From Vicinamibacteria bacterium (lineage in GTDB: Bacteria > Acidobacteriota > Vicinamibacteria > Fen-336), in the NCBI GenBank assembly GCA_023701125.1, contig JAMPXO010000027.1:1-47865 (forward strand): DNA of 47,865 nucleotides. Reading direction: 5' to 3'. The position numbers were made by a program, and so were the translations under genes. Below the pieces are notes generated by a model. That model was given only the letters and a program-made list of their open reading frames with translations. It did no database searches and was not told the origin of the DNA. Below are positions 1-47,865 of the stretch, one piece after another (position 1 is the first letter of the stretch; the number at the start of each line of letters is the position of its first letter).

Positions 1-177
1 CGAGATCCCGCAGGCGACGCTGAACCCGCCCTCGAACGGGTTGCGGCGGAAGGTCAGGTGGAACACGGCGTCGAGGCTGGTGGTGCCGGACTTCCAGTGC
101 GCGTACCCCATCGTCAGGTGGTACAGGTCGGTCAGCAGCACCAGCGAGGGTCGGTACAGCTCGCGCAGTCCGGTCAC
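1..177 (-). CDS. pncB: Nicotinate phosphoribosyltransferase, N-terminal part (runs off the window)
   Basis: Only the first 59 codons are present; the gene continues beyond base 1. The enzyme makes nicotinate mononucleotide from nicotinate and PRPP in NAD salvage. The translated start contains LLTDLYHLTMGYAHWKSG followed by AVFHLTFRRNPFEGGF, the N-terminal signature of the nicotinate phosphoribosyltransferase family (Thr-Asp-Leu-Tyr and the Phe-Arg-Arg-Asn-Pro-Phe element). The GTG at 175-177 is chosen because it puts about 12 residues before the conserved LLTDLY. The frame stays open upstream into the 195-278 repeat but offers no better start there. No strong Shine-Dalgarno sequence is visible. 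It is divergent from the gene at 305. Identity is fairly sure from the motif; the start is less so. Confidence 0.8.
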   Translation of the reverse strand, partial: MTGLRELYRPSLVLLTDLYHLTMGYAHWKSGTTSLDAVFHLTFRRNPFEGGFSVACGIS

Positions 178-194
178 GATCTCGATGGTACCCG

Positions 195-278
195 GACGGG
201 GGTGCGGGGGCGGAGGAGCGTCCGTTTGCGACGGAGTCCCCGCGGGACCGGCGCGGGTTCATCCCGGCGCCGGAACCC
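195..278 (-). repeat. REP-like 84-bp intergenic repeat, single copy, inverted
   Basis: This is one copy of the repeat also found at 44947-45201 (three units) and 47565-47732 (two units), here in the opposite orientation. Shared blocks include GGGGGCGGAGGAGCGTCCGT and GGGTTCATCCCGGCG (as read on the plus strand). It fills most of the divergent intergenic space between pncB and the SAM hydroxide adenosyltransferase. The copy differs from the 85-bp form by a one-base deletion and several substitutions, so it looks older than the tandem copies. Confidence 0.85.
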
Positions 279-289
279 GACGGGTGGGC

Positions 290-295
290 TAGAAT
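290..295 (+). promoter_or_regulatory. Candidate -10 element (TAGAAT) for a near-leaderless transcript
   Basis: TAGAAT, five of six matches to the -10 consensus, lies 9 nt before the ATG at 305, in the context GCTAGAATCCCC. A start point about 7 nt downstream would leave almost no leader, and no Shine-Dalgarno sequence precedes the ATG. No -35 hexamer is recognisable. The same TAGnATC motif precedes several other genes in this window. Confidence 0.45.
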
Positions 296-304
296 CCCCG
301 GGCA

Positions 305-1120
305 ATGCCCCCGATCGTGGCCCTGCTCACCGACTTCGGGTCGGCGGACTCCTACGCGGGCGAAACCCGCGGGGCCGTCCTGTGCGCCTGCCCGGACGCC
401 AACATCGTCGACCTCACCCACGACATCCCCGCCCACGACGTGGCGGAAGGGGCGTGGGTGCTGGGCGCCGCCTACCGCACGTTCCCGGCCGGGACCGTGT
501 TCGTGGCCGTGGTCGATCCCGGCGTCGGCTCGCCGCGGCGGGCGCTGGCCGTGGACGCCGGCGGCTACCGCTTCGTCGGCCCCGACAACGGCATCCTCTC
601 CATGGTGCTGGAAGCCCACGCCGACGCGGCCGTTCACGAGATCACCAACGCCGGCCTGATGCGGCACCAGGTTTCGAACACCTTCCACGCCCGCGACGTG
701 TTCGCGCCGGTGGCCGGCTACCTGGCCAAGGGCCGTCCGCTGGCGGACGTCGGCCCCGTCGCCGACGACCCGGTCCGCCTGCCCGCGTCCCACGCCGTCG
801 CCCTCTCGCCCCACGAGTGGGAGCTGCGGATCGAGCGCATCGACCGCTTCGGCAACCTGATCACGAACCTGTCGCGCGAGCAGCTCGACGAGGTGCTCAG
901 CCTCTACAGCGGCGATCCCTCGGAGCTGGTGGTGGTCGCGGGCGAGGCGGTGTTGCCGTTGACCCACGCCTACGCCGACGTCTCCGCCGGCGAAGCCTGC
1001 GCGCTGGCGGGTGGCTCCGGTCGGCTCGAGCTGGCCGTCAACGGCGGTCGCGCGAGCGACGTGCTGGCGCTGGGCCCGGGTGACGTGCTGCGCATCCGCC
1101 CCGCGGTGTCGCGGGGTTGA
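305..1120 (+). CDS. SAM hydroxide adenosyltransferase (DUF62 / fluorinase-fold family)
   Basis: The 271-residue product matches the SAM hydroxide adenosyltransferase family (formerly DUF62), which splits S-adenosylmethionine into adenosine and methionine and shares its fold with fluorinase and chlorinase. Visible family motifs are [13 protein letters not shown] (7-19), [10 protein letters not shown] (70-79, with Asp71 and Arg78/79), VGPDNGIL (91-98) and [12 protein letters not shown] (124-135, with His128). The Asp, Arg and His of these blocks correspond to the conserved triad of the hydrolytic members. The later DRFGNLITN block fits the C-terminal domain. The ATG at 305 gives the usual N-terminus. 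The following thiolase ATG is 2 nt past this stop. The physiological role of the family is poorly understood. Confidence 0.88.
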
Positions 1121-1122
1121 GC

Positions 1123-2316
1123 ATGGGCGGGCGCGAGGTCGTCGTCGCGGGAGCCGTGCGCACGCCGATCGGGCGCTACGGCGGCTCGCTGTCGGGCTTC
1201 AGCGCGGCCGACCTCGGCACGCTCGCCGCCCAGGCAGCCCTCGAACGCTCGGGCGTGGCGGCTGCGTCGATCGACGAGACACTTTTCGGCTGTGCCCGCC
1301 AGGCCGGCGGCGGCCCCAACCCGGGCCGCCAGATCGCGGTCCGCGCGGGCGTGCCGGTCGAGCGCCCCGCGCTGACGATCAACATGGCCTGCGCCAGCGG
1401 CCTCAAGACCTTCGACTACGCCTTCCGCGCGATCCGCGACGGCGAGGCGGAGGCCGTGCTGGTCGGCGGCACCGAGGCGATGAGCCGGGTGCCGTACCTG
1501 CTGATGGGCGCGCGCTGGGGCTACCGCATGGGCCACCAGGAGGCCATCGACGGCATGTACCAGGACGGCTTCCTGTGCCCGCTGGCCGGCCAGATCATGG
1601 GCGAGACGGCGGAGACGCTGGCCGACCAGTACCAGATCAGCCGCGACGAGCAGGACGCCTTCGCGCTGCGCAGCCAGCAGCGCGCGGCCGCCGCCCACGC
1701 GGAGGGCCGCTTCAGCTCCCAGGTCGCTCCGGTCCGACTGGCCAGCAAGAAGGGCGAGACGCTGTTCGCGACCGACGAGCACGCGCGCGCGGACACGACG
1801 ATCGAGAGCCTGCGCAAGCTGCCGCCGCACTTCCGGCCCGGCACCGGCACGGTCACCGCGGGCAACTCCTCGGGCATCACGGACGGCGCCGCCGCAGCCG
1901 TGCTGCTGTCGGCCGACCGCGCCCGCGAGCTGGGTGTCACGCCGATGGCGCGCGTGCTCGGCTTCACGGCCGCGGGGGTCGACCCGAAGGTGATGGGAAT
2001 CGGCGTCGTGCCCGCGGTCCAGGCGCTGCTGGCGAAGTTGCAGATGACGCTTGCCGACTTCGACCTGGTCGAGCTGAACGAGGCGTTCGCGGCCCAGGCC
2101 CTCGCCTGCGACCGCGAGCTCGGCTTCGACCCGGAGCGGCTCAACGTCAACGGCGGCGCGATCGCGCTCGGCCACCCGATCGGCGCCACCGGTGCCCGCA
2201 TCGCGGTCACCCTGGTCCACGAGATGCAGCGCCGGCGGGCCCGCTACGGGCTGGCCACGCTGTGCGTCTCGGGCGGGATGGGGATGGCGGCGGCCTTCGA
2301 GCGGCTGGGGGACTAG
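1123..2316 (+). CDS. Acetyl-CoA acetyltransferase / thiolase
   Basis: This 397-residue thiolase condenses or cleaves beta-ketoacyl-CoA. The nucleophilic cysteine is Cys90 in [13 protein letters not shown]. The other catalytic elements are [10 protein letters not shown] (about 319-328), the [10 protein letters not shown] loop with His351, and CVSGGMGMA with Cys381. [14 protein letters not shown] is also typical. Start ATG 1123 follows the upstream stop by 2 nt; a TTG at 1117 overlapping that stop is possible but adds only two residues. It is followed after 4 nt by a crotonase-fold gene and then an acyl-CoA dehydrogenase, so it probably serves an acyl-CoA degradation or synthesis cycle. Substrate chain length cannot be read from the sequence. 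Confidence 0.92.
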
Positions 2317-2320
2317 ACCG

Positions 2321-3142
2321 GTGGCCGACGACCTGCTGGAGGACGACCCCTACGCCCGCACGGAGCGCGGCTTCCGCTCCGTCTCGCTGGCGATCGACGC
2401 GGGCGTCGCGCGGGTCACCCTCGGCAAGCCGCCCGCCAACGTGCTCTCGGTCGAGCTGCTCGACGAGCTGGCCCGGGCGCTGGAGTCGATCGAGTACGAG
2501 CGCGAGGTCAAGCTGGTGCTGCTGCAGGCGGCGCCGGGCAGCCAGTACTTCAGCGCCGGCTTCAACGTCCGCGAGACGGTGGGCGAGAACGCCTACTCGG
2601 TGCTCGAGGGTTTCCGCCGCGCCACGGACGCGCTGGTCAAGTGCGACAAGCCGACGCTGTCGGTGGTCGCCGCCCCGGCCTTCGGCGCGGGCGCGATGCT
2701 GGCCGCGGCCTGCGATCTCTGCTACGTGGGCGCCCAGCGGGGGCTGCTGCGGCTGCCCGAGGTGCTCGGCGGCAGCTTCAACACCGTGGCGGCCGCGCTG
2801 CTGCCGCGGCTGGTCGGCCGCCGCAAGGCGTTCGAGCTGATGCTGGGCGGCGCCCAGGTCGCCCCGGCCGAGGCCGAGCGCATCGGCCTGGTCACGAAGG
2901 CGGTGCCGGACGATCGCCTGGAGGCCGAGGTCGCCGCCCTCGTGCAGCGCTTCCAGGCCCAGAGCGCGCCGGTGCTGCAGTCGGCGCGGCGGGCCCTGCA
3001 CCAGGGTCTCGACATCCCCCTCGGCGACGCGACGCTGGCCGCCGAGGACGTGTATCTGAACCAGTTGCTGGCGTCGGAGGACGCGGGGGAGGGGCTGAAG
3101 GCCATCCTCGAGAAGCGTCCGCCCCAGTGGAAGGACCGATAG
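2321..3142 (+). CDS. Enoyl-CoA hydratase/isomerase (crotonase) family protein
   Basis: The 273-residue protein has the crotonase fold. The first oxyanion-hole block is SAGFNVRE (78-85) and the second is [13 protein letters not shown] (121-133). The LPEV block (145-148) carries Glu147, matching the second catalytic Glu of hydratases. The position of the first catalytic Glu (as in GGGCE of classical hydratases) is Met126. It may therefore be an isomerase, hydrolase or divergent hydratase rather than a standard 2-enoyl-CoA hydratase. GTG 2321 is used as start because it lies 4 nt after the thiolase stop; the frame extends further upstream only inside the thiolase gene. Context suggests a beta-oxidation-like role. 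Confidence 0.85.
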
Positions 3143-3155
3143 AGGTTTCAAGAAG

Positions 3156-4361
3156 ATGATCGATTTCGAGTTGAACGAAGAGCAGGCGGCTGTCGAGAAG
3201 ATGGTCCGCGATTGGGCGGCCAAGACCGTCGCGCCCAGGATCCACGACCTCGACCGCGCCCACAAGTTCGAGCCCTCCTTCCTGAAGGACATGGGCGAGA
3301 TGGGCCTGCTCGGCATCTGCATCCCCGAGGAGTACGGCGGCGCGGGCATGGACTACGTCAGCCTGGGCCTGGCCTCGGAGGAGGCGGAGTACGTCGACAC
3401 CCACCTGCGGGTGATCCTCTCGGTCCACGTCGGCCTCAACTCGATGACCCTGTGGTGCTACGGCACCGAGGAGCAGAAGCGCAAGTACCTGGTGCCGCAG
3501 GCCAAGGGCGAGAAGATCGCGACCTACGGCCTGACCGAGCCCAACGCCGGCTCCGACGCCGTCGGCATCCAGACCACGGCCGTGAAGAAGGGCGACAAGT
3601 ACGTCCTGAACGGCGAGAAGTACTGGATCTCGCTGGCCGACGTGGCCGACAACTTCCTGGTCATCGCCTGGACCGACCTGGAGAAGAAGAAGAACCGTGA
3701 CCACAGCGGGCTCTCCGCCTTCATCGTCGAGCGCTCCTTCAAGGGCTTCAGCTCCTACACGATGAAGGAGAAGTGGGGCATCCTGGCCGGCAACACCGGC
3801 GGCTTCTCGATGCAGGACGTCGAGGTCCCGGCCGAGAACCTGGTCGGCAAGGAAGGCGAAGGCTTCAAGGTCGCGATGTTCGCGCTCGAGAACGGCCGCT
3901 ACACGGTGGCCGCCGGCGCCACGGGCCTGATCCGCGCCTGTCTCGACGCCTCGCTCAAGTACGCCTCGACCCGCCAGACGTTCGGGGTGCCGATCGGCCA
4001 GCACCAGCTCGTCAAGGAGATGCTGTCGCAGATGGTCTCCGACTACGACGCCGCGCGGCTGCTGTGGCTGCGCGCCGGCTGGCTGAAGAACCAGGGCAAG
4101 CGCAACAACCGCGAGACATCGCTCGCCAAGTGGTTCGCCACGGTCGGCTCCGAGCGCGCGGCCTCCGACTGCGTGCAGATCCACGGCGGCAACGGCTTCT
4201 CCGACGAGTACCCGGCGGGCCGCTTCTACCGCAACTGCAAGGCGGCGGTGATCTACGAGGGCACTCGCGAGATCCACAAGCTGATGCAGGCCGACTACGC
4301 GCTCGGCTACCGCACGGACAAGCCGCGCCGGGTCGATCTCCCGGCCTACCACAAGAAGTAA
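3156..4361 (+). CDS. Acyl-CoA dehydrogenase
   Basis: A 401-residue FAD-dependent acyl-CoA dehydrogenase. LTEPNAGSD (126-134) contacts flavin and substrate, [12 protein letters not shown] (273-284) and [13 protein letters not shown] (341-353) are the signature FAD and dimer contacts, and the catalytic base is Glu368 in YEGTREIH. The length is standard. The start ATG has an AAGAAG element just upstream. It lies 13 nt after the crotonase gene and 10 nt before glpX, so the group is probably co-transcribed. It is closer in style to the glutaryl-CoA or cyclic acyl-CoA dehydrogenase group than to long-chain enzymes, but that is an impression and the substrate is unknown. No electron-transfer flavoprotein genes are in the window. 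Confidence 0.93.
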
Positions 4362-4371
4362 GGAGCCGAGG

Positions 4372-5343
4372 ATGAATCGCGACGACCTCTCCCTGGAGTT
4401 CGTGCGGGTCGTGGAGCAGGCGGCGATCGCCGCCGCCCGGACCATGGGCCAGGGCGACCGGAAGTACTCCGACCAGGTGGCCGTCGAGGCCATGCGCAAG
4501 GAGATGGAGTCCGTCGACATCGACGGCACCATCGTCATCGGCGAGGGCGAGCGGGACGAGGCCCCGATGCTGTTCATCGGGGAGAAGGTCGGCCGTGGCG
4601 AGGGCAACACCGCCATCGACATCGCGGTCGACCCGCTCGAGGGCACCAACCTGTGCGCCACCGGCGCCGCCAACGCCATCGCCGTGCTGGCGGCCGCCGA
4701 GAAGGGCGGCCTGCTGCACGCGCCCGACATCTACATGGACAAGCTGGTGGTCGGCCCGTCATCCAAGGGCAAGGTCGACATCAACGCCCCGGTCGAGGAC
4801 AACCTGAAGGCGATCGCCGGGGCGCTGGGCCGGTCGGTCCACGACCTGACGGTGATGGTGCTGGACCGGCCCCGCCACGAGAAGCTGATCGCGGACATCC
4901 GGCGCGCCGGGGCCCGCATCAAGCTGATCGGCGACGGCGACCTCTCGGCCGGCATCACGGCGGCCCTGGTCGGCACCGGCGTCCACGCGGTGATGGGCAT
5001 CGGCGGCGCGCCCGAGGGCGTGCTGACCGCGGCGGCCATGCGCTGCCTCAACGGCGAGATCCAGGCCCGCCTGGTCCTCACCAAGCCGATCGACCGCGAG
5101 CGGCTGGAGAGGATGGGCATCACGGACCTCGAAAAGGTGTACCGTACCGAAGAACTGGCCCCGGGCAAGAACGTGATCTTCGCGGCTGCTGGCGTCACGG
5201 ACGGCACCCTGCTGCAGGGCGTGCGCTTCTTCGGCGACGGCATTCGCACCCACGTGCTGGTGATGACCACCGAGCCCCACCAGGTTCGCTTCATCGACAC
5301 GATCCATGCTGCAGACCGGCCCGACGTCAAGGTGCGCTTCTAG
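4372..5343 (+). CDS. glpX: Fructose-1,6-bisphosphatase, class II (GlpX type)
   Basis: A 323-residue class II fructose-1,6-bisphosphatase, the committed step of gluconeogenesis. Metal and phosphate motifs are all present: GDRKYSDQ (28-35), [12 protein letters not shown] (56-67), DPLEGTNLC (87-95) and the later [11 protein letters not shown] and LNGEIQARL blocks. The length matches the family. The start ATG follows a GGAGCCGAGG Shine-Dalgarno-like stretch and lies 10 nt after the acyl-CoA dehydrogenase. It is the last gene of the unit, because a strong hairpin with a T-run follows. Linking acyl-CoA breakdown to gluconeogenesis would make sense metabolically, but that is inference from position. 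Confidence 0.95.
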
Positions 5344-5367
5344 CGCCCGTTTTCGGCCGTTTCAGCC

Positions 5368-5412
5368 CGCCCCGGGGGACGCGAGAAGCGCGCCTCCGGG
5401 GCGTTTTTTTTT
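5368..5412 (+). terminator. Rho-independent terminator after glpX
   Basis: A GC-rich stem begins CGCCCCGG and closes with CCGGGGCG around the central GCGAGAAGCGC, followed directly by nine T residues (5404-5412). This is a textbook intrinsic terminator and separates the metabolic genes from the pilus operon. Confidence 0.9.
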
Positions 5413-5506
5413 CGCGCCAGGTGCGCCTTCGCACTTGACGAGAGGCCAGAAAAGGCAGAGAGTCCAGCCCCAGAGCGCACTTAACTGGTCGGGGTTGATT
5501 TTCCGC

Positions 5507-5535
5507 TTGACATGCTATTGACCCTTTGTTACCTT
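5507..5535 (+). promoter_or_regulatory. Sigma-70-type promoter of the pilM operon
   Basis: TTGACA (5507-5512) is a perfect -35 hexamer. A 17-bp spacer separates it from TACCTT (5530-5535), a moderate -10. Predicted transcription would start near 5542, leaving a leader of about 115 nt before pilM. The rest of the 315-bp gene-free interval 5344-5658 holds the glpX terminator and this leader. Three GCACTT words lie at 5431, 5477 and 5542. I saw no match to the GEMM riboswitch core in the leader. Confidence 0.7.
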
Positions 5536-5658
5536 CACGAAGCACTTTAAGTCCTGAGCGTAAGTTCGGATCAACTCGCGGTCGTAGCGAGAAGGAACCC
5601 GAGATGGACGTGCAAACGGGGCGGCGATGGACGGCGCCCACTGAGATGAGAGGCAACC

Positions 5659-6732
5659 GTGGCTCTGTTCAGCTTCGGTAAGAAGAAAGGGCTCGTCGGC
5701 CTCGACATCGGCTCCTCGGCGATCAAGGCCGTCGAGTTGAAGGCGAGTGGCAAGGCCAACGACCAGTTCTCGCTCGTCAACATCGGGATCGAGAACCTGT
5801 CCCCTGAGGCGATCGTCGATGGGGCGATCATGGACGCCGGGTCCGTCGTGGACGCGATCAGCCGGGTCTTCGCGTCCCAGAAGATCAAGGCCGCGGACGT
5901 CGCGACCAGCGTCTCGGGCAACGCGGTCATCGTCAAGAAGATCAGCCTGCCCCAGATGAGCCCCGAAGAACTTGCCGAGTCGATCCACTGGGAAGCGGAG
6001 CAGTACATCCCCTTCGACATCCAGGACGTGGCGATCGACTACGAGGTGATCGAGGGCGGCGGCGACGGCACGAACATGGACGTGCTGCTGGTGGCGGTCA
6101 AGAAGGACAAGATCTCCGACTACACGTCGGCGATCAGCCAGGCCGGCAAGACGCCCCAGATCGTGGACGTCGACGTCTTCGCGCTCCAGAACTGCTACGA
6201 GGTCAACTACGGCTCGGACCCGGGTTCGATCGTCGCGCTGCTCAACATCGGCGCCTCGATCATGAACATCAACATCATCAAGGGCACGACCTCGATCTTC
6301 AACCGCGACATCGCCGTCGGCGGCAACCAGTACACCGACGCGATCCAGAAGGACCTGAACCTGTCCTTCGAGCAGGCCGAGGCCCTCAAGCGCGGCCAGC
6401 CGGTGGACGGTGCCGACGCGAGCCAGCTCGACCCCATTTTCCAGGTGGTGTCCGAGAACATCGCGCTCGAGATCCAGAAGACCTTCGACTTCTTCAAGGC
6501 GACCTCGTCCGAAGACCGGATCGACCGCATCTACCTGTCGGGAGGCAGCGCGCGCGTGCCGGGACTGCGCGAGCTGATCGCGGAGCGCTTCGACGCGGGG
6601 GTCGAGTTGCTGAACCCGTTCAACTCGATCACTTACAACGCGAAGGACTTCGACCCCGACTGGCTCACTGAGATCGGTCCCCAGGCGGCCATCGCGGTCG
6701 GCCTGGCCATCCGAAAGGTGGGCGACCGATGA
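5659..6732 (+). CDS. pilM: Type IV pilus inner-membrane platform protein PilM
   Basis: The 357-residue product is the cytoplasmic actin/FtsA-like ATPase that docks on the N-terminus of PilN and links the pilus motor to the inner-membrane alignment complex. It starts with FGKKKGLVGLDIGSSAIKAVEL, the classical PilM opening with the first phosphate-binding loop (GLDIGSSAIK). Later blocks include HWEAEQYIPFDIQDV and the second nucleotide loop IYLSGGSARVPGL near the C-terminus. GTG 5659 is preceded by GAGAGG at good spacing. It overlaps pilN by 4 bp (ATGA), the first link in a tightly coupled pilMNOPQ unit. Confidence 0.95.
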   Translation: MALFSFGKKKGLVGLDIGSSAIKAVELKASGKANDQFSLVNIGIENLSPEAIVDGAIMDAGSVVDAISRVFASQKIKAADVATSVSGNAVIVKKISLPQMSPEELAESIHWEAEQYIPFDIQDVAIDYEVIEGGGDGTNMDVLLVAVKKDKISDYTSAISQAGKTPQIVDVDVFALQNCYEVNYGSDPGSIVALLNIGASIMNINIIKGTTSIFNRDIAVGGNQYTDAIQKDLNLSFEQAEALKRGQPVDGADASQLDPIFQVVSENIALEIQKTFDFFKATSSEDRIDRIYLSGGSARVPGLRELIAERFDAGVELLNPFNSITYNAKDFDPDWLTEIGPQAAIAVGLAIRKVGDR

Positions 6733-7406
6733 TCCGCATCAACCTCCTCGCCGCGGAACGGCCGCAGGCGGGCGGAAAGAAGGCGTCTGCGGCGCCCGGC
6801 GCGATGCAGGCCTACATCATCGTCGGCGGCCTGGCCGCGCTCGGGCTGCTGATCAGCGGCGCCGCCTGGTTCTGGATGGGCAGCCAGATCGCCGAGGTCG
6901 ACTCCGAGATCGGCAAGGCCAAGACCCGCCAGGCGCAGCTCCAGGAGACCAAGAAGCAGGTCGAAGAACTGGAGAAGAAGCGCAACAGCGCCAAGATCAA
7001 GCTGGGCCTGATCGAGGACCTGCGCTCGTCGCAGAAGAGCGCGGTCCGCCTGCTCGACGAGGTCTCGCAGGCGCTGCCGGACCTGCTGTGGCTGACCCAG
7101 GCCGAGCAGTCGGGCCCGACGGTCCGCTTCTCGGGCCAGGCCAATACCCTCAACGCGGTGGCGCAGTTCATGGACCAGCTCCAGCGGCGCGGAGACGGCT
7201 GTGATCCCAAGGTGCCGGCCGCGCGCAACAAGTGCTGGTTCCCGGAGGTCACGCTGGTCACCAGCACTGCCCAGAAGAACGCCGTCAGCTTCCAGTTGAC
7301 CGCCAGCTTCCAGAACCCCGAAGTGGCCGCCCGCGCCGCCAAGAAGGCCGCGGAAGACAAGGCCAACGAAAAGGCCGCCGCGGGCAAGTCCGCGGCGAAG
7401 AAATAG
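6729..7406 (+). CDS. pilN: Type IV pilus assembly protein PilN
   Basis: A 225-residue bitopic inner-membrane protein. It begins MIRINLLAAERP, containing the conserved INLL motif that binds PilM. One transmembrane segment follows (about 28-50), then a coiled-coil-like stretch rich in Lys and Glu (about 55-95), then a periplasmic ferredoxin-like domain. The Lys/Ala-rich tail (last 25 residues) is longer than usual. It overlaps pilM by 4 bp and is followed 11 nt later by pilO. PilN pairs with PilO to form the periplasmic part of the alignment complex. Confidence 0.93.
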   Translation: MIRINLLAAERPQAGGKKASAAPGAMQAYIIVGGLAALGLLISGAAWFWMGSQIAEVDSEIGKAKTRQAQLQETKKQVEELEKKRNSAKIKLGLIEDLRSSQKSAVRLLDEVSQALPDLLWLTQAEQSGPTVRFSGQANTLNAVAQFMDQLQRRGDGCDPKVPAARNKCWFPEVTLVTSTAQKNAVSFQLTASFQNPEVAARAAKKAAEDKANEKAAAGKSAAKK

Positions 7407-7417
7407 GGGCGAAAGCG

Positions 7418-8017
7418 ATGGCCGAGAACCCTCTCACCAAGCTGCCCCTCGCCGGCCAGGCCGGCGTCGGGCTCGCTGCCCTGATCGTCATCGTCGGCGC
7501 GTTCTACTACATCCAGTACGAGCCGATGAGCGTCGAACTCGCGCAGAAGTCCAAGGACCTCGAGGACCTGCGGGCGGAGATCAAGCAGCTCGAGGTCGCC
7601 GCCGCGCGCCAGGACGAGCTGAAGAAGGAACTGGCTCAGCTGGAAGCCCGGCTGCAGGTGATGTCGAAGTACCTCCCGGCGTCGAAGGAGACCCCCCAGA
7701 TCATCCGGGCGGTCCAGCTCCTCGCCTACTCGTCGACGCTGAGCGTGACCCGCTTCACGCCCTCGCCGACGGTGCAGAAGGACTTCTACCTGGAGGCCCC
7801 GATCCAGATCGGGCTCACCGGCACCTACCACAACCTGGCGCGCTTCTTCGACTCGGTCAGCCGCCTGCCGCGGCTGGTCAACGTGGGCAAGGTCACGCTG
7901 CGCAACCTGAACAAGCAGACCGACACCCAGACGGTGACGGCGGCCATCACCGCCACCAGCTACGTGTACCAGGAGGCGCCGGCCAAGGCGCCCGCCAAAG
8001 GAAAGGGCAAGCGATGA
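7418..8017 (+). CDS. pilO: Type IV pilus assembly protein PilO
   Basis: A 199-residue bitopic protein with a short cytoplasmic tail, one transmembrane helix (about 15-32), a coiled coil (about 38-80) and a periplasmic ferredoxin-like domain containing SKYLPASKETPQI and LTGTYHNLARFFDSVSRL, typical of PilO. The start is ATG 7418, which follows GGGGCGAAAG; the open frame reaches further upstream but only inside pilN. It overlaps pilP by 4 bp (ATGA). It is the heterodimer partner of PilN. Confidence 0.94.
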   Translation: MAENPLTKLPLAGQAGVGLAALIVIVGAFYYIQYEPMSVELAQKSKDLEDLRAEIKQLEVAAARQDELKKELAQLEARLQVMSKYLPASKETPQIIRAVQLLAYSSTLSVTRFTPSPTVQKDFYLEAPIQIGLTGTYHNLARFFDSVSRLPRLVNVGKVTLRNLNKQTDTQTVTAAITATSYVYQEAPAKAPAKGKGKR

Positions 8018-8568
8018 AGTGGATGATCGTCGCGCTCCTCGCCCTCGCCGCGGGCAGCGCAGCCGCTCAGGCGCCCGCGCCGGCTCCGCCGGCGACGCCG
8101 CCTGTCGAGGCGGCCCCGGACGACGAAGGTGAGGCGATGCCGATGGCTCCGCCCTCGCCGGACGAGACCATCAAGGGGTTGCTCGGCGAGGACCTCGAGA
8201 CGCCGGCCGACGGCTACCAGTACTCCAGCCTCGGCCGCCGCGACCCGTTCGTCAGCCTGTTGCGGCCAGTTTCGGCAACCTCGGGCGGGGCTGCATCGCA
8301 GCGGCCCAAGGGACCGACCGGCTTTCTCGTCCAGGAACTGACGCTGCGCGGGATCGTCCGCACAGCCGACGGCTTCATCGCCCTGGTGCAGGGGCCCGAC
8401 GGCAAGTCCTACCCGATGCGCGTCGGGCAGAAGCTTTACGACGGGGAAATCACTGGCATGGACGGGGCCACGATGACCCTGAACCAGCGCTACACCGACG
8501 AGTTCAACCGGCCACGAGTGAACACCGTGAAGAAGTCTTTGTATCCGTCCGAGGAGGCGAGGCAATGA
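8014..8568 (+). CDS. pilP: Type IV pilus assembly protein PilP
   Basis: A 184-residue periplasmic protein that links PilN/PilO to the secretin PilQ. The N-terminus MKWMIVALLALAAGSAAAQA is a signal peptide with an AxA-type cleavage site. A Pro/Ala-rich flexible linker follows. The conserved core begins YSSLGRRDPFVSLL, the hallmark of PilP, and continues with the beta-sandwich (LTLRGIVRTADGFIALVQG, YPMRVGQKLYDGEI). There is no lipobox cysteine, whereas PilP of the proteobacteria is a lipoprotein. The gene overlaps both pilO and pilQ by 4 bp. Confidence 0.92.
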   Translation: MKWMIVALLALAAGSAAAQAPAPAPPATPPVEAAPDDEGEAMPMAPPSPDETIKGLLGEDLETPADGYQYSSLGRRDPFVSLLRPVSATSGGAASQRPKGPTGFLVQELTLRGIVRTADGFIALVQGPDGKSYPMRVGQKLYDGEITGMDGATMTLNQRYTDEFNRPRVNTVKKSLYPSEEARQ

Positions 8569-10922
8569 GAGGCAAGCTCGCTGGGGCCCTGCTGACGTCG
8601 GCCCTGCTCCTGGCCATCGCGGCTCCGGCCGCCCTGGCGCAGGAGGGTGCGGCCGCCGTGCTGTCCGACATCCGCCAGGAGGCGGGGGAGAGCGCCACGC
8701 GGCTCGTCCTCGAATGCAGCGCGCCGGTCGCTTACACGTATTACAGTCCCGACCCGCTGACCCTCGTGGTCGACCTGCCGGAGCTCGACGCCTCCAAGAT
8801 GCCCTCGCGCATCGCGGTCGGCTCGCGTGAGGTGGAGTCGGTCCGGGTGGCCAGCATGGTCCGGGGCGACGGCCGCACGCTCGCCCGGGTCGAGGTCCGT
8901 CTGGCCTCGCTGGTCCCGTACCAGATCTTCTCGCGCGATCGCAGCCTGCACCTGCTCTTCGAGCGTCCGTCGGAGGCCGCCGCTGCGGCTCCCGCCGCGG
9001 CCGCCCCGGAGCCGGTGGCGGTCGCGGCCGCCCCCGAGCCGCCCGCTTCCGTTCCGCAGGCTGCTCCGGAGGCGACGGCTCCCGCCCAGCCCGAGCCGGT
9101 CGAGGCCCCGGTGATCATCGCCGCCGCTCGTCCGGAGGCCCCGGCCCCCGGCGCACGCGCGACGAGGATCCTGGGCGTCACCACGGCCGACGAGGCCGGC
9201 GCCCTTGCGGTGACCGTCCGCGCGGACGGCCGCCTCGGCTACCAGGACTTCTTCCTGGGCAACCCCGACCGCCTCGTCATCGACTTCCCGGGCGTGATCA
9301 GTCGCGCCCCGGTGAAGCCCGTCGAGGTCGGCGTCGAGCCCGTGCGCAAGGCCCGCGTCGCCCAGTTCTCGGCGGCCGAGCCGAAGGTGGCGCGGCTGGT
9401 GCTCGACCTCGGTTCGCGGGCCCCGTACCGGATCGTCGAGGCCAACGACGGCATCAAGATCGTGTTCGGTGGCGAGGGTCGGCAGGCTGCGCCCGAGCCG
9501 CTGGCGGCCATTCGTCCGCCCGCCCCGGCCGCGCCCCCGGCGCCGGCCGTCGTGGCGGCCCCGGCCTTCGTGCAGGGTCCCGCCCCGGCACCCGAGACGG
9601 TCACGGTGGCGGAGGTCCCGGTCAAGCGCTTCACCGGCCACCCGATCAACCTGGACTTCAAGGACGGCGACCTGGTCGACATCTTCCGCCTGTTCGCGGA
9701 CATCTCCGGCCTGAACGTGGTGATCAACCCGGGCGTCTCCGGCAAGGTCAGCCTCAAGCTGGTCGAGGTGCCGTGGGACCAGGCGCTGGACCTGATCCTC
9801 AAGACCAACAACCTCGGCATGAACATCGAGGACAACGTCATCCGCATCGCCAAGCTGTCCGACCTGCAGAAAGAGCAGAACGAGCGGCGCAAGCTGGATG
9901 AGGAGAAGGGCCTCGCCGGGCCGCTGGCCACCCGCCGCTGGCGCCTGGCCTACGCGAAGGGCACCGAGCTGGAGCCGACGATCAAGAAGATCGCGCTCTC
10001 GCCGCGCGGCAACATCACGATGGATCAGCGGACACAGACGATGATCGTCACCGACCTCGAGGATCGTCTCGAGAAGGTGCGTGAGTTGATCGCCGACCTC
10101 GACCGGCCGACGCCTCAGGTCGAAATCGAGGCGCGGATCGTGGTCACCAGCCGGAACTTCACGCGCGACATCGGTGTGCAGTGGGGCTTCAACCAGGAAC
10201 AGTCGACCCGTTTCGGCAACACGACCAACCTGGTGTTCCCGAACTCGATCGTGATCAACGGCAACAGTGCGGCGACCCGGAGCGGCATCTCGGCCGATCA
10301 GGACGGGCAGACGGGCCTCGCGGGCATCGGCAACCAGGCGCCGAGCGGTCGTGGCTATGCCGTCAACCTGCCGGCCAACGGCCACACGTCGGGCATCGGC
10401 GTCTCGATGGGCAACGTGCTCGGCAACTTCAGCCTCGACGCGGCGCTGACGGCGCTCGAGCGCCAGGGTCGGGTCCGCATCCTGTCCACGCCGCGAATCG
10501 CCACCCAGAACAACATGGCGGCCAACATCAAGCAGGGTACGCAGATCCCCTACCAGACGACGGCCAACAACACGATCACGACCTCGTTCAAGGACGCGAC
10601 GCTGACCCTCGACGTGACGCCGCAGATCACGAACGCCGGCACGGTGCAGCTCAAGGTGCTGGTCGAGAACAACTCGCCCGGCGACGTGGTGTCCGGCGTG
10701 ACCGCGATCAACACCCAGTCGGCCACGACCAACCTGCTCGTCAAGGACGGCGCCACGGCGGTCATCGGCGGCATCTACCAGAACCAGGAGTCGAACAACG
10801 TGCAGTCCGTGCCGTTCTTCTCCAAGCTGCCGGTCCTGGGCTACTTGTTCCGCAACAAGGCTGTGACGACCCAGAACGCCGAACTGGTGATCTTCATCAC
10901 GCCGCGGATCCTCAAGGACTAG
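8565..10922 (+). CDS. pilQ: Type IV pilus secretin PilQ
   Basis: A 785-residue outer-membrane secretin. Order of parts: signal peptide (about 1-26, ending AALAQEG); first AMIN domain (about 30-115); Pro/Ala-rich linker; second AMIN domain (about 205-305); second linker; short secretin/TonB N-terminal domain (about 360-430, HPINLDFKDGDLVDIFRLF); N1/NolW-like domain (about 450-520); and the secretin channel (about 535-785). The channel has GRVRILSTPRIATQNN, IKQGTQIPYQT and the C-terminal VPFFSKLPVLGYLF and FITPRIL. AMIN domains usually bind peptidoglycan. It overlaps pilP by 4 bp and is last in the pilM-Q block. Confidence 0.96.
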   Translation: MRGKLAGALLTSALLLAIAAPAALAQEGAAAVLSDIRQEAGESATRLVLECSAPVAYTYYSPDPLTLVVDLPELDASKMPSRIAVGSREVESVRVASMVRGDGRTLARVEVRLASLVPYQIFSRDRSLHLLFERPSEAAAAAPAAAAPEPVAVAAAPEPPASVPQAAPEATAPAQPEPVEAPVIIAAARPEAPAPGARATRILGVTTADEAGALAVTVRADGRLGYQDFFLGNPDRLVIDFPGVISRAPVKPVEVGVEPVRKARVAQFSAAEPKVARLVLDLGSRAPYRIVEANDGIKIVFGGEGRQAAPEPLAAIRPPAPAAPPAPAVVAAPAFVQGPAPAPETVTVAEVPVKRFTGHPINLDFKDGDLVDIFRLFADISGLNVVINPGVSGKVSLKLVEVPWDQALDLILKTNNLGMNIEDNVIRIAKLSDLQKEQNERRKLDEEKGLAGPLATRRWRLAYAKGTELEPTIKKIALSPRGNITMDQRTQTMIVTDLEDRLEKVRELIADLDRPTPQVEIEARIVVTSRNFTRDIGVQWGFNQEQSTRFGNTTNLVFPNSIVINGNSAATRSGISADQDGQTGLAGIGNQAPSGRGYAVNLPANGHTSGIGVSMGNVLGNFSLDAALTALERQGRVRILSTPRIATQNNMAANIKQGTQIPYQTTANNTITTSFKDATLTLDVTPQITNAGTVQLKVLVENNSPGDVVSGVTAINTQSATTNLLVKDGATAVIGGIYQNQESNNVQSVPFFSKLPVLGYLFRNKAVTTQNAELVIFITPRILKD

Positions 10923-10980
10923 GGCAGGGAGCACCGCGAAAATGCGAAACGAAACGGCTCTGCGGTTTGCGGAGGGGAGC

Positions 10981-11583
10981 ATGAAGGCGAGGAAGGTGTG
11001 GTCCGTGGTCGTCCTGGCGATGTGTGCTTCGGCATGCGTCCCCGACTACGTCAAGCAGAACGACGCTGACATCAACCTCCTGATCGCCAGCGTCAACGGG
11101 GGCGCCCCGCTTCAGTCGGACGTCTTCGCGCCGCCGCCGGATGCCAGCCTGCCCGGCGTGACGCCGGACTTCGTGTCCGTGTCGGTGGCGAATCGACTCA
11201 AGAACCCGCTCGGCAACACGACGACCATTCTCGCGAACGCGGTCATCTTCGAGCGTTACGAGGTGCGCTACATTCGCTCGGACGGCCGGCGCACGGAGGG
11301 GGCGGACGTTCCTTACCGGATCACCGGACCGCTCTCGGGCGCAGTCGACGTGGCCGACTCGGGGACGATCGACATCCCGTTGGAGGTCGTGCGCGCGCAG
11401 GCCAAGCTCGAGGCGCCGCTCCGGAACCTTCGTGCGGCTGATGCCAACCTCAACGTCGCGCCGCCTGGTGGGGCGCTCATCCTGAGTTGCATCGCTGAGA
11501 TCACGGTCTTCGGCAGGACCGTGGGCGGACAGGCCGTGTCGGCGACCGGCCGTCTGCAGATCGATTTCGCCGACTGGCAGTGA
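10981..11583 (+). CDS. Predicted lipoprotein of unknown function
   Basis: A 200-residue protein starting MKARKVWSVVVLAMCASAC, a lipoprotein signal with the probable acylated cysteine at position 19 (ASAC). The ATG at 10981 is preceded by GGAGGGGAG at ideal spacing. A second in-frame ATG at 10942 would give an unusually long signal peptide and is less likely. The rest is beta-rich without a motif I recognise. It lies 58 nt behind pilQ and overlaps the region just ahead of an Ig/PKD lipoprotein, so it probably belongs to the pilus operon. It may help secretin assembly or sit at the cell surface; this is inference only. Confidence 0.75.
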   Translation: MKARKVWSVVVLAMCASACVPDYVKQNDADINLLIASVNGGAPLQSDVFAPPPDASLPGVTPDFVSVSVANRLKNPLGNTTTILANAVIFERYEVRYIRSDGRRTEGADVPYRITGPLSGAVDVADSGTIDIPLEVVRAQAKLEAPLRNLRAADANLNVAPPGGALILSCIAEITVFGRTVGGQAVSATGRLQIDFADWQ

Positions 11584-11594
11584 GAGGACGCCCC

Positions 11595-12428
11595 ATGCGA
11601 AACCTTTTGGCAAGCGGCCGGACCGGCTCCCCGAGCCGCTGGACCGCAGCCCTTCTCGCTGTGTCGATGGCTGGCTGCGGAATGGACAAGGTGACGGTCC
11701 CGGACGAGTTCGACGGCCCGGCCGAACTCGGCATCTCCGTGGCTCTCGCCGCCACCCCTGATGTCGTGACGGCGGACGGGTTCTCGTCGTCGGCGATCCG
11801 TGCCACGGTACGCGACCAGAACGGCCAGCCGGCGTCCGGCCGGTCCGTGGTGTTCAAGATCACCGACGCCAGCGGACGCAACGCGGACATCGGGGAGTTG
11901 ACGACCTCGGACGGCCGCCGCATCCGGGCCGCCGAGGCGACCTCGACCACCGGCAGCGACGGCGTGGCTCGCGTGACCTACTACGCTCCTGTGCGCAGCG
12001 ACGTCACGGCTGACACGAGCGTGCTGGTCAGCGCCCGACCGGTGGGCTCGGATGCGAACGCGGCGCAGGAGCGCGTCGTGCGCATCGAGTTGCGGTCGGC
12101 CGAGCCGCGGCTGTTCCCGCAGATCCCTGGCAACGTGGCACCCGTGTGCGGCTTCCGGGTCGAGGTCGTCAGCGGTGGTTCCACCTGCACCACGGCGACA
12201 GCCTGCACGATTCGGCGCGGTTCGCAGGTGTTGTTCCAGTCTGCATCCTCGGACGCGGACGGCACCATCGTCCGCTACGAGTGGTTCTTCGGCGACGACT
12301 CGTCCAAGCAGGACAAGCCGGACGTCAACCATGTGTTCAACGCCACCGGCGCTTGGACGGTCTATCACCTGGTTACCGACAACGGCGGCTCGGCCTCGGC
12401 ATGCCAGGCGACCATCACGGTGAACTGA
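11595..12428 (+). CDS. Lipoprotein with bacterial Ig-like and PKD domains
   Basis: A 277-residue protein with a lipoprotein signal peptide (SMAGC, Cys28). Residues about 37-150 look like an invasin/Big-type Ig-like domain: TPDVVTADGFSSSAIRATVRDQNGQP followed by GRSVVFKI. Residues about 180-277 form a PKD domain with SSDADGTIVRYEWFFGDDS and the closing ATGAWTVYHLVTDNG. Paired cysteines (CGF, STC, TAC, SAC) suggest disulfides outside the cytoplasm. ATG 11595 has GAGAGGAC upstream; a GTG at 11580 overlapping the previous stop is an alternative. Directly behind the secretin operon, it could act in adhesion or in the outer-membrane pilus portal. Confidence 0.8.
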   Translation: MRNLLASGRTGSPSRWTAALLAVSMAGCGMDKVTVPDEFDGPAELGISVALAATPDVVTADGFSSSAIRATVRDQNGQPASGRSVVFKITDASGRNADIGELTTSDGRRIRAAEATSTTGSDGVARVTYYAPVRSDVTADTSVLVSARPVGSDANAAQERVVRIELRSAEPRLFPQIPGNVAPVCGFRVEVVSGGSTCTTATACTIRRGSQVLFQSASSDADGTIVRYEWFFGDDSSKQDKPDVNHVFNATGAWTVYHLVTDNGGSASACQATITVN

Positions 12429-12452
12429 CGGACCAACTCCGGTAGGATCTCC

Positions 12453-12488
12453 AGGTCCCGGGGGGCGCGACCACGCCTCCCGGGACCT
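12453..12488 (+). terminator. Strong hairpin between the Ig/PKD lipoprotein and the TPR gene
   Basis: Arms AGGTCCCGGGGGGCG (12453-12467) and CGCCTCCCGGGACCT (12474-12488) pair over 15 bp with one G-U, around a 6-nt loop. A short pyrimidine tract (TTCCTGCTTC) follows. It most likely ends the pilM-Q/lipoprotein transcript. A TAGGAT word at 12443-12448 just ahead of it could also be a -10 element, which would place the hairpin at the very 5' end of the next mRNA. Confidence 0.65.
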
Positions 12489-12509
12489 TTCCTGCTTCGA
12501 GAGGGCGCA

Positions 12510-13886
12510 GTGGCCAACCCGCGAATCGAAGAGCTGCGCAAGCGCCTCGAGAAAGACCCCGCCTCACGCCTGTTCGCGCAGCTCGCCGAGGAGATGCGGA
12601 AGGAGGGTCAGCTCGAGGAGGCGATCAAGGTCTGTCGCGAAGGCCTCGAACGACACCCGACGTACCCCGCGGCCCGCATGACGCTGGGCCGCGCGTTGCT
12701 GGACAGCGGCGACTATGCCAGTGCCCGGATCGAGTTCGAGCAGGTGCTGAAGGGAGCGCCGGACAACGGCCTCGCCCACCGCTTCCTCGGCGAGTGCCTG
12801 CAGGCGCTGGGCGACCCGACCGCAGCTGCGGCCAGCTATCGCACCGCGCTGATGTTCGCGCCCGGCGACGCCGAGTCTGCGGCCCGCCTGGAGGCGCTCA
12901 GCGGCGGCCCGGCTGCGCCCGCCTCGGCGCCCGTACGTGCGCCGGCCGCCCCCACGCCCGGCAGGCCCATGGCGGCCCCGCGCCCGACGGCGCCGACTGC
13001 CGCTCAGGCACCGGCTCCGGGGAGTTCTGCCCGGCCACCGCTTCCCGCCCACCCGGCTGCGCCGGCCGTTCCGCCGCCGCCGCGTCCGGCGCCGCGCCCC
13101 ACGCCGGCGCCGGCCCCCGTTGCGGCGCGTCCGGCCGCGCCGGTCGCTCCTGCAGCTCCCCGGCCTGCCGCCGTCCCGCCGCCGCCCCGCCCGCCGGCCG
13201 TTGCGGCAGAGGCCGCGGTACCGGCGCCCCAGGTCGCTCCGGAGCCCGAGCCTGTGCGGCCGGTCCCGCTGGCGCCGGCGGAGGAGAGCTTCGAGATCGA
13301 GGCGGCCCACGAGGCCCAGGCGCGGGCCGTCACGGCCCCGCCCGCGCCCGCGCCGCTCGAGAGCACCGAGGGGGAAGCCGAGGCGCCCGCGGAGGAAACC
13401 GAGGCCGCGCCCGAGCCGCCCCCGATCAAGCTGGTCGACGTGTCCGAGGACGAGACCTTCGAACTGGAGCGTCCCTCCGAGGCACGACCCGTCGCGGCGG
13501 CCCGCGTCCCGGAACCGCCGCCGGCGGTCGTGGCGGCGCCGGCCCCCGTGGCCGCCGCGGGGGCGGCGGAGGCGGAGTTCGAGCTGGACATGGACGAAGG
13601 TGCGCCGGTCGCCTCCCCGGAGGCGGCTGCTGCCGCGCAGCAGGAGCCCGCGGGCTCGCCGCTGGCCAGCGCCACCCTCGCAGAGCTTTACCTGCAGCAG
13701 GGCGCGCGCGAGCAGGCGGAGGCCGTGCTCAAGGACGTCCTCGCCCGCGAGCCCGACAACGAACGCGCCCGCGAGTTGTCCACCGCGGTGGCCCAGGACC
13801 CCGCAGCCCAGCGCCGGGCCGCCCTGGAGCGCACCATCGGCCGCCTCGAGCAGATGCTCGCGGCCGTGCAGAGAGCGAGGGCCTGA
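12510..13886 (+). CDS. TPR protein with long Pro/Ala-rich linker
   Basis: A 458-residue protein. The N-terminal ~115 residues hold tetratricopeptide repeats (EAIKVCREGLERHPTYPAAR, SARIEFEQVLKGAPDNGLAH, AAASYRTALMFAPGDAESAA). A very Pro/Ala-rich low-complexity segment follows (about 125-250), then acidic stretches with repeated FELE/FELD-type words (FEIEA, FELER, FELDMDEG). A C-terminal TPR-like pair (LAELYLQQGAREQAEAVLKD) closes the protein. No signal peptide is visible, so it is probably a cytoplasmic scaffold. Start is GTG 12510. Its stop overlaps the next ATG by 1 nt (TGATG), which couples it to the Roadblock protein and suggests the two act together. Confidence 0.8.
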   Translation: MANPRIEELRKRLEKDPASRLFAQLAEEMRKEGQLEEAIKVCREGLERHPTYPAARMTLGRALLDSGDYASARIEFEQVLKGAPDNGLAHRFLGECLQALGDPTAAAASYRTALMFAPGDAESAARLEALSGGPAAPASAPVRAPAAPTPGRPMAAPRPTAPTAAQAPAPGSSARPPLPAHPAAPAVPPPPRPAPRPTPAPAPVAARPAAPVAPAAPRPAAVPPPPRPPAVAAEAAVPAPQVAPEPEPVRPVPLAPAEESFEIEAAHEAQARAVTAPPAPAPLESTEGEAEAPAEETEAAPEPPPIKLVDVSEDETFELERPSEARPVAAARVPEPPPAVVAAPAPVAAAGAAEAEFELDMDEGAPVASPEAAAAAQQEPAGSPLASATLAELYLQQGAREQAEAVLKDVLAREPDNERARELSTAVAQDPAAQRRAALERTIGRLEQMLAAVQRARA

Positions 13887-14248
13887 TGGGCGGCTTTGCC
13901 GACGTCCTGCGTGCGTTCGTCGCCCAGGTGCCCGAGACGCAACTGGTGATGATCGTGGGCACCGACGGCATTCCGGTCGAGCGCCTGGAGGTCGCCGAGC
14001 GGCCCAACATCGAGGCGATCGCCGCCGAGTACATGACGCTGCTCCGCCAGAGCGTGACCGCAGCCTCGGACACGGGCCTGGGGGCGCTCCAGGAGTTGCA
14101 CGTCGTCACTGATGGGATGACCGCGCTGATGCTCGGCATCACCCACGAGTACTACCTCTTCGCCGCGCTGCAGCCCGGGGCCCTCCTGGGTCGGGCCCGC
14201 TTCGCCCTGCGCAAGGCCGCCCTGGGCCTCGAGCGGGAGTTCGTCTAG
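13886..14248 (+). CDS. Roadblock/LC7-domain protein
   Basis: A 120-residue single-domain protein of the Roadblock/LC7 fold: FADVLRAFVAQVPETQLVMIVGTDGIPVE, then AAEYMTLLRQSVTAASDTGLG and a second strand set TALMLGITHEYYLFAAL. This family includes MglB, the GTPase-activating protein that sets cell polarity of type IV pili in Myxococcus. No MglA-like GTPase lies in the window, so a polarity role is only a possibility. The start ATG overlaps the stop of the TPR gene, so the two are translationally coupled. Downstream, 98 nt separate it from accB. Confidence 0.82.
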   Translation: MGGFADVLRAFVAQVPETQLVMIVGTDGIPVERLEVAERPNIEAIAAEYMTLLRQSVTAASDTGLGALQELHVVTDGMTALMLGITHEYYLFAALQPGALLGRARFALRKAALGLEREFV

Positions 14249-14262
14249 TCCCCTTCGCCTGC

Positions 14263-14268
14263 TAGCAT
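14263..14268 (+). promoter_or_regulatory. Candidate -10 element (TAGCAT) ahead of accB
   Basis: CTGCTAGCATTCG repeats the GCTAGnAT pattern seen ahead of pilR and the YfhO-type pair. Here it lies 78 nt before the accB GTG, so it would give a leadered transcript; accB has its own GAGGGAGG ribosome site. No -35 is recognisable. Confidence 0.3.
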
Positions 14269-14346
14269 TCGCGGGCTCCAGCGACCGCGAGGCGAACCGG
14301 GTCCGTTCCCGGCGCCGCGGGCGAGAGCCTGAGGGAGGCACCCCAC

Positions 14347-14814
14347 GTGGACGTCAAGGACCTGAAAGAGATCCTCCGCACGCTCGACGAGCGGCAGATC
14401 ACCGAGTTCGAGCTCGAGACCGAGGGCATGAAGCTGCGCGTCCGCAAGGCCAGCGCCGTCGCGCCGGCCACGGTCGTCGTCGCCCAGGCCCCGGCCGCAC
14501 CCGCTGCCGCGCCTGCCCTCGCGGCCGCCTCCGCGCTGGCCGCGCCGGCTGCCCCGGTCGAAGAGGCGGGGCTGACGGTGGTGAAGAGCCCGATCGTGGG
14601 CACCTTCTACCGCGCCCCCAACCCCGACTCGCCCGCGTTCGTGAACGTCGGCGACAAGGTCCGCCTCGGCCAGGTCCTCTGCATCATCGAAGCGATGAAG
14701 CTGATGAACGAGATCGAGTCGGACGCCGCGGGCGAGATCGTCAAGTGCCACGTCGAGAACGGGCAACCGGTACAGTACGGCGACCCGCTGTTCTCGGTGC
14801 GGCCGGCGAAGTAG
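14347..14814 (+). CDS. accB: Acetyl-CoA carboxylase biotin carboxyl carrier protein
   Basis: The 155-residue carrier subunit of acetyl-CoA carboxylase, first step of fatty acid synthesis. It has the N-terminal helical domain ([22 protein letters not shown]), an Ala/Pro-rich linker (about 38-72) and the C-terminal biotinyl domain (about 78-155). The biotinylated lysine is Lys118 in [19 protein letters not shown] and the final [10 protein letters not shown] are standard. GTG 14347 is preceded by GAGGGAGG. The gene is 12 nt ahead of accC, forming the usual accBC pair. Confidence 0.96.
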
Positions 14815-14826
14815 ACCAGAAGCCCG

Positions 14827-17111
<2,285 letters not shown>

Positions 17112-18195
17112 CCGGCGGCATCGCCTCCGGCAAGTCGCACGTCCTGCGACGGCTGGCCGCTGACGGCTTTCGCACCCTCGACCTCGATCACGTCGCCCAC
17201 GAGCTGATGGTGCCGGGTGGCGCCGCCTATGCCGAGGTCGTCGCCGCCTTCGGCCCCGGCATCCTCGACGCGGCCGGCGCCATCGACCGCCGCGCGCTGG
17301 GGGCGATCGTCTTCGCCGATCCGCACGCCCGGCTGCGCCTCAACGCCCTCGTCCACCCTCGCGTGCGCCTCGCCGAGGAGGCGTGGCAGCGCGAGGCCGG
17401 CGCGGGCGAGGTGACGATCGTCGACGCGGCGCTGCTGGTCGAGACGGGGCTCCACCTGCGCTTCGACCGGCTCGTGGTCGTGCGCTGCAGCACCGAGCAG
17501 CAGCTCGAACGGCTGCGCCACCGCGACGGCGTCAGCGGCGCGGCGGCCGAGGCCCGGCTCGCGGCCCAGATGGACCCCGCCGACAAGGTCCGCTTCGCCC
17601 ACTTCGAGATCGACAGCTCGGGCCTGCCCGCCGACACCGACTCGGCCGTGGACACGCTGGCGGGCCTGCTGCGGCGGCTGGCCAGCCGCCCGCCGCAGCG
17701 CGCGCCGCTCGAGCCCGCCGGTCAAGCGGCCTGGCTCGCCCGCCTGGGGCCCGCCGCACCTCCCCTGCCGGCGCCGACCGACGTGCTGGCGGCGGCGACC
17801 TCGGGTGTGCTGGAGTTGACCTCGCTGCTCGCCCGGCTCGACCCGCCGCGCGCCGGCGCGTGGCACGACGGGCCGGGGACCGAAATGCCGCCGGGGCCCG
17901 AGGCGTGGGCCAGCGCCGCCGCCGTCGGGCTGATCGCAGCGGCGACCCACCCGGGCGACATCGAATGGGCGGCAGCCGCAGGCTACGCGCTCGGACGGCT
18001 GGTGTTCACCGGGCCCGGGGACCTCGCCGGCTCAGCGCTGGCGGCGGTCGCGGCCTGCGACCTCGCCTCGGCCCCGGCCGCCTCGGACGTGAGGCGCTGG
18101 GAGCAGGTCGCCGCCCGCTTCGTGTCGGCCGCGCCGCAGGCCTCGGCGCGGCGCTATGTCGAGTCGCTCGCGCGGGCCTGAACGAGGGGTCGGCC

Positions 18196-19368
18196 TCAGC
18201 GCGGCGGCGCCAACCGCTCCTCGACGAACGTGTCCCACTCGTGGCACTGCGGGCAGCGCCACTGCACGTCGGCGGCGCGGTAGCGACAACGCCGGCACAC
18301 GTGCGGGGCCGCGAACAGGATGCTGCCGGTGGCCGCGTCCAGGTAGCGCTCGGTCGCCTCGCGCGGCAAGCCCAGCGCCAGCAGCGTGTGCCACGTCTCG
18401 AGGTGGACCAGCAGCGCCTGCGGGTTCTCGTCGCCGGCCCGGCGCAACAGGCCGAGCGCCTCGTGGGCGTCGCCGCGCGCGCGCAGCACCCGCGCCAGCG
18501 CCAGCCGCGCCCGCCAGTCGCGCGGGCTCTTCTCGATCGCGTTCTCGAGCAGTGCCGTGTGGCGGCCGGGCTCGCCCGCGGCGGCGCAGGCCCGCGCGTG
18601 CGGCTCGAACAGCAGGTACGCCCGCTCCGGCACCGCCCGCGCCGCCTCCTCGAGCGTCGCCGCGGCGAGCGCGGGGTCCTGTCGCTCCAGCACCTCGGCC
18701 AGGCCGAGGTGGGCCGGCAGCGCGCGCCGGTCGTGGGCCAGCGCCTCGCGGAACGCCGTCAGCGCGCCGTCCGGGTCGCCCAGCCGCAGCCGCTCGCGCC
18801 CGACCTGGGCATGGAGGTGGGCGAGCACGACGGAGTCGTCGCCGTGGCGGCGCCGGGACAGCCGCGTACGCAGCGCCAGCGCGTCCTCCCAGCGGCCCTG
18901 GTCCTCGCGGATGCGCTGCAGGCCGAGCAGCGCGGCCACGTTGCGGTCGTCGGCCTCGAGGGCCTGCTCGAAGGCCCGTTCCGCGCGGTCGAGCAGGCCG
19001 GCGCGCCGGTAGTCCTCGCCGAGCGCGGCATGGGCGCGAGCCCGGGCCAGGGTGGGCATGGCCTGTCGGCGGGCGAGGCCCTGGTGGATCTGGATCGCGC
19101 GCTCCACCTGTCCCGTCTCGCGCAGCAGGCTGCCGAGCACCTGCTCGACCACCTCGCCTCCCGGCTGATCGCGGGGGACCTGCGACAGCTCGGCGATGGC
19201 TTCGTCGCGGCGGCCCTCCGACAGGTACTCGAGGCCTTGCAGGAAGCGCTCGGACAGGCCGTCGGCGCCGAAGGCGCGGTCGCGGGCGGACGTCGTGCGG
19301 TAGGCGCGGCCCGCGAAGAACCCGGCCAGCGCGGCCAGGCCGACCGCCATCAGCGCCGTGTCGGTCAC
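18196..19368 (-). CDS. lapB: LapB/YciM-like TPR protein with rubredoxin-type metal site
   Basis: A 390-residue protein with an N-terminal membrane anchor (about 5-21, followed by GRAYR), a series of tetratricopeptide repeats (about 40-345) and a C-terminal rubredoxin-like knuckle CRRC...CPQC (Cys358, 361, 372, 375) with WDTF after it. This layout and length match LapB (YciM), which in Escherichia coli controls LpxC turnover and coordinates lipopolysaccharide assembly. Its place as the last gene of a Kdo operon supports that role. It starts 19 nt after kdsC. The ortholog assignment rests on architecture and context. Confidence 0.85.
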   Translation of the reverse strand: MTDTALMAVGLAALAGFFAGRAYRTTSARDRAFGADGLSERFLQGLEYLSEGRRDEAIAELSQVPRDQPGGEVVEQVLGSLLRETGQVERAIQIHQGLARRQAMPTLARARAHAALGEDYRRAGLLDRAERAFEQALEADDRNVAALLGLQRIREDQGRWEDALALRTRLSRRRHGDDSVVLAHLHAQVGRERLRLGDPDGALTAFREALAHDRRALPAHLGLAEVLERQDPALAAATLEEAARAVPERAYLLFEPHARACAAAGEPGRHTALLENAIEKSPRDWRARLALARVLRARGDAHEALGLLRRAGDENPQALLVHLETWHTLLALGLPREATERYLDAATGSILFAAPHVCRRCRYRAADVQWRCPQCHEWDTFVEERLAPPR

Positions 19369-19387
19369 GGCCGCGCCCCGTGCCGGC

Positions 19388-19927
19388 TCAGGGGAGGACC
19401 ACCCCGATCGTGGCCAGCGCCTGGTCCCACTGCCCGCGCGCGCGCAGGATCGCCTCGACGAACTCGCGCACGCAGCCGCGGCCGCCGTTCGCGGAGAGCG
19501 ACATCACCGCCTCGGAGCGCACCTCCAGCGGGGCGTCGGCCGGCGCCGCCGACAGCCCGACCTGGGCGAACACGGGCAGGTCGTTGATGTCGTCGCCGAC
19601 GTAGGCCACCTCGTGCGGCTCGATCCCCAGTTGCGCGCAGATCTCGAGCAGCGCGGGCCCCTTGAGCCGCACGCCCTGGCGCACCACGGCCATCTTCAGG
19701 TCGGCGGCGCGGTGGGCGACCGAGGCCGCCGAGCGGCCCGACAGCAGGCCGGTCTTGAGCCCGGCCGCCTGGGCCAGCACGATGGCGAGCCCGTCGCGGA
19801 CGTTGAAGGACTTGGCCTCGGCGCCGTCGGGCAGCACGAGGATGGTGCCGTCGGTGAGCACCCCGTCGACGTCGGTCAACAGCAGCTTGATCGCCTTGCA
19901 GCGCTGCGCCAGCAGGTCGCCCTTCAT
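19388..19927 (-). CDS. kdsC: 3-deoxy-D-manno-octulosonate 8-phosphate phosphatase
   Basis: The 179-residue HAD-family phosphatase that releases Kdo from Kdo-8-phosphate. The nucleophile motif is LLLTDVDGVLTDGTI (Asp19 and Asp21). FNVRDGLAI, TGLLSGRSAASVAHRA and the metal-binding VGDDINDLPVF follow in the standard KdsC order. It has no cap domain, as expected for this tetrameric class C0 enzyme. The ATG lies 6 nt after kdsD, so expression is coupled. Confidence 0.95.
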   Translation of the reverse strand: MKGDLLAQRCKAIKLLLTDVDGVLTDGTILVLPDGAEAKSFNVRDGLAIVLAQAAGLKTGLLSGRSAASVAHRAADLKMAVVRQGVRLKGPALLEICAQLGIEPHEVAYVGDDINDLPVFAQVGLSAAPADAPLEVRSEAVMSLSANGGRGCVREFVEAILRARGQWDQALATIGVVLP

Positions 19928-19933
19928 GGCCTC

Positions 19934-20893
19934 TTAGATCATCTCCGTCTTCCACAGGTCGTGCAGGTGCAGCACGCCGTCGATCGAACCGTCCGCGGCC
20001 AGCACCAGCAGCGAGGTGATGCGCCGGGTCTCCATCAGGTCGAGGGCCTGGGTGGCCAGCGCGCGGCGGTCGATGCCGACCGGCGACAGCGACATGCACT
20101 CGTTCGCGGGCCGCTCCAGGAACGCGTAGCCGTGGCGCTCCATGCCGCGCCGCAGGTCGCCGTCCGAGATCATGCCCAGCAGCCGGCCCGCCTCGTCGAC
20201 GACCGTGGTCATGCCCAGCCGCTTGCGGGTCATCTCGAACAGCACGTCGCGCATCGGGGTGGCGGCCGCGACGCGCGGGATCTCGTCGCCCGTGTGCATC
20301 ACGTCCTCGACCCGCAGGAACTTCTTGCCCAGGCGACCGCCCGGGTGCAGCACGGCGAAGTCCTCGACCGTGAAGCCGCGGCGCTCGAGCAGCGCCATCG
20401 CCAGCGCGTCGCCCATCGCCAGCGCCGCCGTGGTCGAGGCCGTCGGCGCCAGGCCCAGCGGGCAGGCTTCCTCGCGGATCGAGACGTCGAGGTGGACGTC
20501 CGAGGCCTGGGCCAGCGGCGAGGCCGGACGCCCGGTCAGCGAGACGACCACGACGCCCAGCCGTTTCAGGGTCGGCACCAGGGCCAGCAACTCGGCGGTG
20601 TCGCCACTGTTCGAGATGGCGACCACCAGGTCGCCCTTGACGATGCGGCCGAGGTCGCCGTGAATGGCCTCGGCGGGGTGAAGGAAGAGCGAGGGCGTGC
20701 CCGTCGAGGCGAGCGTCGCCGAGAACTTCTGGCCGATCAGGCCGCTCTTGCCCATCCCGGTCACCACCACGTGGCCGCTGCACGCGAACAACGCCTCGAC
20801 CGCGCGGTCGAAGCCAGCGTCGAGGCGCGGGATCAACTCGAGGATCGCCGCCGCCTCGATCTCCAGCACCTTGCGGGCGGTCTCGCGCGACAT
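19934..20893 (-). CDS. kdsD: D-arabinose 5-phosphate isomerase
   Basis: The 319-residue isomerase makes arabinose 5-phosphate from ribulose 5-phosphate, the precursor of Kdo. It has an N-terminal SIS domain with VVVTGMGKSGLIGQKFSATL, PAEAIHGDLGRI and ISNSGDTAELL, then two CBS domains (from about residue 200, MHTGDEIPRV and MSLSPVGIDRRAL). The order SIS-CBS-CBS and the length are those of KdsD. The ATG at 20893 has TAGGAT ending 6 nt upstream, which may be a -10 element or supply an AGGA ribosome site. It precedes kdsC by 6 nt. Confidence 0.95.
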   Translation of the reverse strand: MSRETARKVLEIEAAAILELIPRLDAGFDRAVEALFACSGHVVVTGMGKSGLIGQKFSATLASTGTPSLFLHPAEAIHGDLGRIVKGDLVVAISNSGDTAELLALVPTLKRLGVVVVSLTGRPASPLAQASDVHLDVSIREEACPLGLAPTASTTAALAMGDALAMALLERRGFTVEDFAVLHPGGRLGKKFLRVEDVMHTGDEIPRVAAATPMRDVLFEMTRKRLGMTTVVDEAGRLLGMISDGDLRRGMERHGYAFLERPANECMSLSPVGIDRRALATQALDLMETRRITSLLVLAADGSIDGVLHLHDLWKTEMI

Positions 20894-20899
20894 GTGGCG

Positions 20900-20905
20900 A
20901 TCCTA
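20900..20905 (-). promoter_or_regulatory. Candidate internal -10 element (TAGGAT) or ribosome site for kdsD
   Basis: On the minus strand GCTAGGATCGCCAC runs directly into the kdsD ATG. TAGGAT matches the TAnnnT -10 pattern at the spacing seen for leaderless genes in Actinobacteria and Deinococcus. It also contains AGGA, which could simply be the Shine-Dalgarno sequence, so the two readings cannot be separated here. Confidence 0.3.
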
Positions 20906-20925
20906 GCAGGGCGCCCGGGAAAGCC

Positions 20926-22182
20926 TCAGGCGGCCCGACTCAGCCGCGCCAGCAGGCGAGCGCCGACCAGCACGGCGAGGGCCGTCGTCACCAGCAGCGG
21001 CAGCAGCGCGACCAGCGTGCCCTGGTGGGCGATCCACGACTCGACCCACACGATCGACGGATAGAACAGGCCGTGCGGACCCGCCAGCGCGCGGCCCTCG
21101 GCCTGGAAGAAGTGCAGCAGGCCCGCGCCGGCCGCCAGCGCCACCGCCGCGGCGCGCAGGGCCGGGGCCAGCCGGCTCGCGCCAGCCGCGGCCAGCGGCG
21201 CCAGCACGGCCAGGGTCGGGGCCAGCCGCCGCGCGGGCTCCTGGAACTCGTAGGTCGCGAAGAACACGAGGTGCAGTGCGAGGACGATGCCGGCGGTGAC
21301 CGCGCCGCTGGCGCGGACGCCGAGCGCTGCCAGCGCGACGAGGGCGGGGGCGTCCAGCAGCAGGGCCGTCGCGTGTCGCAGCAGCCCTTCGGCGGGCGGC
21401 ACGACGCCGAACGCGCTGCGACCACTCACCAGGTGGTAGCCGCCCTCCAGCCAGTGGCCGTGATAGCCCACGTTCCACGCGGTGGTGACCAGCGCCTGGC
21501 CGCCGATCAGGCTCACCAACTCGTGGCGACACGCCCATGTCCGCGCCCGCAGCCCGCCGTCCTGTTCCGCCCAGCGGCCCGCAGCGAGCCCGCACGCCAG
21601 CACCGAGCCCGAGGGGTTGAACCACGGCAGGGCGGCGAGCACGAGCCCGCGCGCGCGCGGATCGGCAGCGGCGAAGAAGGCCGCGGCCAGGGCCAGCAGG
21701 GCCGGCTCGGGGCCGCCGCGGTGCGCGACCATCCATGCCGGCCACGACAGTCCGAGCACCGCGAGCGCGGTGGCCGCGGCCGCGTCGTCGATGCCGCGGC
21801 GGGCCAGCGCGAGGTGCAGCAGGCCGAGCGCCGCCAGCAGGCACAGCGCGCCCTGGGCGTCGACGAGCACGCCGAAGTCGGCCCCGCCGCCACCGCCCAT
21901 GCCCAGCGCCCGTTCGAGGGCCAGCAGCGGGACCAGCAGCAGCGTCGTCCCCGGCAGCAGCCGCGAGCGGACCGGCTCGCCCGCCACGATCCGCGCCCAC
22001 GGCGCTTCCGGGACCTTCGTGGCGCCGGCGTCCGCCAGCGTCAGGGTGCCGGCGTCGAGCAGTCGCCGCGCCGACAGCAGCGCCTCGCCCTGGTCCGTGA
22101 CGATCCACGAGTCGGGCAGGGTGGCGAGTTGCACCGCGGCGACGGCCGCCAGGGCGAGCCGCGAGAGCGGACGCCCGACCAT
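20926..22182 (-). CDS. Polytopic membrane protein of unknown function in the Kdo operon
   Basis: A 418-residue, very hydrophobic protein with about ten transmembrane helices, starting MVGRPLSRLALAAVAAVQ. The loop after the first helix (PDSWIVTDQGEALLSARRLL) and later loops (AWNVGYHGHWLEGGYHL, ATYEFQEPARRLAP) suggest a GT-C-like glycosyltransferase or a related envelope protein, but no catalytic motif is certain. It lacks the YfhO-type C-terminal domain of the other large membrane proteins here. It lies 8 nt after kdsA and 32 nt before kdsD in an otherwise pure Kdo operon, so a role in LPS sugar transfer or flipping is a reasonable guess. Confidence 0.7.
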   Translation of the reverse strand: MVGRPLSRLALAAVAAVQLATLPDSWIVTDQGEALLSARRLLDAGTLTLADAGATKVPEAPWARIVAGEPVRSRLLPGTTLLLVPLLALERALGMGGGGGADFGVLVDAQGALCLLAALGLLHLALARRGIDDAAAATALAVLGLSWPAWMVAHRGGPEPALLALAAAFFAAADPRARGLVLAALPWFNPSGSVLACGLAAGRWAEQDGGLRARTWACRHELVSLIGGQALVTTAWNVGYHGHWLEGGYHLVSGRSAFGVVPPAEGLLRHATALLLDAPALVALAALGVRASGAVTAGIVLALHLVFFATYEFQEPARRLAPTLAVLAPLAAAGASRLAPALRAAAVALAAGAGLLHFFQAEGRALAGPHGLFYPSIVWVESWIAHQGTLVALLPLLVTTALAVLVGARLLARLSRAA

Positions 22183-22190
22183 CGCGGGAA

Positions 22191-25484
<3,294 letters not shown>

Positions 25485-25515
25485 GTGGAGGAGCGACCTT
25501 TCGCGAGTAGCGGGG

Positions 25516-25524
25516 ATTTTATCA
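25516..25524 (-). promoter_or_regulatory. Extended -10 promoter of the kds/lapB operon
   Basis: On the minus strand the 63-bp gap before kdsB contains TGATAAAAT, an extended -10 (TG-n-TAAAAT, five of six matches). No good -35 lies 17 bp upstream, consistent with an extended -10 type. The predicted start leaves a leader of about 25 nt. It is one of the few AT-rich spots in the area. Confidence 0.5.
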
Positions 25525-25547
25525 GAGCGCGCCCGAATCGCCGGCGG

Positions 25548-27833
25548 TCAGCCGGCTTTCCGTCGCGACAGCAGCAGGGCCACGGCCAGGGCGGCCGCGA
25601 GGCCCGCCGCCGTCGCCGCGGGGAGGCCCGGGGGCGCGTACTCCAGGCGGACCTCGCGGGCCCCGGCCGCCACGGCCACGGCGAGGTGCCGCCCGGCGTG
25701 GAGCGAAACCTCGGCGGGCGCGCCGTCCACCACGGCGCGCCAGCCACGAGCCCAGGCCTGGCGGACGACCAGCCGTGCCGGCCCCGACGCCTCGACCCGC
25801 GCGACGAGCCGGCCGGGGCGCTCCTCGACGGCGAGCAGGCGGCCGCCCTCGAGCTCGACCAGCGGCGCCGGCGCTGGCTCGAGGCGATACACGCCGAGGG
25901 CGAGCCCCGGCAAGGCGGGCAGCGGGACGCGCGCGACGCCCACCAGCGCGGGATGGGTCAGCGGGTCCAGCGCCAGCACGTGGCCGACGCCCGCTGCGGC
26001 CAGCCGCGGCAGCAGGGCGCCCGGGTCGCTGCACAGCGCCTCCTGCGGAGAGGTGACGCGGGCGCCCGGCACCATCATCGTCAGGTCGAGCGAGAGCGCC
26101 GTCGGCACCCGGGCGTCGACGTTGTAGTTCGGGGTCAGCGATTCGCGCAGCAGGGCGAACGTGGCCAACTCGTGGCGGCCGCGGTGCTCGCGGCGAAACG
26201 CGCGATAGGCCGCGCTGCCGGGCACGTCGCAGGTGAAGACGCGCAGCCCACCCGTGCGCAGCGCCGAGGCCAGCGCGGTCGCCTCCGGCGACAACCGGAA
26301 GAAGGCGGGCGTGACCGTGGCGTTGAGGCCCGCGCCGGCACGCAGCAGGTCGGCGCCGAGCAGCGCCGGCAGCAGGCCTGCCACCAGCGCCATCCGGCCG
26401 CTCGCCCGCAGGGCCAGCGCGGCCAGCGCCGCCACCAGCGCCATCGCGCCGCCGGCTGCGCCGTCGACGAGCATGAAGCGCAGGGCGTCGGCGACGCCCT
26501 GCGCGCCGAGCCCCGACGGGAAGAAGCCGCGGGCGAACCAGGCGACACCCGCGGGCCAGGCGGCCGGCAGCAGGGGCAGCGCGGCGAGTGCCGCGCCGAG
26601 GCCCGCGACGGCCAGCAACGGGCGCCGTGCGCCGCGGCCGACGGCCTCGAGGCCGAGCCCGGCCAGCAGCGAAGCACCCAGGTGGATCGTGTAGTACAGC
26701 TTCTGCGGGTAGCGGAAGGCGCGCAGCGCCGGCACGGCCTCCACCAGCGGCACCAGCCCCGCGTACGAGCCGAGGGCGGCGATCGCCGCCAGCGGCACGA
26801 GGATCGCGAGCCGCAGCCGCAGCCCGCGCAGCGGAAGGGCGAACGAGGCACCGCGGATCGCGAGCGCGCCGGCGGCCAGTCCCAGCGCCAGCGGTCCGAG
26901 GTACAGGCTCAGGAAGTAGGGGAACCCGCGGCTGAAGAAGTTCTGGCCCCAGTACTTGTTGGCCACGTCGTAGGGGTCGAAGTAGAAGCCCGCCACCAGC
27001 GCCTGCAGCCACGACAGCGGGTGGATCGAGTGAGCCAGCACCACCTCGGTCGCGAAACCCGCGCCGCGCTCGGTGCCCTCGAGCTGGGCCCGGAACGTCG
27101 CCAGGATCGGCGCGGCCAGGGCGGCGGCCAGCGCCAGTGCGATCCCCGCGCGGAGCAGGCCGTGCAGCAGCGCCGGCCCCGCGGTCGCCGCTCCGTCGCC
27201 GGGCCAGCAGCGGGGGAGGCGGGCCAGCGGCAGCCCCAGTGCCACGCCCAGCAGCATGGCCTGCAGCCCGAACTCGGCCGCCGTGGTCGACACCAGCACG
27301 GCGGTCGCGAGCGCGGCCAGGCCGACGTCGCGAGCGCGGCCCCGGGCCGTGGCCCGGCCCAGCGCCAGCACGACGACCGGAGCCCACGCCAGCGCCTGCA
27401 CGTAGATGTAGGTGTTGACCGTCGACAGGCCGAAGCCGCCCAGCGCGTACACGATCGCGCCGCCGGCGGCCGCCGCGGGCGAGAGGCCGAGCGAGCGGCC
27501 GAGGGCGAGGAACGCGAGCGCGGCCAGCGGCAGGTGCAGGATCAGCGAGGCCGAGATCCCGGCCTCGGTCGGCGCCAGCAGTTGCAGCAGGTCGAACGGG
27601 TAGGAGACGGCGGGGATCGGCAGCGGCGCGCCTTCGTGCACGTAGGGGTTCCACCACGTCACGAAACCGTGGGCGAGGCCGTCGAGGGCCAGCTTCCGGA
27701 GCGGGAAGAAGATCAGGCCGAGGTCGCGGAAGTAGAGCGACTCGCCGGCCAGCAGCGGACGCGCGAAAGGCAGCAGCGCGGCCGCCGCCACCGCCAGCGC
27801 CGCGACGAGCCAGCTGCGCCGGGCGGGAGCCAT
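25548..27833 (-). CDS. YfhO-family polytopic membrane protein (GT-C-like), copy 1
   Basis: A 761-residue protein with about a dozen transmembrane helices and a C-terminal extracytoplasmic beta domain. Family-type features are the first loop YFRDLGLIFFPLRK with its Asp, the following WWNPYVHEGAPLP, and FYFDPYDVANKYWGQN. The C-terminal domain has RQAWARGWRAVVDG and LEYAPPGLP before a last helix and a basic tail. Bacterial YfhO proteins are linked to glycosylation of cell-envelope polymers. Start ATG 27833 has no Shine-Dalgarno sequence; it mirrors the start of the divergent paralog at 27864 around a palindrome. Three related genes are at 27864, 36113 and 45160. Donor and acceptor are unknown. 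Confidence 0.8.
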   Translation of the reverse strand: MAPARRSWLVAALAVAAAALLPFARPLLAGESLYFRDLGLIFFPLRKLALDGLAHGFVTWWNPYVHEGAPLPIPAVSYPFDLLQLLAPTEAGISASLILHLPLAALAFLALGRSLGLSPAAAAGGAIVYALGGFGLSTVNTYIYVQALAWAPVVVLALGRATARGRARDVGLAALATAVLVSTTAAEFGLQAMLLGVALGLPLARLPRCWPGDGAATAGPALLHGLLRAGIALALAAALAAPILATFRAQLEGTERGAGFATEVVLAHSIHPLSWLQALVAGFYFDPYDVANKYWGQNFFSRGFPYFLSLYLGPLALGLAAGALAIRGASFALPLRGLRLRLAILVPLAAIAALGSYAGLVPLVEAVPALRAFRYPQKLYYTIHLGASLLAGLGLEAVGRGARRPLLAVAGLGAALAALPLLPAAWPAGVAWFARGFFPSGLGAQGVADALRFMLVDGAAGGAMALVAALAALALRASGRMALVAGLLPALLGADLLRAGAGLNATVTPAFFRLSPEATALASALRTGGLRVFTCDVPGSAAYRAFRREHRGRHELATFALLRESLTPNYNVDARVPTALSLDLTMMVPGARVTSPQEALCSDPGALLPRLAAAGVGHVLALDPLTHPALVGVARVPLPALPGLALGVYRLEPAPAPLVELEGGRLLAVEERPGRLVARVEASGPARLVVRQAWARGWRAVVDGAPAEVSLHAGRHLAVAVAAGAREVRLEYAPPGLPAATAAGLAAALAVALLLSRRKAG

Positions 27834-27839
27834 CGTGGC

Positions 27840-27857
27840 GCGGATGCTAGCATCCGC
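27840..27857. promoter_or_regulatory. Perfect 18-bp palindrome with back-to-back TAGCAT elements
   Basis: GCGGATGCTAGCATCCGC is a perfect palindrome centred at 27848.5. The divergent starts (ATG at 27833 on minus, GTG at 27864 on plus) are exactly equidistant from that centre. TAGCAT occurs on both strands, each ending 10 nt before its start codon, so it may be a bidirectional near-leaderless promoter, an operator, or both. Confidence 0.55.
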
Positions 27858-27863
27858 CGCGCG

Positions 27864-30125
27864 GTGCCGAACCCGAGAGAACGTTGGCCCTACGTCGCCC
27901 ATGCGCTGGCCGTGGCGACCCTGTTCGGCCCGACCCTGTTCCTGGGCGAGGTGCCGTACTTCCGCGACGTCGTCTACACCTACTACCCGGACCTGGTGTT
28001 CCTCGCCCGCTCGTTGCGCGCCGGCGTGTTCCCGCTGTGGCACCCGGGCGCCGACGGTGGCGCGCCGTTCTTCGCGCCCTACCCGCCGCACCTGCTGCTG
28101 GCGTTCGCTTTCGGTGCGACCTGGGCACTGCGGCTGTCGGTCGTGCTGCACGTGTGGCTGGCCGCGGCCGGGGCGACCGCACTCGCTCGCCAGCGCGGCG
28201 TGGCGCCCCTCTCGGCGTTCGTGGCCGGCGTGGCCTTCGGGTGGAGCGGCGTGGTGCTCTCCAGCCTGCTCTACCCGGTGTTCCTGGCCGCGGCCTGGAT
28301 GCCGTGGGTCGTGCTCGCGTGGACCCGCCTCCACGAGCGGCCGAGCCCGCGCGCGGCGGCGGCGCTGGCCGTGGTCGCCGCCGTCCAGCTCTCCACGTTC
28401 GGCGGCGAGGTGTGCGTGCAGGCCGCGCTGCTGGCCGTCGTGCTGTGCCCGCCGCGCCGCGCTGCGCTGCGCGAGCTGGCCCTGGCCGGCCTCTTGTTCG
28501 TGGCGCTGGCGAGCCCGGTGCTGCTGGGAGCGCGGGCGCTGATGGCGGACACCGCGCGGGCCGCGGGCTTCTCGCCGGCGGCGGCACTCGCCTACTCCGC
28601 CGCGCCGAGCGTGCTGCTCGAGTCGCTGCTGCCCGGCTTCTTCGGCGACCTGCGCGGTTTCTCGGGCGCGCAGTTGTGGGGCGAAGAGCTCCACCCCAAC
28701 GGCTTCCCGTACTTCGTCAGCCTGTACCAGGGGCCGCTGGTGTTGCTGCTGGCGGCCTTCGGGCGCTCGCGGCGGCTGTGGGCGCTGGCGGCGCTCGGCG
28801 TCGTCCTGGCGCTCGGCTCCAACGGCCCCGCGGGCCCGTTGCTGGCCCACGCGGCGTTGTTCCGGGCCCCTGTCAAATTCATGTTCCTGGTGGCGCTGGC
28901 GCTGGCGTTGCTCGCCGGGGCGGGGCTCGAGCGGGCGCGTGGTCGCGGTCCCCTGGCTCTCGCGCTGGTGCTGGCCGTGCCGCTGGCCATCGGCGGTGGG
29001 CTGGCCGCCGCGGACCCGCGGGCGCTGGCCGCGGGCCTCGCGCCGCTGTTCCCCGGCCTGGCCGTGCCCCACGCGCCCGCCGTGCTGGCGGCCCACTGGC
29101 CGCCCGACCTGTCGCGGGCGGCGCTGCTGGCGGCGCTCGCGGGCGTCGCCCTCGCGGCGGGCCGGGCGTGGGCCGTGCCGCTGCTGCTGCTGGTCGAGTT
29201 GTTCGCGGCCAACGTCCGGCTGGTGCCCTCGGCTCCCGCCGCGATGCTCTCGCTGCGGCCCGAGGTCAGCGCCCTGCTCGAGCCCGTGCGCCAGGGGCCG
29301 CCGGCCCGTCTCTTCTCGTGCGGGTTGTGCGCAACGCCGGCGCTGGGCTGGCGCGGGCGCCCGCGCACCGACCGGACGCTGTACGCCCTCGAGCGCCAGG
29401 CACTGGCGCCGCGCGCGCAGGTGATCGACGGCCTCGACGGGGCCTTCGACGAAGACCGCATGGGGCTGGCCCCGATCGGCTCCGCGCTGCCCGCACGGTT
29501 GCGCGACCCCGCCCAATTGCCCGCCTACTTCCGCACCCTCACTCTCGGCAACGTGCGTTGGATGTTGTCGTGGCGAGCGCTGCCCGCGGAGCTGGCGACG
29601 CCGCGGGGCGAGGTCGCAGTGCCGGAGGTGGTGGACCCGCTCCGGCTGTACGAGTTGCGCGGGGCGCTGCCGCGCGCGTACTGGGTACCGGCCGCGATCG
29701 CCGTCGCCGACCGCCGCAGCGCCTGGGACGCGGTGCGGCAGGTGGACGAGCGCGCGGTGGTGGTCGTCGAGGCGGCGGGCGTGCCGCCGCCGGCGGGCGT
29801 CGGGGCCTCGCCGGCCGAGGTCGAGTACCGGCCCGAGGGGCCGCACGGGGTGCGGGTCCGGGCGCGGACCCCCCCCGGTTTCCTGGTCGTGGTCGATGGT
29901 TTCGCGGCCGGCTGGCAACTGACCGCCGCCACGGGGCCCGTGCCGCTGTGGCGGGCGAACGGGCGTTACCGGGCCTGGTGGACGCCGGGCGGGGAGCAGG
30001 AGTTCAGCCTGGCGTACGCGCCCGGCTGGCGCGGGCCGGCACTGGCGGGGCTCGCACTCGGCTTGCTGGGAGTCCTCGTGTCGGCGCTCACGGGAAAGCT
30101 TGACAGGTCTCGCGTGGACGCTTAG
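27864..30125 (+). CDS. YfhO-family polytopic membrane protein (GT-C-like), copy 2
   Basis: A 753-residue protein with many transmembrane helices. It starts VPNPRERWPYVAHALAVA; the first loop is VPYFRDVVYTYYPDLV, followed by PLWHPGADGGAPFFAPYPP, the same plan as copy 1. A C-terminal beta domain (FLVVVDGFAAGWQLTA, YAPGWRGP) and a last helix close the protein. GTG 27864 is the chosen start; the frame is open far upstream, but only as a shadow of the opposite-strand genes. No ribosome-binding site precedes the start. The stop codon TAG (30123-30125) forms the first half of the pilB -10 hexamer, so the promoter of the pilus motor gene overlaps the end of this gene. Confidence 0.8.
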   Translation: MPNPRERWPYVAHALAVATLFGPTLFLGEVPYFRDVVYTYYPDLVFLARSLRAGVFPLWHPGADGGAPFFAPYPPHLLLAFAFGATWALRLSVVLHVWLAAAGATALARQRGVAPLSAFVAGVAFGWSGVVLSSLLYPVFLAAAWMPWVVLAWTRLHERPSPRAAAALAVVAAVQLSTFGGEVCVQAALLAVVLCPPRRAALRELALAGLLFVALASPVLLGARALMADTARAAGFSPAAALAYSAAPSVLLESLLPGFFGDLRGFSGAQLWGEELHPNGFPYFVSLYQGPLVLLLAAFGRSRRLWALAALGVVLALGSNGPAGPLLAHAALFRAPVKFMFLVALALALLAGAGLERARGRGPLALALVLAVPLAIGGGLAAADPRALAAGLAPLFPGLAVPHAPAVLAAHWPPDLSRAALLAALAGVALAAGRAWAVPLLLLVELFAANVRLVPSAPAAMLSLRPEVSALLEPVRQGPPARLFSCGLCATPALGWRGRPRTDRTLYALERQALAPRAQVIDGLDGAFDEDRMGLAPIGSALPARLRDPAQLPAYFRTLTLGNVRWMLSWRALPAELATPRGEVAVPEVVDPLRLYELRGALPRAYWVPAAIAVADRRSAWDAVRQVDERAVVVVEAAGVPPPAGVGASPAEVEYRPEGPHGVRVRARTPPGFLVVVDGFAAGWQLTAATGPVPLWRANGRYRAWWTPGGEQEFSLAYAPGWRGPALAGLALGLLGVLVSALTGKLDRSRVDA

Positions 30126-30128
30126 AGT
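30100..30128 (+). promoter_or_regulatory. Sigma-70-type promoter of pilB
   Basis: TTGACA (30100-30105), a 17-bp spacer and TAGAGT (30123-30128) form a good promoter overlapping the end of the upstream gene. A palindrome ACTTAAGT (30134-30141), within CTTAAGTGC, sits at the expected start point. A GCACTT(T)AAG word sits at the same place in the pilM promoter. Confidence 0.7.
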
Positions 30129-30175
30129 CCCGTACTTAAGTGCAAGATCTAGCGAGGTTTTTCTAGGCTCCGCCC

Positions 30176-32005
30176 ATGCCGGTGAAGCTCGGCGAACTCC
30201 TGCTGAAGGAGAACATGATCTCCCCTCAGCAGCTTCAGGAAGCGCTGGCCCACCAGAAGACGCATGGTGGGAAGCTGGGGAAGGCGTTTGTCTCCCTCGG
30301 CTACGTCCGCGACGAAGAGATCACCAGTCTGCTCTCGCGGCAGTACGGCGTGCCCTCGATCAACCTCGACCACTTCGAGGTCGACCCGGCGATCATCAAG
30401 CTGATCCCGCCGGAGACCTGCCGCAAGTACCAGATCCTGCCGCTCTCGCGCTCCGGGGCGACGCTCACCATCGCCATGGCCGACCCGACCAACGTGTTCG
30501 CCATGGACGACATCAAGTTCATGACCGGCTACAACGTCGAGCCGGTGGTGGCGTCCGAGACCTCGCTCGAGGAGGCGATCGAGAAGTACTACGGCTCGAC
30601 CCGCTCGCTGCAGCTCAAGCAGGACACGGGCGGCGGCATGGGCCTCGGCGCGGCGCCGTCGCTGCGGGACGTGATGAAGGACTCGCCGGGCCTGACCGTC
30701 GACGACATGGCCTCGGTCGGCCTGTCCGAGGTCGACCTCGACGCGATCGCCGACGACGAGGCGGACGTCGAGCAGGTCAAGACCGAAGAAGACGAGATCG
30801 ACCTCAACGCGCTGGCCCGCTCGTCCGAGGCCGCGCCGGTCGTCAAGCTGACCAACGTGCTGCTGGTCGACTCCCTCAAGCGCGGCGCCTCCGACATCCA
30901 CATCGAGCCGTACGAGAAGGACTTCCGCGTCCGCTTCCGCATCGACGGCATCCTGTACAACGTGATGGCGCTGCCGCTGAAGCTGAAGGACCCGCTGACC
31001 TCGCGCATCAAGATCATGGCGAAGCTCGACATCAGCGAGAAGCGCCTGCCGCAGGACGGCCGCATCAAGATCCGGCTGCGCATCGAGGACCGCGCCCGCG
31101 ACCTCGACTTCCGCGTCTCCTGCCTGCCCACGCTGTGGGGCGAGAAGATCGTGCTGCGGCTGCTCGACAAGAGCAAGCTGATGCTGGACATGACCAAGCT
31201 CGGCTTCGAGCAGGCCTCGCTGGACCGCTTCCAGCGCGCGATCGCGAAGCCGTACGGAATCGTGCTGGTGACCGGGCCGACCGGGTCGGGCAAGACCAAC
31301 ACGCTGTACTCGGCGCTGTCGTCGTTGAACACGCCCGAGACCAACATCATGACGGCCGAGGACCCGGTCGAGTTCAACCTGATGGGGATCAACCAGGTCC
31401 AGATCCGCGACAACATCGGGCTCAACTTCGCGGCCACCCTGCGCTCGTTCCTGCGCCAGGACCCGAACACCATCCTGGTCGGCGAGATCCGCGACTTCGA
31501 GACGGCCGAGATCGCGATCAAGGCCGCGCTGACGGGCCACCTGGTGCTCTCCACCCTGCACACCAACGACGCCCCCTCGACCGTCTCGCGCATGGTCAAC
31601 ATGGGCATCGAGCCGTTCCTGGTCGGCACCGCCGTCAACCTGATCCAGGCCCAGCGCCTGATCCGCCGCGTCTGCTCCGGCTGCAAGGAGGAGGTGCGCG
31701 ACGTGCCGGCCAAGTCGCTGGTCGAGGTCGGCGTTCCGCCCGAGGACGTCAACGGGCTCAAGCTCTTCAAGGGCCGCGGCTGCGGCATCTGCAACGGCAC
31801 CGGCTACAAGGGCCGCGTCGGGCTCTACGAGGTGATGGAAATCGGCGAGGGCCTGCGCGACCTGATCCTGATGGGCGCGACCTCGCCCGAGATCCGGCGC
31901 AAGGCGATCGAGGAGGGCATGCTGACCCTGCGCATGAGCGGGATCGAGAAGCTCAAGCAGGGCATCACGACGATCGAAGAGGTTCTCCGGGAAACCGTGG
32001 CGTAG
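30176..32005 (+). CDS. pilB: Type IV pilus extension ATPase PilB
   Basis: A 609-residue cytoplasmic hexameric ATPase powering pilus extension. The N-terminal MshEN/GspE-N domain (about 1-140, KLGELLLKENMISPQQLQEAL) is often a c-di-GMP receptor in this family. An acidic insert follows (about 145-215). The N2 domain has RGASDIHIEPYEKDFRVRFR. The motor has Walker A GPTGSGKT (367-374), the Asp box AEDPVEF, Walker B ILVGEIRD (433-440) and the His box GHLVLSTLHTND. A zinc-binding tetracysteine (Cys500, 503, 536, 539) confirms the PilB/GspE type rather than PilT. It is first in pilB-pilT-pilC, with its own promoter. Confidence 0.97.
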   Translation: MPVKLGELLLKENMISPQQLQEALAHQKTHGGKLGKAFVSLGYVRDEEITSLLSRQYGVPSINLDHFEVDPAIIKLIPPETCRKYQILPLSRSGATLTIAMADPTNVFAMDDIKFMTGYNVEPVVASETSLEEAIEKYYGSTRSLQLKQDTGGGMGLGAAPSLRDVMKDSPGLTVDDMASVGLSEVDLDAIADDEADVEQVKTEEDEIDLNALARSSEAAPVVKLTNVLLVDSLKRGASDIHIEPYEKDFRVRFRIDGILYNVMALPLKLKDPLTSRIKIMAKLDISEKRLPQDGRIKIRLRIEDRARDLDFRVSCLPTLWGEKIVLRLLDKSKLMLDMTKLGFEQASLDRFQRAIAKPYGIVLVTGPTGSGKTNTLYSALSSLNTPETNIMTAEDPVEFNLMGINQVQIRDNIGLNFAATLRSFLRQDPNTILVGEIRDFETAEIAIKAALTGHLVLSTLHTNDAPSTVSRMVNMGIEPFLVGTAVNLIQAQRLIRRVCSGCKEEVRDVPAKSLVEVGVPPEDVNGLKLFKGRGCGICNGTGYKGRVGLYEVMEIGEGLRDLILMGATSPEIRRKAIEEGMLTLRMSGIEKLKQGITTIEEVLRETVA

Positions 32006-32039
32006 GCGCGGGGTCCCGCGCGAGAAGGGGAGAAACGAA

Positions 32040-33167
32040 GTGGCACTGAGCCTCCACCAGTTGCTGAAGACGATGAACGAGCTTGGGGGTTCCGACCTCC
32101 ACGTGACGACCAACTCCCCGCCCCAGATCCGCGTCGACGGCCACCTGCGTCCGATGGACGTGCCGCCGCTGACGGCGACCGACACCAAGGCGCTGGCCTA
32201 CAGCGTGCTGACCGACGCGCAGAAGCATCGTTTCGAAGAAAACCTCGAGCTGGACTTCTCGTTCGGCATCAAGGGCCTGGCCCGCTACCGCGCCAACGTC
32301 TTCATGCAGCGCGGCGCGGTGGCCGCCGTCTACCGGACGATCCCGTACGAGATCAAGGACTTCAAGAAGCTCAACCTGCCGCCGATCGTGGCCCAGTTGT
32401 GCGACAAGCCGCGCGGCCTGATCCTGGTCACCGGGCCGACCGGCTCGGGCAAGTCGACGACGCTGGCGGCGATGCTCGACAAGATCAACTCGGAACGCCA
32501 CGACCACATGATCACGATCGAGGACCCGATCGAGTTCATCCACCAGCACAAGAAGTGCCTGGTCAACCAGCGCGAGGTCCACGCCGACACCCACTCGTTC
32601 TCCAACGCGCTGCGCGCCGCGCTGCGCGAGGACCCCGACGTCGTGCTGATCGGCGAGATGCGCGACCTGGAGACGATCGAGTCGGCCCTGCGCATCGCCG
32701 AGACGGGCCACTTGACCTTCGGCACCCTGCACACCAACTCCGCGGCGCAGACCATCAACCGCGTGATCGACGTGTTCCCCTCGCACCAGCAGGCCCAGGT
32801 CCGTGCCCAGCTCTCGCTGGTCATGGAGGGCGTGATGTGTCAGGCGCTGCTGCCCAAGGCGTCGGGCGCCGGCCGCGCGATGGCGATGGAGATCCTGATC
32901 CCCAACTCGGCCGTCCGCAACCTGATCCGCGAGGACAAGATCCACCAGATCTACTCGACGATGCAGACCGGGCAGGAGAAGTACGGGATGCAGACGTTCA
33001 ACCAGTCGCTCGCCAGCTTGTTCTTTGCCAAGGCGATCAGCCTGCAGACGGCGCTGTCCCGGAGCTCGCTGCCGGACGAGCTGCAGGAGATGATCAATCG
33101 TGGCGCGGGGCTCGCCACGCCTCAGTCCCAGCAGGGGCGGCCGCCGATGCGCCCGACCGGGCGCTAG
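32040..33167 (+). CDS. pilT: Type IV pilus retraction ATPase PilT
   Basis: A 375-residue retraction motor. The N-terminal PAS-like part opens LHQLLKTMNELGGSDLHV. Walker A is GPTGSGKS (132-139), the Asp box is IEDPIEFIH, Walker B is VVLIGEMRDLET (201-212) and the His box is GHLTFGTLHTNSAAQT. The AVRNLIREDKIHQI block is specific for PilT; the usual Gly of its AIRNLIREGK form is Asp here. Start GTG 32040 follows AAGGGGAG. It lies 34 nt after pilB and 26 nt before pilC. Confidence 0.96.
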   Translation: MALSLHQLLKTMNELGGSDLHVTTNSPPQIRVDGHLRPMDVPPLTATDTKALAYSVLTDAQKHRFEENLELDFSFGIKGLARYRANVFMQRGAVAAVYRTIPYEIKDFKKLNLPPIVAQLCDKPRGLILVTGPTGSGKSTTLAAMLDKINSERHDHMITIEDPIEFIHQHKKCLVNQREVHADTHSFSNALRAALREDPDVVLIGEMRDLETIESALRIAETGHLTFGTLHTNSAAQTINRVIDVFPSHQQAQVRAQLSLVMEGVMCQALLPKASGAGRAMAMEILIPNSAVRNLIREDKIHQIYSTMQTGQEKYGMQTFNQSLASLFFAKAISLQTALSRSSLPDELQEMINRGAGLATPQSQQGRPPMRPTGR

Positions 33168-33193
33168 TGCAGGTTCACGGGTAGGAGGCAGGC

Positions 33194-34399
33194 ATGCCAG
33201 CATTCGTCTTCAAGGGCAAGGGGCGGGACGGGGCGGCCGTCTCGGGCGAGCGCAACGCCGAGAGCAAGGACGCCGCGATGGCGATGCTCCGCCGCGAGAA
33301 CATCATCGTTTCGTCCGTCAAGGAGAAAGGCAAGGAGGTCGCGGTCCCCAAGATGGGCGGCAGCGTGCCTGCCAAGGACCTGGCCATCTTCGTGCGCCAG
33401 TTCTCGGTCATGATCGACGCCGGTCTGCCGCTCGTGCAGTGCCTGGAGATCCTGGGCGGCTCCAACGAGAACAAGACCTTCGCCAAGATCCTGACCCAGA
33501 CCCGGATGGACGTCGAAGGCGGCGCGTCGCTGGCAGAGGCGATGCGCAAGCATCCCAAGGCCTTCGACGAGCTGTTCTGCAACATGATCTCGGCCGGCGA
33601 GGCGGGCGGTATCCTCGACACGATCCTCAAGCGGCTGGCGACCTACATCGAGAAGAACGTCAAGCTGCAGGCCCAGGTCAAGGGCGCGATGGTCTACCCG
33701 GTGGCGGTCATCTGCATCGCCGGCGTGGTCATCTCGATCATCCTGTGGAAGGTCATCCCGGTCTTCGCGGCGATGTTCGCCGGCCTCGGCGCCGAGCTGC
33801 CGTTGCCGACCCAGATCGTGATGTTCGCCTCCGAGTGGTTCATCCGGCTGCTGCCGTTCATGGTCGTGTTCGGCATCGGGTTCGTGTTCGTCTTCAAGCG
33901 CTACTACGCCACCTACGGCGGCAGGCGCATGGTCGACAAGCTGCTGTTGAAGCTGCCGGTGCTCGGCACCATCTTCCAGAAGATCGCGGTGTCCAAGTTC
34001 TGCCGCACGCTGTCCACCCTGATCGCCTCCGGCGTGCCGATCCTCGACGGCCTCGAGATCACCGCCAAGACCGCCGGCAACGCGATCATCGAGGACACGA
34101 TCATGTACGTGCGCAAGGGCGTGGAGTCCGGCCTGACGCTGGCCCAGCCGCTGCGCGAGTCGGCGATCTTCCCGTCGATGGTCGTGCAGATGATCGGCGT
34201 CGGCGAGCAGACCGGCGCGATGGACGCGATGCTGTCCAAGATCGCCGACTTCTACGAAGAAGAGGTCGACCAGGCCGTCGCCAACATGCTGACGCTGATG
34301 GAGCCGATCATGATCTTCTTCCTCGGCGGCACCGTCGGCGGCATCGTCATCGCGATGTACATGCCGCTGTTCGCGATGATCAGCCAGCTCTCCAACTAG
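33194..34399 (+). CDS. pilC: Type IV pilus inner-membrane core protein PilC
   Basis: A 401-residue polytopic platform protein of the GspF/PilC family, on which the PilB and PilT rotors act. It has the two repeated GspF domains: first about 65-190 (AIFVRQFSVMIDAGLPLVQCLEIL), second about 265-395 (VSKFCRTLSTLIASGVPILDGLEIT). Three membrane segments are visible, at about 165-190, 215-235 and 370-395. MIGVGEQTGAMDAML and LMEPIMIFFLGGTVGGIV are typical. ATG 33194 is preceded by GTAGGAGG. A strong hairpin follows 13 nt after its stop. Confidence 0.96.
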   Translation: MPAFVFKGKGRDGAAVSGERNAESKDAAMAMLRRENIIVSSVKEKGKEVAVPKMGGSVPAKDLAIFVRQFSVMIDAGLPLVQCLEILGGSNENKTFAKILTQTRMDVEGGASLAEAMRKHPKAFDELFCNMISAGEAGGILDTILKRLATYIEKNVKLQAQVKGAMVYPVAVICIAGVVISIILWKVIPVFAAMFAGLGAELPLPTQIVMFASEWFIRLLPFMVVFGIGFVFVFKRYYATYGGRRMVDKLLLKLPVLGTIFQKIAVSKFCRTLSTLIASGVPILDGLEITAKTAGNAIIEDTIMYVRKGVESGLTLAQPLRESAIFPSMVVQMIGVGEQTGAMDAMLSKIADFYEEEVDQAVANMLTLMEPIMIFFLGGTVGGIVIAMYMPLFAMISQLSN

Positions 34400-34412
34400 T
34401 TCGGCCAGCCGC

Positions 34413-34444
34413 GCCGCCTGCCGGGGCTCACCCCGGCGGGCGGC
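34413..34444 (+). terminator. GC-rich hairpin between pilC and pilS
   Basis: Arms GCCGCCTGCCGGGG (34413-34426) and CCCCGGCGGGCGGC (34431-34444) pair over 14 bp with one G-U, around a CTCA loop. There is no T-run after it, so it may slow or partly stop transcription, protect the pilBTC mRNA 3' end, or lower pilS translation; the pilS TTG start begins 10 nt after the stem. Confidence 0.5.
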
Positions 34445-34454
34445 CAGGCCACCC

Positions 34455-36116
34455 TTGCTGCCGGAGTCGCAGGCCCAGGCCGAACCGCCGCTCTCGGGCG
34501 ACCTCGAGGTGCTCAAGCGCCTGATGGGGTTCCGCCTGGTGATGGTCACCACGCTGTTGCTGGTGGCCGCCTCGATCGAGGCGGTGTCGGACGACCTCGC
34601 CCCCGTCAACCCGCTGTACTTCGTGATCGTGGCCACCTACAGCTTCACGGTGCTCCACGCGCTGGCGCTGAACGCGCTCCCGTACCGGGTGCAGGTCTAC
34701 CTGCAGACCCTCTCCGACCTGCTGATCATCACGGCTCTCGTCTGGATCACGGGCGGCGTCCGCGCCGGCTTCATGCTGCTCTACCCGCTGTCGGTGCTGA
34801 CCGGCACCGTGCTGCTCGAGCACGGCCGCGGGCTCGACCTCGCCACCTTCGCCACCTCGGCCTACGCCGCAGTGGTGTGGGGCGTGCGCGTCGGTGCGCT
34901 GCCGCCCGAGGGCCTGTCCGACGTGCTGTTCCTGCCCGAGACGCGGCTCGCCTACTCGGTGTTCGTGACCGGCGTCGCCTGCGCGACGGTGGCGCTGATC
35001 GGCTCCTACCTGACCGAGAGCCTGCGCGCCGCGGGCCAGCAGCTCGAGCGCACGGCGGGCGAGGTGGCCGGGCTCAAGGAGCTCAACGAGGTGATCGTGG
35101 CCAGCATCCACTCCGGGTTGCTGACCGGCGACGCCCGCGGCCGGGTCACCTACGCCAACCGCTTCGCGGAGGCCCTGCTGGGCCTGCCTTTCTCCGCGCT
35201 GCGCGGCCGTCCGCTGGCCGAGGTCTTCGCCGACCCGCGCTTCGACGACGCCGGGCTGCGCATGCGCGCGACGGCGCAGGGCCTGGCCGCGATGGCCGTC
35301 GAGTACCGCCGGCCCGACGGCGAGGCGCGCGAGTTCGGGGTGTCGGTCTCGGTGCTCGGGGCCGACTGGGGCTACCTGCTCGCGGTCCAGGACCTGACCG
35401 ACGTCAAGCGCCTGGAGCGCGAGGTGCGGATCAAGGAGCGGCTCGCCGCGGTCGGCGAGATGGCCGCCGCGCTGGCCCACGAGATCCGCAACCCGCTGGG
35501 CTCGATCAGCGGCTCGGCCCAGGTGCTGATGGCCGAGCCGGGCATCTCCGACGAGCAGCAGCACCTGCTCGACATCATCCGCCGCGAGTCGCGCCGGCTG
35601 TCGGAGACGCTCAGCCAGTTCCTGCGCCAGGCGCGGCCGACGCCGTCGCGCCTCGAGCCGCTCGACCTGGTGCCGACCGTGGCCGAGGCGGTCAAGCTGC
35701 TGCGCAACGCGCCGGAGGTGCTGGCCGAGCACGACATCGCCTTCGAGGCGGAGGCCACGTCGCTCGTCTGCCGCGCGGACCGCGACCAGATCCTGCAGGT
35801 GTTCTGGAACCTGGTCCGCAACGGCCTGGAGGCGATGCCCGCGGGCGGGCGGCTGGTCGTCGGCGTGCGCCGCGAGGGCGGCGAGGTCGTGATGTCGATC
35901 CGCGACCACGGGCACGGGCTGGACGCCGATGCCACCGACCGCCGGATGTTCGAGCCGTTCCAGACGGGTCGCGAGATGGGCACCGGCCTCGGCCTCGCCA
36001 TCGTGTACCGGATCGTGCGCGAGCACGGCGGCGACATCCACGTCGAGAGCCGCCAGGGCGAGGGCACGGACGTCCAGGTCCGGCTGCCGCTGCTGCCGCT
36101 GGTCGCCGTCAATTGA
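34455..36116 (+). CDS. pilS: Sensor histidine kinase PilS
   Basis: A 553-residue NtrB-class kinase. The N-terminal half has six hydrophobic helices (about 26-190), as in PilS, which senses pilin in the inner membrane. A PAS domain follows (about 205-315), then the dimerisation domain with LAHEIRNPLGSISGSAQ (phosphorylated His342) and the ATPase domain with NLVRNGLEAMP (N box), RDHGHGLD and GTGLGLAIVYRI. The TTG at 34455 gives the longest plausible product. No strong ribosome site is near, and an internal ATG a little downstream (around residue 24) is an alternative. Its stop overlaps the next gene (TTGA), which separates it from its partner pilR. Confidence 0.93.
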   Translation: MLPESQAQAEPPLSGDLEVLKRLMGFRLVMVTTLLLVAASIEAVSDDLAPVNPLYFVIVATYSFTVLHALALNALPYRVQVYLQTLSDLLIITALVWITGGVRAGFMLLYPLSVLTGTVLLEHGRGLDLATFATSAYAAVVWGVRVGALPPEGLSDVLFLPETRLAYSVFVTGVACATVALIGSYLTESLRAAGQQLERTAGEVAGLKELNEVIVASIHSGLLTGDARGRVTYANRFAEALLGLPFSALRGRPLAEVFADPRFDDAGLRMRATAQGLAAMAVEYRRPDGEAREFGVSVSVLGADWGYLLAVQDLTDVKRLEREVRIKERLAAVGEMAAALAHEIRNPLGSISGSAQVLMAEPGISDEQQHLLDIIRRESRRLSETLSQFLRQARPTPSRLEPLDLVPTVAEAVKLLRNAPEVLAEHDIAFEAEATSLVCRADRDQILQVFWNLVRNGLEAMPAGGRLVVGVRREGGEVVMSIRDHGHGLDADATDRRMFEPFQTGREMGTGLGLAIVYRIVREHGGDIHVESRQGEGTDVQVRLPLLPLVAVN

Positions 36117-38443
36117 GCGCGCGCCGGTCCGGCCTGGCGCTGGCGGCGCTCGCCGCCGTGCCCTTCCTGCCGGCGCTGGTCGGCGCTCGCGCGCTGTTCC
36201 AGCGCGACGTCGTCAGCTACTGGCTGCCGATGGTCGAGGTCTTCGTCCGCCAGGTGAATGCCGGAGCGTGGCCGCTGTGGAACTCGGGAGTCGGGTTCGG
36301 CGCCCCGCTCTGGGCCGATCCGAACTTCCAGTGGGCGTATCCGACCACCTGGCTGAACCTGCTGCTGCCGCCCGCGATCGGCTTCGCCGTGATGGTCGCC
36401 TCCCACGCGGTGCTGGGCGCCCTGGGCGCGCGGCGCCTCGCCGTGGCGGCCGGCGCGTCGCCCGCGGCGGCTTTCTTCGCCGGTGCCGCATTCGCGTGGT
36501 CGGGCCCGTGGTTGTCGTCCGCGACGCTGTGGCACCACTACTGCACCGTCGCCTGGGCGCCGTGGGTGCTGCTCGCGCTGGAGCGCCTGGCCGCGGCGCC
36601 CGGTGCGCGGCGGGTCGCCGGTCTCGGCGCGGCTGCCGGCATGGCCGCCCTCGCGGGCTCCGCCGACGCGTGCCTGATGGTGCTGCTGCTGGCGCTGGCG
36701 CGGCTGCCCGCGTTGTTCGCCGCGAGCCGCGCGCCGCGGTCCCTGCTCGCGGGCCTGCTCGCCTCGGCGGCGCTGGCTGCCGGGCTGGCGGCGGCGCAGT
36801 GGCTGCCGACCGCCCACATCGTCGCCGCCGGCGTGCGCGGCGCGCTGCCCGAGTCGGCCCGGCTGTACTGGTCCCTGCATCCCGCTTCGCTGGTCGACCT
36901 CGGCGTGCCGCGGCTGTTGGCGGCCGTGCCGTGGACCAACGGCGCCCGCGACCTGCTCTACGAGGGGCGCGAGCCGCTGATCGACGGGATCTACCTGGGC
37001 GCCAGCGTGCTGGTGCTGGCGGCCGTCGGGCTGGCGGCCGCCGAGCGCCGGCGGCTGGCCTGGGGCCTCGCCGCCGCCGCGCTGCTGCTGATCGGCCTGG
37101 CCCTCGGCCGGCACGCGCCGCTGAGCCCGCTGCTGGCGGCTCCCGGCTTCGCGCAGCTGCGTTATCCCGGCAAGTTCCTGTGGCTGGTGCCGCTGCTGGT
37201 CGGGCTGCTGGCCGTGCTCGGCCTGCAGGCCGTGGAGTCGGCGCGCGCCGCGTCCGCGGCGATCACGCGGGTCGCGAGCGCAGGCCTCGCCGTCAGCACA
37301 CTGTTGCTGCTGTCGGCGGTCGTCACCTGGCTGCGTTCCGGGCTCTGGCTGCCGTGGGTCGCGACGGGTGTCGACCCCCAGTGGGTCGCGAGTGGGGCCG
37401 CCCTGGCCCTGCTCCACGCCGGCCTCGCAGCCGGCCTGGTCGCCGGCCTGGTGCGCGCGGCGGCGGCGCAGCCGGTCGCGGCGCGCCCGCTGCGCTGGAT
37501 CGTCGCCGCGACGCTCGTGGACCTCGCGTTGTTCGCGCTGCCGCAGAACCCGATGGGGCCACCGGAGCTGTTCCGGCACGAGCCGCCCGTGGTCGCGGCG
37601 CTGCGCCGCGAGCGGGCCGCCCGCGTGCTGGTGCGCCGTGGCGAGCGCCGGCTCGAGGATCAGCTGCGTTACGGCCCCGTGGGCTGGCAACCCGAGCCCC
37701 GCTTCGTGCTCGGCGTGCAGGAGTTGCTGTCGCCGCCGGCTGCGGCCCGTTGGGGACTGGCCGGCAGCTTCGACGGGGACTTCACCGGCCTGGCCCCGCG
37801 CCCGACGTCCGCGCTCTCCCGGCTGGCCGGGGGGCACGGCGCGGAACTGGCGCGATCCCGGCTGCTGCAGGTCGCGGGCGTCTCCCACGTCGTCACCCTC
37901 GAGTCGCATCCGCCCCTCGCCGGCGCCACCGAGGTCGCGGCTTTCCCCTCGGTCTTCGCCGAGCCCGTGCGACTGTTCCGGCTGTCGCCGCCGCTGCCCT
38001 ACGCGCGCCTGGTGTGCGGCGTGCGCCGGGTCGACGAGGCCGGCGCACTGGGTCGGATCGTCGACATGGCGTCGGACGTGCTGCGCGAGACGGGCTCGCC
38101 GGACCTGCCCGAGCGCCGGTGCGAGCACGGGTCCAGCGCGCGCATCAAGCTGCTGGGGCGAACGCCGGCGAGCGCTTCCTACGAGGTGACCGCCTCGCAC
38201 GGCGCCGTGCTGGTGGAGCTGGGCGCCGTCTACCCGGGCTGGAGCGTCACCGTGGACGAGGCGCCCGCGACGCTCGGTACGGCCGACATCCTGTTCCGCG
38301 CCGTGGAGGTCCCGGCCGGACGCCACGTCGTGACCTTCGCCTATGAGCCGCCGGGACTGCGCGCCGGGCTGGCCCTGGCCGCCGTCGCGGCCGTCCTGCT
38401 GGCACTCGCGGCCCGCGCCCCCCGACCGCGGCCGGGCTGCTAG
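36113..38443 (+). CDS. YfhO-family polytopic membrane protein (GT-C-like), copy 3, between pilS and pilR
   Basis: A 776-residue multi-helix protein of the same family as the genes at 25548, 27864 and 45160. It opens SARRSGLALAALAAVPFLP after a TTG start that overlaps the pilS stop (TTGA), a sign of translational coupling. The first loop is LFQRDVVSYWLPMVE, followed by PLWNSGVGFGAPLWADPNFQ; HHYCTVAWAPWVLLALE and YPGKFLWLVPLL are later family-type blocks. The C-terminal beta domain has GAVYPGWSVTVDEAP and FAYEPPGLRAG. Its TAG stop starts the TAGCAT element ahead of pilR. Wedged between sensor and regulator of pilin transcription, it may glycosylate pilin or a pilus-linked surface sugar; that is inference. 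Confidence 0.8.
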   Translation: MSARRSGLALAALAAVPFLPALVGARALFQRDVVSYWLPMVEVFVRQVNAGAWPLWNSGVGFGAPLWADPNFQWAYPTTWLNLLLPPAIGFAVMVASHAVLGALGARRLAVAAGASPAAAFFAGAAFAWSGPWLSSATLWHHYCTVAWAPWVLLALERLAAAPGARRVAGLGAAAGMAALAGSADACLMVLLLALARLPALFAASRAPRSLLAGLLASAALAAGLAAAQWLPTAHIVAAGVRGALPESARLYWSLHPASLVDLGVPRLLAAVPWTNGARDLLYEGREPLIDGIYLGASVLVLAAVGLAAAERRRLAWGLAAAALLLIGLALGRHAPLSPLLAAPGFAQLRYPGKFLWLVPLLVGLLAVLGLQAVESARAASAAITRVASAGLAVSTLLLLSAVVTWLRSGLWLPWVATGVDPQWVASGAALALLHAGLAAGLVAGLVRAAAAQPVAARPLRWIVAATLVDLALFALPQNPMGPPELFRHEPPVVAALRRERAARVLVRRGERRLEDQLRYGPVGWQPEPRFVLGVQELLSPPAAARWGLAGSFDGDFTGLAPRPTSALSRLAGGHGAELARSRLLQVAGVSHVVTLESHPPLAGATEVAAFPSVFAEPVRLFRLSPPLPYARLVCGVRRVDEAGALGRIVDMASDVLRETGSPDLPERRCEHGSSARIKLLGRTPASASYEVTASHGAVLVELGAVYPGWSVTVDEAPATLGTADILFRAVEVPAGRHVVTFAYEPPGLRAGLALAAVAAVLLALAARAPRPRPGC

Positions 38444-38446
38444 CAT
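38441..38446 (+). promoter_or_regulatory. Candidate -10 element (TAGCAT) for pilR
   Basis: CTGCTAGCATCCCC overlaps the stop codon of the preceding gene and ends 11 nt before the pilR ATG. No Shine-Dalgarno sequence is present between them. The arrangement matches the other TAGnATC sites in this window and would give pilR a very short leader, separate from pilS. No -35 is visible. Confidence 0.4.
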
Positions 38447-38457
38447 CCCCGCCGCGG

Positions 38458-39840
<1,383 letters not shown>

Positions 39841-39843
<3 letters not shown>

Positions 39844-39874
39844 CAAAAATTGAATGCGCTGACAATTTTTGTCA
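39841..39874. promoter_or_regulatory. Perfect 12-bp inverted repeat, candidate PilR binding site (UAS)
   Basis: TGACAAAAATTG (39841-39852) and CAATTTTTGTCA (39863-39874) form a perfect inverted repeat around 10 nt. A third TGACA lies in the loop (39860-39864). TGTC/GACA words are the core of described PilR sites. The repeat lies about 80-115 bp upstream of the predicted pilin start point, the usual place for a sigma-54 activator, and stands out as AT-rich. Confidence 0.65.
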
Positions 39875-39929
39875 CCGTGAGCGCCATCACTAATCCTTTA
39901 GAATCAATGGTTTAAGTCCAGTCTCCTGG

Positions 39930-39945
39930 TGGCACGTGGGTTGCT
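39930..39945 (+). promoter_or_regulatory. Sigma-54 (RpoN) promoter of the first pilin gene
   Basis: TGGCACGTGGGTTGCT matches the -24/-12 consensus TGGCAC-N5-TTGCW exactly. Transcription should start near 39956, leaving a leader of about 40 nt before the ATG at 39997. The cognate activator PilR is encoded immediately upstream. Confidence 0.9.
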
Positions 39946-39996
39946 TTAGTCGTGCCCGAGCCAGAGTACATGGCAACCAAGGAGATCCAAGGACAT

Positions 39997-40509
39997 ATGA
40001 AGAACCAGAAGGGTTTCACCCTCATCGAGCTGCTGATCGTGGTCGCGATCATCGGCATCATCGCCGCGATTGCCATCCCGAGCCTCCTCCGCGCCCGCAT
40101 CTCGGCGAACGAGTCCGGTGCGATGGGTGACTCGCGCTCGGTCGGTTCGTCGGAGGTCGCCTACTCCTCGAACAACGGCGGCGCGTTCGGCTGGATGAGC
40201 TGCCTCGGCACGCCGTCCTCCTGCGGCTTCGCGGGCGGCACCACGCCGTTCCTCGACAGCGCGATCACGTCGCTGGGCGCGAAGAGCGGCTACAACCGCT
40301 CCTTCGAGCCGGGCACGACCCTCGCGGGCTCCGTGGACACCGCCGGTATCGACGGCTTCGTCTACCACGCCACGCCGATCACCGTCGCCCAGACCGGCAA
40401 CAAGGGCTTCGGCATCGACGGCTCGGGCCTGATCTGCTTCACGACCGACGGCACGCTGGTGCCCTCGGCCAATGGTCGCCTCGCGATCACCTGCAGCCCG
40501 GTCAAGTAG
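39997..40509 (+). CDS. pilA: Type IV major pilin PilA (first of three)
   Basis: A 170-residue prepilin. The short leader MKNQKG is cut by prepilin peptidase before FTLIELLIVVAIIGI, with the conserved Glu at mature position 5. The hydrophobic N-terminal helix continues to IPSLLRARISANESGA. The globular part has four cysteines, in SCLGTPSSCGF and near the C-terminus (LICFTTDG, ITCSPVK), so two disulfides are likely. ATG 39997 is chosen because the upstream in-frame GTG at 39952 lies before the predicted sigma-54 start point, and AAGGAG/AAGGA elements precede 39997. It is followed by its own terminator, so it is probably made as a short, abundant mRNA. Confidence 0.93.
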   Translation: MKNQKGFTLIELLIVVAIIGIIAAIAIPSLLRARISANESGAMGDSRSVGSSEVAYSSNNGGAFGWMSCLGTPSSCGFAGGTTPFLDSAITSLGAKSGYNRSFEPGTTLAGSVDTAGIDGFVYHATPITVAQTGNKGFGIDGSGLICFTTDGTLVPSANGRLAITCSPVK

Positions 40510-40521
40510 CCATTTCTCATC

Positions 40522-40563
40522 GCGGCCGGCGGGCGCACACGTGCCTGCCGGCCGCTCGTTTTT
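40522..40563 (+). terminator. Rho-independent terminator after pilA (first copy)
   Basis: Arms GCGGCCGGCGGGC (40522-40534) and GCCTGCCGGCCGC (40543-40555) pair over 13 bp with one G-U, followed by TCG and five T residues. A clear intrinsic terminator, which isolates the first pilin gene from the next two. Confidence 0.88.
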
Positions 40564-40607
40564 CGTCCCTCTCGTACGGGCCTAAGGCCAAACCCAAGGA
40601 GCGCCAG

Positions 40608-41120
40608 GTGGAACGGGAACGAGGCTTCACGCTCATCGAACTGCTGATCGTCGTTGCGATCATCGGCATCATCGCCGCGATCGCGATCCCGAGCCTGCTG
40701 CGCGCGCGGATCTCGGCCAACGAGTCCGGCGCCATGGGTGACTCGCGGGCATTCGGCTCCGCCGAGCACGCGTACGCCTCGTCCAACGGCATGGCCTACG
40801 GGCGGATCTCGTGCCTGGGCACGCCCAGCTCGTGCGGCTTCCACTCCACGACCACGCCCTTCATCGATCCCGTGATCGCCAGCCTGGTGCCCAAGAGTGG
40901 CTACAACCGCTCGTTCGTGCCCGGCACTTCGATGGCCGGCTCCATGGACACGTCGTCGGTCGATTCGTACATGTACATCGCCACTCCGACCAATCAGAAC
41001 CAGACCGGCAGCAAGGGCTTCGCGATCGATGCTTCGGGTCTGATCTGCTTCACCACGGACGGCTCGGCTCCGCCGGCCAGCGGCTCGACGCTGGACGCGA
41101 CCTGTAGCCCCGTCCGCTAG
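40608..41120 (+). CDS. Type IV pilin, second copy
   Basis: A 170-residue prepilin nearly identical to the first over the leader and N-terminal helix (RGFTLIELLIVVAIIGI, then IPSLLRARISANESGAMGDS). The C-terminal half diverges but keeps the four cysteines (SCLGTPSSCGF, LICFTTDG, ATCSPVR) and the SGYNRSF block. The leader is MERERG. Start is GTG 40608 with AAGGAG upstream. It follows the terminator of the first pilin and has no obvious promoter of its own, so it may be expressed weakly or by read-through. It could be a minor pilin or a variant major pilin. Confidence 0.9.
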   Translation: MERERGFTLIELLIVVAIIGIIAAIAIPSLLRARISANESGAMGDSRAFGSAEHAYASSNGMAYGRISCLGTPSSCGFHSTTTPFIDPVIASLVPKSGYNRSFVPGTSMAGSMDTSSVDSYMYIATPTNQNQTGSKGFAIDASGLICFTTDGSAPPASGSTLDATCSPVR

Positions 41121-41261
41121 TCGCACCCTCGCCGCCCCGGCTGCCGTCGGCCGTGGCGCGGCTTCTTCGAGGCGCCCTCCCGCTTCGAGCCCGAACCAGA
41201 GACTCGAGGATCGGGTCGTTCTCGCGCAGCTGCGTCGAGGCGGCCCCAAGGGAGACCAGCC

Positions 41262-41777
41262 TTGCGCAAGGACGCCCCCGGCTTCACGCTGATCGAACTG
41301 CTGATCGTGGTCGCGATCATCGGCATCATCGCCGCCATCGCCATCCCCAGCCTGCTGCGGGCGCGGATGTCGGCCAACGAGTCCGGCGCCATCGCCGACT
41401 CGCGGGTCGTGGCCTCGGCCGAACACGCCTACGCCGGCGCCAACGGCAGCGCCTACGGCCACATGTCCTGCCTGGGCACGCCGACCGGTTGCGGCTTCGC
41501 TCCGAACACCACCGCGTTCGTCGACACGCTGGTGGCCTCGCTCGCCGCCAAGAACGGCTACAACCGCTCGTTCGTCGCGGGCACCACCAGCAAGGGCACG
41601 ACCGACACCGACGGCATCGCGTCCTGGGTCTACGTCGCCACCCCCGCGGCCGTCGGCCAGACGGGCTCCCGTGGTTTCGCCGTCGACGACAAGGGCATGG
41701 TCTGCCAGGACATCACGGGCGCCGTGCCGCCGCTCGCGGGCGCACGGCTCGACTCCACCTGCTCGCCCGTGCGCTAG
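41262..41777 (+). CDS. Type IV pilin, third copy
   Basis: A 171-residue prepilin, the most divergent of the three in the C-terminal half: SCLGTPTGCGF, NGYNRSFVAGT, and MVCQDITG in place of LICFTTDG. The N-terminal helix is again GFTLIELLIVVAIIGI with IPSLLRARMSANESGA. The leader is MRKDAPG. The start is a TTG (41262) with AGGGAG upstream. The 141 nt before it show no strong promoter or terminator. It ends 44 nt before an ABC transporter gene, with a hairpin between. Likely an alternative or minor pilin. Confidence 0.88.
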   Translation: MRKDAPGFTLIELLIVVAIIGIIAAIAIPSLLRARMSANESGAIADSRVVASAEHAYAGANGSAYGHMSCLGTPTGCGFAPNTTAFVDTLVASLAAKNGYNRSFVAGTTSKGTTDTDGIASWVYVATPAAVGQTGSRGFAVDDKGMVCQDITGAVPPLAGARLDSTCSPVR

Positions 41778-41788
41778 GACCCGAGACG

Positions 41789-41814
41789 CCTCCGGATAGA
41801 ATCGTTTCCGGAGG
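41789..41814 (+). promoter_or_regulatory. Hairpin overlapping the ABC-gene ribosome site, TAGAAT in its loop
   Basis: CCTCCGGA (41789-41796) and TCCGGAGG (41807-41814) are a perfect inverted repeat around 10 nt. The 3' arm contains GGAGG, part of the ribosome site of the GTG at 41822, and the loop begins with TAGAAT, a possible -10. Read-through mRNA from the pilin gene could hide the ribosome site; mRNA starting at the internal promoter would lack the 5' arm. Confidence 0.4.
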
Positions 41815-41821
41815 AGGTATC

Positions 41822-42793
41822 GTGACCGCGGAGACCACACCGGCGCTGCGTATCGCCGGCCTGGCCAAGACCTACCGGCTCGGCCTGACGGGGAGCGTGA
41901 CCCGGATGGCCCTGGCCCCGCTCGACCTGACCGTCCGGCGTGGGGAGATCTTCGGCTACCTGGGCCCCAACGGGTCGGGCAAGACCACCACACTGAAGAT
42001 CCTGATGGGACTCGTCCGCGCCGACGCGGGCGCGGTGGAGGTCCTGGGCCTGGACCATGCCGACCCCGCCTGGCGACGCCGGGCCGGCTACCTGCCCGAA
42101 CACCCCTACTTCTACGACTACCTGACTCCGGCCGAGTACCTGGCGTACGCCGGTCGCCTGCTCGGCCTCGCGCGCGGGGAGATCGCGCAGCGCTCGGAAG
42201 AGCTGTTGCGTCTGGTCGGGCTGTCCGAGGCCCGGGACGTGCCGATGCGCCGCTTCTCGAAGGGCATGGTCCAGCGCCTGGGCCTTGCGCAGGCGCTGGT
42301 CAACGACCCCGAGATCGTGTTCCTCGACGAGCCGATGTCGGGCCTCGACCCGATCGGGCGCCACCTCGTCCGCAACATCATCCTCGACCTGCGCGAGCGC
42401 GGGAAGACGGTCTTCTTCTCGACCCACATCCTGCCCGACGCCGAGACCCTGTGCGACCGCCTGGCGCTGTTGCGCTCGGGCCGCCTGCTGAAGGTCGGCC
42501 GCCTCGACGAGATCCTGGCGATCGACGTCAGCCACTTCGAGGTGCTGGCCTCGGCGGGCGGGCCCGAGCTGAAGCAGGCGGCGGTGGCCGCCGGGGCCAA
42601 CCTGACGGGCGAGATGGGCGAGCGCTGGCGGATGCACGTCGACGAGCAGCACCTGCCCGCCGTGGTCGCCGCGGTGTCCGCAGGCGGCGGCCGGGTGCTG
42701 GGCGTGCAGCCGGTCCGCGAGTCGCTCGAGGAGTACTTCTTCCGCGAGATGGGCGGCAACACCGCGAGGGACCCGTGGGCACTGGGCGACTGA
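41822..42793 (+). CDS. ABC transporter ATP-binding protein
   Basis: A 323-residue ABC ATPase of the ABC-2 export class (CcmA-like domain, about 10-225). Walker A is GPNGSGKT (48-55). The signature motif is degenerate, FSKGMVQRLGLAQAL in place of LSGGQ, which is common in this class. Walker B is IVFLDEPMSGLDP, followed by the H-loop STHIL. A C-terminal ~90-residue domain ends LEEYFFREMGG, typical of the Nod-I/CcmA-like proteins. GTG 41822 has GGAGGAGG upstream. The partner permease begins 8 nt after its stop. Substrate is not evident. Confidence 0.92.
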   Translation: MTAETTPALRIAGLAKTYRLGLTGSVTRMALAPLDLTVRRGEIFGYLGPNGSGKTTTLKILMGLVRADAGAVEVLGLDHADPAWRRRAGYLPEHPYFYDYLTPAEYLAYAGRLLGLARGEIAQRSEELLRLVGLSEARDVPMRRFSKGMVQRLGLAQALVNDPEIVFLDEPMSGLDPIGRHLVRNIILDLRERGKTVFFSTHILPDAETLCDRLALLRSGRLLKVGRLDEILAIDVSHFEVLASAGGPELKQAAVAAGANLTGEMGERWRMHVDEQHLPAVVAAVSAGGGRVLGVQPVRESLEEYFFREMGGNTARDPWALGD

Positions 42794-42801
42794 GCCGGAT
42801 C

Positions 42802-43554
42802 GTGGCGGTGGCCGCGAACACCCACCGCGAGGCGGTGCGCGAACGCGTGCTCTACAACCTCATCTTCTTCGCGATCCTGATGATCCTGTCCGGCCTGTTG
42901 CTCGGCCAGCTCTCGATCCGCCAGGACGAGAAGATCATCAAGGACATCGGGCTGGCCGCGATGGACGTGTTCGGCACCCTGATCGGCGTGTTCCTCGGCG
43001 TGTCGCTGATGAGCAAGGAGATCGAGCGACGCTCGCTGTACCCGCTGCTGGCCAAGCCGCTCTCCCGCGACGAGTTCCTGGCCGGCAAGTTCTTCGGTCT
43101 TTCCTTCACCCTGTTCGTCAACGTCGTGGTGATGGCGCTCGGGCTGTACGCGACCCTGTTCGTGACCGGCCGCAGCGCCGACCTCGCCCTGCTCAAGGCC
43201 GTGCTGCCGATCTACCAGGGCCTGGTGCTGGTGGTGGCGATCGCGGTGCTGTTCTCGACGCTGACGTCGTCCGCGCTGGCCGCGGTGGGCACCGTCTGCG
43301 TCGTCGTGGCTGGCCGCTACTCCGACGTCGTCCGCAACATGCGTGACGTGGTCCCCGACGCGCCGGCGTGGCTGATCGAGGGGCTGTACTACGCGATGCC
43401 GAACTTCCGCAACTTCGACTTCAAGAACCGCGTGGTGTACGGCGACCCCGTGAGCTGGGGCGACCTCGGCTTCGTGACCGTCTACTGGCTGCTCTATCTC
43501 GCGCTGACCCTGAGCGTGGCCGCCGTCGCGTTCCGCCAGCGCGACTTCCAGTGA
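42802..43554 (+). CDS. ABC-2 type transporter permease
   Basis: A 250-residue membrane protein with about six helices: NLIFFAILMILSGLLLGQL, FGTLIGVFLGVSLMSKEIERRS, TLFVNVVVMALGLYATLF, GLVLVVAIAVLFSTL and a last helix ending VAAVAFRQRDF. The cytoplasmic SKEIERRSLYPLLAKPLSRDEFLAGKF is typical of ABC-2 permeases of the CcmB/gliding type. GTG 42802 is the likely start; a CTG overlapping the ATPase stop is the alternative. Its stop overlaps the next gene by 4 bp (GTGA). Confidence 0.88.
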   Translation: MAVAANTHREAVRERVLYNLIFFAILMILSGLLLGQLSIRQDEKIIKDIGLAAMDVFGTLIGVFLGVSLMSKEIERRSLYPLLAKPLSRDEFLAGKFFGLSFTLFVNVVVMALGLYATLFVTGRSADLALLKAVLPIYQGLVLVVAIAVLFSTLTSSALAAVGTVCVVVAGRYSDVVRNMRDVVPDAPAWLIEGLYYAMPNFRNFDFKNRVVYGDPVSWGDLGFVTVYWLLYLALTLSVAAVAFRQRDFQ

Positions 43555-44435
43555 GCCCCGCCGTGAGCTGGCGCCCGCTGTGGCTGGTGCTGGCGCTGGC
43601 GCCGCTCGTGGTCGGCGCGCAGCGCGAGATCGACTCCCGGCTCGGTCGCCACCGCGCCACCGAGGAGGCGCTGTTCGTGTGGTCCGGCAAGGCCGTGCGG
43701 CTGATGGCCCCCGGGCTCGAGAACCTGATGGCCGACCTGTACTGGCTGCGCACCGTCCAGTACTTCGGCGGCCAGCGCGTGTTCGACCGCGACAAGCGCT
43801 TCGACCTGCTGGAGCCGCTGATCGAGATCACGACGACGCTCGACCCCCGCTTCGAGCTGGCCTACCGCTACGGCGCGATCTTCCTCGCCGAGCCGCGGCC
43901 GAACGGCGCCGGGCAGTCGGAGGCCGCGCTGCGGCTGCTCGAGAAGGGCGCCCGCGAGATGCCGACGTCGTGGAAGGTGCGCTGGGACGCGGGCTACTTC
44001 CGCCACCTGTTCCTCGACGACCCGTCCGGCGGCGCTCGCATCCTGCTCGAAGCGGCGCAGATCGACGGTGCGCCCTACTGGTTGCGCACGCTGGCCGCCG
44101 CGATGAAGAGCAAGGCGCCGGGCGAGCGCGGCTTCGCGCGCGTGCTCTGGCAGCAGATCCACGACGAAGCCGAGGCCGCCCCGATCCGCCGCAACGCCCG
44201 TTTCCACATCGACTACATCGACTCCGCCGACCGGCGCGACGCGCTGCAGGCCCGGGTCGAGCGTTTCCACGCGACGCAAGCTCGCTGGCCGCAGACCCTG
44301 GGCGAACTGGCCGTCGAGCCGAAGCTGCTCGCGGACGTCGCCCGTGTCCCTTTCGACTACGACGCGAACAGCGGTCGCGTCACGATCTCGCGGCGATCGC
44401 CGCTCTGGAGGCTCGAACGATGGAAGGCCCTGTGA
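43551..44435 (+). CDS. Membrane-anchored protein of unknown function (TPR-like)
   Basis: A 294-residue protein with an N-terminal membrane anchor (WLVLALAPLVVGAQ) and an extracytoplasmic helical body. Segments such as LDPRFELAYRYGAIFLAEP, AALRLLEKGAREMPTSWKVRWDAGYFRHLF and GGARILLEAAQIDGAPYWLRTLAAAMK look like degenerate tetratricopeptide repeats. A C-terminal piece contains VPFDYDANSGRVTISRRSPLW. I do not recognise a named family. GTG 43551 overlaps the permease stop, and the 3' end overlaps the thioredoxin-like gene by 16 bp, so it belongs to the transporter operon and may be an accessory factor of that exporter. Confidence 0.75.
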   Translation: MSPAVSWRPLWLVLALAPLVVGAQREIDSRLGRHRATEEALFVWSGKAVRLMAPGLENLMADLYWLRTVQYFGGQRVFDRDKRFDLLEPLIEITTTLDPRFELAYRYGAIFLAEPRPNGAGQSEAALRLLEKGAREMPTSWKVRWDAGYFRHLFLDDPSGGARILLEAAQIDGAPYWLRTLAAAMKSKAPGERGFARVLWQQIHDEAEAAPIRRNARFHIDYIDSADRRDALQARVERFHATQARWPQTLGELAVEPKLLADVARVPFDYDANSGRVTISRRSPLWRLERWKAL

Positions 44436-44944
44436 CCCGACGCCAGGCCCTGGCGGGACTCGCCGCGCTGGCGGCCACCCGCGCCCTGCCGGCTGGCGCT
44501 GCCGATCCCCTGCCAGGCCTGAAGCCGGGGGACAAGGTACCGGCGCTGCACGTGACCGGCCTCGACGGCATGCCGCGCAAGCTCGACTGGCCGGCCGGCA
44601 GGCCGACCGTGGTCATGTTCTTCATGCCGAGTTGCTCGGTCTGCCACACGATGTTTCCGCGCTGGAACCAGGCCTTCGCCCGCAAGCCGAAGTCGCTGGA
44701 GGCGGTCGGTGTCGCGCTCGAGCAGGAGCCGGCGGGCTTCTTCGACGCCTACTCGATCCAGTTCCCCGTCTTCCGCGGCCCCGGCGTGGCGCCCGCGGAC
44801 CCGCAGCGCCGCCGCGAGTTCGCCGAGGCCTTCAAGATCCGGCAGGTGCCGACCACGATGCGGGTGGCGCCGGGCGGCATCGTCGAGGAGTTCCACGTCG
44901 GGCCGCTCGACCTCATGAAGCTGGGCGAGGTGTTCCGGGGGTGA
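44420..44944 (+). CDS. TlpA/thioredoxin-like protein with exported signal
   Basis: A 174-residue protein with the thioredoxin fold. The N-terminus TRRQALAGLAALAATRALP looks like a Tat signal (twin Arg at 7-8). LKPGDKVPALHVTGLDG is the usual TlpA/AhpC entry strand, and the active site is FFMPSCSVCHTMFP (Cys72 and Cys75). VPTTMRVAPGG holds the cis-proline. It could reduce disulfides or serve cytochrome or cofactor assembly outside the membrane. It overlaps the preceding gene by 16 bp. Its stop is 2 nt before a block of three tandem repeats. Confidence 0.85.
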   Translation: MEGPVTRRQALAGLAALAATRALPAGAADPLPGLKPGDKVPALHVTGLDGMPRKLDWPAGRPTVVMFFMPSCSVCHTMFPRWNQAFARKPKSLEAVGVALEQEPAGFFDAYSIQFPVFRGPGVAPADPQRRREFAEAFKIRQVPTTMRVAPGGIVEEFHVGPLDLMKLGEVFRG

Positions 44945-44946
44945 TC

Positions 44947-45201
44947 GGGTTCCGACGCCGGGATGAACCCGGCGCCGGTCCCATGGGGGCTACGTCGCGA
45001 ACGGACGCTCCTCCGCCCCCAAACCCCCGTCGGGTTCCGACGCCGGGATGAACCCGGCGCCGGTGCCATGGGGGCTACGTCGCGAACGGACGCTCCTCCG
45101 CCCCCAAACCCCCATCGGGTTCCGACGCCGGGATGAACCCGGCGCCGGTGCCATGGGGGCTACGTCGCGAACGGACGCTCCTCCGCCCCCAAACCCCCAG
45201 C
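44947..45201 (+). repeat. Three tandem copies of an 85-bp REP-like repeat
   Basis: Units begin at 44947, 45032 and 45117, each 85 bp and almost identical (differences at the CGGTCCC/CGGTGCC site and the last three bases). Each contains the perfect 7-bp hairpin CGCCGGG-ATGAA-CCCGGCG and the palindrome CCCATGGG. The block fills the gap between convergent genes. Its last 42 bases are the end of the minus-strand gene at 45160, so the repeat encodes that protein's C-terminus and TAG stop. Confidence 0.95.
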
Positions 45202-47502
45202 GACGGCCAGCCCTGCCAGCGCGAGCAGGCCGAAGAGGGTGAGGGCGGTCGCAGCCGCCCATGCCCCGGGCCGGTACTCGAGGCGCACGTGGTGGCGGCC
45301 CGCGGGGACCGGGACCGCGCGGAACGCCACGTTGGCGCGCAGCACCGGGGCCGGCTTCCCGTCGACCTCGGCCCGCCAGCCGGGGTCCCAGGCCTCGCTC
45401 AGCACCACGAAGCCGTCGTGGCTGAGCTCGGCCGAGAGCTCGAGGCGGGCGTGACCGCGCTTCGATTCCTGCACGACGGCCGTGAAGTCCGCGGGCGCCG
45501 GCCGCGGGGCTGCGTCCGCGAGCACGAGCTCGCGGGCCGGGTCGAAGCCGGCGTCGAGCAGGACCCGGTAGGCATGCCAGCCGTCCGCACGACGAACGCC
45601 GGCGACGGCCCGGACTCGCGGTAGCGGGTCCGGCACGGCGAACACGTGGATGGGCTCCGCGAACCCGCCCGGCAACACTGCGGTCTCGCGCAGACCTGGG
45701 TGGCCTTCGCCGTGCAGGGCGAGCACCGCGTCCACGGAGCCGAGTTGCAAGAGCCGCAGGTAGCCTGGCGTCTCCGCGGAGTCGCGCTGCAGTTGCACGA
45801 GGTCACGCAGCGGCAACGGGTAGAGCCGCATCAGGTCGTGGCTGAAGCTGCCCGCGAGGCCGTGGCGCGGCGCGATCGAGGGGAACAGGTAGTGCTGCAG
45901 GCCCAGCGCACGTGCGAACGCGGGCGGCAGCCCCACGGGCACTTCGTGGAAGAAGGCGCGGAAGTCGCGCTCGGGGAAGCGCTTGCCTGCCGGTCGCGTG
46001 CGGTAGTCCCAGACGTGGATGCGGGCGTTCGCCGGCAGCGCGTCGACGGTGGGCGGGCGGAAGCGCAGCAGGTCGGCCGGCGCCAGCGCGTTCAGGCCGT
46101 GGTGGGCGCTTCCCAACTCGGCAGCGGCCGCGCACGAGATCACGGCCGCCCCCCACGCGGGCCGGCCGGCGCGGGCGAGGAGGGCGAGGCCGAGCGCGGC
46201 CGCCGCCGTGAGCCCGGCCGCCACGAACGGGGGCCGCGGGGCGGGGAAGGGGCGCACGAAGGGCGCCGCGGCCAGCGGCACGAACGCCAACGCCGCAGCG
46301 AGGCCGACCCCGAGCGCGAGGGCCGCCAGCGCGCGGAGGCGTGCGCGCCGACCGACTTCGTCGCCGCGAGCGCAGGCCTCGGCCCCCAGCGCCGCCAGCA
46401 GCGCGAGGCCGAGCGCGGCCGGGGCCATCGCCTTGACGGGGAAGCGCAGGCCCTGGAGCGGCGGCAGCAGCCACTCCGCCAACGCGTGGAACGGCGCGTG
46501 GCGCCCCAGCGCGAAGGCCACCGCGGCCAGCGACAGCGCGGCCAGGACGAGCACCGCGCGACGGCGCTCGGAGGCGGACGCTGCGACCAGCAGGCCGAGT
46601 GCGGGCAGGCCCAGGTACAACGAGAGGAAGAAGGGCTCGCTGTCCTCGCGGGCGACGAGCGGGTCGTCCGCGGGGCGCGGCAGGGTGTCGACCGGCGCCG
46701 GCAGGAACAACTGCGCCAGGGCGCCGGGGCGCACCGACCAGTACGTCCGCGCCGCCGCGGTGAGCGCCTCGCGCTCGGAGCGGGCCGCCAGCTCGAGCGC
46801 GGGCCACCACGAGACGGCGCTCGACGCGATCGCGAGCACGGCGGCTGCCGCGGCCGTCGCGAAGCGGGAGCGGCGCCTGTCGCCGTTGACCAGCGTCCCG
46901 CCCGCGAGCAGCGCTGAGAGCAGGCCCCCGCACAGCGCCATCTCGCCGGAGCCGGCGAGCACCTGCAGGGCGAGGCTCGCGCCCCAGAGTGCCGCCGCGC
47001 CCGGGCCCGGCGCGGCGAGCGCCCGCAACGCGGCGAGCGCGACCCACGGCAGCCAGGCCGCGCCCGAGAGCTGGTGCCAGAGGTTGGCCATCGAGAGCAT
47101 CGGGCCCGAGGCGGCGAACAGCGCGCCGGAAAGCGCCGCCGCGGGTGCCGCCAGGCCGAGCCGGCGGCCGAGCGCGAAGGCCCCGATCGCCGCCCAGGCG
47201 ACGTGCACCAGCACGAGGACCGAGTAGGCCGCCCACGGCTCCAGCCCCAGCAGCAACCACGTCGTCGGGTAGGCGCTCTGGGTCTGCGGGTTGGCCCAGT
47301 GCGGCTGGCCGAAGCCCCAGGCCGGGTCCCACAGCGGCAGCTCGCCCGCAGCCACGGCGCCCTTGAAGGCCCAGGCGTGGGCATGCCACGACAGGTGCAC
47401 GTCGCGCTCGAACAGCGCTCCACCGCGCAGGACCCCTTCGAGCGCCCACAGCGCGGGCACCACGGCCGCGGCGCCGTACGCGGCCGCGGCTCGTCTGCTC
47501 AC
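45160..47502 (-). CDS. YfhO-family polytopic membrane protein (GT-C-like), copy 4, flanked by repeats
   Basis: A 780-residue protein of the same plan as the genes at 25548, 27864 and 36113. The first loop is LFERDVHLSWHAHAWAFK, followed by PLWDPAWGFGQPHWANPQTQ; then many helices; the C-terminal beta domain has LSEAWDPGWRAEVDGKPAP and VRLEYRPGAW before a last helix. GTG 47502 is the start. The last 13-14 residues (ending LGAEERPFAT) and the stop are encoded by the tandem repeat at 44947-45201, so the original stop seems to have been replaced. Two further repeat copies lie upstream at 47565-47732. It follows a family 2 glycosyltransferase gene on the same strand, which supports a sugar-transfer role. 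Confidence 0.82.
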   Translation of the reverse strand: MSRRAAAAYGAAAVVPALWALEGVLRGGALFERDVHLSWHAHAWAFKGAVAAGELPLWDPAWGFGQPHWANPQTQSAYPTTWLLLGLEPWAAYSVLVLVHVAWAAIGAFALGRRLGLAAPAAALSGALFAASGPMLSMANLWHQLSGAAWLPWVALAALRALAAPGPGAAALWGASLALQVLAGSGEMALCGGLLSALLAGGTLVNGDRRRSRFATAAAAAVLAIASSAVSWWPALELAARSEREALTAAARTYWSVRPGALAQLFLPAPVDTLPRPADDPLVAREDSEPFFLSLYLGLPALGLLVAASASERRRAVLVLAALSLAAVAFALGRHAPFHALAEWLLPPLQGLRFPVKAMAPAALGLALLAALGAEACARGDEVGRRARLRALAALALGVGLAAALAFVPLAAAPFVRPFPAPRPPFVAAGLTAAAALGLALLARAGRPAWGAAVISCAAAAELGSAHHGLNALAPADLLRFRPPTVDALPANARIHVWDYRTRPAGKRFPERDFRAFFHEVPVGLPPAFARALGLQHYLFPSIAPRHGLAGSFSHDLMRLYPLPLRDLVQLQRDSAETPGYLRLLQLGSVDAVLALHGEGHPGLRETAVLPGGFAEPIHVFAVPDPLPRVRAVAGVRRADGWHAYRVLLDAGFDPARELVLADAAPRPAPADFTAVVQESKRGHARLELSAELSHDGFVVLSEAWDPGWRAEVDGKPAPVLRANVAFRAVPVPAGRHHVRLEYRPGAWAAATALTLFGLLALAGLAVAGGLGAEERPFAT

Positions 47503-47564
47503 ACCCGCGTCCGGCTCAGGATCGCGTGGACACGACCGGGGTCGCGGCTCATGCCCGCGCCATC

Positions 47565-47732
47565 GGGTTCCGTCGCCGGGGTGAACCCGTCGCCGGTCCC
47601 ATGGGGGCTCCGTCGCGAACGGAGCTCCTCCGCCCCCAAGCCCCCGTCGGGTTCCGGCGCCGGGATGAACCCGTCGCCGGTCCCATGGGGGCTCCGTCGC
47701 GAACGGAGCTCCTCCGCCCCCAAGCCCCCGTC
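47565..47732 (+). repeat. Two tandem copies of the 84-bp REP-like repeat
   Basis: Units begin at 47565 and 47649, each 84 bp, in the same window orientation as the block at 44947. They share GGTCCCATGGGGGCT and TCCTCCGCCCCCAAGCCCCC, but the first hairpin is weakened (CCGTCGCC in place of CCGGCGCC). The block ends 5 nt short of the glycosyltransferase stop codon. It fills most of the gap up to the YfhO-type gene, and I see nothing else there. Confidence 0.92.
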
Positions 47733-47737
47733 CGTGC

Positions 47738-47865
47738 TCAGAGGAACTTGAGCCGGCGCGCCGCGAAGCCGCTCATGCGGAACAGCAGCATCCCGTGCGA
47801 GAAGCGCGAGATGTTGGTGTCGCCGTAGGTGCGGGCGTGGTAGCGCACCGCGACGTCGACGATCC
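47738..47865 (-). CDS. Family 2 glycosyltransferase, C-terminal end (runs off the window)
   Basis: Only the last 41 codons are present. They read VAVRYHARTYGDTNISRFSHG then MLLFRMSGFAARRLKFL, which matches the end of dolichol-phosphate-mannose-synthase-like family 2 glycosyltransferases, where RxYGxTNISRFxHG is a standard C-terminal block. Such enzymes make lipid-linked sugars. Those are the usual donors of GT-C proteins, and the next gene downstream on the strand is a YfhO-type GT-C-like gene, so the two may form a donor-and-transferase pair. Confidence 0.8.
   Translation of the reverse strand, partial: IVDVAVRYHARTYGDTNISRFSHGMLLFRMSGFAARRLKFL

Follow-up and report, generated by a model that had tools for sequence, protein, structure and literature searches.

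A genus-specific palindromic repeat of Vicinamibacteria that probably moves as a small insertion element and enters genes in frame

We report here a repeat of about 84 nt in the genome of a Vicinamibacteria bacterium that is very probably a mobile palindromic insertion element, non-autonomous, specific to its genus and acting in the manner of Rickettsia palindromic elements (RPE). Each unit consists of two adjacent hairpins. Hundreds of copies are spread over three species, and the sites that they occupy are mostly non-orthologous.

Results

Repeat copies in the window

The window is the whole 47,865-nt stretch of DNA that was analysed and equals one complete contig (C154); the genome comprises 5.4 Mb in 254 contigs. 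The original prediction of six copies at three loci was confirmed with TRF and nhmmer, except that the three-unit array starts at 44944, three bases before the start that had been given. This array (44944-45198) consists of three tandem 85-nt units (TRF: 98% matches, score 498); the second locus (47563-47732) is a pair of tandem 84-nt units (97% matches), and the third is a single inverted copy at about 196-281, where the profile model matched from 280 to 202. The features are as follows.

44944-45028, plus strand: unit 1 of a three-unit head-to-tail array (TRF, nhmmer, covariance model 103.2 bits)
45029-45113, plus strand: unit 2 of the three-unit array (TRF, nhmmer, covariance model)
45114-45198, plus strand: unit 3 of the three-unit array (TRF, nhmmer, covariance model)
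44952-44978, plus strand: hairpin 1 of unit 1, with an 11-bp stem and the 5-nt loop ATGAA, present in each unit (compensatory changes across copies)
44984-45021, plus strand: hairpin 2 of unit 1, with outer stem TGGGGGC/GCCCCCA and an imperfect inner stem, present in each unit
47563-47646, plus strand: unit 4, first of a two-unit array (TRF, nhmmer, covariance model)
47647-47730, plus strand: unit 5, second of the two-unit array (TRF, nhmmer, covariance model)
196-281, minus strand: unit 6, a lone inverted copy with divergent genes on either side (nhmmer, covariance model)
45160-45198, minus strand: the portion of unit 3 that forms the last 12 residues (GGLGAEERPFAT) and the stop of a YfhO-like gene

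The hairpin CGCCGGG-ATGAA-CCCGGCG had been described as common to all copies; in this perfect form it is found only in the three-unit array, and the units at 47.6 kb have CCCGTCG as the 3' arm. Likewise, CCCATGGG and TCGCGA are not shared by the inverted copy, which has CCCGCGGGG (also given as CCCGCGGG) and TCGCAA instead. The three-unit array has no counterpart in either of two congeners, where 77 and 73 nt separate the aligned flanks that are 327 nt apart here, and its third unit provides the YfhO-like gene (45160-47463, minus strand) with a new 12-residue C-terminus and a stop codon. The window was correctly said to lack a transposase, as far as it was examined. Elsewhere in the window (40012-41579) lie three tandem paralogous 300-nt stretches of 75-76% identity, spaced by 611 and 657, each within a predicted gene.

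A large family confined to one genus

A genome-wide search with the 5' hairpin core gave 121 matches (three mismatches or fewer) against 0 for a reversed control, well above what chance would yield. An iterated profile, run on some 1.5 Mb around the known matches, recovered 192 copies, full or partial. The covariance model found at least 150 copies in the own genome (G000), so that the further copies for which a genome-wide search had been proposed do exist, together with 50 in G001 and 72 in G002. The congeners, two MAGs named ACD1 (JAMQGV) and ACD2 (WYBL), have been deposited as Vicinamibacteria and Acidobacteria. The same model found 0 copies in a further 27 genomes, of which 11 belong to the same family and the others to its order and class, and BLAST, which returned no copy beyond the genus, agreed. 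When GTDB r220 was scanned with a pattern, matches were limited to ACD1, ACD2 and one contig labelled 'Armatimonadetes' (L131, JACPDV010000187.1). This contig was rejected as an outside carrier: it is syntenic with contig C55 of the own genome, with 90-96% flank identity, and thus is probably mis-binned Acidobacteriota DNA. Plasmid and viral collections contained no match to the repeat.

Empty orthologous sites

Both flanks could be aligned in a congener at 40 sites occupied in the own genome; 38 of these were empty in the congener and 2 were occupied in both, indicating that the element is mobile. At L094:9150-9228, where the junction was cleanest, the empty site reads GTCCCCGACACCC and the occupied site GTCCCCGAC-element-CCCCGACTCCC, a 7-bp duplication in which the CCCCGAC of the empty site is present twice around the element. 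Other junctions were less tidy: small extra changes occurred at several empty sites, and the target-site duplication was variable. The flanking triplet [GA][TA]C was the same on the left and on the right in 21 of 88 copies, compared with 10.5 expected (5000 permutations, p=2e-4). Judged from these junctions, insertion may produce a weak target-site duplication. The original description of a dispersed, hairpin-forming, mobile, REP-like repeat was borne out.

In-frame insertion into genes

About a third of the arrays do not fit the term 'extragenic', as they sit inside protein-coding genes: 36 of the 122 classified arrays of the own genome (about three in ten) lie within predicted genes, as do 13 of 36 in the DNA fetched around copies in the congeners. 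Genes were called with a home-made coding model trained on known genes of the window, and 11 of the 36 in-gene copies were verified by orthologs. The frame test was keyed on the empty site of the congener, which avoids bias from our own gene calls. The empty site fell inside a gene of the congener in 11 cases, and all 11 insertions of the own genome were in frame, with the reading frame left open and both flanks conserved. The net length at these 11 sites was 69-87 nt (162 for a doublet) and was always divisible by 3, compared with 13 of the 29 other sites. In the reverse situation, with G001 occupied and the own genome empty, the two hosts were an acyl-CoA synthetase and MsrA, both named from sequence without a family search, and both insertions were in frame. 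Every gene-borne copy that could be tested is thus in frame, adding 23-29 predicted residues, about 27 (54 for the doublet), to an otherwise conserved protein. One candidate for a frame-breaking insertion (G1C15:183586, net 83 by the DNA flanks) was rejected, as it was in frame once the proteins were aligned.

Host genes include those of a glycosyltransferase, an ABC transporter, in which the insert lies between two domains, and a DUF2332 protein. The body of the element has few stop codons and can be read in any of the six frames. Copies in genes make use of every frame and of both orientations, most often giving ..GFRRRDEPGAGPMGATSQTELLRPQTP and ..GLGAEELRSRRSPHGTGAGFTPASEP; GLGAEELR and DEPGAGPMGATSQTELLRPQTP are examples of the peptides predicted to be encoded by inserts.

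Anatomy of the element and conservation of its stems

The consensus of the element is TCGGGTTCCGrCGCCGGGnTGAACCCGgCGCCGGTCCCATGGGGGCTACGTCGCGAACGGAcGCTCCTCCGCCCCCAAACCCCC, some 84 nt that form two adjacent hairpins. Hairpin 1 has an 11-bp stem starting with C; its 5-nt loop falls into two classes, RTGAA and C-NNA-G, the second of which can close further to leave three bases in the loop. Hairpin 2 is bounded by TRYGGGGGC/GCCCCC and has an imperfect inner stem. Single units fold better than shuffled sequence both as DNA and as RNA. C[GA][TA]C (CGTC, CATC, CGAC or CAAC) precedes the first unit in 75 of 129 arrays, and exact CGTC is the commonest preceding tetramer (32 of 129).

Among 47 divergent copies, two-sided changes were found at 16 of 28 stem pairs. 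The number of two-sided cells was 76, compared with 20.5 (sd 4.7) in shuffles and 14 at most in slid controls; hairpin 1 had about 40 two-sided cells and 4 one-sided ones. Changes in the stems are thus paired, and G-T (G-U) intermediates are nearly absent. This scarcity of wobble intermediates, which would be unusual for an RNA helix, suggests that pairing is kept at the DNA level, as a hairpin, a cruciform or through quasi-palindrome templated repair.

Several variant forms were seen. A longer composite, in which GCCTGGGCGGAGGAGCGAAGCGACGGAGCCCAGC and GGCCCGAGCGCCGGGATTCACTCCCGGCGCGAGCC hairpins stand between hairpin 1 and hairpin 2, occurs at L065:3955, L066:17433-17587, L082:9322, L093:9099-9254 and L100:2836, and resembles either a nested insertion or a modular element of four hairpins. 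A very different first hairpin (e.g., CTCGCGCCAGGCAGAGCCTGTCGCTCGGGCC) is joined to the usual hairpin 2 at L049:8499, L088:859 and 15976, L109:4498, L116:9481 and L063:19729, as if hairpin modules had been swapped. Copies truncated at the 3' side, at variable points between model positions 40 and 65 (e.g., L057:11774, L074:10632, L083:10141, L069:4211 and L071:2986), seem to be commoner than those truncated at the 5' side, which may hint at a direction of copying.

Tandem arrays

Two to five units are present in 36 of 143 arrays; all of these are head-to-tail, and 0 have mixed orientation. Median identity is 96% between adjacent units and 80% between units of different arrays, in agreement with the earlier view that the tandem block reflects recent amplification. 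From the sequences, one insertion followed by local duplication would be the simplest account of the arrays. Twenty-one arrays lie within 400 bp of the end of a fetched sequence, many of them at true contig ends, and in the own genome contigs C72, C73, C152, C162, C177, C218, C222 and C227 begin or finish in repeat arrays. Longer arrays therefore probably break the assembly, and the unit counts are lower bounds.

Alternative explanations

The original prediction attributed the spread of the repeat to a RAYT-type enzyme, that is, to a REP or REPIN moved by a Y1 tyrosine transposase encoded elsewhere in the genome. A hairpin repeat that is mobile, genus-restricted and present in many copies would suit such an enzyme, and the stem changes are compatible with a single-stranded DNA substrate. 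However, neither PF01797 (Y1_Tnp) nor NF047646 (REP-associated tyrosine transposase) had a match in any of the three genomes (own and congeners), drafts that carry 50 to 150+ copies each, whereas the control genomes were positive; hence, the proposed search for a Y1 gene flanked by the repeat met no Y1 gene in the three genomes. Tetramer counts showed that the GTAG tag is missing, the arrays are all head-to-tail rather than alternating, and the unit is 84 nt long with two hairpins. We consider movement by a RAYT very improbable. A role in RNA, as a terminator or mRNA stabiliser retained for the hairpins in its transcript, is slightly less probable still. The RNA folds are very stable (z -2.5 to -4.5), the pairing is strongly conserved, and arrays are over-represented between convergent genes (28 of 85 intergenic arrays vs 42 of 402 gaps overall), a bias that also fits removal from promoters. 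Against this role, there is no strand preference relative to transcription: within genes of the own genome 19 arrays were on the same strand and 17 were antisense, and between co-directional genes the two orientations numbered 20 and 22. Rfam had no match to the repeat, and the near absence of G-U intermediates is unlike a selected RNA helix. A conserved regulatory role is made less likely by the lineage-specific nature of almost all comparable sites and by the 30% of arrays that lie in genes, and we conclude that the repeat is a selfish element filtered by selection.

Replication slippage, which had been offered as the other source of the repeat, or recombination is the likely source of the tandem arrays, whose units are 96% alike and invariably head-to-tail. 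As the sole process, without transposition, it is the least probable of the explanations, because single copies scattered on different contigs, at sites that are empty in the congeners, need a dispersal step. A MITE of a classical DDE insertion sequence, with terminal inverted repeats GGGTT...AACCC and a short duplication, has a better claim than any of these, although we still think it unlikely. The short inverted ends and the weak C[GA][TA]C duplication speak for it, and other bacterial MITEs have open frames and intragenic insertions (PMC2229807). On the other hand, the inverted end is just 5 bp, such elements need no conserved internal hairpins, and no parent IS was seen in the window, the genome searches having covered the Y1 and reverse-transcriptase families. 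A DDE transposase acting in trans is a possible mover. Reverse transcriptase (PF00078) gave no match in the own genome; in G001 the match is broken into three pieces and contains two TGA stops (C12:262115-262766), and the other two genomes have none. All three genomes are drafts, 85-95% complete, so the gene of the mobilising enzyme could be missing from the assemblies.

Discussion

The RPE of AT-rich intracellular bacteria are 105-150 nt long and have terminal inverted repeats (Ogata et al. 2000/2002, reviewed in PMC2229807 and PMC10969869). Like them, the family described here consists of small, dispersed, genus-specific hairpins, many of them in frame in unrelated conserved proteins, with no known transposase; it differs in its GC-rich 84-nt unit with two side-by-side hairpins, its frequent head-to-tail arrays, its use of six frames and its acidobacterial host. 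The likeness is one of behaviour, the Rickettsia families RPE-1 to RPE-10 having been compared by their published descriptions. By analogy of function, the family may be filed among the protein-coding palindromic elements.

CGTC-tagged REPs, which include RPE-4 and RPE-6 of R. conorii and are without a dedicated transposase (Di Nocera et al. 2013, PMC3733652), share with our element the 5-nt loop, CCA after hairpin 1 and intragenic copies, as well as that lack, and in part the 5' tag by the stem, which here is C[GA][TA]C in 75 of 129 arrays. They have stems of 8-9 bp that nearly always start with AT, loops of 4-5 nt, predominantly head-to-head dimers, a negligible share of head-to-tail ones and rare clusters, and Acidobacteria is not among the phyla listed for them (PMC3733652). 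Our element differs by an 11-bp stem starting with C, exclusively head-to-tail arrays and a second hairpin per unit. The resemblance is partial, as our element lacks two of their defining features, the stem form and the head-to-head dimers. GTAG REPs and REPINs with RAYT are also high-copy dispersed hairpins (PMC3116915, PMC2817692, PMC3733652), whereas our family lacks the GTAG tag and inverted dimers, and its three genomes yielded no RAYT. Gene-borne REPs are known in O. terrae (PMC3733652), so the intragenic habit itself is not new. The enterobacterial RU-1/RU-2 (ERIC/YPAL) and Neisseria Correia elements are likewise small and non-autonomous, with stable folds and some in-frame fusions, but are longer (100-170 nt) and mostly intergenic; Correia and ERIC also have the long-fold anatomy of MITEs with terminal inverted repeats (PMC2229807). 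The literature examined contained no account of such elements from Acidobacteriota.

Taken together, we infer that the element inserts in either orientation at sites like C[GA][TA]C(GG), presumably being copied through a single-stranded or cruciform DNA hairpin by an enzyme supplied in trans that would be no recognisable RAYT or Y1 transposase. Gene-breaking copies would then be purged, whereas intergenic and in-frame copies would persist as near-neutral selfish DNA, and local slippage or unequal recombination would multiply some copies into head-to-tail arrays. More tentatively, and with considerable doubt, the family might be a mobile hairpin that spreads by no recognisable transposase, selected for both paired DNA stems and six-frame readability, and acting as a generator of peptide insertions in a genus with no known intracellular lifestyle.

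Palindromic elements that invade genes in frame are known mainly from Rickettsia and Wolbachia, obligate intracellular bacteria in which relaxed selection could account for the habit. The same behaviour is now seen in a GC-rich genome of 5.4 Mb, and the empty sites are preserved in two congeners. This opens the insertion spectrum, the frame filter and the fate of inserted peptides to direct tests, and a high-copy mobile hairpin family without RAYT sharpens the question of what moves such elements.
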